Assembly (NCBI RefSeq): GCF_011058165.1
Contig: NZ_JAALEG010000020.1
Location: 1-64,000 of the forward strand
DNA length: 64,000 nt
DNA from: Rhodococcus aetherivorans
Lineage (GTDB): Bacteria > Actinomycetota > Actinomycetes > Mycobacteriales > Mycobacteriaceae
Direction: 5' to 3'
Shown here in pieces: positions 1 through 64,000 of this stretch. Under the pieces are notes generated by a model that saw nothing but the letters and a program-made list of their open reading frames with translations, searched no databases and had not been told where the DNA came from. A program made the position numbers and the translations under genes. Numbering within the stretch: position 1 is the first letter of the stretch; each line of letters begins with the position of its first letter.

Positions 1-2
1 AT

Positions 3-35
3 TCGTCGGCAGCGTCAGCTGTGTATAAGAGACAG
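3..35 (+). other. Nextera transposase adapter left at contig end (artefact)
   Basis: Positions 3-35 match the 33-base Illumina Nextera read-1 transposase adapter: a 14-base tail (3-16) followed by the 19-bp Tn5 mosaic end (17-35). There is one mismatch, C instead of A at position 19. Genomic sequence starts at about 36. The adapter is synthetic, so this marks an assembly end rather than biology, and it explains why infB has no proper start here. Confidence 0.95.
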
Positions 36-2182
36 GTCCGAACCCGGCCGCGATGCCGCAGCGTGCTGCGCGTCCCGGCCCGACCGGTCGTCCCGGCCGT
101 CCCGGCGCGCCCGGCGGACGTCCGGCCGGCGCTGGTGGCGGCGGCGGTTACCGCGGTGGCGGTGGCGGTGCTCCCGGCGCCGGTGCCGGTGCCGGTGCCG
201 CCGGTGGTTTCCGCGGTCGTCCCGGTGGCGGTGGCGGTGGCGCCGGCCGTGGTGGCCGCGGCGGAACCGCGGGTGCCTTCGGTCGTCCCGGTGGCGCTCC
301 GCGCCGTGGCCGCAAGTCGAAGCGGCAGAAGCGGCAGGAATACGATTCGATGCAGGCACCGTCGGTCGGTGGTGTGCGGCTGCCGCGCGGCAACGGCGAG
401 ACCATCCGTCTCGCCCGTGGCGCGTCGCTGTCCGACTTCGCGGAGAAGATCGACGCGAACCCGTCGGCCCTGGTCCAGGCGCTGTTCAACCTCGGTGAGA
501 TGGTCACGGCCACTCAGTCGGTGAACGACGAGACCCTCGAGCTGCTCGGCTCGGAGATGAACTACAACGTTCAGGTCGTCAGCCCCGAGGACGAGGACCG
601 CGAGCTGCTCGAGTCGTTCGACATCACCTACGGCGAGGACGAGGGCACCGAGGAAGACCTCGTGCAGCGTCCGCCGGTGGTGACCGTCATGGGTCACGTC
701 GACCACGGCAAGACCCGCCTGCTCGACACGATCCGCAAGGCCAACGTCCGCGAGGGCGAGGCCGGCGGCATCACCCAGCACATCGGCGCCTACCAGGTGA
801 TGACCCACCTCAACGGCGAAGACCGGCTGATCACCTTCATCGACACCCCGGGTCACGAGGCGTTCACCGCCATGCGTGCCCGCGGCGCGAAGTCGACCGA
901 CATCGCGATCCTCGTGGTCGCGGCCGACGACGGCGTCATGCCGCAGACGGTGGAGGCGATCAACCACGCGCAGGCTGCGGACGTGCCGATCGTGGTCGCG
1001 GTGAACAAGATCGACAAGGAGGGTGCGAACCCCCAGAAGATCCGCCAGCAGCTCACCGAGTACGGACTGGTCACCGAGGAGTACGGCGGCGACACCATGT
1101 TCGTCGACATCTCGGCGAAGCAGGGCCTGAACATCGACCAGCTGCTCGAGGCCGTGCTGCTCACCGCGGACGCGTCCCTCGACCTGCGGGCCAACCCGGA
1201 CATGGAGGCGCAGGGCGTCGCGATCGAGGCGCACCTCGACCGCGGCCGCGGCCCCGTGGCCACCGTCCTGGTCCAGCGCGGCACGCTGCGCGTGGGCGAC
1301 TCGATCGTCGCGGGCGACGCGTACGGCCGTGTCCGCCGAATGGTGGACGAGCACGGCGACGACGTCCTCGAGGCGTTCCCGTCGCGTCCGGTCCAGGTCA
1401 TCGGCTTCACGTCGGTGCCCGGCGCCGGTGACAACCTCGTCGTCGTCGAGGAGGACCGCATCGCACGGCAGATCGCGGACCGCCGCAATGCGCGCAAGCG
1501 CAACGCGCTGGCCGCCAAGAGCCGCAAGCGGATCAGCCTCGAGGACCTCGATGCCGCGCTCAAGGAGCACAACGAGCTCAACCTCATCCTCAAGGGCGAC
1601 AACGCCGGTACGGTCGAAGCCCTCGAGGAGGCCCTCATGGGCATCGAGGTCGGCGACGAGGTGCGCCTGCGGGTCATCGACCGCGGTGTCGGTGGTGTCA
1701 CCGAGACCAACGTCAACCTGGCCGCCGCGTCGAACGCCGTGATCATCGGCTTCAACGTCCGCGCCGAGGGCAAGGCCACCGAGCTCGCCAACCGCGAGGG
1801 CGTCGACATCCGCTACTACTCGATCATCTACCAGGCGATCGACGAGGTGGAGAAGGCCCTCAAGGGCATGCTCAAGCCGATCTACGAGGAGGTCGAGCTC
1901 GGCCGCGCCGAGATCCGGGCGATCTTCAAGTCGTCCAAGGTCGGCAACATCGCGGGCTGCATGGTCCAGTCGGGTGTCGTCAAGCGCAATGCGAAGGCCC
2001 GTCTGCTCCGCGACAACAACGTGGTCGCCGAGACGGTCACCATCTCGTCGCTGCGGCGCGAGAAGGACGATGTGACCGAGGTGCGGGAAGGCTTCGAGTG
2101 CGGTCTGACGGTCACCTACTCCGACATCAAGATCGGTGACGTGATCGAGGCGTACGAGCTGCGCGAGAAGCCGCGCGACTGA
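36..2182 (+). CDS. infB: Translation initiation factor IF-2, 5' partial
   Basis: IF-2 is the GTPase that places initiator tRNA on the 30S subunit and promotes 70S joining. The reading frame is open from the adapter junction at 36; the ATG at 53 is only the first visible Met, because actinobacterial IF-2 is about 900-1000 residues and the N-terminal part is missing. What remains starts in the Gly/Arg/Pro-rich low-complexity N-domain typical of actinobacteria (to about position 310). It continues into the IF-2 core with GHVDHGKT (G1), DTPGHE (G3) and NKID (G4), then domains II, III and IV to the stop at 2180-2182. DUF503, rbfA and the DHH gene follow on the same strand, as in M. tuberculosis. 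The truncation comes from the contig end, not from mutation. Confidence 0.97.
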
Positions 2183-2287
2183 CGCAGCCGGACACAACCG
2201 ACGGCCTCGTCGGCGGCGGTGGGCGAGATGATCGCCCGCCGCCGTCGGCGTGCCGGAGGACCGGCACCGGACGACACCGGAGGGTGG

Positions 2288-2578
2288 ATGTATCTCGGGG
2301 CACTGGAACTGGACGTCCTGCTCGGTGACGTGCGCTCGCTCAAGCAGAAGCGGTCCGTGATCCGGCCCGTCCTCGCCGAGCTGCGGCGGATGGCGGTCAG
2401 CGCCGCCGAGACCGGCGACCAGGACCTCTACCGTCGCGCCGAGATCGGCGTGGCGGTGGCCGCATCGGCGGTGCCCTATCTCAACGAGGTGCTCGACACG
2501 TGCGAGCGGCTCGTCGCCGGCCGCCCGGAGTTGCAGCTGCTCTCCGTGCGGCGAAGAATTTTCGGTCCGGAGGACTGA
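2288..2578 (+). CDS. DUF503 family protein (YlxP-like)
   Basis: This 96-residue protein starts MYLGALELDVLLGDVRSLKQKR and belongs to DUF503, the YlxP-like family that lies between infB and rbfA in many Gram-positive genomes. It keeps the family's signature stretch SLKQKRSVIRPVL. Family members have been proposed to act in 30S maturation alongside RbfA, but the biochemical role is not settled. The ATG at 2288 was chosen because GGAGGG lies just upstream and the family begins at this Met; a GTG at 2285 would add one residue. Its position between infB and rbfA on one strand suggests co-transcription. Confidence 0.88.
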   Translation: MYLGALELDVLLGDVRSLKQKRSVIRPVLAELRRMAVSAAETGDQDLYRRAEIGVAVAASAVPYLNEVLDTCERLVAGRPELQLLSVRRRIFGPED

Positions 2579-2638
2579 CCGGACCGGTGGAACAAACATG
2601 TGGTCGCCGCCGGCGGCCGGGGAGAGGAACCGACTGAC

Positions 2639-3097
2639 ATGGCCGATCCAGCACGGGCACGTCGACTGGCCAAGCGCATCGCCACGATCGTCGCCACGGC
2701 CATCGATCACGAGATCAAGGATCCGCGGCTGGCGTTCGTCACCGTGACCGATGCGAAGGTCACCGCAGATCTGCACGACGCCACCGTCTACTACACGGTC
2801 CGCGGCGAGGACCTGGACACCGAACCCGACCTGGCCGCGGCCGCCGCAGGCCTGGAGAAGGCCAAGGGCGTGCTGCGCTCGAAGGTCGGGGCGGGCACCG
2901 GGGTGCGGTTCACCCCCACCCTGACCTTCGTCACCGACACCGTGCCGGACACCGCCCGGCACATGGAGGAACTCCTCGAACGGGCACGGGCCGCCGACGA
3001 GGAACTCGCCAAGGCCCGCGAGGGCGCCGCTCCCGCCGGCGAGCCGGATCCCTACAAGGAACCACGGGTGCGTCCCGACGACGGTGACGACCTGTAG
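2639..3097 (+). CDS. rbfA: Ribosome-binding factor A
   Basis: RbfA binds the free 30S subunit and assists late 16S rRNA 5'-end maturation and cold adaptation. The protein has 152 residues. It starts [14 protein letters not shown] and has the KH-like core ([20 protein letters not shown]) followed by an acidic, disordered C-terminus usual in actinobacteria. The ATG at 2639 is preceded by a purine-rich GGGGAGAGGA; an upstream in-frame start at 2600 would add 13 residues that do not look like the family. The 3' end overlaps the GTG start of the next gene by 14 bases, so the two are probably translationally coupled. Confidence 0.95.
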
Positions 3098-4088
3098 CGC
3101 ACCGATGGCCGAGTCGATCCAGGCCGCCACGGCGGTCGATCTGCGCGACGCCGTCGCGCTCCTCGAGGACGCCACCTCGGTGACGATCCTCTGCCACGTC
3201 CAGCCCGACGCCGACACCTTCGCCAGCGGCCTGGCACTCGGCACGGTGCTCGAGCGGCGCGGCATTCCGGTGCAGGTGGCGTTCGCGTCGCCGGCCGCCG
3301 TCCCGGCGTCGATGCGCGACCTGCCCGGCGGGCACCTGCGGGTGCCCGCCGGGCAGGTGCGCCGCGAGGTCGACCTGCTCGTCACCGTGGACTGCGGCAC
3401 GGCCGGCCGGCTCGGGCATCTCGCGGACCGGCTGGCAGGCGCGAAGCACACCCTGGTGATCGACCACCACCGCTCCAACACCCGGTTCGGCACCCACAAT
3501 CTGATCGACGAGGCCGCCGAATCCACCACCGCCGTGCTCGCCGAGCTGTTCGACGAGTGGGGCGTGGAGATCGACGCGGACCTCGCCCACTGCCTGTACG
3601 CGGGGCTGGTCACCGACACCGGCTCGTTCCGGTGGGGACGCGCCGGGGGACACCGTCTGGCCGAGCGCCTGCTGGCCACCGGCATCGACGGGGCCGCCAT
3701 CACGCGACGGCTCCTCGACACGCACCCCTTCGGGTGGCTGCCGATGCTGTCGCGGGTGCTCGCGTCGGCGACGCTCGTTCCCGACGCCGCCGGCGGACGC
3801 GGACTCGTCCACGCGACGGTGCTGCGCGCCGATTCGGCGCACCTCGGCGCCGAGGAGGTCGAAAGCGTCATCGACATCGTCCGGACCACCGCCGAAGCGG
3901 AGGTCGCCGCCGTGTTCAAGGAGTGCGGCCCGGACGTGTGGACGGTATCGCTGCGCTCGAAGAACGCCGTCGACGTCTCCGTCGCCGCCACCGCCCTCGG
4001 CGGAGGTGGGCATCGGTTCGCATCCGGATACACCGCGTACGGCGACCGCGACCGGGTCGTCACGGCGCTGCGCGCGGCCCTGGACTGA
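3084..4088 (+). CDS. DHH/DHHA1 phosphoesterase, NrnA-like
   Basis: This is a 334-residue DHH-family phosphoesterase, the counterpart of M. tuberculosis Rv2837c, which acts on nano-RNA, 3'-phosphoadenosine 5'-phosphate and cyclic dinucleotides. Visible motifs are HVQPDADT (DHH motif I), VTVDCGT, the DHH triad in [16 protein letters not shown], and the C-terminal DHHA1 nucleic-acid motif [10 protein letters not shown]. The GTG at 3084 is preferred because it gives a V-T-T beginning and a length like Rv2837c; an ATG at 3105 would shorten it by seven residues. It overlaps rbfA and ends two bases before the next gene, so infB-DUF503-rbfA-DHH-MATE is likely one operon. Confidence 0.9.
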
Positions 4089-4090
4089 CG

Positions 4091-5509
4091 GTGCCGGCGC
4101 CGCAACCGCGGGACACCGCCGGCCCGGAACCGGACGCGCCCCCGCACGTCGTCCCCGAGGCCACCGCCCGGCGCATCCTCGGGCTCGCGGTGCCGGCCCT
4201 CGGGGTGCTCGCCGCCGAGCCGCTGTACCTCCTGTTCGACATCGCCGTCGTCGGCCGGCTCGGCGCGCTCGCGCTCGCGGGCCTCGCCATCGGCGGCCTC
4301 GTCCTCGCCCAGGTCAGCACCCAGCTGACCTTCCTGTCCTACGGGACCACGGCCCGCGCCGCCCGCCTCCACGGCGCCGGCCGGCGTGACGCCGCCGTCG
4401 CCGAGGGTGTGCAGGCCACCTGGCTCGCGCTCGGTGTCGGCACCGCGATCCTGCTCGTCGGGCAGGTACTGGCGGAACCGGTGGCCGCGCTGATCGCCGG
4501 GGACCCGGAGATCGCCGACGCCGCAGTGTCGTGGCTGCGGGTCGCCCTGTTCGGCGCACCGCTGATCCTCGTCGGGCTCGCCGGCAACGGCTGGATGCGA
4601 GGCGTGCAGGACACCGCCCGCCCGCTGCGGTACGTGCTCGCCGGGCTCGCGCTCTCGGCGGTGCTGTGCCCGGTGCTCGTGCACGGCCTGCTCGGCGCCC
4701 CCCGCTGGGAACTCGCCGGTTCCGCCGTCGCCAACGTCGCCGGACAGGGTGTCTCCGCGGCCCTGTTCGTCGGGGCACTGCTCCGGGCCGGTGTGCCGCT
4801 GCGGCCTCGTCGCGCGGTGATCGTGGCGCAGTTGCGCCTCGGCCGCGATCTGATCGCCCGCAGCCTCGCCTTCCAGGCGTGCTTCCTGTCCGCGGCCGCG
4901 GTGGCGGCCCGCTTCGGTGCCGCGGCCGTCGCGGCGCACCAGGTGGTGCTGCAGCTGTGGAACTTCGTCGCGCTCACCCTCGACTCGCTCGCCGTCGCCG
5001 CGCAGGCCCTGGTGGGTGCGGCGCTCGGGGCGGGGGCCCGGTCCGGCGCGAAGCGCCTGGCCTGGCGGATCACCGCCTGGTCCACGGTGTTCGCCGCCGG
5101 CCTGGCCCTGGCGTTCCTGCTCGGCGGCGACGTGATCCCGGCGCTGTTCACCGACGACCCGGCGGTCCTCGAGCAGATCGACGTCGCCTGGTGGTTCTTC
5201 GTCGCGCTCATGCCCGCCGCCGGAGTGGTGTTCGCGCTCGACGGGGTGCTGCTCGGCGCCGGTGACGCCGCCTTCCTGCGCACCGCCACGCTCGCGTCCG
5301 CGCTGTTCGGCTTCCTGCCCGTCGTCTGGTGCTCGCTGGTGTGGGGCTGGGGGCTCGCGGGTATCTGGACGGGGCTTACGGTGTTCATCGTGTTCCGCAT
5401 GGCGGCCGTGGTCTGGCGGACCCGGTCGGGGCGGTGGGCCGTCGCCGGTGCGGACCGGCAGATCCGGCGCGAGACGGTACGGGACGAGACAGAAGGGCAG
5501 GACCGGTGA
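4091..5509 (+). CDS. MATE family efflux transporter (DinF-like)
   Basis: This integral membrane protein of 472 residues has about twelve predicted hydrophobic helices arranged as two MatE repeats, starting around PEATARRILGLAVPALGVLAAEPLY. MATE transporters export cationic compounds using H+ or Na+ gradients. M. tuberculosis has dinF (Rv2836c) at the same place. The start is GTG 4091, two bases after the DHH stop; an upstream extension of the same frame runs inside the DHH gene and was discarded. Its stop overlaps the GTG of the next gene by four bases (GTGA). The substrate cannot be told from sequence. Confidence 0.9.
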   Translation: MPAPQPRDTAGPEPDAPPHVVPEATARRILGLAVPALGVLAAEPLYLLFDIAVVGRLGALALAGLAIGGLVLAQVSTQLTFLSYGTTARAARLHGAGRRDAAVAEGVQATWLALGVGTAILLVGQVLAEPVAALIAGDPEIADAAVSWLRVALFGAPLILVGLAGNGWMRGVQDTARPLRYVLAGLALSAVLCPVLVHGLLGAPRWELAGSAVANVAGQGVSAALFVGALLRAGVPLRPRRAVIVAQLRLGRDLIARSLAFQACFLSAAAVAARFGAAAVAAHQVVLQLWNFVALTLDSLAVAAQALVGAALGAGARSGAKRLAWRITAWSTVFAAGLALAFLLGGDVIPALFTDDPAVLEQIDVAWWFFVALMPAAGVVFALDGVLLGAGDAAFLRTATLASALFGFLPVVWCSLVWGWGLAGIWTGLTVFIVFRMAAVVWRTRSGRWAVAGADRQIRRETVRDETEGQDR

Positions 5510-6462
5510 CGGGGAAACTCTGGGCGGTCAGCGACATCCACGTCGGGCATCGAGGCAATCGCCCCGTCACCGAGGATCTGCACCCCGAATCCCCGGACGA
5601 CTGGTTGATCGTCGCCGGCGACGTCGCCGAGAAGTCCGACGACATCCGCTGGGCGCTGTCGCTGCTGCGCAGCCGTTTCGCCAAGGTGATCTGGGTTCCC
5701 GGCAACCACGAGCTGTGGACCACCGCCAAGGACCCGGTGCAGATGCACGGCGCCGCCCGGTACGACTACCTCGTGACGATGTGCCGCGAACTCGACGTGC
5801 TCACCCCGGAGGACCCGTATCCCGTGTGGCACGGGGAGGGCGGGCCGGTGACGCTCGTGCCGATGTTCCTGCTCTACGACTACTCGTTCCTGCCCGAGGG
5901 CACCACGACGAAGGCCGAGGGCCTGGCGCTCGCCCGCGAACGCAACGTCGTCGCCACCGACGAGTTCCTCCTCTCACCCGACCCGTACGTCACCCGCGAC
6001 GTGTGGTGCCGCGTGCGGCTCGACGACACCCGCAAGCGCCTCGACGCCCTCGACCCGGCGCTGCCGACGGTGCTGATCAACCACTTCCCACTGGTCCGCG
6101 AACCCACCCGGATGCTGTTCTACCCGGAGTTCTCCCTCTGGTGTGGCACCACCGAGACCGCCGATTGGCACCTGCGCTACCGCGCGTTGTGCGCCGTGTA
6201 CGGACACCTGCACATCCCGCGCACCACGTACTACGACGGCGTCCGCTTCGAGGAGGTCTCCCTCGGCTACCCACGGGAATGGCAGCGCCGGGGTCTGCCC
6301 GAGCCGCTGCTGCGCCAGATCCTGCCGGTGCCGGAGTATCCGCCGGGATCGCTGAACAAGTGGGGCGGGCACTTCCGGGTGACCCCCGAGATGGAAGCCG
6401 AAGTCGAGAAGATGCGCGCTGAGCGCGCTGCACAGAACACGCGCACTGGGGAGCTGCGATGA
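5506..6462 (+). CDS. Calcineurin-like metallophosphoesterase
   Basis: This 318-residue protein has a full set of metallophosphoesterase motifs: SDIHVGH near residue 8, [24 protein letters not shown] and VYGHLHIPR. These provide the His/Asp/Asn ligands of a dinuclear metal centre. It is the counterpart of M. tuberculosis Rv2795c, which also lies directly before pptT. Work in mycobacteria has tied this protein (PptH) to removal of phosphopantetheine from acyl carrier proteins, the reverse of PptT. The ATGA overlap with pptT supports a linked function here. GTG 5506 gives [13 protein letters not shown], placing motif I at the N-terminus as expected. Confidence 0.9.
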
Positions 6463-7166
6463 CCGACCCGACGACCTCGACCCGCACCGGGCTGATCACC
6501 CGGATCCTGCCCGACGGCATCGCCGCCGCGGAGTTGTTCGAGGACCCGCCCGGCCTGCGACCGCACCCGCAGGAGGAGGCGCTCGTCGCCCGTGCGGTGG
6601 ACAAGCGGCGACGGGAGTTCGCGGGGGCGCGGCACTGCGCGCGGCTCGCCATGCGGCAGCTCGGGATGGAGCCCGGGCCGGTGCTCAAGGGCGACAAGGG
6701 GGCGCCCGTATGGCCGCGGGGAGTCGTCGGCAGCCTCACCCACTGCGACGGTTACCGCGGCGCCGTCCTGGCCTACGCGCTGCAGGTGCGGTCGCTGGGG
6801 ATCGACGCGGAGCCGCACGGTCCCCTGCCCGACGGGGTGCTCGAGGCGGTGTCCCTGCCGCAGGAGCGCACCTGGCTCGCCGGCACCGAGCCGAGCCTGC
6901 ACTGGGACCGCCTGCTCTTCTGCGCGAAGGAGGCCACCTACAAGGCGTGGTTCCCGCTCACCGGGCGCTGGCTGGGCTTCGAGGACGCCCACATCACGTT
7001 CGAGCGCGACGGCGCGGCCGCCGTACCGAGCGCGGCCGCGTCGGGCACGTTCCGTTCCGACCTGCTCGTACCCGGCGACACCCGCGACGGTGCGCCGCTG
7101 TCGGCGTTCGACGGGCGGTGGTTGATCGCCGACGGGCTGGTGCTCACCGCGATCGTCGTGCACTGA
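6459..7166 (+). CDS. pptT: 4'-phosphopantetheinyl transferase PptT
   Basis: PptT transfers phosphopantetheine from CoA onto carrier-protein domains of mycolate-type fatty acid and polyketide synthases and of siderophore NRPSs. The protein has 235 residues and shows the Sfp-type motifs LGIDAEPHG (Mg2+-binding Asp and Glu), an Arg-rich CoA-binding region near [12 protein letters not shown], and [15 protein letters not shown] (the W/F-xxKEAxxK signature). The ATG at 6459 overlaps the stop of the phosphoesterase gene by four bases. This is the usual mycobacterial PptH-PptT pair, and the gene is expected to be essential. Confidence 0.95.
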
Positions 7167-7204
7167 CACCGGGGCCGCCGCGGCAGGTGGCAGAATCGGG
7201 CCCC

Positions 7205-8113
7205 GTGTCTGCCTCCGAGAACCCCGCCCTCGCCCGTGCCGGCCTGCTCGTCGTCGACAAGGACCCGGGTATGACCAGCCACGACGTGGTGGCCCGCTGC
7301 CGGCGGCTGCTCGGCACCCGCAAGGTCGGTCATGCCGGCACCCTCGACCCGATGGCGACGGGCGTGCTCGTGCTCGGGGTGGAGCGCGCGACGAAGATGC
7401 TGGGCCTGCTCGCCCTCACCACCAAGGCGTATTCGGCGACGATCCGGCTCGGGCAGAGCACCGTCACCGACGACGCCGAGGGTGAGGTGCTCGCGACCAC
7501 CGACGCCTCCGCCGTCGCGGACGAGGCGATCGCGGCGGCCGTTGCCGCGCTCACGGGGGAGATCTCCCAGGTGCCTGCCAGCGTCAGCGCGATCAAGATC
7601 GACGGCAAGCGCGCCTACGCCCGGATGCGCGAGGGGGAGACCGTCGAGCTCGCGGCCCGGCCGGTCACGGTCTCGCGGTTCGAGGTGCTGTCCCGGCGGA
7701 CCACCTCGGACGGGTTCGTCGATCTCGACGTCGAGGTGGAGTGCTCGTCCGGCACCTACATCCGGGCGCTGGCCCGGGATCTGGGGGCCGCCCTGGGCGT
7801 CGGCGCGCACCTGACGGCGCTGCGGCGCACCCGGGTCGGCCCGTTCGGGCTCGAGCACGCCCGCACGCTCGCCCAGCTCGAGGAGAGCCCGACCGTGAGC
7901 CTGGACATCGATGCAGCCGTCCGCACCGCGTTCCCGTGCCGCGACGTCACCGCGGCGGAGGCGGAACTGCTGGCGAACGGCCGGTGGCTGGATCCGGTGG
8001 GGATTCCCGGCGTGTACGCGGCGATCGACCCGTCCGGCCGGGCCGCGGCGCTGCTGCAGGAGAAGGGCAAGCGGGCCTCGGCAGTGTTCGTCGTGCGCCC
8101 GGCCACCATGTAG
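7205..8113 (+). CDS. truB: tRNA pseudouridine(55) synthase TruB
   Basis: TruB makes pseudouridine 55 in the T-loop of tRNAs. The 302-residue protein carries the catalytic motif [14 protein letters not shown] (Asp48), the [10 protein letters not shown] strand and the actinobacterial C-terminal extension with a PUA-like end ([16 protein letters not shown]). GTG 7205 is chosen because a CAGAAT -10-like element (7191-7196) ends eight bases upstream, which would give a leaderless mRNA; the frame also runs back through pptT, but that part is shadow. The gene converges on mntR, with a strong hairpin between them. Confidence 0.95.
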
Positions 8114-8114
8114 C

Positions 8115-8156
8115 GGTGTGTCCTTCGGGCTGCTCCCGCCGCCCGAAGGACACACC
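8115..8156. terminator. Bidirectional hairpin terminator, truB/mntR
   Basis: A perfect 16-bp inverted repeat (8115-8130 with 8141-8156) encloses a 10-base loop. It sits two bases after the truB stop and 14 bases before the mntR stop on the other strand, so it can serve both convergent genes. There is no U-tract, as is usual for actinobacterial terminators. Confidence 0.8.
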
Positions 8157-8170
8157 GGAGGCGCGGCCGC

Positions 8171-8872
8171 CTACACCAGCCAGATCGCGTCGGCCGCGGG
8201 ATGCCCGAGGTCGACCGTCGTGCCGCCGTCGCCGCCGATGCGGACCGAGACGGTGCCCGCGAAGTCGCGGCGTTCGACGACCCGGATGTCGGTGTCGAGG
8301 GCTATGCCCACGTCGTCGAAGTAGCGCAGCATCGCCGGGTCCGCGTCCGAGATGCGGGCGACGCGGCCGTGCTCGCCGTCGACGAACGCGCTGAGCTGCC
8401 GGGCCGGGGGAGTGGGGATCGTGCCGTCGTCCGCCGGAATCGGGTCGCCGTGCGGGTCCCGCTCGGGATGGCCGAGCTTGGCGTCGATGGCGGCGACGAG
8501 CCGGTCGGAGACGGCGTGCTCGAGGACCTCGGCCTCGTCGTGCACCTCGTCCCAGCCGTAGCCGAGTTCCTGGACCAGATACGTCTCGAGCAGACGGTGC
8601 TTGCGGACCATGGCCACGGCGGCGGCGCGCCCGGAGTCCGTGAGGGAGATCGCGCCGTAGCGGGCGTGGTCGACGAGGCCCTGATCGGCGAGCTTGCGGA
8701 CGGCCTCGGAGACGGTCGACGCCGACACTCCGAGCTTCTCCGCGAGCAGCTTCGTCGAGACCTTCTCCCCCGACCATTCCCGCACGGTCCAGATGATCTT
8801 GAGGTAGTCCTGCGCGACCGGCGTCAGCGTGTCCGCCGTCGCCACCTCGGTCGTCCCGCTTCTCTCGCCCAC
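8171..8872 (-). CDS. mntR: DtxR-family manganese regulator MntR/SirR
   Basis: This metal-dependent repressor has 233 residues. The N-terminal winged helix contains the recognition helix region SASTVSEAVRKLADQGLV. The dimerisation and metal-binding domain has HRLLETYL and the DEVHDEAEVLEHAVSD segment, whose Glu and His residues bind metal, and an SH3-like FeoA domain follows. M. tuberculosis SirR/MntR (Rv2788) lies in the same neighbourhood near ribF. The gene is last in the minus-strand importer operon, nine bases after the permease stop. That arrangement favours Mn2+ over Fe2+ as the co-repressor, although the sequence alone does not prove the metal. Confidence 0.88.
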   Translation of the reverse strand: MGERSGTTEVATADTLTPVAQDYLKIIWTVREWSGEKVSTKLLAEKLGVSASTVSEAVRKLADQGLVDHARYGAISLTDSGRAAAVAMVRKHRLLETYLVQELGYGWDEVHDEAEVLEHAVSDRLVAAIDAKLGHPERDPHGDPIPADDGTIPTPPARQLSAFVDGEHGRVARISDADPAMLRYFDDVGIALDTDIRVVERRDFAGTVSVRIGGDGGTTVDLGHPAADAIWLV

Positions 8873-8881
8873 GGGGACAGC

Positions 8882-9769
8882 TTAGGCAAGTCTCACCGCG
8901 GATTCATCCGCGTCGCGCAGCCGTGCCCGCCGCCGCAGCGCCCCGGTGATCAGTCCCTGGTGCGGCGAGAAGAGGTAGGCCACCGTGAACACGACGGCCT
9001 GCGCCAGGACGACGACACCGCCGGTGGAGGCGTCGGTGTAGTAGCTGACGTACACCCCGGCCGCCGATGTCAGCGCGGCCAGGGTGGGGGCGAGCACCAG
9101 CATCCGCGACAGCCGTTCGGTGAGCAGGTACGCCGTCGCACCGGGGATGATCAGCATCGCCACGACGAGGATCACCCCGACGGCCTGGATGGCGGCGACG
9201 ATGGTGACCGCGAGGAGAGCGAGCAACAGGGCGGACAGCCGGGCCGGGGAGATCCCGAGGGCGTGGGCCTGCCCCCGGTCGAACGCGAACAGGGTCAGGT
9301 CGCGGCGCTTGGCGATCAGCACGACGAGCACCGCCACCGCGAGGGCGGTGACCTGCCACATGTCCTCGGTGGCCAGGCCCAGCAGGTTGCCGAAGAGCAC
9401 GTGGTGCAGGTCCACCTGGCTCGGGTTCTTGGAGATCAGGACGACGCCGAGGGCGAACAGCGTCGTGAACACCACGCCGATCGCGGCGTCCTCCTTGACC
9501 TTGGTGGTGCTGCGCACGAGCCCGATCAGGGCGACGGCGGCCCCGGCGAACAGCAACGCGCCCAGGGCGAACGGTGCCCCCACCAGGTAGGCCAGCACCA
9601 CCCCCGGCAGCACGGCGTGGGAGACGGCGTCGCCCATCAGCGACCAGCCGATGAGGACGAGCCAGCAGCTGAGCAGGGCACACACGACCGTGGCGGCCAC
9701 CGCGACGACGAGCGCACGCTGCATGAAGCCGTACTGCAGCGGTTCGACGATCAGTTCGACGAGGTTCAC
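8882..9769 (-). CDS. mntC: Metal ABC transporter permease (ABC-3, Mn/Zn type)
   Basis: This 295-residue ABC-3 family permease has eight to nine hydrophobic helices (for example RALVVAVAATVVCALLSCWLVLIG and GVILVVAMLIIPGATAYLLT). It carries the family's cytoplasmic loop DAVSHAVLPGVVLAYLVG, which contacts the ATPase. GTG 9769 was chosen because it overlaps the ATPase stop by four bases and starts VNLVELIVEPLQYGF; the longer open frame upstream runs antisense through neighbours. It imports Mn2+ or Zn2+ with the two upstream genes. Gene symbols for this operon vary between genomes. Confidence 0.9.
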   Translation of the reverse strand: MNLVELIVEPLQYGFMQRALVVAVAATVVCALLSCWLVLIGWSLMGDAVSHAVLPGVVLAYLVGAPFALGALLFAGAAVALIGLVRSTTKVKEDAAIGVVFTTLFALGVVLISKNPSQVDLHHVLFGNLLGLATEDMWQVTALAVAVLVVLIAKRRDLTLFAFDRGQAHALGISPARLSALLLALLAVTIVAAIQAVGVILVVAMLIIPGATAYLLTERLSRMLVLAPTLAALTSAAGVYVSYYTDASTGGVVVLAQAVVFTVAYLFSPHQGLITGALRRRARLRDADESAVRLA

Positions 9770-10533
9770 CGCGCCTCCTGGGGAACGTAAGGGGTCGGCA
9801 CCAGCGGGTCGACGCCGAAGGCGCGGGCGAGGTTCTCCGGCCGGAGCACCTCCTCCGGGGCGCCGTGCACGAGGATGCGACGCTGCAGCAGCGCGGCCTC
9901 GTCGCACAGCGTCGACAGCCCGGCGAGGTCGTGGGTGGCGACGAGGATCGTGTGCCCGGAGCCGGCGAGGTCCCGGATCACGCCGGTCAGCGCCGCCTCG
10001 GTGCGCTTGTCCACCCCGGCGAACGGCTCGTCGAGCAGCAACAGGGGAGCGCCCTGGGCGATGGCGCGGGCGACGAAGACCCGCTTGCGCTGACCGCCCG
10101 AGAGCTGCCCGATCTGCCGCTGCTCGTAGCCGGCCATGTCGACGCGTTCGAGCGCGGCCCGGACCGCGGCGTGGTCGGCAGGCCGCGGCCGGCGCAGCCA
10201 GTTCTGGTGGCCGTAGCGGCCCGTCATCACGACTTCGCCCACGCTGATGGGGAAGTCCCAGTCGACGGCCTCGCTCTGCGGCACGTACGCGACGGCTCCG
10301 GCCTTGCGGGCGGTGACGGTGTCGGCGCCGCCGATGGACACGGTGCCGGCGCTCGGCCGCACGATGCCCATGATCGCCTTGAAGAGGGTCGACTTGCCCG
10401 AGCCGTTGGTGCCGACGAGCCCGCACACCCGGCCGGTGGCGAGGGTCAGGTCGACGCCGTCGAGCGCGGTGACGGTGCGGTAGTGCACGCTCAGGCGGGA
10501 GACGGCCAGTGCGGGGGCGGGTGTCGCGGTCAT
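9766..10533 (-). CDS. mntB: Metal ABC transporter ATP-binding protein
   Basis: This 255-residue ATPase of the Mn/Zn importer shows Walker A GTNGSGKST, the Q-loop, the signature LSGGQRKR, Walker B LLLLDEPFAGVD and the switch His in VATHD. It overlaps both neighbours by four bases (permease downstream, binding protein upstream), so the three subunits are translationally coupled. The family name is certain; manganese as the substrate is inferred from the linked MntR. Confidence 0.93.
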   Translation of the reverse strand: MTATPAPALAVSRLSVHYRTVTALDGVDLTLATGRVCGLVGTNGSGKSTLFKAIMGIVRPSAGTVSIGGADTVTARKAGAVAYVPQSEAVDWDFPISVGEVVMTGRYGHQNWLRRPRPADHAAVRAALERVDMAGYEQRQIGQLSGGQRKRVFVARAIAQGAPLLLLDEPFAGVDKRTEAALTGVIRDLAGSGHTILVATHDLAGLSTLCDEAALLQRRILVHGAPEEVLRPENLARAFGVDPLVPTPYVPQEAR

Positions 10534-11441
10534 GGGCGCAGCCCTTCGGTGATGGTGCGGACGTCGTGCCGGAGCAGCTCGAGGTAGGTCGGCACGGGGC
10601 CGTCCGGCTCGGAGAGCGAGTCGACGTACAGGGTTCCGCCGAACCGGGCACCGGTGTCCTCGGCGACCTGCCGCTGGGCCTTGTCCGAGACGGTGGACTC
10701 ACAGAACACGGCGGGCACGGCGTTGGCCCGGACGAAGTCGACCGTACGGGCGATCTGCTGGGGGGTGCCCTGCTGGTCGGCGTTGACCGCCCACAGGTAC
10801 GCCTCGCTCAGGCCGGCGTCGCGGGCCAGGTAGCTGAAGGCGCCCTCGCAGGTGACCAGCGCTCGGTGATTCGGCGGCAGCACGGCCAGGTCGGCGACGA
10901 GCTGTTCGTGCACCGCCTGCAGTTCGGCGCGGTACGCCGCGGCGTTGGCGGCGTAGTCGGAGGCGTGCTCGGGGTCGAGCTCGGCGAACGCGGCGGCGAT
11001 GTTGTCGACGTACGTCTGGGCCGCCAACGGGGACATCCACGCGTGCGGGTTGTGCCGCCCCGCGTAGGCGTCCTCGCCGATCGGCAGCGGCGGCACGCCC
11101 TCGCTGAGGACGGCGTGGGCGGCGTCGGTGTCGGCGAGGAACTGTTCGAACCAGCGCTCGAGGCCCAGGCCGTTGTCGAGGACGAGGTCGGCCCGGGTGG
11201 CGTAGCGCAGGTCGCCCGGGGTGGGCTCGTAGCCGTGGACCTCGGCACCGACCTTGGTGATCGACTCGACCCGCAGGTGTTCCCCGGCGACGTTGCGGGC
11301 CATGTCCGCGAGCACCGTGAAGGTGGTCAGCACCAGGGGGCGGTCGTCGTCGGAACTCTGCGCCGAGCTGCAGCCCGCCAGGATCGCCGTGGCCGCGAAC
11401 GCCACGGCGATTTTGCGGAGTCCAACGAAAATGTTCGGCAT
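10530..11441 (-). CDS. mntA: Metal ABC transporter substrate-binding lipoprotein (cluster 9)
   Basis: This is a 303-residue secreted lipoprotein with a signal peptide and lipobox LAGC (lipidated Cys24). It belongs to the ZnuA/MntA/PsaA cluster-9 binding proteins. Likely metal ligands are His69 (VHGYEP), His133 (HNPHAW), Glu198 (TCEGAF) and Asp273 (YVDSLSE), the His-His-Glu-Asp set of manganese-type proteins. There is no long His-rich loop, which would point to zinc. It is first in the operon. Upstream, a CATAAT -10-like element lies six bases before the ATG, and a DtxR-like dyad covers the start. Confidence 0.9.
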   Translation of the reverse strand: MPNIFVGLRKIAVAFAATAILAGCSSAQSSDDDRPLVLTTFTVLADMARNVAGEHLRVESITKVGAEVHGYEPTPGDLRYATRADLVLDNGLGLERWFEQFLADTDAAHAVLSEGVPPLPIGEDAYAGRHNPHAWMSPLAAQTYVDNIAAAFAELDPEHASDYAANAAAYRAELQAVHEQLVADLAVLPPNHRALVTCEGAFSYLARDAGLSEAYLWAVNADQQGTPQQIARTVDFVRANAVPAVFCESTVSDKAQRQVAEDTGARFGGTLYVDSLSEPDGPVPTYLELLRHDVRTITEGLRP

Positions 11442-11447
11442 ACCGAA
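11434..11447 (-). promoter_or_regulatory. Candidate MntR operator over the mntA start
   Basis: A 14-bp dyad reads TTCGGTATGCCGAA on the minus strand (pattern TTnGGnnnnCCnAA) and spans the mntA start codon. It resembles the half-sites of DtxR/IdeR operators (TTAGG...CCTAA). A CATAAT -10 box at 11448-11453 lies directly upstream, so a bound regulator would cover the predicted transcription start. Binding by the linked MntR is inferred. Confidence 0.5.
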
Positions 11448-11536
11448 ATTATGGCGGTGTGCCGTCGGCGTTGTCCATGCGACGCCCCGGGCGAGCCGGA
11501 GATGACCGTCCGGCCGCCGGGTCGTAGGCTGCGCTT

Positions 11537-12508
11537 GTGCAGAGATGGCGAGGTCTCGACGAAATTCCCGCGGATTGGGGTCGTTGTGTCCTGACGATCG
11601 GGGTGTTCGACGGTGTGCACCGCGGGCACCAGCAGCTGATCGCGCGGGCAGTGAAGTCGGCGAAGGAACGCGGCACAGCCAGCGTCCTGATGACGTTCGA
11701 CCCGCACCCGATGGAGGTCGTGCGGCCGGGCAGTCACCCGGCGCAGCTCACGACCCTCGCGCGGCGGGCAGAACTGGCCGAGGAGCTCGGCATCGACGTC
11801 TTCTGCGTCATGCCGTTCACCCCCGAGTTCATGAAGCTGTCCCCGGAGCGGTACGCCCACGAGATCCTCGTCGAGCGGCTCCACGTCGCCGAGGTCGTCG
11901 TGGGCGAGAACTTCACCTTCGGCAAGAAGGCCGCCGGCAACGTCGACCTGCTGCGCACCATCGGCGAGCGCTTCGGCTTCGCCGTTCAGGGCCTGACCTT
12001 GCTCAGCGAACATGCGGTGACGTTCTCCTCCACCTACATCCGCTCGTGCGTCGACGCCGGCGACGTCGCCGCCGCGGCCGACGCGCTGGGCCGCCCGCAC
12101 CGCGTCGAGGGCGTCGTGGTGCACGGGGACGGCCGCGGCCGCGATCTCGGCTTCCCCACCGCGAACGTCGCGCCGCCCATGTACTCGGCCATCCCCGCGG
12201 ACGGCGTCTACGCCTGCTGGTTCACCGTCCTCGGCCCGGGCACCGGGGGGCTCGGCACCGTCACGCCGGGGGAGCGGTACCTCGCGGCGGTGTCGGTGGG
12301 CACCAATCCGACCTTCTCCGGGCGCACCCGCACCGTGGAGGCGTTCGTCCTCGACGAGGAGGCCGACCTGTACGGCCAGCACGTCGCGGTCGACTTCGTC
12401 GAGCGGCTGCGCGGCATGGAGCGGTTCGAATCGGTGGAGGCGCTCATCTCGGCGATGCACCGCGACGCCGAGCGGGCCCGCGAGGTGCTCGAGCGCACTC
12501 GCGGCTAG
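11537..12508 (+). CDS. ribF: Bifunctional riboflavin kinase / FAD synthetase
   Basis: RibF phosphorylates riboflavin to FMN and adenylates FMN to FAD. The 323-residue protein has the N-terminal nucleotidyltransferase domain with GVFDGVHRGHQQLI, MTFDPHPMEVV and FSSTYIRS. The C-terminal flavokinase domain has GRGRDLGFPTANV, SVGTNPTF and VEAFVLD. GTG 11537 follows a TAGGCT -10-like element (11525-11530) by six bases, which suggests a leaderless transcript. The gene is divergent from the manganese importer; the 95-bp gap between them holds both promoters. Confidence 0.95.
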   Translation: MQRWRGLDEIPADWGRCVLTIGVFDGVHRGHQQLIARAVKSAKERGTASVLMTFDPHPMEVVRPGSHPAQLTTLARRAELAEELGIDVFCVMPFTPEFMKLSPERYAHEILVERLHVAEVVVGENFTFGKKAAGNVDLLRTIGERFGFAVQGLTLLSEHAVTFSSTYIRSCVDAGDVAAAADALGRPHRVEGVVVHGDGRGRDLGFPTANVAPPMYSAIPADGVYACWFTVLGPGTGGLGTVTPGERYLAAVSVGTNPTFSGRTRTVEAFVLDEEADLYGQHVAVDFVERLRGMERFESVEALISAMHRDAERAREVLERTRG

Positions 12509-12554
12509 GGCCGTTCCGGTCCGGGCCCCGCCCGGATCGGGGACAATTCCCGGT

Positions 12555-13982
12555 GTGTCGATACGTCAGTGGCGACACGCGCGCCTGACCTGGGCGGACG
12601 CCGCGAACTATCACGAGTCGAAATCGGACCGGCCGACCGACTGGTCCGCCTTCGTCGTGTTCGACGAGCGGGACGGTGCGATCCGCGGCCCCGAGGACGC
12701 GTCCGCTCACCTGCGCTCCCGGGCGCATCTGCTGACCGTGCTGGACCGGCGGATCGTCGAGGCGCCCGGCCGGCTGGACTATCCGTACTGGGTGCGGGCG
12801 CAGCTGCCGCCCGAGGAGCGCATCGAGTACCACGAGTGGGCCGGCGGCTCGTTCACCGCGTGCATCGACGCCATCGCCGACCTGTGCGCGGACCCGCTGG
12901 ACGTCCGGCGGCGCGCGTGGTGCCTGCACGTCTTCGTCGCGGTGTCCGACCCGGACGATCCGGGCGCGACCGTGACGGTCGTCGTGCTGCAGGTCAGTCA
13001 CGCCGTGATGGCAGGCTCGGCGCTGCCCGCCTTCCTCGGCGCGCTGTTCGGCGCGGACGGGCAACCGCTGCGCGTTCCCGGCCTGCCGCCGGCCGCGGCG
13101 CGACCGCAGCACGTCGCCGCAGCGGTCTCGGGTGTGGCGCGCTTCGCCCGCTGGTACCTGCGGCTCGGCTACCTGACGCTCGGCGCGGTCCTGGTGCGGC
13201 GCGCGGCGTCGGCGCGGTCCGCGGACGCCCCGACGGTCCCGTCCCCGGCGGCGCGGCCCGCAGCGGTGCTCGCCGGGGCGCCCGGCCCCGACCGGGTGAT
13301 CCGGATCGTGCGGCCCGACCTGGGCAGTCTCGTCGGCCGGACCTACACCGTGACGGCCATGGGCCTGGCGGCGGTGTCCCTCGCGATGCAGCGTTACTTC
13401 GGCGAGCGCGGCCGGCCCGTCGTGGGCGCCCACGTCGCGGTTCCGGTCGCGGTCGGCGCGGCCGGTGCCGCGCTGGGCGTCAATCGGCTGACCGCCGCGA
13501 TCGTTCCGTTGTGTACCGAGGTCGCCGATCCCCGCGACCGGGTGGCGGCCGTGGCCGACGCGCTCGCCGGCGAACGGCGGGTCGCGACGTCCCCCGAGGT
13601 GCTGCACCGCCTCGCGGGTGCGGGCGCGGTGCCGTATCCGCTGTACCGCCGGGCGGCGGACCGGCGCGACCGTGCGGCGGCGGCGGGCGGGTTCGCGGCA
13701 CCCGCCGAGACCGCGGTCACCAGTGTCGACTGTGGCGCCGACACCGGCTGGACCTACCACGGCGGAACGTTCCGTTTCGTCGCGGGCATCCAGTCCCTCC
13801 GCCCGGGGATGGGTCTGGTGCACTCCTTCAGCCGGGCCGGCGAAGCGTTCGCCGTCACGGTCATGAGCTCGCCGCTGCTGATGCCGGATCTCGATCGGTA
13901 CGCGACCCTCCTCGAGGAGGCGTTCGCCGAGGTGATCGAAGCCACCGGAGGCCGCCGATCCGGCACCGGATCCCGCGGCTGA
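12555..13982 (+). CDS. WS/DGAT-like acyltransferase homologue with degraded active site
   Basis: This 475-residue protein resembles the wax ester synthase/diacylglycerol acyltransferase (CoA-dependent acyltransferase) fold. It has an N-terminal LTWADAAN opening, a central beta-strand segment ending [13 protein letters not shown], and a DUF1298-like C-terminal half ([35 protein letters not shown]). The catalytic HHxxxDG motif is replaced by S148-H149-A-V-M-A-G, so one His is kept while the first His and the Asp are lost. It may be inactive or have another role. GTG 12555 lies seven bases after a GACAAT -10-like box (12542-12547). Family assignment is moderate and function is unknown. Confidence 0.65.
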
Positions 13983-14115
13983 GGGTGGCCGGGGCCGGCA
14001 CCTGCCCCTCTGGTACGCTCATCCGCTGGTGTGTGCTGCGGTTCGCGGTGGCCGCACCGACGGGCATCGGCCCGTTCCACGAAGCGCGCGGACGTCATCG
14101 ATCAGGAGTATCCCA

Positions 14116-14385
14116 GTGGCATTGACCACCGAGCAGAAGAAGCAGATCCTCGGCGAGTACGGCCTCCACGAGACCGACACCGGATCGCCCGAGGCGCAGG
14201 TCGCGATGCTCACCAAGCGCATCCAGGACCTGACCGAGCACCTGAAGCAGCACAAGCACGACCACCACTCCCGCCGCGGCCTGCTGCTGCTGGTCGGTCG
14301 TCGTCGCCGGCTGCTCAAGTACGTCGAGAAGGTCGACGTCAACCGCTACCGTTCGCTGATCCAGCGTCTGGGTCTGCGCCGATAG
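14116..14385 (+). CDS. rpsO: 30S ribosomal protein S15
   Basis: S15 (89 residues) is a primary 16S rRNA-binding protein. It matches the family along its whole length, including [34 protein letters not shown] 14116 is preceded by AGGAG at 14104-14108 with seven-base spacing; the frame runs further upstream but without family similarity. It is followed by pnp after a 369-bp gap that holds a strong hairpin, the classic rpsO-pnp arrangement. Confidence 0.98.
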
Positions 14386-14428
14386 GAGCGCGGCGAAGCG
14401 ACGACGCGATCTGCGTTCGCTGATCTTT

Positions 14429-14476
14429 CCGATAGCCAACGAGGCAATGCTTAGACTGAGCCTCGTTGGCTATCGG
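14429..14476 (+). promoter_or_regulatory. Perfect 17-bp hairpin in the rpsO-pnp intergenic region
   Basis: A perfect 17-bp inverted repeat (14429-14445 with 14460-14476) encloses a 14-base loop between rpsO and pnp. In Escherichia coli and Streptomyces the same intergenic region carries an RNA hairpin cut by RNase III, which controls PNPase expression and partly terminates rpsO mRNA. The same role is inferred here. The rest of the 369-bp gap (14386-14754) shows no convincing gene; an open frame at 14447-14659 starts inside the hairpin and has no ribosome-binding site. A purine-rich stretch before 14755 serves pnp. Confidence 0.75.
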
Positions 14477-14754
14477 TGTTTGGCCGCTGCGCGGCCGGAG
14501 GTGGGTGACGTGCCCACCGGACACCGGCAGCGGCACCCGCGGACGGCGACACCGCCCGCGGAACCGTATGCACCGACGGTGTCGGTCTTCGGTAGTGACC
14601 TTCCGGACCCGGTCCGGACGGTTTCGATCGACGACCGCCTCCGCACGCTCGGCCCGTGAGACGCGGGCACGGGCGATCGGTGCGCAGCCGCAGCCACGAG
14701 GGTTGTGGCGCCCGCGCGGGTACGGCGAAGACGAGAGGGAAGAGAAGAGTAGAG

Positions 14755-17052
14755 ATGACCAGCAATTCAGCAGTCGAGGTCGACGAGGGCGTGTTCGAGT
14801 CCGTCGCAGTCCTCGACAACGGGTCCTTCGGCACCCGCCAGATTCGTTTCGAGACCGGCCGCCTCGCCCAGCAGGCCGCCGGCTCCGTCGTCGCGTACCT
14901 CGACGACGAGACCATGCTGCTGTCGGCGACGAGCGCCAGCAAGCAGCCCAAGGAGCACTTCGACTTCTTCCCGCTGACGGTGGACGTCGAGGAGCGCATG
15001 TACGCCGCGGGCCGCATCCCCGGCTCGTTCTTCCGTCGCGAGGGCCGGCCCTCCACCGACGCGATCCTGACCTGTCGCCTCATCGACCGGCCGCTGCGCC
15101 CGTCCTTCGTCGACGGCCTGCGCAACGAGATCCAGGTCGTGGTGACGGTGCTCAGCCTGAACCCGAACGACCTGTACGACGTCGTCGCGATCAACGCCGC
15201 GTCGGCGTCCACCCAGATCGCCGGCCTGCCGTTCTCCGGCCCGGTCGGCGGCGTGCGGGTCGCGCTGATCACCTCCGAGGAGAACAAGACCGGCCAGTGG
15301 GTCGCGTTCCCGACGGTCGAGCAGCTCGAGAACGCCGTGTTCGACATGGTGGTCGCGGGTCGCATCGTGGGTGGCGGCGACAACCCCGACACCGCCGACG
15401 TCGCGATCATGATGGTCGAGGCCGAGGCCACCGAGAACGTCGTCGAGCTGGTCGCCGGCGGTGCGCAGGCGCCGACCGAGACCGTCGTCGCCGAGGGTCT
15501 CGAGGCCGCCAAGCCGTTCATCGCGCGGCTGTGCGTCGCCCAGCAGCAGCTTGCCGCCGCGGCCGCGAAGCCTACCGGTGACTTCCCGCTGTTCCCGGCC
15601 TACGAAGCCGACGTGTACGAGGCCGTCGAGGCCGCCGCGTCGACCAAGCTGGCCGAGGCGCTGACCATCGCCGGCAAGCAGGAGCGCGACGAGCGGACCG
15701 ACGAGGTCAAGGTCGAGGTCCTCGAGCAGGTCGCCCCCAACTTCGAGGGCCGTGAGAAGGAGATCGGCGCGGCGTTCCGCTCGCTCACCAAGAAGCTGGT
15801 CCGCCAGCGGATCCTGCGGGACAAGTTCCGCATCGACGGCCGCGGCATCACGGACATCCGCGCCCTGTCCGCCGAGGTCGCGATCGTGCCCCGGGCCCAC
15901 GGCTCGGCGCTGTTCGAGCGTGGCGAGACCCAGATCATGGGTGTCACCACGCTGGACATGGTGAAGATGGCGCAGCAGATCGATTCGCTCGGTCCCGAGA
16001 CCAGCAAGCGGTACATGCACCACTACAACTTCCCGCCGTACTCCACCGGTGAGACCGGCCGCGTCGGCTCGCCGAAGCGCCGCGAGATCGGCCACGGCGC
16101 CCTCGCCGAGCGGGCCCTGATCCCGGTCCTGCCCAGCCAGGAGGAGTTCCCCTACGCGATCCGTCAGGTCTCCGAGGCGCTCAGCTCGAACGGCTCCACC
16201 TCGATGGGCTCGGTGTGTGCCTCGACGCTGTCGCTGCTCAACGCCGGTGTGCCGCTCAAGGCCCCGGTCGCGGGCATCGCGATGGGCCTGGTCTCCGACG
16301 AGGTCGACGGTGAGACCCGCTACGTCGCGCTGACCGACATCCTCGGCGCCGAGGACGCGTTCGGTGACATGGACTTCAAGGTGGCCGGCACGAAGGATTT
16401 CGTCACCGCGCTGCAGCTCGACACCAAGCTCGACGGGATCCCGTCGCAGGTGCTCGCCGGGGCGCTGTCGCAGGCGCACGACGCCCGCGCCACCATCCTC
16501 GAGGTGATGGCCGAGGCCATCGAGACCCCGGACGAGATGAGCCCGTTCGCGCCCCGGATCACCACCATCAAGGTGCCGGTCGACAAGATCGGCGAGGTCA
16601 TCGGCCCCAAGGGCAAGATGATCAACTCGATCACCGAGGAGACCGGCGCGAACATCTCCATCGAGGACGACGGCACGGTGTACGTCGGTGCCGCCGACGG
16701 CCCGTCCGCGCAGGCCGCGATCGACAAGATCAACGCCATCGCGAACCCGCAACTTCCGAAGGTGGGCGAGCGCTTCCTGGGCACCGTGGTCAAGACCACG
16801 GCGTTCGGCGCGTTCGTCTCGCTGCTGCCGGGCCGCGACGGCCTGGTGCACATCAGCAAGCTCGGCAACGGCAAGCGCATCGCCAAGGTCGAGGACGTCG
16901 TCAACGTGGGCTCGAAGATCCGCGTGGAGATCGCCGACATCGACAACCGGGGCAAGATCAGCCTGGTGCCGGTGCCCGACGAGGACACCGCCGACGCTTC
17001 GGGCGAGACACCCGCGGCTCCGGCCGAGTCCGGCGACATCGCCGAGAGCTGA
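14755..17052 (+). CDS. pnp: Polynucleotide phosphorylase / guanosine pentaphosphate synthetase
   Basis: PNPase degrades RNA 3'-5' by phosphorolysis, adds 3' tails and, in actinobacteria, has been called guanosine pentaphosphate synthetase (gpsI). The 765-residue protein has two RNase PH-like domains (the second includes [15 protein letters not shown] and MDFKVAGT), a KH domain ([16 protein letters not shown]) and an S1 domain ([26 protein letters not shown]). The ATG at 14755 follows a strong purine-rich GAGGGAAGAGAAGAG; the upstream extension of the frame is not family-like. Autoregulation through the upstream hairpin is likely by analogy with other bacteria. Confidence 0.97.
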
Positions 17053-17064
17053 CACTCGGCCTCC

Positions 17065-17114
17065 GACCGCCCGCGTCTCCGTCTGTCCTTCGGGTGGACG
17101 GGGCGCGGGCGGTC
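17065..17114. terminator. Hairpin terminator between pnp and the LAL regulator
   Basis: An 11-bp outer inverted repeat (17065-17075 with 17104-17114, GACCGCCCGCG) encloses an imperfect inner stem closed by a TTCG loop. It begins 12 bases after the pnp stop and lies 28 bases before the stop of the convergent regulator gene, so it can end both transcripts. There is no U-tract. Confidence 0.7.
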
Positions 17115-17142
17115 GCGCGTCCTCCCGCCGGTGCGGCGCGTG

Positions 17143-19911
17143 CTACGGCCCCCCTGGTGTCGTCCGGGTGCCGGCGCCCGACAACAGTCCGAGTTCCCGC
17201 GCCCGCACCACCGCCTGGCGGCGACTCGTGGCACCGAACTTGCGGTACAGAGACTTCAAATGTGCCTTGACGGTGTTCACGGACACGAAGAGCTCGTCGG
17301 CGATCTCGGCATTGCTCATCATGGTGGGCAGGAGCAGGAGGACAGCCCGTTCGCGATTGGTCAACGGCTCGAGCAGTTGCGGAGCCTCGGATCGGTCGGC
17401 AGTCCCGCCCAGCTTGCCGACCAGCATCGAGACGAATTCGTGGTGGGCGTCGTCGACGCGGTTGTGTCGTTCCAGCAGTGCTCGGACCCGGTCACCGGCC
17501 AGTAGAAACGGCCGTGCGATTCCTTCGGGTGCGGACACCGCGAGGGCATGTGCCAGGGCAACCTCGGCTTCGCCCTCCCCGCGTAGCCGGTCGTGTGCGA
17601 GTGCGGCCAGCAGCCAGGCATCGACGGTGGGCCCGTTGTCGATCGGCGCTCCCCCGAGCAGCGGTGCCACCAGTTCCAGGCATCGGCGCGGTTCGTCCGT
17701 CGCCAGGTACGACCGCGCCAGAAGGACCATACGGTGCGCACCGGGGCGCGCGAGGTCCGGTGGTCCCTTTTCGGCGGACAGCAGCGCCGCAACCTCGTGG
17801 GCCCGTCCTTCGGCCAGCAGAATCTCTGCCTCGACGAGTTCGTACCACTCGGCAAGGAAGCGCGGGATGACCCAGTCGGACATGCGCTGCCGCAACTGCC
17901 CCAGGTGCGCCCGTGCCGCCGGCGGGTTGTCCGCCGAGAGAGCGAGCCGTGCCTGTACGAGCCCGAAGCTGGTTTCGGTGTAGCGGTCGCGGAACTCGCC
18001 CAGGCTCGTGTGTCCCCGCTCAACCGCAACCGAACAGGCCTCGATGTCCGCCTCGAGCAGGCGGATCATGGACTCGGCCAGCAGCACCGTGGCCGACGGC
18101 GGCAGGAAGGTCCATCCCAGCTCGTCGGCGACGGCCAGCCCGAGATCGACCTCTCTGCGTGCCGCCCGCAACCGGCCGGCCATCGCCATGAGCACGGCTG
18201 TGTTGCCGTGCAGATGCAGCGCGAGTACCGGAGTCATCGCCGACCTGGCGGCCAGCGCCGATATCGTGGACGCGAGCATCGCCTCGGCGGCGTCGAGTTC
18301 TCCGGACCACAGCTTTCCCATCGCGAGGACGGTGCCGGCGGCGATCCGGTACACGGGCGCGGCCGGCATGTCCGCCGGTGAGACCCCCTCGAGTTGTCGG
18401 ATCGCTTCTCGTGCGGCACCGACCTGCCGCGACGGATCTGCCTTCATCCAGGCGAGCACCGCATCGAGAGTGACAAGGACCGTCTCGGTGAGCCGCGCGT
18501 CGGCGGGCGGGAGAGGATCGAGCAACTCGCGGGCGCGGGCCATGTGGGTGGCGACGCCGACCGGATCGTACTCCGCATACGCGGCGACCGCGGCGGCCGC
18601 CGCCACCTCGGCATGCCCCCCGACCAGGTCGGCGGGTGCGTCCCGCAGCAGTGCCACCAGCGCCGGACGTTCCGGACCCAGGATCTCTGCTCCCGCCGCT
18701 CGCAGGACGAATCGGGCAAGTCCGAGCCAGTCCTCGGCGGCGCGCAGGTGGCGCGCCGCCTCGAGGAGTTCGCCGTGGTCTGCGAACCACCGGGCGGCAC
18801 GCCGGTGCAACACGCGGCGGCGCTCGGGATCCTGGGTCTTGAGGCGGTGTCGCAGCAGGTCTCCGAATAGTTGGTGATAGCGGTACCACGCCCGCCGGTG
18901 GTTCAACGCGACGACGAACAGGTTGTCCCGTTCGAGCCGGACCAGAAACTGCTGGCCGTCAGTACGCCCGGTCAGGGCGTCGGCCAGTTCGGCGGAAATC
19001 CGTCCTACGACGCACGTGTCGAGCAGGAACCGGCGCAGTGCCGGATCCTGGTTGGCCAGCACCTCTTCCGCGAAGTAGTCGGCGACCGACCGTTCGTCCC
19101 CCGCAAGTGCCTCCACGGTGGCCTCCACATCGTTCGAGGTCCGGAGCGACAGGGCCGCGAGCCGCAGGCCGGCCGCCCATCCCTCGGTCTTGGCGAGGAG
19201 GGTCTGCATCTGAGCGGGTTCGAGGATGACATCGTGGTCGGCCAGAAGCTGTTTCGCCTCGGCGGCATCGAACCGCAACGCTTCCGAACGGATCTCGGTC
19301 AGCTGACCGCTCAGGCGGAGTCGTTGCAGTGGCAACGCCGGATCGCTGCGAGTGGCGATCACCAGTCGCACGTTGCCGAGCCCCCTGCGGACGGCCGCCG
19401 CGAGCGACTGCACGGCCGGCGTCCCGGCGAGCAGATGCATGTCGTCCAGCACCAGGACGACGGGATGGGGAAGGCGGCCACACGCATCGGCGAACACGGA
19501 GACGAACCGGGGGTCGAAACTGGGTGGGACCCGCATCGTCGCCAGCAACGAACCGGCGGGGAACCCGCCGACGGCGCGGAGCGAGTCCAGGACCCGGCTC
19601 CAGAACTGCGTCGGTTCGGCGTCCTCACATTCCACCGAGAGCCATGCCACAGGCCCGGGGTGTGACGCTGCCCAGGATGCCAGCAACAGCGTCTTGCCCG
19701 ACCCGGCCGGCGCCGACACGAGCACGGTGCCGGCGTTCACCCCGTCTTCGAGGATGCGTTCGAGACGCGCGCGCCGCACCACCCGGCCGGGAAGCCGAGG
19801 CACGAGGGAGCGCACCATCGACAACGTGGGAGCATACTCGTCCTGCGTGCCGGCCGGTGGCCCCGTCATGGGGCGAGAGTAGTCCTGCGCGGCGGCCGGT
19901 GCCCTCGTCAT
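17143..19911 (-). CDS. LuxR-family LAL (MalT-like) ATP-binding regulator
   Basis: This is a 922-residue large ATP-binding LuxR-type regulator. Near the N-terminus a STAND NTPase has Walker A SAPAGSGKT (66-74) and Walker B VVLVLDDMHL (151-160). A TPR-like helical middle domain follows. The C-terminal LuxR helix-turn-helix contains LTNRERAVLLLLPTMMSNAEIADELFVS and VNTVKAHLKSLYRKFG. Such proteins are ATP- and ligand-gated activators. The inducer and targets are unknown; the nearest divergent unit is narK-narGHJI, and two small genes lie directly upstream on the same strand. No ribosome-binding site is evident at either ATG 19911 or the in-frame ATG 19869. Confidence 0.9.
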   Translation of the reverse strand: MTRAPAAAQDYSRPMTGPPAGTQDEYAPTLSMVRSLVPRLPGRVVRRARLERILEDGVNAGTVLVSAPAGSGKTLLLASWAASHPGPVAWLSVECEDAEPTQFWSRVLDSLRAVGGFPAGSLLATMRVPPSFDPRFVSVFADACGRLPHPVVLVLDDMHLLAGTPAVQSLAAAVRRGLGNVRLVIATRSDPALPLQRLRLSGQLTEIRSEALRFDAAEAKQLLADHDVILEPAQMQTLLAKTEGWAAGLRLAALSLRTSNDVEATVEALAGDERSVADYFAEEVLANQDPALRRFLLDTCVVGRISAELADALTGRTDGQQFLVRLERDNLFVVALNHRRAWYRYHQLFGDLLRHRLKTQDPERRRVLHRRAARWFADHGELLEAARHLRAAEDWLGLARFVLRAAGAEILGPERPALVALLRDAPADLVGGHAEVAAAAAVAAYAEYDPVGVATHMARARELLDPLPPADARLTETVLVTLDAVLAWMKADPSRQVGAAREAIRQLEGVSPADMPAAPVYRIAAGTVLAMGKLWSGELDAAEAMLASTISALAARSAMTPVLALHLHGNTAVLMAMAGRLRAARREVDLGLAVADELGWTFLPPSATVLLAESMIRLLEADIEACSVAVERGHTSLGEFRDRYTETSFGLVQARLALSADNPPAARAHLGQLRQRMSDWVIPRFLAEWYELVEAEILLAEGRAHEVAALLSAEKGPPDLARPGAHRMVLLARSYLATDEPRRCLELVAPLLGGAPIDNGPTVDAWLLAALAHDRLRGEGEAEVALAHALAVSAPEGIARPFLLAGDRVRALLERHNRVDDAHHEFVSMLVGKLGGTADRSEAPQLLEPLTNRERAVLLLLPTMMSNAEIADELFVSVNTVKAHLKSLYRKFGATSRRQAVVRARELGLLSGAGTRTTPGGP

Positions 19912-19925
19912 GGGACAAGTTCGGT

Positions 19926-19950
19926 GATCCGCGGTGAACGGACGCGGATC
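19926..19950. promoter_or_regulatory. 25-bp dyad (GATCCGCG-N9-CGCGGATC)
   Basis: A perfect 8-bp inverted repeat (19926-19933 with 19943-19950) with a nine-base spacer sits in the 49-bp gap between the 62-residue small gene and the LAL regulator. It could be an operator in front of the regulator gene or a hairpin that weakens read-through from the small genes. Nothing in the sequence decides between these. Confidence 0.45.
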
Positions 19951-19960
19951 GGAAGCCGGG

Positions 19961-20149
19961 TCACGCGCCCGGCGACCCGGTGACGGATCGACCGCGCTCC
20001 AGCGCCCGCGACGGTTCCTCCGCCGCGCGGTCGGACCCGGGAACGGTGTCGTTCCCGTAGTCGAACATCGCGGTGATCCGGGTCTTGATCTCTTCGGTGG
20101 TCATCGTGCCGGTCGGGGTGAGGCCACCCGCGGCCTGTCGTGTCCTCAT
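19961..20149 (-). CDS. Small hypothetical protein (62 aa)
   Basis: I do not recognise this gene. It encodes 62 residues (MRTRQAAGGLTPTGTMTTEE...) with no signal peptide or membrane segment; the middle part (TEEIKTRITAMFDYGN) could form a helix. Third codon positions are overwhelmingly G or C, as in real genes here. GAAGGA precedes ATG 20149; a GTG at 20161 would add four residues. It lies 50 bases after another small gene and 49 bases before the LAL regulator on the same strand, so the three may form one transcription unit. Confidence 0.6.
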   Translation of the reverse strand: MRTRQAAGGLTPTGTMTTEEIKTRITAMFDYGNDTVPGSDRAAEEPSRALERGRSVTGSPGA

Positions 20150-20199
20150 GGGGTCCTTCACGAGTTACTGGTAGAGGTCGTCGAGTGCCGAGGGTCGGG

Positions 20200-20439
20200 T
20201 CAGGCCCGGATCATCAACGCGGCGGACGCCAGGGCCGCAGTCGTCGCCGCCGCAGTGAGGACGCCGGCGAGAACGGAGCCGGTGTACGCTCCCACGGGTG
20301 CCGAGGCGACCGCTGCGGCGCCGAGGACGATGGCGGGAATCGGCAGCGGCCAGGGCATGTCGTGGCCGGACGCCCCGACCCTGCGTGATGTCGCGTTCTG
20401 CGAGCGGGTCCGGACGGTGGGGCGAGTATGTGCGGTCAT
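20200..20439 (-). CDS. Small membrane protein (79 aa), unknown
   Basis: I do not recognise this gene. It encodes 79 residues: an Arg/Thr/Ser-rich N-terminus (about 28 residues) followed by two Ala/Val/Gly-rich hydrophobic segments (PLPIPAIVLGAAAVASAP and VLAGVLTAAATTAALASAALMI), so two transmembrane helices are likely. ATG 20439 is the first sensible start; an upstream extension of the frame is Arg/Pro-rich and unlikely. It is the first gene of the minus-strand unit that leads to the LAL regulator, and it faces narK across a 258-bp gap with repeated GGGTGA motifs. Confidence 0.6.
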   Translation of the reverse strand: MTAHTRPTVRTRSQNATSRRVGASGHDMPWPLPIPAIVLGAAAVASAPVGAYTGSVLAGVLTAAATTAALASAALMIRA

Positions 20440-20542
20440 CGTCGATCCACTTCGTTCGATCGGGACGCGGGTACGCCTGACATTTGGCCGCGAGTGACTC
20501 CGCGGTCGATTCCGACGGTAGGTCGCGCCCCTGTGCGGCGCC

Positions 20543-20666
20543 TCACCCCTGGAGGGTGAAACCGCAGGCCGAGGGTGAATATCCGGCCGCGAACAGGAGA
20601 GGAGCACCCGTTCCTGCCGCGGCTCCGGGCGGAACGGACCGTCGGCATTTTTCCTCGAATTCACCC
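20543..20666. promoter_or_regulatory. Repeated TCACCC/GGGTGA motifs between small gene and narK
   Basis: The divergent intergenic region 20440-20697 contains four copies of one hexamer: TCACCC 20543-20548 and GGGTGA 20554-20559 (a dyad with five-base spacer), GGGTGA 20573-20578, and TCACCC 20661-20666. The first two form a 17-bp palindrome, and the third lies 19 bp on, about two helical turns. This looks like a regulator-binding cluster, and the LAL regulator or a nitrate/oxygen regulator are candidates. No clear Fnr/Crp site was seen. Confidence 0.4.
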
Positions 20667-20697
20667 CGCGTGCGCGTGTCGATGATTCGCTGGAGCC

Positions 20698-21912
20698 GTG
20701 ACAGCTTCAGCGGGTGTTACCGGAACGCGGCGGAGCTCGAACCTCGCGCTGGCAACGTGGGTCTCGGCGATCAACTTCTGGGCATGGAACATGATCGGCC
20801 CCTTGTCCACGACGTATGCGGGCGACCTCTCGCTCAGCAGTACGCAGGCCTCGATCCTCGTCGCGACGCCCATCCTCGTAGGATCTCTCGGGCGCATCGT
20901 GGTGGGCTCGCTCACCGATCGTTACGGCGGCCGCGTCATGTTCATCGCGATCTCGCTGGCCTCGATCATCCCGGTGCTCGCTGTCGGTGTGGCCGGCAGC
21001 GCAGGCTCCTACCCTCTGCTGCTCGTCTTCGGCTTCTTCCTCGGCATCGCCGGAACGATCTTCGCGGTGGGTATCCCGTTCGCGAACAACTGGTACGAAG
21101 CGTCCAGGCGGGGCTTCGCGACCGGTGTCTTCGGGGCCGGCATGGTGGGGACGGCCCTGTCCGCGTTCTTCACTCCGCGGTTCGCACAGTGGTTCGGGCT
21201 GCTGGCCACCCACGTCATCGTCGCCGCGGCGCTCGCCGTCACGGCGGGGGTGTGCCTCCTCGTGATGCGTGATTCGCCGCAGTTCCGCCCGAACACCGAC
21301 GCGGTCGCGCCCAAGCTTGCTGCTGCGCTGAAACTCCCCGTGACCTGGGAGATGTCGTTCCTCTATGCGGTGGTCTTCGGTGGCTTCGTGGCCTTCAGCA
21401 ACTACCTCCCCACCTACATCAAGACGATCTACGGTTTCTCTGCTGTCGACGCCGGCGCGCGGACAGCGGCCTTTGCTCTGGCCGCAGTGCTGGCCCGGCC
21501 GATCGGGGGTGCCCTGTCCGACCGCATCGCCCCGAAGTACGTCGTGCTCGTGTCGTTCGCCGGGACGGCAACGATGGCCGCGATCGCGATCACCCAGCCG
21601 CCGCCGGATGTGTGGTCCGCGGCGACGTTCATCCTGCTCGCGATCTTCCTCGGCATCGGCACCGGTGGTGTCTTCGCATGGGTGGCGCGCCGCGCGCCCG
21701 CCACGTCCGTGGGATCGGTCACCGGCATCGTTGCGGCTGCCGGCGGGCTCGGCGGGTACTTTCCGCCGCTCGTCATGGGCGCCACCTACGACTCCGTCGA
21801 CAACGACTACACCGTCGGTCTGCTGCTGCTCGTGGCGACCGCGCTCATCGCGCTCGTCTACACCGCGGTGAAGCTGCACGCGCACGAGTCCGTGCAGGCC
21901 GACAGCCGCTGA
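20698..21912 (+). CDS. narK: Nitrate/nitrite transporter NarK (MFS)
   Basis: This major facilitator with about twelve transmembrane helices (404 residues) belongs to the nitrate/nitrite porter family. It shows the loop motif GSLTDRYGGRVMF, FFLGIAGTIFAVGIPFANNWY and the nitrate-signature-like GGVFAWVARRAPATSVGSVTGIVAAAGGLGGYFPPLVMG. It should bring nitrate in for NarGHI and/or export nitrite. GTG 20698 is the only good start; no strong ribosome-binding site precedes it. narG starts 24 bases after its stop, so narK and narGHJI are probably one operon. Confidence 0.95.
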   Translation: MTASAGVTGTRRSSNLALATWVSAINFWAWNMIGPLSTTYAGDLSLSSTQASILVATPILVGSLGRIVVGSLTDRYGGRVMFIAISLASIIPVLAVGVAGSAGSYPLLLVFGFFLGIAGTIFAVGIPFANNWYEASRRGFATGVFGAGMVGTALSAFFTPRFAQWFGLLATHVIVAAALAVTAGVCLLVMRDSPQFRPNTDAVAPKLAAALKLPVTWEMSFLYAVVFGGFVAFSNYLPTYIKTIYGFSAVDAGARTAAFALAAVLARPIGGALSDRIAPKYVVLVSFAGTATMAAIAITQPPPDVWSAATFILLAIFLGIGTGGVFAWVARRAPATSVGSVTGIVAAAGGLGGYFPPLVMGATYDSVDNDYTVGLLLLVATALIALVYTAVKLHAHESVQADSR

Positions 21913-21936
21913 CGATTCCGTCCCGAAGGAGTGCAT

Positions 21937-24900
21937 GTGACCATCCACCACACCGGCGGCCCGGTCGAGGACCTGCTGCGGCGCAGCGGGCGGTTCTTCG
22001 TCCCGGGTGACGCCTCCGACGACGGCCGGACCGTCACCCGCCGCGGCGGACGCGAAGGCGACATCTTCTACCGGGACCGGTGGAGTCACGACAAGGTGGT
22101 CCGGTCCACCCACGGCGTCAACTGCACCGGTTCGTGTTCGTGGAAGATCTACGTCAAGGACGGGATCATCACGTGGGAGACGCAGGAAACCGACTACCCC
22201 ACGGTGGGCCCCGACCGCCCCGAGTACGAACCGCGCGGCTGTCCCCGCGGCGCTGCGTTCTCGTGGTACACGTACTCGCCGACGCGGGTGCGCTACCCGT
22301 ACGCCCGCGGCGCGCTCGTCGAGATGTACCGCGAGGCCAGGGCGCGGCTCGGCGATCCCGTTCTGGCGTGGGCCGACATCCAGGGCGATCCCGAACGGCG
22401 CCGCCGTTACCAGCGGGCCCGCGGCAAGGGCGGCCTGGTCCGGGTGACGTGGGCCGAGGCGACCGAGATGATTGCGGCGGCGCACGTGCACACCGTCCGG
22501 GAATACGGACCCGACCGGGTGGCCGGCTTCTCGCCGATCCCCGCGATGTCGATGGTGTCCTTCGCTGCCGGTTCCCGGTTCGTCGAGCTGATCGGCGGCG
22601 TCATGACGTCCTTCTACGACTGGTACGCCGACCTTCCCGTCGCCTCTCCGCAGGTGTTCGGGGACCAGACCGACGTGCCCGAATCCGGCGACTGGTGGGA
22701 CGCGGCCTACCTCATGATGTGGGGATCGAACGTGCCGGTCACGCGCACACCCGACGCGCACTGGATGGCCGAGGTCCGCTACCGCGGCACGAAGGTCGTG
22801 ACCGTGAGTCCCGACTACGCCGACAACACGAAGTTCGCCGACGAATGGATGCCGTGCGCGGCGGGCACCGACGGCGCGCTGGCGATGGCGATGGGCCACG
22901 TGCTGCTGACCGAGTTCTACGTCGAGCAGCGGGTCCCCTTCTTCGTCGACTACGTCCGGCAGTACACCGACCTGCCGTTCCTCGTGAAACTCGAGGAACG
23001 CGACGGCCGGCTCGTCCCGGGCAAGAACCTCACCGCGGCCGACCTCGGTCGGGACGTGGAGAACGCGGCGTTCAAGCCGGCGCTGCTCGACGGTGCGACC
23101 GACACCGTGGCGGTTCCGCACGGTTCGCTCGGCTACCGGTACGGCGACGACGGCATCGGCAAGTGGAACCTCGATCTGGGCGACCTCGTGCCGGCACTGA
23201 CCGTCGCGCATCCCGGCGGCATCGCCGGCGAGGACGCGGTGACGGTGCACCTGCCGAGCTTCGACACGGTCGACGGGCACGGGGCGAGCATCGAGCGCGG
23301 AGTGCCGGTGCGGCGCGTCGGAGGACACCTGGTGTGCACCGTGTTCGACCTCATGCTTGCGCAGTACGGCGTCTCCCGTCCGGGCCTACCGGGCGTGTGG
23401 CCGACCGGCTACGACGATCCCGCCGTCCCCTACACCCCGGCGTGGCAGGAAGGCATCACGGGAGTTCCCGCCGCCCAGGCGATCCGGATCGCGAAGGAGT
23501 TCGCGCGCAACGCGGAGGAATCCGGCGGCCGGTCGATGATCATCATGGGTGCCGGCATCTGCCAGTGGTTCCATGGTGACGCGACCTACCGGGCGGTGCT
23601 GGCGTTGCTCCTTCTCACCGGGTCGATGGGCCGCAACGGGGGTGGCTGGGCCCACTACGTCGGGCAGGAGAAGTGCCGGCCCGTCACCGGCTGGGCTGCG
23701 ATGGCGATGGGCACCGACTGGAGCCGGCCGCCGCGGCAGATGGCCGGTACGTCGTACTGGTACGTCCACACCGACCAGTGGCGCTACGACGGGTACCGCG
23801 CCGACGCGCTGGCGAGCCCGCTGGGCCGCGGCCGGTTCCGGGACAAGCACACGATGGACGTGATGACCTCCGCGGTCGCGATGGGGTGGACCCCGTTCTA
23901 CCCGCAGTTCGACCGCAACACCCACGAGATCGCCGACGAGGCGCGGGCCGCGGGCGTGGACATCCCCGCGTACGTCGCCCGGAAACTCGCGAGCGGCGAG
24001 GTGAAACTGTCGGTCACCGACCCGGACAACCCGCGCAACTGGCCGCGGGTGCTCAACGTGTGGCGGTCCAACCTGCTCGGCTCGTCCAGCAAGGGCAACG
24101 AATACTTCCTGCGGCACCTGCTCGGGACCGACTCGAACATCCAGGGCGTGCCGACCGGTCCGGACCTGCGCCCGCACGACGTCGCCTGGCCGGACGACCT
24201 GCCCGAGGGCAAGCTCGACCTGCTGATGTCGATCGACTTCCGGATGACGTCGACCACGCTGTTCTCCGACGTGGTGCTGCCCGCCGCGACGTGGTATGAG
24301 AAGGGCGACCTGTCGAGCACCGACATGCACCCCTACATCCACGCCTTCAGTCCCGCGATCGACCCGCCGTGGGAAACGCGTTCCGACTACGATGCCTTCG
24401 GCGCCATCGCGAAGGTGTTCAGCGCGCTGGCGGCGAAGCATCTCGGAACCCGCACCGACATCGTGCTCGGCACACTGCAGCACGACACGCCGGGCGCGAT
24501 GGCGTATCCGTCGGGCACGGAGAAGGATTGGCGCGTCACCGGGGAGGTGCCGGTGCCGGGCCGGACCATGGGCCCGCTCGCGGTGGTCGAACGGGACTAC
24601 ACCGCGATCGCCGACAAATGGTCGACTCTCGGGCCGCTCGTCGACACCCTCGGCCTGACCACCAAGGGCGTCACGACACGTCCGGTGCAGGAGGTCGCGG
24701 AGCTCGCCGCGACGTTCGGTGTGATGAATTCCGGTGCGGGGGAAGGCCGCCCGGCGGTCACGAGCGCCGAACGGATGGCCGATGTCATTCTCGCGCTGTC
24801 GGGCACCTCGAACGGCCGGCTCGCCGTCGAGGGCTTCCGTGAACTCGAGAAGCGCACCGGCCGCCGGCTCGTGCACCTCGCCGAGGGCAGCGAGGAACGC

Positions 24901-25626
24901 CGCATCACCTACGCCGACACCCAGGCCCGGCCGGTCCCGGTGATCACCAGCCCGGAATGGTCCGGCAGCGAGACCGGCGGGCGCCGCTACGCGCCGTTCA
25001 CGGTGAACATCGAGGAACTCAAACCGTTCCACACGCTCACCGGCCGCATGCACTTCTACGTCGATCACGACTGGATCGAGGAACTCGGCGAGCAGTTGCC
25101 GACCTACCGTCCGCCGCTGGACATGTCGCGCCTGTTCGGCGAGCCCGCCGTGGGCAGCGGCGACGGCGTCGGACTGACCGTGCGGTACCTCACCCCGCAC
25201 TCGAAGTGGTCGATCCACTCCGAGTACCAGGACAACCTGTTCATGCTGTCCCTCTCGCGGGGCGGTCCGACCATGTGGATGAGCCCGGGGGACGCGGCGA
25301 AGATCTCGGTGCGTGACAACGACTGGGTCGAGGCCGTCAACCGCAACGGCGTCGTGGTGTGCCGCGCGATCGTCTCGCACCGCATGCCCGACGGCGTCGT
25401 GTACGTCTACCACGCGCAGGAACGCACCATCGACGTGCCGCTCACCGAGACCACCGGCACCCGCGGCGGCATCCACAACTCGCTCACGAGGATCCTGATC
25501 AAGCCCACCCACCTGGCGGGTGGCTACGCGCAGACGTCGTTCGCGTTCAACTACCTCGGCCCCACCGGAAATCAACGCGACGAGGTGACGGTCGTACGCC
25601 GCCGGTCGCAGGAGGTCACGTACTGA
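21937..25626 (+). CDS. narG: Respiratory nitrate reductase, alpha subunit
   Basis: NarG holds the Mo-bis-MGD centre that reduces nitrate to nitrite on the cytoplasmic side of the membrane. The protein has 1229 residues. The FS0 [4Fe-4S] ligands are visible as His59 (THGVNC), Cys63, Cys67 and Cys102 (RGCPRG), as in E. coli NarG. The SFYDWYADLP segment carries the Mo-ligand Asp. No twin-arginine signal is needed or seen. GTG 21937 is preferred because GAAGGAG ends six bases upstream; an in-frame GTG at 21931 would sit on the Shine-Dalgarno itself. Confidence 0.97.
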   Translation: MTIHHTGGPVEDLLRRSGRFFVPGDASDDGRTVTRRGGREGDIFYRDRWSHDKVVRSTHGVNCTGSCSWKIYVKDGIITWETQETDYPTVGPDRPEYEPRGCPRGAAFSWYTYSPTRVRYPYARGALVEMYREARARLGDPVLAWADIQGDPERRRRYQRARGKGGLVRVTWAEATEMIAAAHVHTVREYGPDRVAGFSPIPAMSMVSFAAGSRFVELIGGVMTSFYDWYADLPVASPQVFGDQTDVPESGDWWDAAYLMMWGSNVPVTRTPDAHWMAEVRYRGTKVVTVSPDYADNTKFADEWMPCAAGTDGALAMAMGHVLLTEFYVEQRVPFFVDYVRQYTDLPFLVKLEERDGRLVPGKNLTAADLGRDVENAAFKPALLDGATDTVAVPHGSLGYRYGDDGIGKWNLDLGDLVPALTVAHPGGIAGEDAVTVHLPSFDTVDGHGASIERGVPVRRVGGHLVCTVFDLMLAQYGVSRPGLPGVWPTGYDDPAVPYTPAWQEGITGVPAAQAIRIAKEFARNAEESGGRSMIIMGAGICQWFHGDATYRAVLALLLLTGSMGRNGGGWAHYVGQEKCRPVTGWAAMAMGTDWSRPPRQMAGTSYWYVHTDQWRYDGYRADALASPLGRGRFRDKHTMDVMTSAVAMGWTPFYPQFDRNTHEIADEARAAGVDIPAYVARKLASGEVKLSVTDPDNPRNWPRVLNVWRSNLLGSSSKGNEYFLRHLLGTDSNIQGVPTGPDLRPHDVAWPDDLPEGKLDLLMSIDFRMTSTTLFSDVVLPAATWYEKGDLSSTDMHPYIHAFSPAIDPPWETRSDYDAFGAIAKVFSALAAKHLGTRTDIVLGTLQHDTPGAMAYPSGTEKDWRVTGEVPVPGRTMGPLAVVERDYTAIADKWSTLGPLVDTLGLTTKGVTTRPVQEVAELAATFGVMNSGAGEGRPAVTSAERMADVILALSGTSNGRLAVEGFRELEKRTGRRLVHLAEGSEERRITYADTQARPVPVITSPEWSGSETGGRRYAPFTVNIEELKPFHTLTGRMHFYVDHDWIEELGEQLPTYRPPLDMSRLFGEPAVGSGDGVGLTVRYLTPHSKWSIHSEYQDNLFMLSLSRGGPTMWMSPGDAAKISVRDNDWVEAVNRNGVVVCRAIVSHRMPDGVVYVYHAQERTIDVPLTETTGTRGGIHNSLTRILIKPTHLAGGYAQTSFAFNYLGPTGNQRDEVTVVRRRSQEVTY

Positions 25627-25670
25627 TGTCGACACCCACGACCACGATCCGGGAAGCGAGGCCGGCATGA
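25626..25670 (+). CDS. 14-codon mini-ORF linking narG to narH
   Basis: An open frame ATG...TGA encodes MSTPTTTIREARPA between narG and narH. Its ATG overlaps the last base of the narG stop (TGATG), and its TGA overlaps the narH ATG (ATGA). It is in a different frame from both genes. It may act as a translational relay that carries ribosomes across the 40-bp gap, since narH has only a weak ribosome-binding site. The peptide itself may have no function. Confidence 0.45.
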   Translation: MSTPTTTIREARPA

Positions 25671-27343
25671 AGGTGATGGCCCAGATGGCGATGGTCATGA
25701 ACCTCGACAAGTGCATCGGCTGCCACACGTGCTCGGTCACCTGCAAACAGGCCTGGACCAACCGCTCCGGCACCGAATACGTGTGGTTCAACAACGTCGA
25801 GACCCGGCCCGGCCTGGGATATCCCCGTATGTACGAGGACCAGGAACGCTGGCGCGGCGGATGGATCCGCGACCGGAACGGCCGGCTGCGGCTGCGCGAC
25901 GGCGGCCGGTGGAACAAGCTGTTCCGGATCTTCTCGAACCCGAAGATGCCGGCGATCGGCGACTACTACGAACCGTGGACCTACGACTACGAGAACCTCA
26001 CCACCGCGCCGCTCGGCGACCAGATCCCCGTGGCGCCGCCGCGCAGCCTGATCAGCGGCAAGCCGATGAAGGTCGAATGGTCGGCGAACTGGGACGACGA
26101 CCTCGGCGGCTCGCCGGAGATCGTCCCCGCCGACCCGGTGCTGAAGAAGGTCGGCGAGCAGGTCCGGCTCGAACTCGAACAGACCTTCATGTTCTACCTG
26201 CCGCGTATCTGCGAGCACTGCCTGAATCCGTCGTGCGTCTCGTCGTGCCCCTCGGGAGCGATGTACAAGCGTGTCGAGGACGGCATCGTTCTCGTCGACC
26301 AGGACCGCTGCCGCGGCTGGCGGATGTGCGTGTCCGGCTGCCCCTACAAGAAGGTGTACTTCAACCACAAGACCGGCAAGGCCGAGAAGTGCACGCTGTG
26401 CTACCCGCGCGTGGAGGTAGGCCTGCCCACCGTGTGCGCGGAAACCTGCGTGGGCCGGCTGCGGTACATCGGGCTCGTGCTCTACGACGTCGACCGGGTG
26501 CTCGAGGCCGCGTCCGTCGAGGACGAGAAGGACCTCTACGAGGCACAGCGGCAGGTGCTGCTCGACCCCCACGACCCGGAGGTGATCGCCGGCGCCCGCG
26601 CCGAGGGCATCTCCGACGAGTGGATCGAGGCCGCCCAGCGGTCGCCCGTGTACGCGCTGATCAACACGTATCGGGTTGCGCTGCCGCTGCACCCGGAGTA
26701 CCGCACGATGCCGATGGTCTGGTACGTGCCGCCGCTCTCGCCGGTCGTCGACGCCGTGACCCGCGACGGCCACGACGGCGAGGACATCGGGAACCTGTTC
26801 GGTGCGCTCGAATCGCTGCGCATCCCGATCGAGTACCTGGCGGGACTGTTCACGGCGGGCGACACCGACGCCGTCGAAGCGGTGCTGCACCGGCTCGCCG
26901 CGATGCGCTCGTACATGCGCGACATCAACCTGGGCCGGGACACGCGGCCGGACATCCCCGACGCCGTCGGCATGACCGAGGAGCAGATGTACGAGATGTA
27001 CCGATTGCTCGCCCTTGCCAAGTACGACGAGCGGTACGTGATCCCGACCGCCTACGCGGCCGAAGGCCACCAGCTCGAGGAATCCGCCACCGACTGCGCG
27101 TTGTCGTTCGAGGGCGGCCCCGGCATGTACGACTCCGGGCCGTTCGGCGAGGCCAGCGGAGGTCCCGTTCCCGTCGCGGTGGAAACCTTCCACGCGCTCC
27201 GGCAGCGGCAGACCTCCGAGGGGATGGCGGCGAACGCGTCGAATCCCTCCCGCGTGAACCTGCTCAACTGGGACGGCAAGGGCGTGCCCCAGGGCCTGTT
27301 CCCGGCCGGGCATCGAGTCGAGAACCGGGGGAGCGGGCGATGA
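25667..27343 (+). CDS. narH: Respiratory nitrate reductase, beta subunit
   Basis: NarH (558 residues) is the four-cluster iron-sulfur subunit that carries electrons from NarI to NarG. Four Cys groups are visible: DKCIGCHTCSVTCKQ, ICEHCLNPSCVSSCP, DRCRGWRMCVSGCPY (Trp in place of one Cys, the [3Fe-4S] signature) and EKCTLCYPR with CAETCVGR. The C-terminal half keeps NarH-specific regions such as NTYRVALPLHPEYRTMPMVWYVPPLSP. The start overlaps the mini-ORF stop, and the end overlaps narJ by four bases. Confidence 0.97.
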   Translation: MKVMAQMAMVMNLDKCIGCHTCSVTCKQAWTNRSGTEYVWFNNVETRPGLGYPRMYEDQERWRGGWIRDRNGRLRLRDGGRWNKLFRIFSNPKMPAIGDYYEPWTYDYENLTTAPLGDQIPVAPPRSLISGKPMKVEWSANWDDDLGGSPEIVPADPVLKKVGEQVRLELEQTFMFYLPRICEHCLNPSCVSSCPSGAMYKRVEDGIVLVDQDRCRGWRMCVSGCPYKKVYFNHKTGKAEKCTLCYPRVEVGLPTVCAETCVGRLRYIGLVLYDVDRVLEAASVEDEKDLYEAQRQVLLDPHDPEVIAGARAEGISDEWIEAAQRSPVYALINTYRVALPLHPEYRTMPMVWYVPPLSPVVDAVTRDGHDGEDIGNLFGALESLRIPIEYLAGLFTAGDTDAVEAVLHRLAAMRSYMRDINLGRDTRPDIPDAVGMTEEQMYEMYRLLALAKYDERYVIPTAYAAEGHQLEESATDCALSFEGGPGMYDSGPFGEASGGPVPVAVETFHALRQRQTSEGMAANASNPSRVNLLNWDGKGVPQGLFPAGHRVENRGSGR

Positions 27344-28038
27344 GGGGGCTGCTGCGCCGTGGCGCGCGCGACACCGCATCGCGGCACCTGCAGCACCGGC
27401 TGATCCGGCAGGCGGCGTCGCTGCTGTTGGCGTACCCCGACGAGCGACTGCCGTCCCGTCTCGCGACCGTCGACCGGCTTCTCGGGCACATCACCGGGGA
27501 ACCGGCGGAGCTGCTGGGCCGGACCCTCGCCGCCCTGCGCGACGGCGATCCCTTCGCCGCGCAGGCCGACTACGTCGACACGTTCGACATGCGCCGGCGC
27601 TCGACGATGTACCTCACGTACTGGACCGGCGGCGACACCCGCAACCGGGGCGCGGCGATCCACGCGTTCGCGCAGGCCTACCGCGACGCCGGCGCGGAGC
27701 CGCCGCCCGGGGAGGCGCCCGATCACCTCCCGGTGGTGCTCGAATTCGCCGCGACCGTCGACCCGGACGCGGGGGAGCAGCTGCTCGCCGCGCACCGCAT
27801 CCCGATCGACGTGCTCCGGGTCGCGCTCGGCGAACGCGATTCCCCGTATGCGGCGACGATCGAGGCGGTGTGCGCGACGTTGCCCCCGGTCGGCGATCAG
27901 GAAGAGCGCCGCGCCCGGCAGCTCGCGGAGGCCGGGCCGCCGGCCGAGGCGATCGGCCTCGAACCGTTCACCCTCACCGTCCCACCGCGCCGGACCGCAA
28001 CCGTCTCGGCCCAGACCCGAGCCGAAGGAGTCGACTGA
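27340..28038 (+). CDS. narJ: Nitrate reductase molybdenum cofactor assembly chaperone
   Basis: NarJ (232 residues) is the dedicated chaperone that binds apo-NarG and assists insertion of the Mo cofactor and FS0 before membrane attachment. It has the all-helical TorD/NarJ fold with the conserved FAAQADYVDTFDMRRRSTMYLTYW segment (the family YxxxFD motif) and DHLPVVLEF. ATG 27340 overlaps the narH stop (ATGA); the longer open frame upstream is antiparallel shadow. A Pro/Thr-rich tail ends the protein. Confidence 0.95.
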   Translation: MRGLLRRGARDTASRHLQHRLIRQAASLLLAYPDERLPSRLATVDRLLGHITGEPAELLGRTLAALRDGDPFAAQADYVDTFDMRRRSTMYLTYWTGGDTRNRGAAIHAFAQAYRDAGAEPPPGEAPDHLPVVLEFAATVDPDAGEQLLAAHRIPIDVLRVALGERDSPYAATIEAVCATLPPVGDQEERRARQLAEAGPPAEAIGLEPFTLTVPPRRTATVSAQTRAEGVD

Positions 28039-28040
28039 CC

Positions 28041-28772
28041 ATGTCCGCAGGGGAGATCTTCTGGGACGTCGTGCCGTACGTCACCATCGCCGTGGTGGTC
28101 GTCGGCACGTGGTGGCGCTACCGCTACGACAAGTTCGGCTGGACCACCCGCTCGTCGCAGCTCTACGAGAGCAAGCTGCTGCGCATCGCCAGCCCGATGT
28201 TCCACTTCGGCATCCTCGTGGTGATCGTGGGGCACGTCATCGGTCTGCTCATCCCGCAGTCATGGACCGATGCGATCGGTCTGAGCCAGCACGCGTACCA
28301 CGTGCAGGCGGTGACGCTGGGCACCGTCGCCGGGATCGCCACCCTCGTCGGGATCCTGTTGCTGATCTACCGCCGCCGCACCCGCGGACCGGTCTTCATG
28401 GCCACCACCGCCAACGACAAGCTGATGTACGTGGTGCTCGTCGCCGCGATCGTCGCGGGACTCGCCACGACCCTGATGGGCTCGGGTGTGGTGGGGGAGG
28501 AGCACAACTACCGCGAGACCGTCTCGCCGTGGTTCCGCTCCATCTGGATCCTGCAGCCGCGCGGCGACCTCATGGTGCAGGCACCCCTGTCGTTCCAGCT
28601 CCATGCGCTGATCGCCCTGGCCCTGTTCGCGCTGTGGCCGTTCACCCGCCTGGTGCACGCCTTCAGCGCACCCGTCGGATACCTGTTCCGCCCCTACGTG
28701 GTCTACCGCAGCAGGGACGTCACCCCCAAGGGGCAGCTGGTCGGGTCGCGGCCGCACCGCCGCGGGTGGTGA
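28041..28772 (+). CDS. narI: Respiratory nitrate reductase, gamma subunit (cytochrome b)
   Basis: NarI (243 residues) is the membrane di-haem cytochrome b that oxidises menaquinol and anchors NarGH. It has five hydrophobic helices. Candidate haem His ligands lie in PMFHFGILVVIVGHVIG and in QLHALIALALFALWPFTRLVHAF, two near each end of the bundle as expected. GAAGGAG (28024-28030) precedes ATG 28041. It ends narK-narGHJI; no nirBD or sensor kinase gene follows, so nitrite is either exported or handled elsewhere. Confidence 0.96.
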   Translation: MSAGEIFWDVVPYVTIAVVVVGTWWRYRYDKFGWTTRSSQLYESKLLRIASPMFHFGILVVIVGHVIGLLIPQSWTDAIGLSQHAYHVQAVTLGTVAGIATLVGILLLIYRRRTRGPVFMATTANDKLMYVVLVAAIVAGLATTLMGSGVVGEEHNYRETVSPWFRSIWILQPRGDLMVQAPLSFQLHALIALALFALWPFTRLVHAFSAPVGYLFRPYVVYRSRDVTPKGQLVGSRPHRRGW

Positions 28773-28805
28773 CCGGAAGGGGTGCGCGGCGGCGCGTGTA
28801 GTGTG

Positions 28806-28854
28806 AGATGTTCCGTCCAGCACACCCACTCGCCTGTAGGACCGTCGAACATCT
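28806..28854. promoter_or_regulatory. Inverted repeat AGATGTTC-N33-GAACATCT in the pepR leader
   Basis: A perfect 8-bp inverted repeat (28806-28813 with 28847-28854) spans the pepR 5' region. The right arm ends two bases before the ATG at 28857, and the left arm begins just after a TAGTGT -10-like box (28799-28804). It may be a split operator with arms 41 bp apart, or, if transcription starts early, a leader hairpin covering the ribosome-binding region. No Shine-Dalgarno sequence is seen before the ATG. Confidence 0.4.
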
Positions 28855-28856
28855 TC

Positions 28857-30230
28857 ATGGCCGCCACCCGCCGCTCCGCCGCCGCTCCGTCCGCCGCCGT
28901 TTCGTCCGTCGTCGCCTCCGCGTCGGCACCCACCGAGCCCGACTCCGGAGTTCGGCGCACCCACCTGCCCGGGGGGCTCCGCGTCGTCACCGAGCACGTG
29001 CCCGGCGTGCGCTCGGCCGCCGTCGGCGTCTGGGTGGGCGTCGGCTCCCGCGACGAGCAGCCCTCCGTCGCCGGTGCCGCCCACTTCCTCGAGCACCTGC
29101 TGTTCAAGGCCACCCCGACCCGGACCGCGCTCGACATCGCCGAACTCGTCGACGGAGTCGGCGGCGAGCTCAACGCGTTCACCGCGAAGGAGCACACCTG
29201 CTTCTACGCCCACGTGCTCGACGACGATCTGCCCCTGGCCGTCGACCTCGTCGCCGACGTCGTGCTGCGCGGCCGTTGCCGCAGCGCCGACGTCGACGTC
29301 GAACGGCAGGTCGTCCTCGAGGAGATCGCAATGCGCGACGACGATCCCGAGGATCTGCTCGGCGACGCGTTCCTCACCGCCCTGTACGGCGACCACCCGA
29401 TCGGCCGTCCGATCATCGGCTCGGTCGAATCGATCGAGGCGATGACCCGCACCCAGTTGCACTCGTTCCACGTGCGGCGGTACACGCCGGACCGCATGGT
29501 CGTCGCCGTCGCCGGTAATGTCGATCACGACCACACCGTGGAACTGGTCCGTCGCGCGTTCGCCGGGCACCTCGACCTCGACCTCGCCACGACCGCCGCC
29601 CCGCGCCGCGAGGGCAGTCTCCGCCTGCGTACGACGCCGACGCTGAGCATCACCGACCGCGACGGCGAGCAGGCCCACCTGGCGGTCGGCGTGCGATCCT
29701 TCGGCCGCCACGACCACCGGCGCTGGGCACTGTCGGTGCTCAACACCGCCGTCGGCGGCGGCTTGAGCTCACGGCTGTTCCAGGAGATCCGGGAGAAGCG
29801 CGGCCTCGCCTACTCGGTGTACTCGGGTGTGGACACCTTCGCCGACACCGGCGCGTTCTCCGTCTACGCCGGCTGCCAGCCCGAGAACCTCGGCGAGGTC
29901 GCCGCACTCGTCCGCGAGGTGCTCGCCGATGTCGCCGAGAACGGCGTCACCGAGGCCGAGTGCGCCCGCGCCAAGGGTTCGCTGCGCGGGGCTCTGGTCC
30001 TCGGCCTCGAGGACACCGGGGCCCGGATGAACCGGATCGGACGCAGCGAACTGAGCTACGGCACGCACTGGAGCGTCACCGAGACGCTCGAGCGGATCTC
30101 GTCGGTGAGTGCGGCGGAGGTCCGCGCCGTCGCCGCCGAGCTGCTGCACCGGCCGTTCGCCGCGGCTGTCGCCGGACCGTACCGCCGGCCCCGGGACCTG
30201 CCCGCCTCGGTGCGCGTCCTCGTCGCGTGA
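28857..30230 (+). CDS. pepR: M16 family zinc metallopeptidase (PepR)
   Basis: This M16 (insulinase/processing peptidase) protein has 457 residues and is like M. tuberculosis Rv2782c. The inverted zinc motif is complete: HFLEHLLF (HxxEH), with the downstream Glu in the ELNAFTAKEHTCFYAH region. The C-terminal half has the substrate-chamber domain with GGGLSSRLFQEIREKRGLAYSVYS. ATG 28857 gives an Ala/Ser-rich N-terminus before the domain; upstream in-frame sequence is Cys/His-rich and not family-like. dapB follows with its own TAGGCT -10-like box, so the two may be separately transcribed. Confidence 0.9.
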   Translation: MAATRRSAAAPSAAVSSVVASASAPTEPDSGVRRTHLPGGLRVVTEHVPGVRSAAVGVWVGVGSRDEQPSVAGAAHFLEHLLFKATPTRTALDIAELVDGVGGELNAFTAKEHTCFYAHVLDDDLPLAVDLVADVVLRGRCRSADVDVERQVVLEEIAMRDDDPEDLLGDAFLTALYGDHPIGRPIIGSVESIEAMTRTQLHSFHVRRYTPDRMVVAVAGNVDHDHTVELVRRAFAGHLDLDLATTAAPRREGSLRLRTTPTLSITDRDGEQAHLAVGVRSFGRHDHRRWALSVLNTAVGGGLSSRLFQEIREKRGLAYSVYSGVDTFADTGAFSVYAGCQPENLGEVAALVREVLADVAENGVTEAECARAKGSLRGALVLGLEDTGARMNRIGRSELSYGTHWSVTETLERISSVSAAEVRAVAAELLHRPFAAAVAGPYRRPRDLPASVRVLVA

Positions 30231-30241
30231 CCGCGGGCTGA

Positions 30242-31542
<1,301 letters not shown>

Positions 31543-31559
31543 TCATGCGCCCCGGCGTC

Positions 31560-31610
31560 GAGCGAATGTATCGTTCATCTCCTCAGCGGTAGCGGGCGAT
31601 ACATTCGCTC
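31560..31610. repeat. Perfect 14-bp inverted repeat with 23-base loop
   Basis: GAGCGAATGTATCG (31560-31573) is perfectly repeated in inverse at 31597-31610, and flanking GC-rich sequence extends the pairing imperfectly on both sides. It starts 17 bases after the stop of the membrane-protein gene. The stem is AT-richer than the surroundings. It may terminate the dapB operon or be a copy of a dispersed palindromic element; no second copy was seen in this window. Confidence 0.6.
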
Positions 31611-31699
31611 GGTCCACGCCCCGGCCGAAGCCTGATCGCGGTTGCGGTTGTCGTTGCGGGGCAGGGACACCGATCGGTCGGCGACGTACCCTGCAGGGT

Positions 31700-32182
31700 G
31701 TGACCGAGGCCCCCGCCGACGGTGAGCGCACTCTGCTCGTCGTCCACCACACTCCGTCCCCGTCGACCCGCGAACTGCTCGAGGCGGTGCTGGCCGGGGC
31801 GCGTGACCCCGACATCGTGGGCGTGCGGGTGCGGACGGTGCCGGCGCTGGGTGCGACCGTGCCGGACGTGCTCGCCGCCGACGGTTACGTGTTCGGCACC
31901 ACCGCGAACTTCGGATACATGTCGGGGGCACTCAAGCACTTCTTCGACACCGTCTACTACCCGTGCCTCGACGCCGTCGCGGGCCGGCCGTACGGGTTGT
32001 GGGTACACGGCAACAACGACACCGCGGGCGCCGTCGCCTCGGTGCGCAAACTCGTCACCGGACTCGCCTTGGCGCAGGTCACGGAGGATCTCGAGATCAC
32101 CGGGCCGATCGACGCAAAGGTCCGTGAACGCTGCTACGAACTCGGGGCGACCGTCGCGGTGTCCGTGTCGGAGGAGTGCTGA
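31700..32182 (+). CDS. Flavodoxin-like / NADPH-dependent FMN reductase family protein
   Basis: This 160-residue protein has a flavodoxin-like fold: the N-terminal strand TLLVVHHTPSPSTRELLEAV matches the FMN phosphate loop position, and GYVFGTTANFGYMSGALKHFFDTVYY matches the region of WrbA/FMN-reductase proteins that contacts the isoalloxazine ring. It probably binds FMN and transfers electrons or reduces a small substrate; no partner is adjacent. GTG 31700 lies exactly seven bases after a TACCCT -10-like box (31687-31692), which predicts a leaderless mRNA. Confidence 0.8.
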   Translation: MTEAPADGERTLLVVHHTPSPSTRELLEAVLAGARDPDIVGVRVRTVPALGATVPDVLAADGYVFGTTANFGYMSGALKHFFDTVYYPCLDAVAGRPYGLWVHGNNDTAGAVASVRKLVTGLALAQVTEDLEITGPIDAKVRERCYELGATVAVSVSEEC

Positions 32183-32222
32183 CCGTCCGGGACGTCGCAG
32201 GCACCGGACACCGCGCGGTGCG

Positions 32223-32660
32223 TCAGAGCTGCTGCTCGACGAACTTCGTCAGGCCCCGCTCGGCGGTCTCCATCGCCATCTTCTGCGCCTTCTTGACCAT
32301 GAAGCCGGGCAGCGGGATCTTCGGATCGATCGTGAGGGTGAAGTCGACGCGGGTGCCGCTCTCGGTGGCGGTGAGGGTGTAGGTGCCGTCCTGCTGGTGC
32401 TGCTGGTGGCTCTCGACCAGGGTCCAGGACATCGATTCGTCGCCGTTCCAGTAGTAGTCCACCACCTGCTCGTCGTGGAGACCGATGATGGAGACGGTCA
32501 TGCGCACGCGGTGCGGGCGGCCGTCCGGGTGGGTGGTCTCGACGACGACGGTCTTGTGGGGCCCGGACCACTCCGGCAGCCGGTCGACCGCGGCGATTCC
32601 CGCCATCACGCGACCCGGGTCGGCCTTGATCTCGAAACTGCTGGAACTGCTGACGGCCAT
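32223..32660 (-). CDS. SRPBCC family protein
   Basis: This 145-residue protein is of the START/Bet v 1-like SRPBCC superfamily. It begins SSSFEIKADPGRVMAGIAAVDRLPEW, typical of the polyketide-cyclase/dehydrase type, and ends with a long amphipathic helix (MVKKAQKMAMETAERGLTKFVEQQL). These proteins bind hydrophobic ligands in a cavity; the ligand cannot be predicted. The preceding gene on the same strand is 60 bp upstream. Confidence 0.8.
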   Translation of the reverse strand: MAVSSSSSFEIKADPGRVMAGIAAVDRLPEWSGPHKTVVVETTHPDGRPHRVRMTVSIIGLHDEQVVDYYWNGDESMSWTLVESHQQHQQDGTYTLTATESGTRVDFTLTIDPKIPLPGFMVKKAQKMAMETAERGLTKFVEQQL

Positions 32661-32720
32661 GGGCTCACTTCCTCGTCTTTCGGGTGACGTGCGTCGGCAA
32701 TGTACCGCACGGCCTCCCGC

Positions 32721-33248
32721 TCAACCGTCCTCGCGCTCGGACGGTTCCGACGTAGCGGACGGGCCGGGCCCGGTCTCCTCGGCGCGACGCGTCGCGGCGC
32801 GCTCGTCGGCGCGGCGCTGATACCGCATCTGCTCGCGCAGCGCCCCCTGGACGGCCTGCGACACCCACGAGTTCAGTGACACGCCGTTCTGGGCCGCCGC
32901 CTCCTCGGCGCGTGCCTTGATCTGCTCGACGAGGCGCAGCGTCACCCGGCTGATGTCCCCGGTGACGTCCTCGAAAGTCGTTGCGGTGCCTGTGGTTTCG
33001 GTGGGCGCATCCGTGTGCACCTCGAGCACCGCCGCGCTGCCGTCGAGACGCACGGTGACCACCCGGTCGCCGAGCTCCTTCGAGACCTCCGCCGCCATGT
33101 CCGACAGTGCCCGCAGCACGGCCAGGCGGGCGGGCGCGGCGACCGCTGTGGTGAGGGCTGCCGCGGTCCGGCGGGTCTGTTCGTCGCCGAGCTCCGCGGC
33201 GGCGACGAGGGACTCGGTGATCGCGTCCAGGTACGGGTCCAGGTTCAT
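32721..33248 (-). CDS. Ribbon-helix-helix / HicB-like DNA-binding protein
   Basis: This 175-residue protein has an N-terminal helical domain of unknown type (to about residue 75). A ribbon-helix-helix segment follows at about residues 100-140 (DISRVTLRLVEQIKARAEEAAAQNGVSLNSWVSQAVQGAL), like HicB/Arc antitoxins. The tail is charged and disordered. No HicA-like toxin gene is adjacent, so it is better seen as an orphan regulator. The gene starts at an array of short repeats (33248-33290) that could be its own operator, shared with the divergent thyX. Confidence 0.75.
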   Translation of the reverse strand: MNLDPYLDAITESLVAAAELGDEQTRRTAAALTTAVAAPARLAVLRALSDMAAEVSKELGDRVVTVRLDGSAAVLEVHTDAPTETTGTATTFEDVTGDISRVTLRLVEQIKARAEEAAAQNGVSLNSWVSQAVQGALREQMRYQRRADERAATRRAEETGPGPSATSEPSEREDG

Positions 33249-33290
33249 GACGCCATACTGATGTCAACGATGATGTCAGTCAAGACGTCA
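33248..33290. promoter_or_regulatory. Four-copy TGAYGYCA operator-like array
   Basis: Four 8-bp near-palindromic units lie at 33248-33255 (TGACGCCA), 33259-33266 (TGATGTCA), 33271-33278 (TGATGTCA) and 33283-33290 (AGACGTCA), spaced 11-12 bp apart. Ribbon-helix-helix proteins typically bind such helically phased tandem sites. The array begins at the RHH gene's start codon and lies 75 bp before thyX, so autoregulation is the likely role. Confidence 0.6.
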
Positions 33291-33364
33291 ACACGCGGCC
33301 CGCGTCCGGTGCCGCCCGCGGCGGCGCTACGGTTCGACTGGATCGACAACCTGGAGGAGAACCG

Positions 33365-36892
<3,528 letters not shown>

Positions 36893-36921
36893 CCGCGCCG
36901 GCGCAACCGCACCCTGCCGTG

Positions 36922-36952
36922 CCGGACGGTCCGGCGCTACCGGACGGTCCGG
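36922..36952. promoter_or_regulatory. Two tandem palindromes CCGGACGGTCCGG
   Basis: The 13-bp palindrome CCGGACGGTCCGG occurs twice, at 36922-36934 and 36940-36952, 18 bp apart. The second copy fills the -35/spacer region just before a TACAGT -10-like box (36956-36961). This is how tandem repressor operators look, for example for TetR-type proteins. No regulator gene is adjacent, so the binding protein is unknown. Confidence 0.6.
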
Positions 36953-36968
36953 CACTACAGTGGGCCGC

Positions 36969-37592
36969 GTGAGCCTCGCCCGTGACGAACGACACGCACT
37001 CGTCCGCACCATGACACGGACCGGTCCCGACGCCCCCACCCTGTGCGGGGACTGGACCGCCCGGGACCTCGCCGCCCACCTCGTGGTCCGCGAACGCCGG
37101 ATCGACACGATGCCGGGCATCGTCCTGCCACCCCTGGCCGGGCACACCGAGCGGGTGCGCGCCGAGGCGGCGGGAGGGTCGTGGGAGCAACTGCTCGCCG
37201 ACATCGAGTCCGGACCGCCGATATGGTCGCCGCTGTACCTCGTCGACGGACTCGCCAATGCCGCGGAGATGTTCGTCCACCACGAGGACGTGCGGCGCGC
37301 CGCGCCCGGGTGGGAGCCGCGACCGCTCGACCCGTCGACCCAGGACCGCCTGTGGCAGATGGCCCGGCAGGTCGGCCGGCGCGGCTATCGCGGCACCGAC
37401 GTCACGGTGGTGTTCGAACGCCCCGACGGCACCCGCGCGACGGTCCGGCGTCGCGGGCCGCGCACCGTGGTCCTGCGCGGCGAACCCGCCGAGCTGCTCC
37501 TGCATGCGTTCGGCCGTGACGAGGTGCGCGTCGAGACGTCCGGGGAGGCGGCCGACGTCGCGGAGGTCGCCGCATCCGGTCGCGGCATCTGA
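36969..37592 (+). CDS. TIGR03085-type DinB-like metal-binding protein
   Basis: This 207-residue protein is of the DinB/maleylpyruvate-isomerase-like superfamily (TIGR03085 type). The N-terminal pattern LCGDWTARDLAAHLVVRERRIDTM holds the first metal His, and FVHHEDVRRA holds further His ligands. Members of this superfamily often act as mycothiol- or bacillithiol-dependent enzymes, but this subgroup is uncharacterised. GTG 36969 lies seven bases after a TACAGT -10-like box, which suggests a leaderless message controlled by the tandem palindromes just upstream. Confidence 0.8.
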   Translation: MSLARDERHALVRTMTRTGPDAPTLCGDWTARDLAAHLVVRERRIDTMPGIVLPPLAGHTERVRAEAAGGSWEQLLADIESGPPIWSPLYLVDGLANAAEMFVHHEDVRRAAPGWEPRPLDPSTQDRLWQMARQVGRRGYRGTDVTVVFERPDGTRATVRRRGPRTVVLRGEPAELLLHAFGRDEVRVETSGEAADVAEVAASGRGI

Positions 37593-37682
37593 TCCGTCCC
37601 GGCGCCGGTGTGACCACCGCGTGCGGCTGATGCCGGTGTTGCGGATGGTTCGGTTGTGGACATTGCGACTAACCTGACGGGT

Positions 37683-40343
37683 ATGGCAGGAAAGTCGGGT
37701 GCCCGCGGATCGTCGTCAACGACCTCACGGTCGAGGTCGGGCGCGCGCGGCTCGTCCGCCGCCGCGGGCTCGTCGTCGCGGACGAAGAGCAGCACCCGCA
37801 AGCCCGCCCCGACGACCCGCCGGCAACCGGCCGCGCGGCGCCCGGCCCGCGCCACCACCCCCCGGCGCAAGGCGCCCGCCCGCTCGTCGCGGGGCAGCGT
37901 CCTGCACACGCTCGGTCGCGGGATCGGGAGCGGCTGGACGATGATCGCCCGCGGTGTGGGCGCCACCACCCGCACGATGGGCAGGGTGACGGAGGTCGAG
38001 CACGGCCACCGCCGCGACGGCATCGCCCTCGGGCTCATCGCCGCGAGCGTCGTCGTCGCCGGCACCGTCTGGTTCGCGGTCGGTGGCCCGCTCGGGGGCT
38101 GGCTCGAGACCGCAGTCCGCGCGGTCGTCGGCGGCGCCAGCGCGGTGCTGCCGCTGGCCGGCCTCGTGATCGCCGTCGTCCTCATGCGCACCGAGCCGCG
38201 GCCGGAGATCCGGCCCCGGCTCGTCCTCGGGTCGCTGCTCGTCGCGCTTCCCGCACTCGGCCTGTGGCACATCGCCTCGGGTATGCCGGACGACGGCCCG
38301 GGCCGCGAGGGCGGCGCCGGGTTCGTCGGCTACCTGGTGGGCGGACCCCTCACCGACGGTCTGACGGTGTGGCTGTCGGTTCCGTTGCTGCTGATGGCGG
38401 CCGGCTTCGGGATCCTGCTGCTCACCGGCACGACGATCCGGGAACTGCCCGGCATGTTCCGCGACTACTTCGGTCTGCACTACCGAGCCGACGACGAGTA
38501 CGGCGAGTACGACCCGGACCCTGCCGGCGGCTACGACCCGGAGCGCGACCCGACCCTGTTCGACGCCGACGGCTATCCCGTCGAGCGGCGCACCCGGACC
38601 CGGCGGCGCACCCCGGTCGAGAACTACCCCACGGACGAGTTCGACGGCGACGCCCGCACCGAGGTGCTGCCCCTGTGGGAGCCGGATCCGGCGCCCGCCA
38701 CGTCGCCGGCACCCGAACCCGAACCGGCGCCGGAACCGCCGCGGGCCCGCACCCGGCCCAAGGCGGCCCCCGCACCGGTCCCGCCGGCGGAGGAGCCACC
38801 CGCCGACGACAAGCTCGAGCCGCTCGTGCCCGATCGGGTGGTCGAGGGCGACTACACCCTGCCGTCGCTCGGGCTGCTGCTCGAGGGCGACCCACCCAAG
38901 CAGCACAGTTCGGCGAACGATCAGATGATCGAGGCCATCACCGAGGTGCTCGAGCAGTTCAAGATCGACGCCGCCGTCACCGGCTTCACCCGCGGCCCGA
39001 CGGTCACGCGGTACGAGGTGGAACTCGGCCCGGGTGTGAAGGTCGAGAAGATCACCGCACTCGCCCGCAACATCGCCTACGCCGTGGCCACCGACAACGT
39101 GCGACTGCTCGCGCCGATCCCCGGCAAGTCCGCGGTCGGCATCGAGGTCCCGAACTCGGATCGTGAGCTGGTGCGTCTCGCCGATGTGCTCGCCGCACCG
39201 TCGACCCGCAAGGACCATCACCCGCTGGTGATCGGGCTCGGCAAGGACATCGAGGGCGACTTCGTCTGCGCGAACCTGGCGAAGATGCCGCACCTGCTGG
39301 TCGCCGGCTCCACCGGCTCCGGCAAGTCGAGCTTCGTCAACTCGATGCTGGTGTCGCTGCTCGTGCGCGCCACGCCGGACGAGGTCCGGATGATCCTCAT
39401 CGACCCGAAAATGGTCGAGCTCACGCCCTACGAGGGCATCCCGCACCTGATCACGCCCATCATCACCCAGCCGAAGAAGGCGGCCGCCGCCCTCGCGTGG
39501 CTGGTGGAGGAGATGGAACAGCGCTACCAGGACATGCAGGCCAACCGGGTGCGGCACATCGACGACTTCAACACCAAGGTCAGGTCCGGCGAGATCACCG
39601 CGCCGCTCGGCAGCGAGCGCGTCTACCGGCCCTACCCGTACATCCTGGCGATCGTCGACGAGCTCGCCGACCTGATGATGACGGCCCCGCGCGACGTGGA
39701 GGACGCGATCGTGCGGATCACCCAGAAGGCCCGCGCCGCCGGCATCCATCTGGTGCTCGCCACGCAGCGGCCCTCGGTGGACGTCGTGACCGGCCTGATC
39801 AAGACGAACGTGCCGTCGCGGCTCGCGTTCGCCACGTCGTCGCTGACCGACTCCCGGGTCATCCTCGACCAGCCCGGTGCCGAGAAGCTCATCGGCATGG
39901 GCGACGGCCTGTTCCTGCCGATGGGCGCCGGCAAGCCGATCCGGATGCAGGGCGCGTTCATCACCGACGAGGAGATCGCGGCCGTCGTCGACTTCGCCAA
40001 GAACCAGAAGGAACCGGAGTACACCGAGGGCGTCACGACGGCGAAGGCGGGCGAGAAGAAGGACGTCGACCCCGACATCGGCGACGACCTCGACGTTCTC
40101 CTGCAGGCGGTCGAGCTGGTGGTGTCGAGCCAGTTCGGTTCGACGTCGATGCTGCAGCGCAAGCTGCGCGTCGGCTTCGCGAAGGCGGGTCGGCTGATGG
40201 ATCTGATGGAGACCCGCGGCGTCGTCGGTCCCAGCGAGGGGTCCAAGGCGCGGGAGGTCCTGGTCAAACCGGAGGAACTCGACGGCCTGCTGTTCTCGAT
40301 CCGCGGCGGCGGGGACGGGGCGGCGCCGGCGCCGGCGGAGTAG
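37683..40343 (+). CDS. ftsK: DNA translocase FtsK/SpoIIIE
   Basis: FtsK pumps chromosomal DNA through the closing septum and activates XerCD at dif. The 886-residue protein starts with a basic Ser/Arg-rich tail. About four transmembrane helices follow between residues 115 and 260, then a Pro/Ala-rich acidic linker, the alpha/beta motor with Walker [12 protein letters not shown] (about residue 540) and Walker [12 protein letters not shown], and the winged-helix gamma domain that reads KOPS ([22 protein letters not shown]). ATG 37683 lies seven bases after a TAACCT -10-like box (37670-37675), so it is probably leaderless. Confidence 0.96.
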
Positions 40344-40396
40344 GGCCGGCGGCACGGTTCGATGCCGCGACCCGCGTGTGGTTGAATGGGAGACGT

Positions 40397-40542
40397 GGAG
40401 GGGAGTATCCCCTAACCCGCGGCAGTTCCGTCAACACGTGCGACACCGATGTCGTTCCGGGGCTGCCGACCTCGAAGCCGCACCGTCGAGCTGCGATCCG
40501 AGGTGGGAGAGACCTCCGGTGGTTAGCTGTACCTACCGGAGG
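40397..40542 (+). promoter_or_regulatory. Probable yybP-ykoY manganese riboswitch upstream of terC
   Basis: The 210-bp leader of terC holds hallmarks of the yybP-ykoY Mn2+ riboswitch: the loop GGGGAGTA (40400-40407) and a distal GAGACC, closed by stem P1 (GGAGG 40397-40401 with CCTCC 40513-40517). The P1 3' strand extends to CCTCCGGT (40513-40520), which is perfectly complementary to ACCGGAGG (40535-40542), the terC Shine-Dalgarno. So P1 and the SD-sequestering stem exclude each other, and metal binding that stabilises P1 would free the SD. Class assignment rests on motif recall and on the terC partner. Confidence 0.78.
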
Positions 40543-40553
40543 AATATCTGCCG

Positions 40554-41540
40554 ATGCATGTCACCCCGCTCACCTGGATCGTCACCATCCTGGTGATTCT
40601 CGGGCTCTTCGTCTTCGACTTCTACGCCCACGTCCGCAAACCGCACGCGCCGTCGCTGCGCGAGTCAGGCTTCTGGTCGGCGGTGTTCATCGGCCTCGCC
40701 GTGGTGTTCGGCGTCGTGGTGTTCGCGATCTGGGGGCCGACGTACGGCGGTGAGTACTTCGCCGGTTACGTCACCGAGAAGGCCCTCAGCGTCGACAACC
40801 TGTTCGTGTTCGTCATCATCATGTCGACCTTCGCGGTGCCGCGCGAGTACCAGCAGAAGGTGCTCACGATCGGCATCGTCCTGGCGCTCGTGATGCGCGG
40901 GGCGTTCATCGCCGTGGGTGCCGCGGCCATCAACGCCTACAGCTGGGTGTTCTACCTGTTCGGGGCGTTCCTCATCTACACCGCGATCAAGCTGATCCGC
41001 GAGCACGGAGACGAGGTCGAGCACGAGAAGGAGCGGGAGAACCGCATCGTCTCGCTGGTCCGCAAGGTGTACCCGACCACCGACGAGTACCACGGCGACA
41101 AGCTGTTCACCCGGATCGACGGCAAGCGCTTCGCCACCCCGATGCTGCTCGCCCTCGCCGCCATCGGCTTCACCGACATCCTGTTCGCGCTCGACTCGAT
41201 CCCGGCGATCTACGGCCTCACCAGCGAGCCCTACCTGGTGTTCACCGCCAACGCGTTCGCCCTGATGGGCCTGCGGCAGCTGTTCTTCCTCATCGGCGGT
41301 CTGCTCGAGCGGTTGGTCTACCTGTCCTACGGCCTGTCCGTGATCCTCGCGTTCATCGGCGTCAAGCTGGTGCTGCACGCGCTGCACGAGAACACCCTGT
41401 CGTTCGTCAACGGCGGTGAGCACGTCGCGGTGCCGGAGATCTCGACCTGGCTGTCGCTGGGCGTGATCGTCGGCGTGCTGGTGGTGACGACCGTCGCGAG
41501 CCTGCTCAAGACGCGCAGCGAGAAGGCCGACCTCACCTGA
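40554..41540 (+). CDS. TerC family membrane protein, probable Mn2+ exporter
   Basis: This 328-residue TerC/Alx-type protein has about nine transmembrane helices. It has the two family acidic signatures EKALSVDNLFVF and DILFALDSIPA, whose Asp residues are thought to form the metal path. Alx- and TerC-type proteins under yybP-ykoY control export or adjust Mn2+. ATG 40554 follows GGAGG (40538-40542) at eleven bases. With the mntABC-R importer operon 30 kb upstream, the window contains both halves of manganese balance. Confidence 0.9.
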   Translation: MHVTPLTWIVTILVILGLFVFDFYAHVRKPHAPSLRESGFWSAVFIGLAVVFGVVVFAIWGPTYGGEYFAGYVTEKALSVDNLFVFVIIMSTFAVPREYQQKVLTIGIVLALVMRGAFIAVGAAAINAYSWVFYLFGAFLIYTAIKLIREHGDEVEHEKERENRIVSLVRKVYPTTDEYHGDKLFTRIDGKRFATPMLLALAAIGFTDILFALDSIPAIYGLTSEPYLVFTANAFALMGLRQLFFLIGGLLERLVYLSYGLSVILAFIGVKLVLHALHENTLSFVNGGEHVAVPEISTWLSLGVIVGVLVVTTVASLLKTRSEKADLT

Positions 41541-41566
41541 CCTTCCCGCCGCGCCGGTGACGGGCG

Positions 41567-41851
41567 TCAGTCGTTGAAGACGCCCATCACCGGGAGCCAC
41601 TGCGTGATCCGGACCTCGTCGAGCAGCCCCTGACGGGCGAACGGATCCTGAGCCATGACCTCCCGCACCGCGGGCTCGTCCGCGGCCTCGACGAGGATCA
41701 GTGCGCCGGACCCGTCGGCCCACGGGCCGGTCGCGCGCACCGTCCCGGCCTCGACGAGTTCGCCGAGCCAGCCGCGGTGGGCGGGCCGGTGCTCGTCGCG
41801 GCCGCTCGCGGTGGCCTCGGAGTAGGTGTACTCGACGGCGAACAGGGGCAT
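41567..41851 (-). CDS. YciI family protein
   Basis: This 94-residue protein of the YciI ferredoxin-like fold starts MPLFAVEYTYSEATASGRDEHRPAHRGWL. It keeps the family His/Asp pair (the RPAHRGWL region and QDPFA). Most members are of unknown function; some are hydrolase-like. ATG 41851 is chosen because GAGGA lies just upstream; an in-frame ATG at 41863 would add four residues. M. tuberculosis Rv2749, next to ftsK, is the positional equivalent. The gene converges on terC with a 26-bp gap. Confidence 0.85.
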   Translation of the reverse strand: MPLFAVEYTYSEATASGRDEHRPAHRGWLGELVEAGTVRATGPWADGSGALILVEAADEPAVREVMAQDPFARQGLLDEVRITQWLPVMGVFND

Positions 41852-41891
41852 GGGTCCTCGCATTCGTGACAGGTGGGCGGAAGGGGGCGGC

Positions 41892-42419
41892 TCAGAGCGT
41901 GAGCAGCATCCGGGTGTTTCCGAGGGTGTTCGGTTTGACGTAGCTCAGATCCAGGAACTCGGCGACACCGGTGTCGTACGAGCGGCACATCTCCGCGTAC
42001 ACCTCGGCGGTGACGGGTGTGCCGTCGATCTCGGTGAATCCGTGCCGGCCGAAGAACTCGACCTCGAACGTGAGCACGAACAGCCGTTCGAGTTCGAGTT
42101 CGCGGGCGACGTCGATCAGGCGGGACACCACGAGGTGGCCGACCCCGCGACCCTTGACCCGGGGATCCACCGCGACGGTCCGGATCTCGCCCAGGTCGGA
42201 CCACAGCACGTGCAGGGCCCCGCAGCCGACCACGGTGCCCGTCGTCTCGGCCACCCAGAACTCCTGCACGGCCTCGTACAGCGTGACGAGGTTCTTCTCC
42301 AGGAGGATCTTGCCCGAGTAGATGTCGACCAGCCGCTTGATCTCCGGAATGTCGCCGGTTCGCGCACGTCGTACGAGGATGCGGTCGTGAGTCCCCTGGT
42401 CCGTCGTCCGCGAAGTCAT
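41892..42419 (-). CDS. argA: Amino-acid N-acetyltransferase (short ArgA, N-acetylglutamate synthase)
   Basis: This single-domain GNAT acetyltransferase of 175 residues is the counterpart of M. tuberculosis Rv2747, which makes N-acetylglutamate, the first step of arginine synthesis, without the kinase-like domain of classical ArgA. The acetyl-CoA site is seen in IRTVAVDPRVKGRGVGHLVVSRLI, and FEVEFFGRHGFTEID is typical of this subgroup. On the minus strand a TACTGT -10-like box (42433-42428) lies eight bases before the ATG. It is divergent from pgsA, as in M. tuberculosis. Confidence 0.9.
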   Translation of the reverse strand: MTSRTTDQGTHDRILVRRARTGDIPEIKRLVDIYSGKILLEKNLVTLYEAVQEFWVAETTGTVVGCGALHVLWSDLGEIRTVAVDPRVKGRGVGHLVVSRLIDVARELELERLFVLTFEVEFFGRHGFTEIDGTPVTAEVYAEMCRSYDTGVAEFLDLSYVKPNTLGNTRMLLTL

Positions 42420-42462
42420 AGTGGTGAACAGTAGCCGGTCGCTCTACCGATATTGTGTCCGT

Positions 42463-42555
42463 GTGCCGGTCGGATCCCCATGCTCACGTGTCGCCCCGGC
42501 GGACCCGGGTCCGCCTCGTCCTGCGGCGACGTCCGTGGCGCGGAGGCCGGCGTGA
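42463..42555 (+). CDS. 30-codon upstream ORF coupled to pgsA
   Basis: GTG 42463 opens a 30-codon frame (VPVGSPCSRVAPADPG...) whose TGA overlaps the pgsA GTG by four bases (GTGA). A TATTGT -10-like box (42451-42456) ends six bases before it, so it could be the first, leaderless frame of the pgsA mRNA. It has no recognisable domain and may serve only to load ribosomes for pgsA, which lacks a clear Shine-Dalgarno. The coding status is not proven. Confidence 0.35.
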   Translation: MPVGSPCSRVAPADPGPPRPAATSVARRPA

Positions 42556-43208
42556 GCGCGCCGCATCCGGAGGTGGCCGGAACCGGCGGTGCGGCGGCGG
42601 CTCCCGGGCCGCATGCCCCCGCGGCCGCGGAGCCGGTCCCGCTGTGGAACATCGCCAACATCCTCACCATGCTGCGGATCGTTCTGGTGCCGGTCTTCCT
42701 TCTGGTGCTGTTCGTCGGCGACGGTCACGACGTCGCGTGGCGCATCGCCGCGACGGGTGTGTTCGCCGTCGCGGCGATCACGGACCGCATCGACGGACAG
42801 CTCGCCCGCAAGTACGGACTCGTGACCGATTTCGGCAAGCTCGCCGATCCGATCGCCGACAAGGCGCTCATCGGCGCCGCCCTCGTGGGCCTGTCGCTGC
42901 TCGGTGACCTGTCGTGGTGGGTGACCGGCATCATCGCGGCCCGCGAGCTCGGCGTCACGGCGCTGCGCTTCTTCGTGCTGCGGCACGCGGTGATCCCCGC
43001 CAGCCGCGGCGGGAAGGCCAAGACCCTGGTCCAGACGCTCGCGATCGTGCTGTACCTGCTCCCGCTGCCGGAGGCGGCGATGCCCTTCGCCGTCGCCCTC
43101 ATGGGACTCGCGGTGATCCTGACGGTGGGCACCGGCATCGACTACGTGGTCCAGGCGGCGCGACTGCGCGCCGGGGTGCACCGCGTCGAACAACAGCACG
43201 GGGAGTGA
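42552..43208 (+). CDS. pgsA: CDP-alcohol phosphatidyltransferase, phosphatidylglycerophosphate synthase
   Basis: This 218-residue membrane enzyme is of the CDP-alcohol phosphatidyltransferase family. It corresponds to M. tuberculosis PgsA3 (Rv2746c), which condenses CDP-diacylglycerol with glycerol 3-phosphate on the way to phosphatidylglycerol and cardiolipin. The family motif DG(x)2AR(x)8G(x)3D(x)3D is seen as DGQLARKYGLVTDFGKLADPIADK, with a variant ITDRID before it. GTG 42552 was chosen for its overlap with the upstream frame; ATG 42480 or TTG 42453 would add a Cys/Gly-rich stretch not typical of the family. Confidence 0.88.
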   Translation: MSAPHPEVAGTGGAAAAPGPHAPAAAEPVPLWNIANILTMLRIVLVPVFLLVLFVGDGHDVAWRIAATGVFAVAAITDRIDGQLARKYGLVTDFGKLADPIADKALIGAALVGLSLLGDLSWWVTGIIAARELGVTALRFFVLRHAVIPASRGGKAKTLVQTLAIVLYLLPLPEAAMPFAVALMGLAVILTVGTGIDYVVQAARLRAGVHRVEQQHGE

Positions 43209-43212
43209 GGCG

Positions 43213-43713
43213 GTGCCCGACCCGCTCGTTCCCGGCACCGCGGCCGCGGACCTGGTCGCGACCCTGGCCGCGCGGCGGCAGACGGTGGCCACGGCCGAAT
43301 CACTCACGGCCGGGCTGATTGCGGCGACGATCGCCGGGGTACCCGGCGCCAGCGTGGTGCTGCGCGGGGGGCTGATCGTCTACGCCACCGACCTCAAGTC
43401 CACCCTGGGCGGCGTGGACCCGGAACGGCTCGCGGCGGACGGGCCGGTCTCCGAGTCCACCGCCGCGGCCCTGGCCGAGGGCGCAGCGACTCGCTGCGGA
43501 GCGACGTGGGGCGTGGGCATCACCGGCGTGGCCGGACCGGATCCGCAGGACGGGCACCCGCCGGGCACGCTGTATCTCGGGATCGCCGGGCCGGGCGGCA
43601 CGGTGGTCACCCGCCCGCCGGTGCGCGGGGACCGGTGGGACATCCGGGCCGGGGCTGCCCGTGCCGCCGTGTCGGGCCTACTCACCCGCGTGCGCGGCGC
43701 CGCGGGGATGTAG
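43213..43713 (+). CDS. cinA: CinA C-terminal domain protein (nicotinamide-nucleotide amidase type)
   Basis: This 166-residue protein is the stand-alone CinA C-terminal (PncC-like) domain, which deamidates nicotinamide mononucleotide in NAD recycling. It has AESLTAGLIAATIAGVPGAS, the GGLIVYATDLKS segment and GITGVAGPDPQDGHPPGTLYLGIA. GTG 43213 lies five bases after the pgsA stop, so the two are co-transcribed. Short CinA proteins before clgR are common in Mycobacteriales. Amidase activity is inferred from the family. Confidence 0.88.
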   Translation: MPDPLVPGTAAADLVATLAARRQTVATAESLTAGLIAATIAGVPGASVVLRGGLIVYATDLKSTLGGVDPERLAADGPVSESTAAALAEGAATRCGATWGVGITGVAGPDPQDGHPPGTLYLGIAGPGGTVVTRPPVRGDRWDIRAGAARAAVSGLLTRVRGAAGM

Positions 43714-43796
43714 TGTCTTGACACCGCGGTACCGGTGGCAGCCGGACCCGTGCGGAGCCGCGCCCGGCAGGGTTTTCGTGCCCGGGCGGGGAGCCG

Positions 43797-43823
43797 GGAA
43801 CCCGGCGACGTGCGTCGTGCGTT
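43797..43823 (+). promoter_or_regulatory. Sigma-E-like (ECF) promoter for clgR-pspA
   Basis: GGAACC (43797-43802) and CGTT (43820-43823) are separated by 17 bases, matching the -35 and -10 elements of mycobacterial sigma-E promoters. The clgR start is 35 bases downstream. In M. tuberculosis the clgR-pspA operon belongs to the sigma-E envelope-stress regulon, so the position is as expected. Confidence 0.65.
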
Positions 43824-43858
43824 GACGGGTTGAGCGACGACGGACGAAGGAGGATGGG

Positions 43859-44257
43859 ATGGCGCTGTTGTTGCGTGAGGCAATCGGTGACAGTCTTCGG
43901 CGCACCCGCGTTTCGCAGAGCCGCACCCTGCGTGAGGTCTCCAGCAGCGCCCGGGTCAGCCTCGGCTACCTCTCCGAGATCGAACGCGGGCGCAAGGAGG
44001 CGTCGAGCGAACTGCTCGCCGCGATCTGCGACGCCCTCGACGTCCCCTTGTCCGACGTGCTCTTCGACGTCAGCGAGTCGCTTGCCGATGCGGTTCCCGC
44101 CCGCGGCCGGACCCCGGTCGGGGCGGCGGCAGGTCTCGGGGCCGAGCCGAAGTCCCGGGACTCGGACGCCCGCGCCGCCGAGCACGCGGCGCTCGTGGCG
44201 CAGGACACGCGTGTGGTGATCCCGCCGCCGGCGGCACGCGCGCTGGCCGCCGCATAA
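43859..44257 (+). CDS. clgR: XRE-family regulator ClgR
   Basis: ClgR activates clp protease genes and the psp membrane-stress response in actinobacteria. The 132-residue protein has an XRE helix-turn-helix ([48 protein letters not shown]) and an alanine-rich C-terminus ending AALAAA-like (ARALAAA), a tail that makes ClgR a Clp substrate in related species. ATG 43859 is preceded by GAAGGAGG with five-base spacing; an out-of-frame ATG lies at 43854. It heads clgR-pspA-pspM behind the sigma-E-like promoter. Confidence 0.93.
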
Positions 44258-44451
44258 CATGGAGGACGGACCGCGCCGGCCTGGCCGGACGCGGCCGAAA
44301 GCGACACAATTCGGGTCACCACCGGGGGGTGGCTCGGGACACACGGCGGCCGGGTACGCGGGGATCACACGGCCGACCGGAAACGGTGCGCGAGGGCCGC
44401 GCACCGGGTCGCGTTCGCCGCGGCGTACCAGATGGAGGCAGGATCACTCCC

Positions 44452-45267
44452 ATGGCTAATCCGTTCGTCAAGGGTTGGAAGTACCTGATGGCGCTCTTCA
44501 ACTCGAAGATCGATGAGAAGGCCGATCCGAAGGTCCAGATTCAGCAGGCGATCGAGGACGCGCAGCGCCAGCACCAGGCACTGTCCCAGCAGGCCGCGTC
44601 CGTCATCGGCAATCAGCGTCAGCTCGAGATGAAACTCAACCGTCAGCTCGACGAGGTCGAGAAGCTCAACGCGAGCGCGCGGCAGGCCGTGCTCATGGCG
44701 GATCAGGCCAACGCCGCCGGCGACACCGAGAAGGCCATCCAGTACACGAACGCCGCGGAGGCGTTCGCGGCCCAGCTGGTGACCGCCGAGCAGTCCGTCG
44801 AGGATCTGAAGGTGCTGCACGATCAGTCGCTGCAGGCCGCGGCGCAGGCGAAGAAGGCCGTCGAGCAGAACGCGATGGCTCTCCAGCAGAAGGTGGCCGA
44901 GCGCACCAAGCTGCTCAGCCAGCTCGAGCAGGCCAAGATGCAGGAGCGCGTGAGCGAGTCCCTGCGCTCGATGGACTCGACGCTCGCCGCGCCCGGCACC
45001 ACGCCGAGTCTCGACGCGGTCCGCGAGAAGATCGAGCGTCGTTACGCCACCGCGCTCGGATCCGCCGAGCTCGCGCAGAACTCGGTGCACGGCCGGATGC
45101 TCGAGGTCCAGCAGGCCACCGTCCAGATGGCCGGCCACAGCCGTCTCGAGCAGATCCGGGCCTCCATGAAGGGCGAGGCGCTGCCCGGCGCGGCGGCACC
45201 CGCGACCCCCGCGGTCAACCCCACCAAGGAACCGCCGTCGGCGGCGGGAAGCGCCGGCTCGCAGTAG
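44452..45267 (+). CDS. pspA: PspA/IM30 family envelope-stress protein (35-kDa antigen type)
   Basis: PspA protects the cytoplasmic membrane by forming ESCRT-III-like assemblies. The 271-residue protein has an amphipathic N-terminus ([21 protein letters not shown]), a long Gln/Ala-rich coiled coil (about residues 25-225) and an Ala/Pro-rich tail. It is the counterpart of Rv2744c. ATG 44452 follows an AGGA at nine bases. The 194-bp gap after clgR has no gene; the order clgR-pspA-pspM is as in mycobacteria, where PspA also holds back ClgR. Confidence 0.95.
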
Positions 45268-45307
45268 CGCCGGGGTCGATGGCAGACGGCAGAAACGCGG
45301 CAACGCA

Positions 45308-46117
45308 ATGAACACACCCGCACGCGGCCGGACCGGACAGTTCCCCGGTCCGGCCGCGGCTGCGCTCCGGGACATGACCGGCAGCGTGGTCGAGGCGGCG
45401 CGCCGCTGGAACGACCCCGCGGCCCGGGTGCGCCGCAAGAAGCGCCGCGCCCGCCGGCGTGCCCGCCTGTTCGGCGCAGCCTCCGGAATGAGCGGTGTCG
45501 GCACCGCGACGCTGGTGGCCGCGTCGGCCCCCGACTGGACCATCGTCGCCACCGGCGGGACGACCGCCGCGCTCGTCGTGCCCGCCGTGCTGGCGGTGCG
45601 TACCTTCCGGCGCCTCGACGCCGTGCCGCTGCCGCCGCCGGCACCCGCCCGCCGGGCCCTGCCGCCGTCGGGTTCCGTCGCGCGGGCCCCGATGGCCCGG
45701 CTGGCGAGCGACGAACAGAGCCTCGCCCAGCTGCTGACGGTGCTGGCTCGTTCCCGCACCGTCGCCGCCGACGACCTCGAGGAGATCGCCGCGGCCGCCC
45801 GGGAGGCCTCCGACGCGCTCGAGGCCGTCGCGGTGGATGTGGTCGCGCTCGAATCCGCCGCCCGGGACAGCGCCGCCGCCGGGGCGCACCTCGGGGCGGC
45901 CGTCGCGGCCGCCGGACAGCGACTCGACACGGGCGTCGACCAATTCGAGGAACTCGTCGCCGCCGCGGCCCGGCTCGCGGCGGCCCCCGACGGAACCCGT
46001 TCGATGGCCCTGCTCGACCGCCAGCGCGCCGAGCTGATCTCGGCCTCGGACCGGCTCGAGAGCTGGGCCCAGTCGTGGCGGGAGATCCGGCAGATCGAGG
46101 GCCGCTACCGGTACTGA
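45308..46117 (+). CDS. pspM: PspM, PspA-associated membrane protein (Rv2743c-like)
   Basis: This 269-residue protein has a basic N-terminal region ([17 protein letters not shown]). Two hydrophobic segments follow (about residues 55-100: MSGVGTATLVAASAP and WTIVATGGTTAALVVPAVLAV), then an Ala-rich helical C-terminal half likely to form a coiled coil. Position and length match M. tuberculosis Rv2743c (PspM), which recruits PspA to the membrane. ATG 45308 lies 40 bases after pspA. No PspN (Rv2742c) homologue follows; the convergent biotin transporter gene begins 15 bases on. Confidence 0.85.
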   Translation: MNTPARGRTGQFPGPAAAALRDMTGSVVEAARRWNDPAARVRRKKRRARRRARLFGAASGMSGVGTATLVAASAPDWTIVATGGTTAALVVPAVLAVRTFRRLDAVPLPPPAPARRALPPSGSVARAPMARLASDEQSLAQLLTVLARSRTVAADDLEEIAAAAREASDALEAVAVDVVALESAARDSAAAGAHLGAAVAAAGQRLDTGVDQFEELVAAAARLAAAPDGTRSMALLDRQRAELISASDRLESWAQSWREIRQIEGRYRY

Positions 46118-46132
46118 CGTCGTCCCGGTGGC

Positions 46133-46738
46133 TCAGTCGTCCAGGCCGCGGGCGACGAGGGCCTCGCCCATCGCCTCCGCGGTCAGCAACGCCCCCACGA
46201 CGACGGGCACCGCCAGGGCCCGTAGCGAGAAGCCGAGCCCGCGGGCCTTGCGTGCCTCGGTCACCTGCGCGACGATCCCGCCGAGCATCGGGACGGCCCG
46301 GACGGTCATCACCAGCACGAGGCCGACCCGCTCCGGATCCACGCCGACCCGCCGGAACGGGCCCAGCCCCGCCACGATCGCATCGAGCATGTCGCTCACC
46401 CGGGTGGTCAGCGTCACCAGCGCGGCGAGGGCCACGGCAACCAGCAGCTGACCGGAGACCACCACCGCCCGCTCCCAGCCGGCGAGCAGCACCTGGAACG
46501 CCGCGATCACCACGAGCATCCACAACAGCGGCCGGAGCTGTCGCAGCGCGGGCCGGGGCGGGATCCGCGCCAGCAGGTAGAGCCCGAGCACGACCGCCCC
46601 GGCCACCGGCACCTGCCACGGTTGCCGCATCCACACCGTGAGCGCGACGATGAGCACCGCGGTGACCAGCAGCTTCGGGCCCGCGGGCGCCCGGTGCAAC
46701 GGCGACGCCGCGCGATGGTACAAGCCCAGGGTGCTCAC
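46133..46738 (-). CDS. bioN: ECF transporter transmembrane component (EcfT/BioN)
   Basis: This 201-residue EcfT-type protein has about five transmembrane helices. It has the two coupling-helix Ala-Arg-Gly motifs that dock to the ATPase: VTEARKARGLGFSLRAL and GEALVARGLDD. It works with the upstream ATPase and the BioY S-component to import biotin. Its ATG overlaps the ATPase stop by four bases. The gene is the third of a minus-strand bioY-bioM-bioN operon. Confidence 0.92.
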   Translation of the reverse strand: MSTLGLYHRAASPLHRAPAGPKLLVTAVLIVALTVWMRQPWQVPVAGAVVLGLYLLARIPPRPALRQLRPLLWMLVVIAAFQVLLAGWERAVVVSGQLLVAVALAALVTLTTRVSDMLDAIVAGLGPFRRVGVDPERVGLVLVMTVRAVPMLGGIVAQVTEARKARGLGFSLRALAVPVVVGALLTAEAMGEALVARGLDD

Positions 46739-47415
46739 GCGACCAGCCTGCGGTAGTAGTCGATCGCCGGGCCGGGTGTGTCGTCGGCGACGACGCGCCC
46801 ACCGTCGACGACGAGCACCCGGTCGAAGCCGGTCAGCAGGTCCAGATGGTGGGTGACCACCACCAGTTGCTGTTCGAGGGCGGCGAAGGTCCGCGCGATC
46901 AGCCGGGCGTTGCGCAGATCCAGCAGCGTGGTGGGCTCGTCCGCCACCAGCACCTGCGGATCGGTGACCATGATCGCCGCGAGGGCCAGGAGCTGCTTCT
47001 GTCCGCCGGAGAGCAGGTGACTCGGGTGGTCGTGGTGCCCGGCCAGTCCGAAGTCGGCGAGCACCCGCCGTACCCGCTCCGCGCGCTCGGCCTTGCTCAG
47101 TCCGCTGCGGCGCAGGGAGAAGGCGACGTCTTCCGCGACCGTGGGCATCACGATCTGATGGTCGGGATCGGTGAAGACGAATCCCACGCGCCGGCGCACC
47201 TCGCGGGCCTTGCGGGCGGTGTCCAGGCCGTCCACCGTGACCGTGCCGGAGGTCGGGATCACCAGCCCGTTGATCATCCGGGCCAGGGTGGACTTGCCGC
47301 TGCCGTTGGCGCCGACGATCCCGACGCGGCGCTCGGTGAGGGTCACGTCGATGCCGTCGAGGACGGTGCGCTCACCGTAGGCGTGGCCCACCTGCCGGAA
47401 GCGGATCTCGCTCAT
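46735..47415 (-). CDS. bioM: ECF transporter ATPase (BioM)
   Basis: This 226-residue ABC ATPase of the CbiO/EcfA type has Walker A GANGSGKST, the signature LSGGQKQL, Walker B QVLVADEPTTLLD and the switch His in VVTHH. ATG 47415 gives MSEIRFRQVGHAYGERTVLDGID, the usual beginning; a longer open frame upstream is shadow. It powers biotin uptake with BioY and BioN. It starts 22 bases after the bioY stop. Confidence 0.93.
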   Translation of the reverse strand: MSEIRFRQVGHAYGERTVLDGIDVTLTERRVGIVGANGSGKSTLARMINGLVIPTSGTVTVDGLDTARKAREVRRRVGFVFTDPDHQIVMPTVAEDVAFSLRRSGLSKAERAERVRRVLADFGLAGHHDHPSHLLSGGQKQLLALAAIMVTDPQVLVADEPTTLLDLRNARLIARTFAALEQQLVVVTHHLDLLTGFDRVLVVDGGRVVADDTPGPAIDYYRRLVA

Positions 47416-47437
47416 GCGGTCGTGCCCGGCCCGGCGC

Positions 47438-48034
47438 TCAGCGCGCGGGGTCGGTGGCCGGGCGTGCCGGTGCGCTCGGGCTGAGCAGGGCCGGGTAGGC
47501 GCGGTGCACCTGGGCGGCGACGACCGCCGCGACGACGGCCTTGAGCAGGTCACCGGGCAGGAAGGTGGCGTTCGCGCTCAGCGCCGCCCACAGCGTGAGA
47601 TCGGTGCGTGCGAGCATGCCGGCGATACCGAAGACGTAGAGCACGACGATGCCACCGAGGACGTTGACGGCGATGCCCGGCAGCACCCGGTAGCGGGGCA
47701 GCATGCGCGCCGAGAGCCAGCCGATCACCGCGACGGCGGGAAGCCAGCCGAGCAGGAAGCCGACCGTCGGGCCGGCCAGCGCCGTGAGGGTCGTGCGTCC
47801 CCCGGCGAGCACCGGCAGCGCCAGGCCCAGCACGATCACCGTGGCCACCGACAGCACGCCCTTGCGGACGCCGAGCAGCGCCCCGGCGAGCATCACGCCC
47901 AGCGTCTGCAGCGTGATCGGCACGCCCGACGAGCCGACGGTGATCTGCCCGGGCAGACCCAGAGCGATGATCAGGGCGGCGAACACGGCGATCTGCGCCA
48001 GGTCGCGGGCGGGCGTGCGGCGGGTCGAGGACAC
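47438..48034 (-). CDS. bioY: Biotin transporter BioY (S-component)
   Basis: BioY (198 residues, about six transmembrane helices) binds biotin with high affinity. Family features include LGVMLAGALLGVRKGVLSVATVIVLGLALPVLAGG and the GPTVGFLLGW loop. GTG 48034 starts VSSTRRTPARDLAQIAVFAALIIALG; the open frame extends further upstream without similarity, and AGAAGG lies about eleven bases before the GTG. Biotin supply matters for the acyl-CoA carboxylases of lipid-rich actinobacteria. No biotin-repressor gene is adjacent. Confidence 0.93.
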   Translation of the reverse strand: MSSTRRTPARDLAQIAVFAALIIALGLPGQITVGSSGVPITLQTLGVMLAGALLGVRKGVLSVATVIVLGLALPVLAGGRTTLTALAGPTVGFLLGWLPAVAVIGWLSARMLPRYRVLPGIAVNVLGGIVVLYVFGIAGMLARTDLTLWAALSANATFLPGDLLKAVVAAVVAAQVHRAYPALLSPSAPARPATDPAR

Positions 48035-48251
48035 GATTCTCAGCCTTCTGACGAGGGGACCGAACCTGTCGAGGGTATGTCGCCGCGGCGTGCTCCTTCT
48101 CACCACCCCGCTCCGGGCCGGCCCCCGAACAGGGCCGCACCGGCCTCCGGGTAACCACCCATCTTTCCCTGATCTCTGCGTTGACCTGGTGTTTTTCCGA
48201 CCGTGGGGTGTCACGATCGACAACGAACGGCAACGACGCAAGGAGAAGACG

Positions 48252-48425
48252 ATGTTCTGGAAGATCGTGGGTGTGGTGGCGCTGGTGTGGATCGCCCTCG
48301 TGGTGGTCGGGGCGCTCGCGGAGCACCTGTTCGGGATTCTCGTGGTGAGCGCGCTGATCTTCGGCGGCTACATGCTGTACAAGGCCGTGGCCGGCAGCAA
48401 GGACGACCACATCACCCACGTGTGA
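48252..48425 (+). CDS. Small two-helix membrane protein (57 aa)
   Basis: I do not recognise a named family. The 57-residue protein has two transmembrane segments (IVGVVALVWIALVVVGALAEHLF and GILVVSALIFGGYMLYKAVAG) and a charged tail ending KDDHITHV. It has a strong ribosome-binding site (AGGAGAAG, 48241-48248) before ATG 48252 and high GC at third positions, so it is very likely real. Small proteins of this type are common in Rhodococcus and Mycobacterium. It converges on the lipid aminoacyltransferase gene 15 bases downstream. Confidence 0.8.
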   Translation: MFWKIVGVVALVWIALVVVGALAEHLFGILVVSALIFGGYMLYKAVAGSKDDHITHV

Positions 48426-48440
48426 TGTGGTCGCGGCGGC

Positions 48441-50942
48441 TCAGCGCCGCAGCAACTGTGCGAGCAGCCGGCGACCCTGCCCGAGCGACACGTCGGGCAG
48501 GTACGCATGACCGACGGCGATGCCGATCGTGGGCAGGGCCGCGGCGTCCGGGAACACCAGGTACATGGGCCGGTGCTGCGGCTGGAACTTCGCCTTGAAG
48601 GCGAGCAGCGACCGGAAGCCGTAGACCGGCTCGAGGGTGCGGCCCAGCAGGTCGAGCAGCGCGTCGAGCGCGCCGCGGTCGAGGGCGCCGCGGTCGAGGG
48701 CGCCGGCCGACGGGTCGGCGCCGGCGAGCGGCGCGCCGGACAGGCTGAGGAACTCGAGGCCCTGTTCCTGCGCGGACATGGCGGCCGAGGCGATGAGGAA
48801 CTCCATCGCGGGACGGAAGCCGTCGGAGCGGCGGCGCATGAAGTCGAGGGTCAGGCCGACCAGGGCGCCGTCCCGGTAGACCGGCATCCACGACGTCACG
48901 GCGTGCACGTGGTCGTCCGCGTCGATCGCCAGGAGCAGCCGCACCTCGGGGTCGCGCAGTTCCTCGAGCCCACCGAGGGTGAAGCCCATCTCGGGGAGGC
49001 CCTTGTCGGCGACCCATTCCTCGGAGATCTCGACGATCTGCTCCGTCATCGGCAACGGCGCCTCGGTGAACGTCGTCCACCGCGCCTCCACGCCGTCCTT
49101 GGCGGCGCGGTTGAGGGCGGTGCGGACGTCCTGGAACTTCTTGCCCTTGAACGCGAGGCCGGGAAGCGCGACGACCGTCTCCTCGGCCACCCGCAGACAG
49201 CTCCAGCCGTGGTCCCGGGCGATCGCGGCGGTGTCCTCCCCGACGGAGTAGAAGCACGGGGTCCAGCCGTTGCCGAGGCAGTACGCGGCGAACTCGTCGA
49301 TCGCGTTCTCCAGGCCGGCCGGATCACCCACCGGGTCGCCCGTGGTCAGGGCGACACCCGAGTGCACGCGGTAGGCCACGGCGTGCCGGCCGTCCTCGCC
49401 GAACCAGTAGTGGTTGCCGGGCCACGTCGTCATCCACGACAGCGAGGTGCCGCCGGGGGAGTGCAGCAGTGCACGCACCCGGTGTTCGTCGCCGGGATCG
49501 TGCCCGAGAGCGGGGACCAGGAAGCTCCGGACCATCAACAGGCAGAACGCGGCCCACACCAGCACCCCCACCCACTCGAACAGCAGCGTGGCGGCCGGGG
49601 TCAGCGGCAGTACCGGCGGCTCGAACAGCTGCAGATACACGGGTGGGACGAGACGTCGCGGCGCGTCGCGCACCAGCGTGGCGCCGCCGGGGTCGCGGTC
49701 GAAGCCGTCGGCGAGCAGCGCCCCCACCCCCACGTAGGTGACGAGCGCGGCACCCGCCGCGGCGGCGGTGCCCAGCCACACCCGCGGATACGTCCCGCGC
49801 GGGGCGCGCACCCCGAACAGCCGGCGGGTCATCAGCAGCAGCACGAGCACCGCGACGAGGGCCAGCAGCGGAGCGAGTTCCATGTACACCGAGCTGGTGC
49901 GGCGGGTGCCGTACAGCAGCGACCGGGTCTCCTCCTGCTCGGTGATCTGCACGACCGCGCTGACGGCGGCCACCGCGATCAGGGCGACGTGCCCCCACAC
50001 CGAGAGCAGCCACGCGGCGCGGCGGCCCCGGCGCAGTCCCTCCGCTCCCACGAGCAGCACCGCCGACGGCATCAGGTTCATCACCAGCGGTCCGATCCCG
50101 GACAGGCGCAGCGCCTGCCGCCCCTTGCGACACTCGTCGCGCAGGGCCGGGTCGGCGCAGATGTCGACCAGTTCCCGTGCGCTGTACGGGACCTGGTCGA
50201 ACAACTCCCGCAGCGCCGAGAGCGGCCCGATGGCGTGGGGGGAGAACGCCGCCAGGATCGGGCCGAGGACGCTGGCGGCGACCACCAGCGCCACGAGGGT
50301 GCGACGCTCCCGCACGGTGCCGCCGAGCGCCGGGCCCCGGGCCGCGCGGCCGAACAGCACGGGTCCGAGGAACAGGCCTGCCAGCGCCGCGCAGAGCCGC
50401 ACCACGTCCTGCAGGTGCCCCGCGAACAGGGCGCTCGTCACGAGGAACACCAGCACCAGGGTGCGGATGCGGCGCCGCCACAGCGTACCCATCGCCGCGG
50501 TGGCGGCGAGCAGGGTGCCGAGCACCCACGGCAGGGGATCCTCGGTCAGGTGCCCGTGCAGCTCGAAGCCCCACGAGTTCGGCACGGTCGACGCCAGCAG
50601 CGCCACCAGCAGGGCGAGCGCGGCACCCGCACCCTGCGAGAGCGCCGCGGCGAGTGCGAATCTGCGGCTGCCGAGGCGGTTCTCCACCGGCACCGCGACG
50701 GCGAGGATCGCCACGCTCGACAGGACGTACTCGCCCAGGCCGGACGCGAAGAGCCCGGACGTCCAGAGCACCCACGGATGCCCCTCGCCGAAGCTACGGG
50801 TGCCGAGGGAGACGTCGAGGGCCAGGTCGTGGGACGGCCCGCGCCACACGGACCCGGTGGCGATCGCGAGCACCCACATCGCCGCGAGCAGGGTCAGAGC
50901 GACGGGGGCCCGGCGCAGCGCCGCGCCGCTGCGCGCGATCAC
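48441..50942 (-). CDS. MprF-like phosphatidylglycerol aminoacyltransferase with N-terminal membrane domain
   Basis: This 833-residue protein has about ten to twelve transmembrane helices in its N-terminal two thirds and a cytosolic DUF2156 domain at the C-terminus (from about residue 520: LLHSPGGTSLSWMTTWPGNHYWFGEDGRHAVAYRV). DUF2156 is the tRNA-dependent aminoacyl-phosphatidylglycerol synthase domain of MprF/LysX. The first helices (SLGTRSFGEGHPWVLWTSGLFA, ENRLGSRRFALAAAL) look rhomboid-like but lack an obvious catalytic Ser. No lysyl-tRNA synthetase domain is fused, unlike LysX. GTG 50942 overlaps the esterase stop by four bases. The amino acid used is unknown. Confidence 0.82.
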   Translation of the reverse strand: MIARSGAALRRAPVALTLLAAMWVLAIATGSVWRGPSHDLALDVSLGTRSFGEGHPWVLWTSGLFASGLGEYVLSSVAILAVAVPVENRLGSRRFALAAALSQGAGAALALLVALLASTVPNSWGFELHGHLTEDPLPWVLGTLLAATAAMGTLWRRRIRTLVLVFLVTSALFAGHLQDVVRLCAALAGLFLGPVLFGRAARGPALGGTVRERRTLVALVVAASVLGPILAAFSPHAIGPLSALRELFDQVPYSARELVDICADPALRDECRKGRQALRLSGIGPLVMNLMPSAVLLVGAEGLRRGRRAAWLLSVWGHVALIAVAAVSAVVQITEQEETRSLLYGTRRTSSVYMELAPLLALVAVLVLLLMTRRLFGVRAPRGTYPRVWLGTAAAAGAALVTYVGVGALLADGFDRDPGGATLVRDAPRRLVPPVYLQLFEPPVLPLTPAATLLFEWVGVLVWAAFCLLMVRSFLVPALGHDPGDEHRVRALLHSPGGTSLSWMTTWPGNHYWFGEDGRHAVAYRVHSGVALTTGDPVGDPAGLENAIDEFAAYCLGNGWTPCFYSVGEDTAAIARDHGWSCLRVAEETVVALPGLAFKGKKFQDVRTALNRAAKDGVEARWTTFTEAPLPMTEQIVEISEEWVADKGLPEMGFTLGGLEELRDPEVRLLLAIDADDHVHAVTSWMPVYRDGALVGLTLDFMRRRSDGFRPAMEFLIASAAMSAQEQGLEFLSLSGAPLAGADPSAGALDRGALDRGALDALLDLLGRTLEPVYGFRSLLAFKAKFQPQHRPMYLVFPDAAALPTIGIAVGHAYLPDVSLGQGRRLLAQLLRR
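48663..48707. repeat. Three tandem 15-bp repeats inside the MprF-like gene
   Basis: Three near-identical 15-bp units (GTCGAGSGCGCCGSS-like on the plus strand) lie in frame within the DUF2156 domain and encode (G/R)GALD repeats (GALDRGALDRGALD). The last unit differs at one or two positions. The length could vary between strains by slippage without breaking the frame. Confidence 0.8.
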
Positions 50943-52273
50943 GGGGCGACGAGGCCGAGTCGGCGGCTGAGCCACGGCAGCTCCTTCTCGAGTCCGGCGG
51001 ACCACACCGCGAAGCTGTGCGCTCCCGGCAGTTCCGTGAGGTGGACGTCCATGCCGGCGGCCCGGGCCGCCGTCGTGAGCTGTTCGATTCCCGAACGGTA
51101 TTCGCTGTCGTCGAGGCCCACGACGAACGCCCCTGCCGAGCCGGGGTAGCGGTTGCGGGCCAGCAGGTCGGCAGGGTTGTTCCGCGCGAATGCCTCCGTG
51201 TCGCCGCCGAACACCTCGCGGATCGTGCGGTCCCGATCGCCGAGGGTCGGCTCGGCCTGGCCGGAGAAGTCGAGGAACGTGGGGTACACCTCGGGGCGGG
51301 CGGTCGCGAGCTGCAACGCGCACGTGCCTCCGTACGAGAGCCCGCCGATCGCCCAGCCCGCCGGATCGTCGTCGACCTGCAGGTGCTCGCGGACCCAGGC
51401 GGGCACGTCGAGCGCCAGGTAGGTCGCGGCGTTGCCGAGACGGGAATCGGCGCACAGCGGGTTGTCGAACTGGCCGCCGGTGCCGTCGGCGAGCACGACG
51501 ACCGGTGCCAGCCCCTCGTGCCCGGCCGCGAACGCGTCCATGATCTGCGGCAGCCGGCCCCCGATCAGCCAGTCGTCGGTGCTGCCGGGCTGGCCGGCGA
51601 GCAGCACCAGCACCGGGAGTTCGGGGCGCGGGTCGGCGAAGTAGGCGGGTGGCAGGTAGATCCGCGCGTCGCGGGCGCGGAATCCCGAGACTGCGCCGGG
51701 GATCGGGGTGGTCGTCACCGCGCCGGTCGCGGGCAGATCGGCCGGGGGCGACCAGGTCTCGGACAGCGGCCGCCGAGCGACCGTCGCCGTGGCCGGTGCC
51801 AGGGCCGCGTCGAGCGGCACGGTGCGGTAGTCGGTCATGCCGAGGGCGGAACGCACGGTGGGGTAGGCGTCGAACACCGCGTTGATCCGCCCCGCACCCG
51901 CCACCACCACCGCCAGTGCGGCGACGACGAGGCCGGCCGCGACGAGCGGACGCGCCCGGTCCCGGCGGCGGACGAGCCACCGGCCGGCCAGGAGCGCGAC
52001 GGCGAGGACGGCGACGGCGGTCCACGCGTACACATCCCGAGGCAACCGATCCGGGAACGGTCGCCACACCTGCTCGACGAGGACGGCGGCGAGCACCACC
52101 AGCACCAGGGTCAGCGCGACGGCCGTCGGAATCCCCGTCAGGAGCCAGCGGCGGTGCCGTCGCGCGGCCAGGGCGGCCAGGCCCGCGACGGTGAGGACGG
52201 TGAACACCACGGCCGCCGCCGTCGTCGTCAACCGCACGTCGAGCGCTGCTTCGACGAGCCCGGACCACGACAC
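50939..52273 (-). CDS. Membrane-anchored alpha/beta-hydrolase (esterase D/mycolyltransferase-like)
   Basis: This 444-residue protein has four N-terminal transmembrane helices (for example TTTAAAVVFTVLTVAGLAALAA and GIPTAVALTLVLVVLAAVLV). An extracytoplasmic esterase D-type hydrolase domain follows, with the nucleophile motif GGLSYGGTCAL and a late His in LPGAHSFAVW. This domain family includes the antigen 85 mycolyltransferases, so a cell-envelope lipid substrate is plausible but unproven. GTG 52273 lies seven bases after a minus-strand CATACT -10-like box. It overlaps the MprF-like gene by four bases and forms an operon with it. Confidence 0.82.
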   Translation of the reverse strand: MSWSGLVEAALDVRLTTTAAAVVFTVLTVAGLAALAARRHRRWLLTGIPTAVALTLVLVVLAAVLVEQVWRPFPDRLPRDVYAWTAVAVLAVALLAGRWLVRRRDRARPLVAAGLVVAALAVVVAGAGRINAVFDAYPTVRSALGMTDYRTVPLDAALAPATATVARRPLSETWSPPADLPATGAVTTTPIPGAVSGFRARDARIYLPPAYFADPRPELPVLVLLAGQPGSTDDWLIGGRLPQIMDAFAAGHEGLAPVVVLADGTGGQFDNPLCADSRLGNAATYLALDVPAWVREHLQVDDDPAGWAIGGLSYGGTCALQLATARPEVYPTFLDFSGQAEPTLGDRDRTIREVFGGDTEAFARNNPADLLARNRYPGSAGAFVVGLDDSEYRSGIEQLTTAARAAGMDVHLTELPGAHSFAVWSAGLEKELPWLSRRLGLVAP

Positions 52274-52330
52274 GCCGTCCAGTATGCGCGAGGCCCCCAC
52301 CCCCGCATCGTGATCGGCGATAGTGGACGA

Positions 52331-53050
52331 ATGGAACCGGTACCGGAGGACTGGCAGCGGGCGCTCGTGATCGCCGCGCACCCCGACGACATCGAGTACG
52401 GCGCGGCGTCCGCGGTGGCGCGGTGGACCCGACAGGGCAAGGAGGTGCGCTACGTCCTGGCGACCAGCGGCGAGGCCGGCATCGCGGGCCTGCCGCCGGC
52501 GGCGTGCGGGCCGCTGCGCGAGCAGGAGGAGCGGGCATCCGCCCGGGTCGTCGGGGTCGAGGTGGTCGAGTTCCTCGGGCATCCCGACGGCCGCCTGGTG
52601 GCGGGGCCGGACCTGCGCCGCGATCTTGCGGCGGCGATCCGGCGGCACCGACCCGAGATGGTGGTGACCGGCAACTTCGGGCTCACGTGGTTCCCCGGCG
52701 TCCTCAACAGCGCCGACCACCGTGCCCTGGGGCTGAGCGTGCTCGACGCGGTCACCGACGCGGCGAACGAGTGGATCTTCCCGGACCTGGCCGAGCAGGG
52801 TCTGCCGCCGTGGCCGGGGGTGCGGTGGGTGGCGGTGAGCACCACGTCTCCCACTCACGGAGTGGACGTCACCGACACCGTCGAGGACGGCGTCGCGTCC
52901 CTCGCCGAGCACCGCCGCTATCTCGAGGCACTCGCGCCCACCCCCGTGCTCGACCAGGCCCGGGCGCAGGTGGAGTCGGCCACGGCCGCTCTGCCCGGGT
53001 TCGCGGTGGAACGGGCCGCCGGGTTCGAGCTCTACACGTTCGGGGGCTGA
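52331..53050 (+). CDS. PIG-L family N-acetylglucosaminyl deacetylase-like protein
   Basis: This 239-residue LmbE/PIG-L zinc deacetylase-like protein shows IAAHPDDIEYG (zinc ligands His, Asp, Asp), VEFLGHPDGRL and the third ligand His in NSADHRALG. Relatives include MshB of mycothiol synthesis and deacetylases of lipid-linked sugars; this one is shorter than MshB, so it is more likely a general PIG-L protein. ATG 52331 lies six bases after a GATAGT -10-like box. Its 3' end overlaps the convergent diacylglycerol kinase gene by 19 bases. Confidence 0.87.
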   Translation: MEPVPEDWQRALVIAAHPDDIEYGAASAVARWTRQGKEVRYVLATSGEAGIAGLPPAACGPLREQEERASARVVGVEVVEFLGHPDGRLVAGPDLRRDLAAAIRRHRPEMVVTGNFGLTWFPGVLNSADHRALGLSVLDAVTDAANEWIFPDLAEQGLPPWPGVRWVAVSTTSPTHGVDVTDTVEDGVASLAEHRRYLEALAPTPVLDQARAQVESATAALPGFAVERAAGFELYTFGG

Positions 53051-53937
53051 CCGCCGGGTACGAGGACGACTCCGGCACCGGGCACGGCCTCGACGTCCAC
53101 GGGCAGCGGTCCGAGCGGTTCGCCGTCCGCGTAGGCGGAGATGCCGGGACACTCGAGCCGCACCCGCCGGGCGCGGTGCACGCTCACCTCGTCCAGGTCG
53201 ACGTGGGTGCCGCGGTAGACGGTGGGGAACAGGCGCAGCAGGCGGGTCCGGTTGGCAGAGGTCACGATCACGACGTCGAGGAGGCCGTCGTCGAGACGCG
53301 CGTCCGGCGCGATGCGCATGCCGCCCCCGTAGGTGGAGGCATTGCCCACGGCCACCATCGTCGCCGCCACGTCGAGGTCGTCGCCGTCCAGCGTGATGCG
53401 ATACGGCAGCAGGCGGAGATTCGCCAGTTCCGCGACCATCGCGACGTTGTAGCGCAGCCGGCCGCGCGGCCGGCGCATCCGGTTGGCGCGGTCGGTGACC
53501 AGGGAGTCGAATCCGCTGGCGAGCACGGTGCCGAACCAGTGGTCCGGCCGCCCGGGCGCCCGGACCCTTCCGAGGTCGATCGTCCGCGTGGCCCCGTCGG
53601 CGATCACGTCGGCCGCCGCCACCGGATCCGACGGCACGTGCAGGACGCGGGCGAGGTCGTTGCCGGTCCCGGCCGGGACGATGCCGAGCGGAATCCCGGT
53701 CTGCGCGAGCGCCTGCCAGGCGAGCCAGACGAGCCCGTCCCCGCCGACCGCGACGAGTGCCCCGGTTCCCTCGGCGACGGCGTGGCGCACCAGTTCGAGG
53801 GAGTGTTGCGGGGTGTCGCCGGCGATCTCGGTGACGCGCAGGCCCCGTTCGCGCAGCCGGGCCGTGGCGGACCTCGTCGCGCGCGCGGTGTGCGGGCCCG
53901 CGGCCGGGTTCGTCAGGACGGTGACGGATTCGATCAC
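53032..53937 (-). CDS. Diacylglycerol kinase (DagK/YegS family, Rv2252-like)
   Basis: This 301-residue lipid kinase has the DAGK catalytic motifs TNPAAG near the N-terminus, AVGGDGLVWLAWQ (GGDG) and GIVPAGTGNDLAR. It should phosphorylate diacylglycerol to phosphatidic acid. In M. tuberculosis, Rv2252 lies beside a flavoprotein (Rv2251), a TetR (Rv2250c) and glpD1 (Rv2249c), exactly the arrangement seen here, and has been tied to PIM synthesis. GTG 53937 overlaps the flavoprotein stop; a much longer open frame upstream is shadow. Confidence 0.9.
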   Translation of the reverse strand: MIESVTVLTNPAAGPHTARATRSATARLRERGLRVTEIAGDTPQHSLELVRHAVAEGTGALVAVGGDGLVWLAWQALAQTGIPLGIVPAGTGNDLARVLHVPSDPVAAADVIADGATRTIDLGRVRAPGRPDHWFGTVLASGFDSLVTDRANRMRRPRGRLRYNVAMVAELANLRLLPYRITLDGDDLDVAATMVAVGNASTYGGGMRIAPDARLDDGLLDVVIVTSANRTRLLRLFPTVYRGTHVDLDEVSVHRARRVRLECPGISAYADGEPLGPLPVDVEAVPGAGVVLVPGGQPPNV

Positions 53938-55556
53938 GGCAGCAGCTTTCCAGGGTTGAGGATGCCGAGCGGGTCGAGTGCGTCCTTGACCGCGCGGAGC
54001 AGGCCGGTGCCCAGAGTCCCGATCTCGTCGGCCATCCACGGCCGATGGTCGCGCCCGACCGCGTGGTGGTGGGTGACGGTGCCGCCGGCTGTCATGATCG
54101 CGTCCGTGGCGGCGCGCTTGGCCGCCGACCACTGCGTGAGGGGATCGTCCGTCTGCGCGCACACGACGGTGAAGTACAGGGACGCGCCGGTGGGGTAGGT
54201 GTGCGAGATGTGGCACAGCACCAGTGGCGGGGTGCCCTGGTCCTGCAGGGAGGCGGTGAGCGCATCGGTCACCGCCGTCCGCAGCCGCGCCAGATTGCTC
54301 CACGTGGTGGCGGTTTCGAGGGTCTCGGCGAGTGCCCCGACCCGCAGCAGGGCGTCGCGCAGGTGCGGCGCGTCGAACCGTCCCTGCTCCCAGGCGCGGG
54401 CCGGCTCTTCTCCGAGGTCGGTGCCGCCCAGGGTCGAGAGCAGGGCGTCGACCTCCGCGGCGCGGGCTCGTACGTGTTCGGCGGTGCCCTCGACGGTGGT
54501 CACGGCCAGGCATCCGGTGGGGGCGGTCGCACCGATGTGTTCGTGCAACGCGAGGTTCGTCGCGGTCTCGGTCTCGTCCGACAGGCGCAGCACGGTGGGG
54601 ACGGCGCCGGTCTGCACGAGGGTGCGCAGGGCGTCCGCACCCGTGGCGAAGTCGGGAAACGACCAGGCGCGGTGGGCGGTCGCGGCGGGGATCGGGTGGA
54701 TTCGCACGCCGACCTCGGTGACGATGCCGAACAGGCCCTCGGACCCGAGGAACAGTTGCCGCAGGTCCGGGCCCGCGGCCGAGGCCGGGGCGCGGCCCGC
54801 CCGGACGGTACCGCGCGGGGTGGCGACGACGAGGTGCTCGACCATCTCGTCGAACCGGCCGTGGCCCGCGGAGGCCTGGCCGGAGGATCGGGTGACGGCG
54901 AACCCGCCCACGGTCGCGTGGCGGAAGCTCTGCGGGAAGTGCCCGAGCGAGAAGCCGTGGGCACCGAGCAGCTCCTCGGCCTGCGGTCCGGTCGCGCCGG
55001 CCTGCAGCGTCGCCAGACCGGAGACCGGATCGAGATCGGTGAGCGCGTTCATCCGTTGCAGGTCCACTGCGACGACGGCCTCGAAGCCGTCGCGCACCGG
55101 ATCCAGCCCGCCGACGACGCTGGTGCCGCCGCCGAACGGCACGACGGCGATCCCCTCGCCCGTGCAGTAGTCGAGTACGGCGAGCACCTCGTCGTGGCTG
55201 CCGGGCCGCAGCACCGCGTCGGGACCGTCCTGCGGGCCGGGGTTCTGTCGCCGCAGCAGGTCGAGGGTGCTCTTGCCGCCGGCGTGACGGAGCCGGGCCG
55301 CGTCGTCGTCGGCGACGTGTTCCGGACCGACGATGCGCCGCAGGCCCTGGTGGTGCCGGGTGTCCAGCCGGGACGGGGTGAGCCGCACGGCGGTCTCGGG
55401 CAGCGAACGGGCGCGCTCGGTGTCCACGCCGAGAGCCTGTCGAAGCAGTGTGCGGACGCCCTCGCCGAGTTCCTTCCGGCGGTCCGCCGTGCCCCACGCG
55501 TCCCACTCCATCTCGGCTGCGGCGGTGGGGTGTTGCGGTGTGAACCTCACAGTCAT
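53934..55556 (-). CDS. FAD-binding oxidase, alkyldihydroxyacetonephosphate synthase-like
   Basis: This 540-residue VAO-type flavoprotein is most like alkyl-DHAP synthase (AGPS) and mycobacterial Rv2251. The PP-loop FAD motif is VVPFGGGTSVVGGL. The FAD domain continues with FPQSFRHATVGGFAVTRSSGQASAGHGRFDEMVEHLVVATP, and the C-terminal half has the substrate-domain HISHTYPTGASLYFTV and HHHAVGRDHRPWM, where AGPS places its catalytic His pair. It could make an ether bond or oxidise a related glycerol-lipid substrate. The gene is divergent from tetR with only 20 bp between starts, and it overlaps the kinase gene by four bases. Confidence 0.85.
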   Translation of the reverse strand: MTVRFTPQHPTAAAEMEWDAWGTADRRKELGEGVRTLLRQALGVDTERARSLPETAVRLTPSRLDTRHHQGLRRIVGPEHVADDDAARLRHAGGKSTLDLLRRQNPGPQDGPDAVLRPGSHDEVLAVLDYCTGEGIAVVPFGGGTSVVGGLDPVRDGFEAVVAVDLQRMNALTDLDPVSGLATLQAGATGPQAEELLGAHGFSLGHFPQSFRHATVGGFAVTRSSGQASAGHGRFDEMVEHLVVATPRGTVRAGRAPASAAGPDLRQLFLGSEGLFGIVTEVGVRIHPIPAATAHRAWSFPDFATGADALRTLVQTGAVPTVLRLSDETETATNLALHEHIGATAPTGCLAVTTVEGTAEHVRARAAEVDALLSTLGGTDLGEEPARAWEQGRFDAPHLRDALLRVGALAETLETATTWSNLARLRTAVTDALTASLQDQGTPPLVLCHISHTYPTGASLYFTVVCAQTDDPLTQWSAAKRAATDAIMTAGGTVTHHHAVGRDHRPWMADEIGTLGTGLLRAVKDALDPLGILNPGKLLP

Positions 55557-55561
55557 GCGTT

Positions 55562-55580
55562 ACAGTGTTACATACAATGT
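55562..55580. promoter_or_regulatory. TetR operator-like site between flavoprotein and tetR genes
   Basis: In the 20-bp divergent gap and its edges, ACAGTGT (55562-55568) and ACAATGT (55574-55580) form two ACANTGT palindromic half-sites 12 bp apart. CGTTAC (55558-55563) and GTAACG (55587-55592) flank them as an outer inverted repeat. The AT-rich site covers both start regions, so the linked TetR probably controls both transcripts. Confidence 0.55.
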
Positions 55581-56194
55581 CTATTCGTAACGATGAGATC
55601 CGGTCTTCCGGCCCGCCGGCGGCAACCGTCGAGAACCAGATCCTCGACGCCACCCGCTCGTGCCTGCTCGACTTCGGACTGCGGCGCACCACCCTCGCCG
55701 AGGTGGCGCGGCGCGCCGGTGTCAGCCGCCCCACGGTCTATCGCCGCTGGCCCGACACCCGTGCCCTGGTCGCGGACCTTCTCACCCGTGAGATCCGCGC
55801 CGTCCTGCCCGATCTCCGCGAAGAGGGGCCCGTCCGGCCGCGCGTCGTGCGGGCCGTCGTGACGGCCGTCGACGAGATCGGCACACATCCGCTGTTCGAG
55901 AAGATCCTGCGGTCGGACCCGGACCTGCTCATGACGTACATCGTGGACCGGCTCGGGACCAGCCAGCACGCAGTGCTCGAGGTGCTGACCCGGGCGCTCG
56001 TCCTCGGCCAGCGCGACGGCACCGTCCGCGCCGGCGACGTCCGCGCGCTCGCCGCGTTCGTGCTGCTCACCGCCCAGTCCGTGGTGCAGTCCGCCGGGAT
56101 GGTCACCGAGGTGGTCGACCGGGCGGCCCTGCTCGCCGAGCTGGCGCACGCCGTCGACACCTATCTCGCACCCTCCGGGGAGGATCGCCCGTGA
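55577..56194 (+). CDS. TetR-family regulator (Rv2250c-like)
   Basis: This 205-residue TetR repressor has an N-terminal helix-turn-helix at about residues 39-61 (TTLAEVARRAGVSRPTVYRRWPDTRAL) and a helical ligand-binding C-terminal domain. ATG 55577 is chosen; an in-frame GTG at 55565 would add four residues. It overlaps glpD by four bases and is divergent from the flavoprotein-kinase pair. As in M. tuberculosis Rv2249c-Rv2252, it probably controls this glycerolipid gene set. The ligand is unknown. Confidence 0.88.
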   Translation: MSIRNDEIRSSGPPAATVENQILDATRSCLLDFGLRRTTLAEVARRAGVSRPTVYRRWPDTRALVADLLTREIRAVLPDLREEGPVRPRVVRAVVTAVDEIGTHPLFEKILRSDPDLLMTYIVDRLGTSQHAVLEVLTRALVLGQRDGTVRAGDVRALAAFVLLTAQSVVQSAGMVTEVVDRAALLAELAHAVDTYLAPSGEDRP

Positions 56195-57726
56195 CCGGAC
56201 CCGCCTCCAGTGCCCTCGACGCCGCCCGCCGCCGCCGGGAACTCGACGACCTCGCCGCCCGGCCCACCGTCGACGTGCTCGTCGTCGGCGGCGGTGTCAC
56301 CGGCGCCGGCGCCGCGCTCGACGCCGCGTCGCGCGGCCTGAGCGTCGTCCTCGTCGAACGGCACGATCTCGCCTTCGGCACCAGCCGGTGGAGTTCGAAG
56401 CTCGTCCACGGCGGCCTGCGCTATCTCGCCAGCGGGAACATCGGCATCGCCCGCGAAAGTGCCGTCGAGCGGGGAATTCTCATGACCCACACGGCGCCGC
56501 ACCTGGTGCGCGCGATGCCGCAGCTGGTGCCGCTGCTGCCGTCGGTCGGCCGCGGCGAGGCCGCGCTCGTGCGCACCGGGTTCCTCGCCGGCGACGCCCT
56601 GCGGGTCTCCGCGCACACGCCGTCCGCGGTGCTGCCGCGCTCGCGCCGCATCGGCGCGGCGCGCGCCGCCGACCTGGTCCCCGCCGTCCGGCGCGACGGG
56701 CTGCGCGGGGGACTGCTCGCCTACGACGGCCAGCTCGTCGACGACGCCCGGCTCGTCGTCGCCCTCGCCCGCACCGCCGCCTCCTACGGCGCCCGCATCC
56801 TCACCCGCGTCGACGCCCACTCCGTCACGGCCGACGGCGCCGCCCTGCGCGACACCCTCACCGGCACCGAGGTGCGGGTGACGGCCCGCGCCGTGATCAA
56901 CGCGGCGGGCGTGTGGGCGGGACAGGTGGATCCGTCGATCCGGCTGCGACCGAGCCGCGGCACCCACCTCGTGCTCGCCGCCGCCGCCCTCGGCAACCCC
57001 ACGGCCGCGCTCACCGTGCCGATTCCCGGCGCCACCAACCGGTTCGTCTTCGCGCTGCCCGCCCAGCTGGGCCGCATCTATCTGGGACTGACCGACGAGG
57101 AGGCGCCCGGCGCGCTGCCCGACGTCCCGCAGGCCACCGACGGTGAGATCGACTTCCTCCTCGACACCGCCAACACGGGCCTTGCCGTGCCCCTGACCCG
57201 CAACGACGTCCTCGGCACCTTCGCGGGACTGCGGCCGCTGCTCGACTCCTCCGCGCCGGGCACCGACACCGGCGGCGGCACCGCGGACCTGTCGCGCCGG
57301 CACGCGGTCGTGCGCTCCGAGTCCGGTCCGATCGGCATCGTCGGCGGCAAGCTCACCACCTACCGGCGGATGGCGCAGGACGCCGTCGACGCGGCCGTCG
57401 AGACGGCCGGACTGCGTGTCGGGCCGTGCCGCACCCAGCGGCTCCCCCTCGTCGGCGCCGCGCCTCCTGCCGTGCTGCGCACTGTCGCCGCCCCGGCGAA
57501 CCTGGTGCGGCGCTACGGCACCGAGGCGGCCCTGCTCGCCGCGGACCCGCGCCGGCTGGAACCGGTCGTCCCCGGGCTCGACGTCAGCCGCGCCGAACTG
57601 GAATTCGCCGTCACCCACGAGGGCGCCCTCGACGTCGACGACATCCTCGACCGCCGCACCCGGATCGGGCTCGTGCCCGGCGACCGGGCCCGGGCGCTCG
57701 ACGCCGCCGGGGATGTGTCGGCCTGA
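56191..57726 (+). CDS. glpD: FAD-dependent glycerol-3-phosphate dehydrogenase
   Basis: GlpD oxidises glycerol 3-phosphate to dihydroxyacetone phosphate and passes electrons to quinones. The 511-residue protein has the FAD Rossmann motif VLVVGGGVTGAGAALDAASRGLSVVLVE, the signature SSKLVHGGLRYL, VINAAGVWA, and IGIVGGKLTTYRRMA near the C-terminus. GTG 56191 overlaps the tetR stop. Its product, DHAP, is the substrate class of AGPS-type enzymes such as the adjacent flavoprotein, so the cluster may feed glycerolipid or ether-lipid metabolism. Confidence 0.94.
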   Translation: MTGPASSALDAARRRRELDDLAARPTVDVLVVGGGVTGAGAALDAASRGLSVVLVERHDLAFGTSRWSSKLVHGGLRYLASGNIGIARESAVERGILMTHTAPHLVRAMPQLVPLLPSVGRGEAALVRTGFLAGDALRVSAHTPSAVLPRSRRIGAARAADLVPAVRRDGLRGGLLAYDGQLVDDARLVVALARTAASYGARILTRVDAHSVTADGAALRDTLTGTEVRVTARAVINAAGVWAGQVDPSIRLRPSRGTHLVLAAAALGNPTAALTVPIPGATNRFVFALPAQLGRIYLGLTDEEAPGALPDVPQATDGEIDFLLDTANTGLAVPLTRNDVLGTFAGLRPLLDSSAPGTDTGGGTADLSRRHAVVRSESGPIGIVGGKLTTYRRMAQDAVDAAVETAGLRVGPCRTQRLPLVGAAPPAVLRTVAAPANLVRRYGTEAALLAADPRRLEPVVPGLDVSRAELEFAVTHEGALDVDDILDRRTRIGLVPGDRARALDAAGDVSA

Positions 57727-57809
57727 CCGCCGGAGCGTCCGGCCTGGCACTCTTCACGTGCGCGATATTCTGAGACGGCCGTCGGGCGGGCGCCGCGACG
57801 GACTCGGGA

Positions 57810-59351
57810 GTGGACGACACCGTGGGAGAACTGCAGACCGGCTCCGTGTTCGCCGGGTACCGTATCGAACGCCGCCTCGGCACGGGAGGGATGGGCAGCG
57901 TCTACCTGGCGCGGCATCCGAACCTGCCGCGTTTCATCGCGCTGAAGCTGCTCGACCCGTCGGCGACCGCGAACCCGGGAAACCGCAGCCGGTTCCTCCG
58001 GGAGGCCGACCACGTCGCGCGGCTCGAACATCCCAACATCGTCACCGTGTACGACCGCGGCAATGGCGGCGACCAGTTGTGGATTGCGATGCAGTACGTG
58101 GACGGCACCGACGCGGTGGGTGCACTGCGCAGGGGACCGATGCCTCCGGGGCGCGCCGTGCACATCGTGTCCGAGACCGCCCGCGCGCTCGATTACGCGC
58201 ATGCACACGGGATACTCCACCGCGACGTCAAGCCCGCGAACATCCTGCTCACGCCGAGCGGGGCGAGCGAACCCGAGCGCGTCCTGCTCGCGGACTTCGG
58301 GATCGCGAAGAGCCTCGACAGCACGGCGGTCACCGAGACCGGCATGCTCGTCGCCAGCCTGCAGTACGCGTCCCCCGAACAGATCGAGGGGCGGCCCCTC
58401 GGCCCCCGGACCGACGTCTACGCCCTCGGGTGCACGCTCTATCAGCTGCTCACGACGCGGCCACCGTATCCGGGGTCCGAGCCGGCCCATCTGGTCCACG
58501 CGCATCTGCATCTGCCCCCGCCGCGCCCCACCGCGGCGCGGCCGGACCTGCCGTCCGCGTTCGACGATGTGATCGCCCGCGCGATGGCCAAGCGCCCCGA
58601 GGACCGCTTCCCCACGTGCGGTGCGCTGGCCGCGGCCGCGCGTGCCGCTCTCACCGAGCCGGTCACCGAGCCCGTCACCGCGCCGACCCGGGCGGTCACC
58701 GCCGCCGAACCCGCCCCCGTGTCCGCCGGTCCGACCGCCCCGCCCGGACACCCGACGTCGCGTTCCCGTCGGCCGCTGCTCGTGCTGCTGGGCGCCGCGG
58801 TCGTGGGCCTCGCGCTCGTCGGATCGCTGACGTGGATCCTGCCCGGCCGCGGCGAGGCGCCGGAGCCGGATGTGCGGGCCGACACCTCGGCCACCGGGCA
58901 GATCGACAGCCCCGGTCCGGTGGTGCCGCCCCCCGCGACGGTCACGGCGGAGGTCACCGACCTCCCCACCACTTCGTCCGCACCGACGAGCACGGCCCCG
59001 CCGCAGAGCCGCCCGGACCGCATCCCGGTCGCGCAGGCGGACACCCGGGGCTTCGACGACGACATCGGGCCGCGCTGCAACTCGACCGACGAGGCCGTCG
59101 CGGTGGCGCGCACGTCGGAGTCGCGGGTCCTGGTGTGCCGCAACGACTTCGATCGCCTCTACTACAAGGGCCTGCGGCTCAGCGACGGTGCCGACATCGA
59201 ACTGGCCGACGCCGCCCCGGCCGCCGCCGGATTCACCGTCGTGGCCGGACCTGTGCGCTACACGTTCGACGAGGACGAACTGCTGATCATCGACAACGGA
59301 ACGGTCACCACCCGCGAGCAGGTGCTCCAGTTCTGGTCGGCGTATCCGTGA
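57810..59351 (+). CDS. Transmembrane serine/threonine protein kinase
   Basis: This 513-residue PknA/B-type kinase has the glycine loop LGTGGMGSVYLA (23-34), catalytic Lys46, HRDVKPAN (137-144, Asp139) and DFGIAKS (162-168). A Thr/Ala/Pro-rich juxtamembrane region is followed by one transmembrane helix (about 322-344) and a 170-residue extracellular part. That part is Thr/Pro-rich first, then a compact domain with two Cys (GPRCNS, VLVCRN) that could form a disulfide; no PASTA repeat is seen. A TATTCT -10-like box lies at 57766-57771. GTG 57822 is an alternative start. Confidence 0.92.
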   Translation: MDDTVGELQTGSVFAGYRIERRLGTGGMGSVYLARHPNLPRFIALKLLDPSATANPGNRSRFLREADHVARLEHPNIVTVYDRGNGGDQLWIAMQYVDGTDAVGALRRGPMPPGRAVHIVSETARALDYAHAHGILHRDVKPANILLTPSGASEPERVLLADFGIAKSLDSTAVTETGMLVASLQYASPEQIEGRPLGPRTDVYALGCTLYQLLTTRPPYPGSEPAHLVHAHLHLPPPRPTAARPDLPSAFDDVIARAMAKRPEDRFPTCGALAAAARAALTEPVTEPVTAPTRAVTAAEPAPVSAGPTAPPGHPTSRSRRPLLVLLGAAVVGLALVGSLTWILPGRGEAPEPDVRADTSATGQIDSPGPVVPPPATVTAEVTDLPTTSSAPTSTAPPQSRPDRIPVAQADTRGFDDDIGPRCNSTDEAVAVARTSESRVLVCRNDFDRLYYKGLRLSDGADIELADAAPAAAGFTVVAGPVRYTFDEDELLIIDNGTVTTREQVLQFWSAYP

Positions 59352-59468
59352 CCGCCGGCGCCGCGGAGCGGCCACCCCGTGGGACTGTTGCCGCCGATCT
59401 CCGCGCCGATCGGTGGCCGGCCCCGGATTCGGGCCCGTCGCCGCGGCCGTGCCCGCCCCTCCCCGCGA

Positions 59469-59972
59469 TCACCAGTAGCGACTGCCGGGCCCGCCTTTGA
59501 AGGGGCCGACCACCCGATCGGTGATCCAGCCGTCGTAGAAGCCCCCCGCCTGGGGACGCACCCGCTCGCCGTCGACGAAACAGCCGTCCATCGGACCCGG
59601 CATCACTGCCACATGCCCGACGAGTGCCTCGTATCCGGCAACCGGCCGGGGATAGTGCCACGCCGCACGCTCGGCGACGTGTCCGCCTGCCACGACGTCG
59701 AAATAGTCGGCCCGTCCCTTCCACTCGCACACCGTGCTCCCGGGAACTGGCCGCAGGACCCCCTCGGCGAAGCATGTCCGGGGCAGGTAGTAGGTCGGCG
59801 GGTGGCTCGTCTCCAGCAGCCGCAACGGGGTGCGGGTGCGCGCGACGAGTTGCCCGCCGAACCACACCTCGACCAGCTCGTCGCTCCGTCGGACCACGGG
59901 CGGCCGCGGGTAGTCCCACACCGACTCCTGCCCCGGACCGACGGGGTCCGGCACCGGATGGCCGCTCCTCAC
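59469..59972 (-). CDS. DUF427 domain protein
   Basis: This 167-residue DUF427 protein has the typical segments VWDYPRPPVVRRSDELVEVWFGGQLVART, PTYYLPRTCFAEGVLRPV and STVCEWKGRADYFDV. The family is widespread in actinobacteria and fungi and has no firm function; one structure resembles a small beta-tent fold. GTG 59972 follows an AGGTG-like ribosome-binding site; a longer open frame upstream is shadow of the glycosyltransferase gene. The 117-bp gap to the convergent kinase gene contains only a weak inverted repeat (59369-59376 with 59412-59419). Confidence 0.85.
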   Translation of the reverse strand: MRSGHPVPDPVGPGQESVWDYPRPPVVRRSDELVEVWFGGQLVARTRTPLRLLETSHPPTYYLPRTCFAEGVLRPVPGSTVCEWKGRADYFDVVAGGHVAERAAWHYPRPVAGYEALVGHVAVMPGPMDGCFVDGERVRPQAGGFYDGWITDRVVGPFKGGPGSRYW

Positions 59973-60132
59973 GGGACACCTGCCGACATCGTCATGCTTC
60001 CAGGCTCGCACGTACGACGCGGTGGGCACAGCGCGGGCGAGCCCCACCGCCGAGGCGCTGCAGCGGCGGCCGGTACTCCCGGCGTCGCCTCCACAACCGG
60101 GCAGCGCGGAGCGGGTGTGGCAGTCTGAGCCG

Positions 60133-61287
60133 ATGCGAGTGGCGGTGGTGGCCGGGCCCGACGCCGGGCATGCGATCCCGGCGATAGCCCTGAGCCTGCG
60201 TCTGGCCGAGGCGGGCGACGAGCCCGTCCTCTTCACCGGCGAGCGGTGGCTCGGCCTCGACCTGGACGGGGTGACGCTCGCGCCGCTCGCCGGGCTGGCC
60301 CCGCGTCCGGAGGACGACGATGCCGATGCCGGTGCCCGCATCCATGCCCGCGCCGCCCACATCGCGTCCGAGATGCTGCCCGGGCTCAGCGCCTTGCTGC
60401 CCGACCTCGTCGTCTCCGACGTGCTCACCGCGGGCGGCGGCATGGCCGCCGAACGCCTCGGTATCCCCTGGGTGGAGCTGTCGCCCCATCCGCTGTATCT
60501 GCCCTCGCGGGGGCTGCCCCCCATCGGCAGCGGTCTCGCCGCAGGCACCGGGCTGCGCGGGCGCGCGCGGGACACGGTGCTGCGCGCGGCGACCGCCCGG
60601 TCGATCCGGCAGGGGGAACGCGAACGGTCCGCGGCGCGCGTCGGGATCGGCCTGGCCGCCCGGGATCCGGGGCCGGCGGCCCGGCTCGTCGCCACCCTGC
60701 CCGCCCTCGAGGTGCCGCGACCGGACTGGCCCGCCGGGGCGCACGTCGTCGGGCCGCTGCTGTGGGAGCCCACCGGCGACGTCCTGGCGCCGCCCTCCGG
60801 CGACGGACCGCTGGTGATGGTGGCCCCGTCCACCGCGGCTACCGGCGTGCCCGGCCTGCTCGACGCCGTGTGCACGGGCCTCGGCGGATCCGGGATGCGG
60901 ATCGTCGTCGCGATGCTCGAGCCGCCCGAGCGGGACTGGCCGGACGGCGTCGTGGCCGGGCACGGCCGGCAGGACCTGCTGCTCGAGCAGGCCGACGTGG
61001 TGGTGTGCGGCGGCGGCCACGGGATGCTCGCCAAGGCCCTGCGCGCCGGGGTGCCCGCGGTAGTGGTGCCTGGCGGCGGCGACCAGTGGGAGCTGGCCAA
61101 TCGGGCCGCCCGGCAGGGCAGCGCGGTGGTCGTGCGGCCACTCGACTCCGACGCGCTGCGGGCGGCCGTGGACACCGTGCTGGCCGAGCCGCGCTTCACG
61201 CGCGCGGCCCGCCTGGCCGCCGCGACGGCAACGCAGGTCGAGGACCCGGTGACCGTCTGCCGCAGCGTCGTGGCGCCGATGCGGTGA
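60133..61287 (+). CDS. UDP-glycosyltransferase-like protein (Rv2739c-like, GT1)
   Basis: This 384-residue GT-B protein resembles macrolide/sterol glycosyltransferases. It has the N-terminal VVAGPDAGHAIPAIALSLRLAEAGDEPVLFTG and the C-terminal donor-site region LLEQADVVVCGGGHGMLAKALRAGVPAVVVPGGGDQWELANRAARQGSAVVV, the usual HGG...D/EQ motif in variant form. M. tuberculosis Rv2739c lies at the same place before the DUF3046 gene and recA. Acceptor and sugar are unknown. ATG 60133 lies six bases after a CAGTCT -10-like box. Confidence 0.85.
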   Translation: MRVAVVAGPDAGHAIPAIALSLRLAEAGDEPVLFTGERWLGLDLDGVTLAPLAGLAPRPEDDDADAGARIHARAAHIASEMLPGLSALLPDLVVSDVLTAGGGMAAERLGIPWVELSPHPLYLPSRGLPPIGSGLAAGTGLRGRARDTVLRAATARSIRQGERERSAARVGIGLAARDPGPAARLVATLPALEVPRPDWPAGAHVVGPLLWEPTGDVLAPPSGDGPLVMVAPSTAATGVPGLLDAVCTGLGGSGMRIVVAMLEPPERDWPDGVVAGHGRQDLLLEQADVVVCGGGHGMLAKALRAGVPAVVVPGGGDQWELANRAARQGSAVVVRPLDSDALRAAVDTVLAEPRFTRAARLAAATATQVEDPVTVCRSVVAPMR

Positions 61288-61350
61288 CGTGCCCCGCGTC
61301 CGCGCCACCGGCCGCTGTCGGGGGTCCGGGAAGCGACTACCGTGGCGCAG

Positions 61351-61545
61351 GTGCGACTGACGGAATTTCACGAGTGTGTCCGCAACGAGTTCGGGCAGCT
61401 GCGCGGCGACGCCCTGCTACGTGACCATGTGCTGCTCTCGCTCGGCGGGCGGACCGCCGCCGCGGCCATCGAGGCCGGCCGGGAACCCCGTGAGGTGTGG
61501 CGGGCCCTGTGCGAGGAGTTCGACGTCCCGCCCGCGCGCCGGTGA
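61351..61545 (+). CDS. DUF3046 family protein
   Basis: This 64-residue protein (VRLTEFHECVRNEFGQLRGDALLRDHVLLSLGGRTA...) matches DUF3046, small proteins encoded next to recA in actinobacteria (Rv2738c in M. tuberculosis). The function is unknown; the steady linkage to recA hints at DNA repair. GTG 61351 was chosen because the family starts at RLTEFHE and a TACCGT -10-like box (61338-61343) lies exactly seven bases before it. An in-frame GTG at 61342 would start inside that box. Confidence 0.9.
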   Translation: MRLTEFHECVRNEFGQLRGDALLRDHVLLSLGGRTAAAAIEAGREPREVWRALCEEFDVPPARR

Positions 61546-61565
61546 AACCGCCGCGCCCGTTCCGT

Positions 61566-61581
61566 TCGAACAGTTGTTCGC
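61566..61581 (+). promoter_or_regulatory. LexA SOS box of recA
   Basis: TCGAACAGTTGTTCGC matches the actinobacterial LexA box TCGAACnnnnGTTCGA at all but the last conserved base. It lies 150 bases before the recA start and just ahead of a TATGCT -10-like box (61583-61588), so LexA would block this distal promoter. Confidence 0.9.
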
Positions 61582-61669
61582 CTATGCTGGTCCGCGGGTG
61601 GTGAAGAAGTAGTCCACAGGCGTCCGATTCATCCACAGATCCGGCCGCTCGCCGGTCGGGACGGCGAAC

Positions 61670-61692
61670 TTGTCGGTGCCGGACTCTAACGT
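61670..61692 (+). promoter_or_regulatory. PafBC-type (RecA-NDp) promoter of recA
   Basis: TTGTCGGTG (61670-61678), an eight-base spacer and TAACGT (61687-61692) match the RecA-independent DNA-damage promoter consensus TTGTCRGTG-N8-TAnnnT, which in mycobacteria is activated by PafBC. It lies 38 bases before the recA start, giving a short leader with the recA ribosome-binding site. Confidence 0.85.
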
Positions 61693-61730
61693 CATCGGCA
61701 AGCAAGACGAGACTCGAAAAGGGGACCACG

Positions 61731-62771
61731 ATGGCACCACAGGCACACGATCGCGACAAGGCGCTCGAGCTGGCGCTCGCGCAGATCGACAAGAGCTTCG
61801 GCAAGGGCTCGGTGATGCGCCTGGGGGAGGAGTCCCGCCAGCCCATCGCCGTGATCCCGACGGGCTCGATCGCGCTCGACGTCGCGCTCGGCATCGGCGG
61901 CCTCCCGCGCGGCCGGGTCGTCGAGATCTACGGCCCGGAATCCTCCGGCAAGACGACGGTCGCGCTGCACGCCGTGGCCAACGCCCAGGCCGCCGGCGGC
62001 ATCGCCGCCTTCATCGACGCCGAGCACGCGCTCGATCCCGAGTACGCGCGCAAGCTCGGTGTCGACACCGACGCCCTGCTCGTGTCGCAGCCGGATACCG
62101 GTGAGCAGGCGCTCGAGATCGCGGACATGCTGATCCGTTCCGGCGCGCTCGACATCATCGTGGTCGACTCGGTGGCGGCCCTGGTGCCGCGCGCCGAGAT
62201 CGAGGGCGAGATGGGTGACAGCCACGTCGGCCTGCAGGCCCGCCTGATGAGCCAGGCGCTGCGCAAGATGACCGGTGCGCTCAACAACTCGGGCACCACC
62301 GCGATCTTCATCAACCAGCTGCGCGAGAAGATCGGTGTGATGTTCGGCTCGCCCGAAACGACCACCGGCGGCAAGGCTTTGAAGTTCTACGCCTCGGTGC
62401 GCCTGGACGTGCGCCGTATCGAGACCCTCAAGGACGGCTCCGACGCGGTGGGCAACCGCACCCGCGTCAAGGTCGTCAAGAACAAGGTGTCGCCGCCCTT
62501 CAAGCAGGCCGAGTTCGACATCCTCTACGGCCACGGCATCAGCAAGGAGGGCTCGCTCATCGACATGGGGGTCGAGCAGGGCTTCATCCGCAAGTCCGGC
62601 TCCTGGTACACCTACGAGGGCGACCAGCTCGGTCAGGGCAAGGAGAACGCCCGCAAGTTCCTGCTGGAGAACACCGACGTCCGGGACGAGATCGAGAAGA
62701 AGATCAAGGAGAAGCTCGGCATCGGGGCGGACGTCACCGCCGAGCCCGCCGACGAGCCCGCCGACTTCTGA
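61731..62771 (+). CDS. recA: Recombinase RecA
   Basis: RecA (346 residues) forms filaments on single-stranded DNA for homologous recombination and SOS induction. It shows Walker A GPESSGKT (68-75), Walker [14 protein letters not shown], the L2 loop [28 protein letters not shown] and an acidic C-terminus (ADEPADF). There is no intein, unlike M. tuberculosis RecA. Two damage-responsive promoters lie upstream: an SOS box with a -10, and a PafBC-type promoter. ATG 61731 follows a purine-rich AAAAGGGGA. Confidence 0.98.
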
Positions 62772-62779
62772 GTCGAGCG

Positions 62780-63358
62780 TTGGGCAGCGACTCCCGTCGC
62801 GGTGACCGGCGCGGCGGCGACCTGCCCGGCGGCGGAACGGAGGCACAGGCCAAGGACCTGTGCCTCCGTCTGCTGACCGACCGGGCTCGCAGCCGCGCCG
62901 AACTCGCCGCGAAACTCGAACAGAAGGGCTTCGCCGCGGACGTCGCCGAGCGGACCCTCGACCGGCTCACCGAGGTGGGCCTCGTCGACGACGCCGAGTT
63001 CGCCCAGCAGTGGGTGCGCTCCCGTCATCGGCATGCCGGCCGGGGCAAACGTGCTCTGGCAATGGAACTGCGCCGCAAGGGGATCGGGCAGCACGAGGCG
63101 GCTGAGGCGCTGGAGCAGATCGACGGCGACGACGAACGCGCCCGCGCCGCCGAACTGGTGCGCAAGAAGCTGCGCACCCAGCCCCCGCTGCCCACGGAGG
63201 GGGATCGGCGCGAGATCGCCGCGGAACGGGACAAGGTGGTGCGACGGCTGGTCGGCATGCTCGCCCGCCGTGGTTACCCGCAGGGCGTGGCCTTCGACGT
63301 GGTCCGCGGCGAACTCGCCGGGCTCGATCCCGAGCCCGGCGACGTCGCCACCGACTGA
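62780..63358 (+). CDS. recX: Regulatory protein RecX
   Basis: RecX caps and limits RecA filaments. The 192-residue protein has the three-helix RecX repeats (AKDLCLRLLTDRARSRAELAAKLEQKGFAADVAERTLDRLTEVGLVDDAEFAQQWVRSR and two further units). TTG 62780, nine bases after the recA stop, is the only reasonable start codon in front of the family region. Co-transcription with recA is expected. It converges on the amino-acid permease gene with a four-base gap. Confidence 0.95.
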   Translation: MGSDSRRGDRRGGDLPGGGTEAQAKDLCLRLLTDRARSRAELAAKLEQKGFAADVAERTLDRLTEVGLVDDAEFAQQWVRSRHRHAGRGKRALAMELRRKGIGQHEAAEALEQIDGDDERARAAELVRKKLRTQPPLPTEGDRREIAAERDKVVRRLVGMLARRGYPQGVAFDVVRGELAGLDPEPGDVATD

Positions 63359-63362
63359 CGGG

Positions 63363-64000
63363 TTACCGCCGCTTGTCGTGATCGCTGGTGATGTCCACCC
63401 CCGGGACGGTCATGCCGGAAAGCACGTTGTCGGGGGCGTTCTCGTCGGCCTCCGGCATCGCGGCACGGTTCTTGCGTCCGGTCCGCAGACGCCGCTCGAG
63501 CCGCGTCGCGACGACCGTCAACGCGCCGTTGAGCACGATCATGATCGCGGCCACCACGAGCAGCGACGGCAGGTAGTTGCCGAAGAACGCGCCGAGCTGC
63601 TGACCGGCGCGCACGACTTCGACGTATCCGATGAGATAGCCGAGCGCGGAGTCCTTCAGGGCCACCACCATCTGCGAGACGATCGCCGGCAACATCGCCG
63701 TGACGGCCTGTGGCAACAGGATCAGACGCATGATCTGGCCCTTGCGCATGCCCAGCGCCGCGGCGGCCTCGGTCTGCCCGCGGGGCAGCGACCGGATGCC
63801 GGCGCGGACGATCTCGGCGATCACCGAGCCGTTGTAGAGGGTCAGGCCGGTGACCACCGCCGCCAGCGCCAGGTACTTCGACCGGAAGACCTGGTATTCG
63901 GCGAACAGCTGGTAGGCGAAGATCATCAGGATCAGTACCGGGATGGCCCGGAACAGTTCGACGATGAAGCCGCACACCGCGCGCACGGGCCGGTGATCGG
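63363..64000 (-). CDS. Amino-acid ABC transporter permease (GluD-like), partial
   Basis: The visible part of this minus-strand gene is about 212 residues. It encodes a His/Glu/Gln/Arg-type ABC permease with the EAA loop ([23 protein letters not shown]) and several hydrophobic helices ([40 protein letters not shown]). It resembles GluD of the corynebacterial gluABCD glutamate importer, which lies beside recA-recX in related genomes. A charged C-terminal tail of about 40 residues ends at the TAA 63365-63363. The 5' end lies beyond the window; a GTG at 63986 is probably internal. Confidence 0.88.

Follow-up and report, generated by a model that had tools for sequence, protein, structure and literature searches.

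The alx and mntP leaders of Escherichia coli have been reported as Mn-sensing riboswitches (PMC9603457), and for mntP a Mn-dependent mode of translational control has been described in which the ribosome-binding site is inaccessible without Mn (PMC11647493). The Mn2+ riboswitches of L. lactis and X. oryzae combine a P1.1 switch helix, a metal site between L1 and L3 and an L3 adenosine, and are described as transcriptional (PMC6754395; PMC11087558). In L. lactis, L3 reads UCA41AUUC, and the invariable L3 adenosine contacts Mn2+ (PMC6754395). An actinobacterial case has also been listed: the leader of Corynebacterium glutamicum cg2157 (terC) was assigned to yybP-ykoY with 49.13 bits in the 2013 Rfam, and its transcript was observed (PMC3890552).

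Here we analysed the leader of a terC gene in a 64,000-nucleotide stretch of Rhodococcus aetherivorans DNA, the whole of which is called the window. No study of this leader was found in the literature on the class, as covered by titles and abstract openings of mostly open-access papers. We conclude that the leader very probably belongs to the yybP-ykoY (Mn2+) riboswitches and acts as a translational ON switch; it appears to be a diverged member of the class, ordinary but well supported.

Anatomy of the terC leader

The leader, with all the elements described here, is the interval between ftsK (end at 40343) and terC (40554-41540), and all of its features lie on the forward strand. terC encodes a 328-aa Alx-type TerC family membrane protein (PF03741, 180.1 bits; TIGR03718 R_switched_Alx, 387.7 bits against a cut-off of 246.4), and its ATG at 40554 is 11 nt downstream of the Shine-Dalgarno (SD) sequence. 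A TGTGGTTGAATGG box at 40377-40389 is a probable promoter -10 region. By eye, an identical or closely similar box recurs at a comparable distance in leaders of the Rhodococcus type (e.g. L003, L004, L005, L007 and L015), and with this box as the -10 region the transcript would start at about 40394. A consensus scan of 40300-40600 returned no sigma-70 promoter.

Base-by-base checking bore out the pairings that a first-pass annotation of the leader had proposed. GGAGG at 40397-40401, the 5' strand of P1, pairs with 40513-40517 at five of five positions, and the switch strand CCTCCGGT (40513-40520) pairs at eight of eight with the SD arm ACCGGAGG (40535-40542; SD core 40538-40542). The switch strand can thus serve either as the P1 3' strand or as an anti-Shine-Dalgarno, and the two pairings exclude each other as that annotation had stated, since 40513-40517 is common to both. 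The L1 motif GGGGAGTA (40400-40407) and GAGACC (40509-40514), which forms the 3' side of L1 and continues into P1, were likewise confirmed.

Between the two P1 strands, P1.2 is formed by TCCC (40408-40411) and GGGA (40505-40508), and P3.1 by CGGCAG (40420-40425) and CTGCCG (40463-40468). L3, CGTCAACACG (40429-40438), holds A40433 in a UCA motif; by this motif and the alignment alone, A40433 would be the equivalent of the Mn2+-contacting A41 of L. lactis. A P3.2 hairpin, GCGACA-CCGA-TGTCGT, occupies 40440-40455, and the P4 stem-loop extends over 40469-40504, with outer pairs between 40469-40474 and 40499-40504.

The gap between P1.2 and P3.1 is 8 nt (40412-40419), too short for another hairpin, and the junction is therefore probably three-way. 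The fourth arm of the four-way junction in crystal structures is named P2. By eye, the E. coli alx leader is equally short in this stretch and has no room for P2, whereas in mntP the stretch from L1 to P3 could accommodate a P2 hairpin. The L. lactis and X. oryzae riboswitches share the P1.1 switch helix, the L1-L3 metal site and the L3 adenosine with the terC leader, but differ from it in their transcriptional mode and in their four-way junction (PMC6754395). Because alx is equally short there, the four-way junction and its P2 arm seem not to be class-defining.

Conservation and covariation of the aptamer

We examined the aptamer in alignment A1, which holds 77 distinct actinobacterial leaders and no proteobacterial rows, and from which covariance model R1 was built. 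Because GGGGAGTA, CGTC, ACG and AGAC were fixed in the pattern used to select the rows, these letters are invariant by design; the pairing was not imposed. The pattern was present in 79 of the 135 loci examined; among the 80 TerC-similarity loci (the best 80 of 584), it was present in 51 and absent in 29. These 29 patternless close terC relatives, found among L001-L080 with 1 kb fetched upstream, include Nocardia (L009-L013, L017-L019, L022-L025, L034, L039 and L040), Mycobacterium (L027-L030 and L049) and Rhodococcus P-2 and IEGM 1379 (L001 and L008), as well as L066, which is masked by N. The motif pattern has apparently been lost or gained lineage-wise among terC relatives.

Over the 77 leaders, 87.7% of 2049 cells pair according to the structure derived from the window, and both partners have changed in 22 of the 27 pairs. 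The covariation score was 0.493; shuffles gave 0.232, and slid partners no more than 0.178. By helix, the cells were paired at 97.9% in P1 (double-sided changes in 3/5 pairs), 99.4% in P1.2 (2/4), 89.2% in P3.1 (6/6) and 92.3% in P4 (5/6), and at the outermost position of P1, G-C, C-G and A-U pairs are all seen. Unprompted, RNAalifold recovered P1, P1.2, P3.1 and P4. It did not predict P3.2, a weak helix that is 64.2% paired in the alignment and at which inserts vary. The covarying P1.1 switch helix, P1.2, P3 and P4 of the class are thus present in the terC leader, with P3.2 weak. The L3 adenosine is an A in all 77 rows, at a position where the selection pattern allowed A or G.

In the P3.2 region, an insert with GATGCCGATCATC is conserved in the Gordonia loci L016, L020, L032, L035 and L056, and a near-identical one occurs in L026.

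Homology to the E. coli leaders and detection by RF00080

With filters off, R1 matched the E. coli alx leader at the correct place with 46.8 bits (E=4.8e-12), and the mntP leader, also at the correct place, weakly with 19.1 bits (E=2.6e-4; next match 7.1 bits); the tool E-values of R1 are rough. The terC leader of the window, itself a training row, scored 96.5 bits, and elsewhere in the window R1 gave 16.2 and 13.3 bits. Given such comparable scores at unrelated places, the mntP match counts through its position, and it is the alx match that carries the homology argument. By this combined sequence and structure model, the terC leader is homologous to experimentally reported members, strongly via alx and weakly via mntP.

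The L1 motif GGGGAGUA together with a 3' GAGACC, found at 40400-40407 and 40509-40514 in the terC leader, is also present in alx and mntP, and R1 aligns GGGGAGTA with the same letters in both. The alx leader further resembles the terC leader in its CGTCATTACG loop and TCCGG, in P1, P1.2, P3 and P4 that R1 can align, and in controlling an Alx/TerC-type gene. It differs in the sequences of P1 and of the expression platform; in the terC leader it is the switch strand that pairs 8/8 with the SD. The mntP leader is alike in its translational mode, which we propose here for terC, but it controls another gene and has TCAACATACT as L3 in place of CGTCAACACG. The C. glutamicum cg2157 leader is likewise listed as yybP-ykoY before terC in an actinobacterium (PMC3890552).

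The first-pass annotation had named RF00080 as the model to search with and a missing hit as one half of what would refute it, and this search was negative: in Rfam 15, the terC leader had no match at the gathering score of 45 bits, nor at E<=10 on 260 nt. The same model found nothing at E<=10 on the alx leader and placed mntP at 41.6 bits, under the cut-off (regions L136 962-1058 and L137 1874-2004). The negative result on the terC leader is therefore uninformative, and the gathering score, which alx and mntP fail too, was not taken as class-defining. Among 20 relative loci searched at E<=10, RF00080 gave two matches, both below the cut-off: L111 at 38 bits, a locus originally brought in by RF00080 itself, and L004 at 15.2 bits. 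In 200 genomes of the order, none passed the cut-off, 23 had a match at E<=1 and five at E<=0.01. Rfam 15 RF00080 thus under-detects the class. The sole Rfam match of the window at the gathering score was an Actino-pnp RNA (RF01688, 58 bits) at 14581-14639.

Pairing of the switch strand with the Shine-Dalgarno sequence

Among 33 leaders outside the training set, at least seven of the eight switch-strand bases pair with a downstream arm in 30, compared with 24 of the 165 GGAGG sites of the window that have at least 7/8 complementarity nearby, the loop search ranges of the two counts differing somewhat. GGAG lies in the downstream arm of 31 of the 33. This set comprises 29 leaders from the order and four of the second-terC type, with 29 distinct switch-to-SD stretches; leaders with a BLAST match of at least 80 nt to a training row showed 75-92% identity. 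In the second terC leaders (L139 and L192), P1 is CGAAAG:CTTTCG, and the start-codon arm has changed jointly (GAGAG, GAAAG). Beyond its core, the SD hairpin covaries modestly: pairs 6-8 are present in 186 of 210 cells, and 2000 shuffles averaged 175.9 and reached 185 at most. The ungapped register did not fit 16 of 86 leaders, 12 of which are from the genus Rhodococcus and have one extra A (bulge). Twenty-one Micrococcales-type leaders were excluded from the SD-hairpin count, as they have a different platform.

By eye, the Micrococcales terC leaders (L062, L069, L070 and L074) have P1 as CAAGG:CCTTG and a TTGGCG/CGCCAA hairpin without an SD. Their 5' P1 strand, CAAGGGG, is complementary to a CCCCTT(T)G stretch running into the SD.

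We also asked how often such features arise by chance. The arrangement CCTCCGGT-N(4-30)-ACCGGAGG occurs at a single place in the 6.43-Mb genome (both strands), and the backwards control gave 0. An 8/8 arm at a loop of 4-30 was present at three of the 165 GGAGG sites of the window (both strands), two of which are the terC hairpin on its two strands. GGGGAGTA by itself had a shuffle mean of 0.60 and was present in 48 of 100 shuffles; being expected by chance, it was rejected as statistical support on its own. The pattern GGGGAGTA..CGTCA..ACG was less common by chance (5/100 shuffles). The main support for the element is conservation and covariation, not chance counts. A chance GC-rich SD hairpin that senses nothing would agree with the RF00080 negative, with the chance expectation of GGGGAGTA and with the frequency of near-complete complementarity at GGAGG sites, yet it is contradicted by the covariation, by the highly significant match of an actinobacterial model to E. 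coli alx and by the recurrence of the element before terC across Actinobacteria. We consider such an origin extremely improbable.

The comparative evidence of covariation, conservation and the R1-alx match supports the yybP-ykoY class that the first-pass annotation had assigned to the leader. Comparative evidence also supports its designation of 40513-40520 as the switch strand and its prediction that Mn2+ would turn translation on, the direction being our inference.

In secondary-structure calculations, which leave tertiary contacts out of account, the P1-closed state had -61.0 kcal/mol and the SD-hairpin state -76.1 kcal/mol, so that the P1 state was 15.1 kcal/mol less stable. When only the aptamer was folded, a structure containing a local GGGG/CCCC hairpin was 3.0 kcal/mol more favourable than one with P1 enforced. 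SD bases were 14-65% unpaired with P1 imposed, compared with at most 0.3% otherwise. Since secondary structure favours the SD hairpin so strongly over P1, the decision probably falls during transcription, and the computed expectation is that Mn2+ would have to act before the SD arm emerges.

A scan of 40300-40600 found no intrinsic terminator-like site, which favours translational control, perhaps with Rho involved, as it is in E. coli mntP. The same aptamer might instead have a partly or mostly transcriptional output, with Rho terminating the untranslated, SD-sequestered leader and Mn2+ relieving this by restoring transcription-translation coupling. Rho termination has been reported in the E. 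coli mntP riboswitch region (PMC11647493), and the lack of an intrinsic terminator-like site fits this account, while translational control is what the perfect SD pairing, taken alone, would lead one to expect. We regard a substantial Rho contribution as somewhat unlikely, and it adds to the translational reading of the terC leader without replacing it.

Copies in the genome and the order

In the window's genome, R1 reported two copies at E<=0.01, both upstream of terC: that of the window and L139, before a second TIGR03718 terC. A third copy, recognised at motif level, precedes the GDT1-family gene (PF01169) of the genome; its leader (L200) was reported by neither R1 nor RF00080, and RF00080 had no match on L139 either. 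Two further R1 matches in the genome, ranking third (19.9 bits, E=0.17) and fourth (15.1 bits, E=3.7), were left out of the count; the third, L140, lies at an unrelated place and has no GGGGAGTA.

At E<=0.01, R1 had matches in 160 of 200 genomes of the order, a count that includes training sources (at least G000, G022, G025, G051 and G057). The count for the genus, 18 of 18 genomes with R1, is not independent, the leaders being R1 training rows or duplicates. R1 reported nothing in some genomes with an RF00080 match, e.g. G108 (38 bits). Because neither model covers the class, these counts are lower bounds. A TerC relative was present in 50 of the 57 loci L142-L198, although the best TerC match in L151 is located 5' of the element. 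The remaining seven have ORFs with ELGDKSQ and ELGDKT motifs, and the one tested was GDT1.

GDT1 (PF01169) is what we take to be the UPF0016 family. UPF0016 is described as a Mn efflux family (PMC13274385). The genes after the element, terC, the second terC and the GDT1-family gene, thus place it in metal (Mn) homeostasis.

The GDT1-family leaders (L200 at about 1306-1490, on contig C164 of the window's genome; L191 and L193-L198) have a related aptamer with an L3 of the GTCGACATACTGG type. They are predicted to form a relay of two steps. In the first anti-SD step, a switch strand CCTTCGG.. pairs with ..CCGGAGG; in the second, read by eye and in a fold of L200, CCTCC can pair with that upstream GGAGG or with the start-codon SD.

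An RNA of the yybP-ykoY fold could also respond naturally to another main signal, such as alkaline pH, or to pH and Mn2+ jointly. The best E. coli match of R1 is alx, whose reporter responds to alkaline pH alone and to Mn, and maximally to both (PMC9603457); reporters of alx and mntP alike give their strongest response when Mn is combined with alkaline pH (PMC9603457). Against a mainly different signal stand the retained L1, L3 and position of the Mn2+-contacting adenosine, as well as the copy upstream of the GDT1-family gene. We therefore hold it to be improbable, and retain Mn2+ as the likely ligand; by analogy with the E. coli reporters, alkaline pH may matter too for the terC leader.

Proposed mechanism and implications

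From the anatomy, conservation, covariation, alx homology and genomic context observed for the terC leader, we infer its ligand, direction and timing as follows. At low Mn2+, 40513-40520 would pair with 40535-40542, so that the SD is buried and terC is poorly translated. Mn2+ would bind between L1 (40400-40407) and L3 (40429-40438), where A40433 would be the adenosine that senses it. Once docked, the aptamer would stabilise P1 (40397-40401 with 40513-40517) and remove the switch strand from the SD arm, and with the SD exposed, TerC protein would be made in Mn excess. The decision would fall during transcription, before the SD arm emerges.

More broadly, and tentatively, Mn2+ riboswitches may be numerous in Actinobacteria and mostly escape the public RNA model in its current form, with at least three platforms possibly built on one aptamer: SD capture by the P1 strand (terC), a two-step relay with a deciding second anti-SD (GDT1-family) and the 5' P1 strand as anti-SD (Micrococcales). 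As part of this possible picture, the window's switch would be a one-way decision during transcription, the SD-captured state being computed as so stable.

In the terC leader, a probable translational Mn2+ switch of a Rhodococcus-type bacterium can be read clearly, down to the individual bases predicted to act in it. Its interest lies in the Rfam blind spot and in the varied expression platforms, and Mn regulation in Actinobacteria is probably under-annotated where RF00080 is the sole model used.
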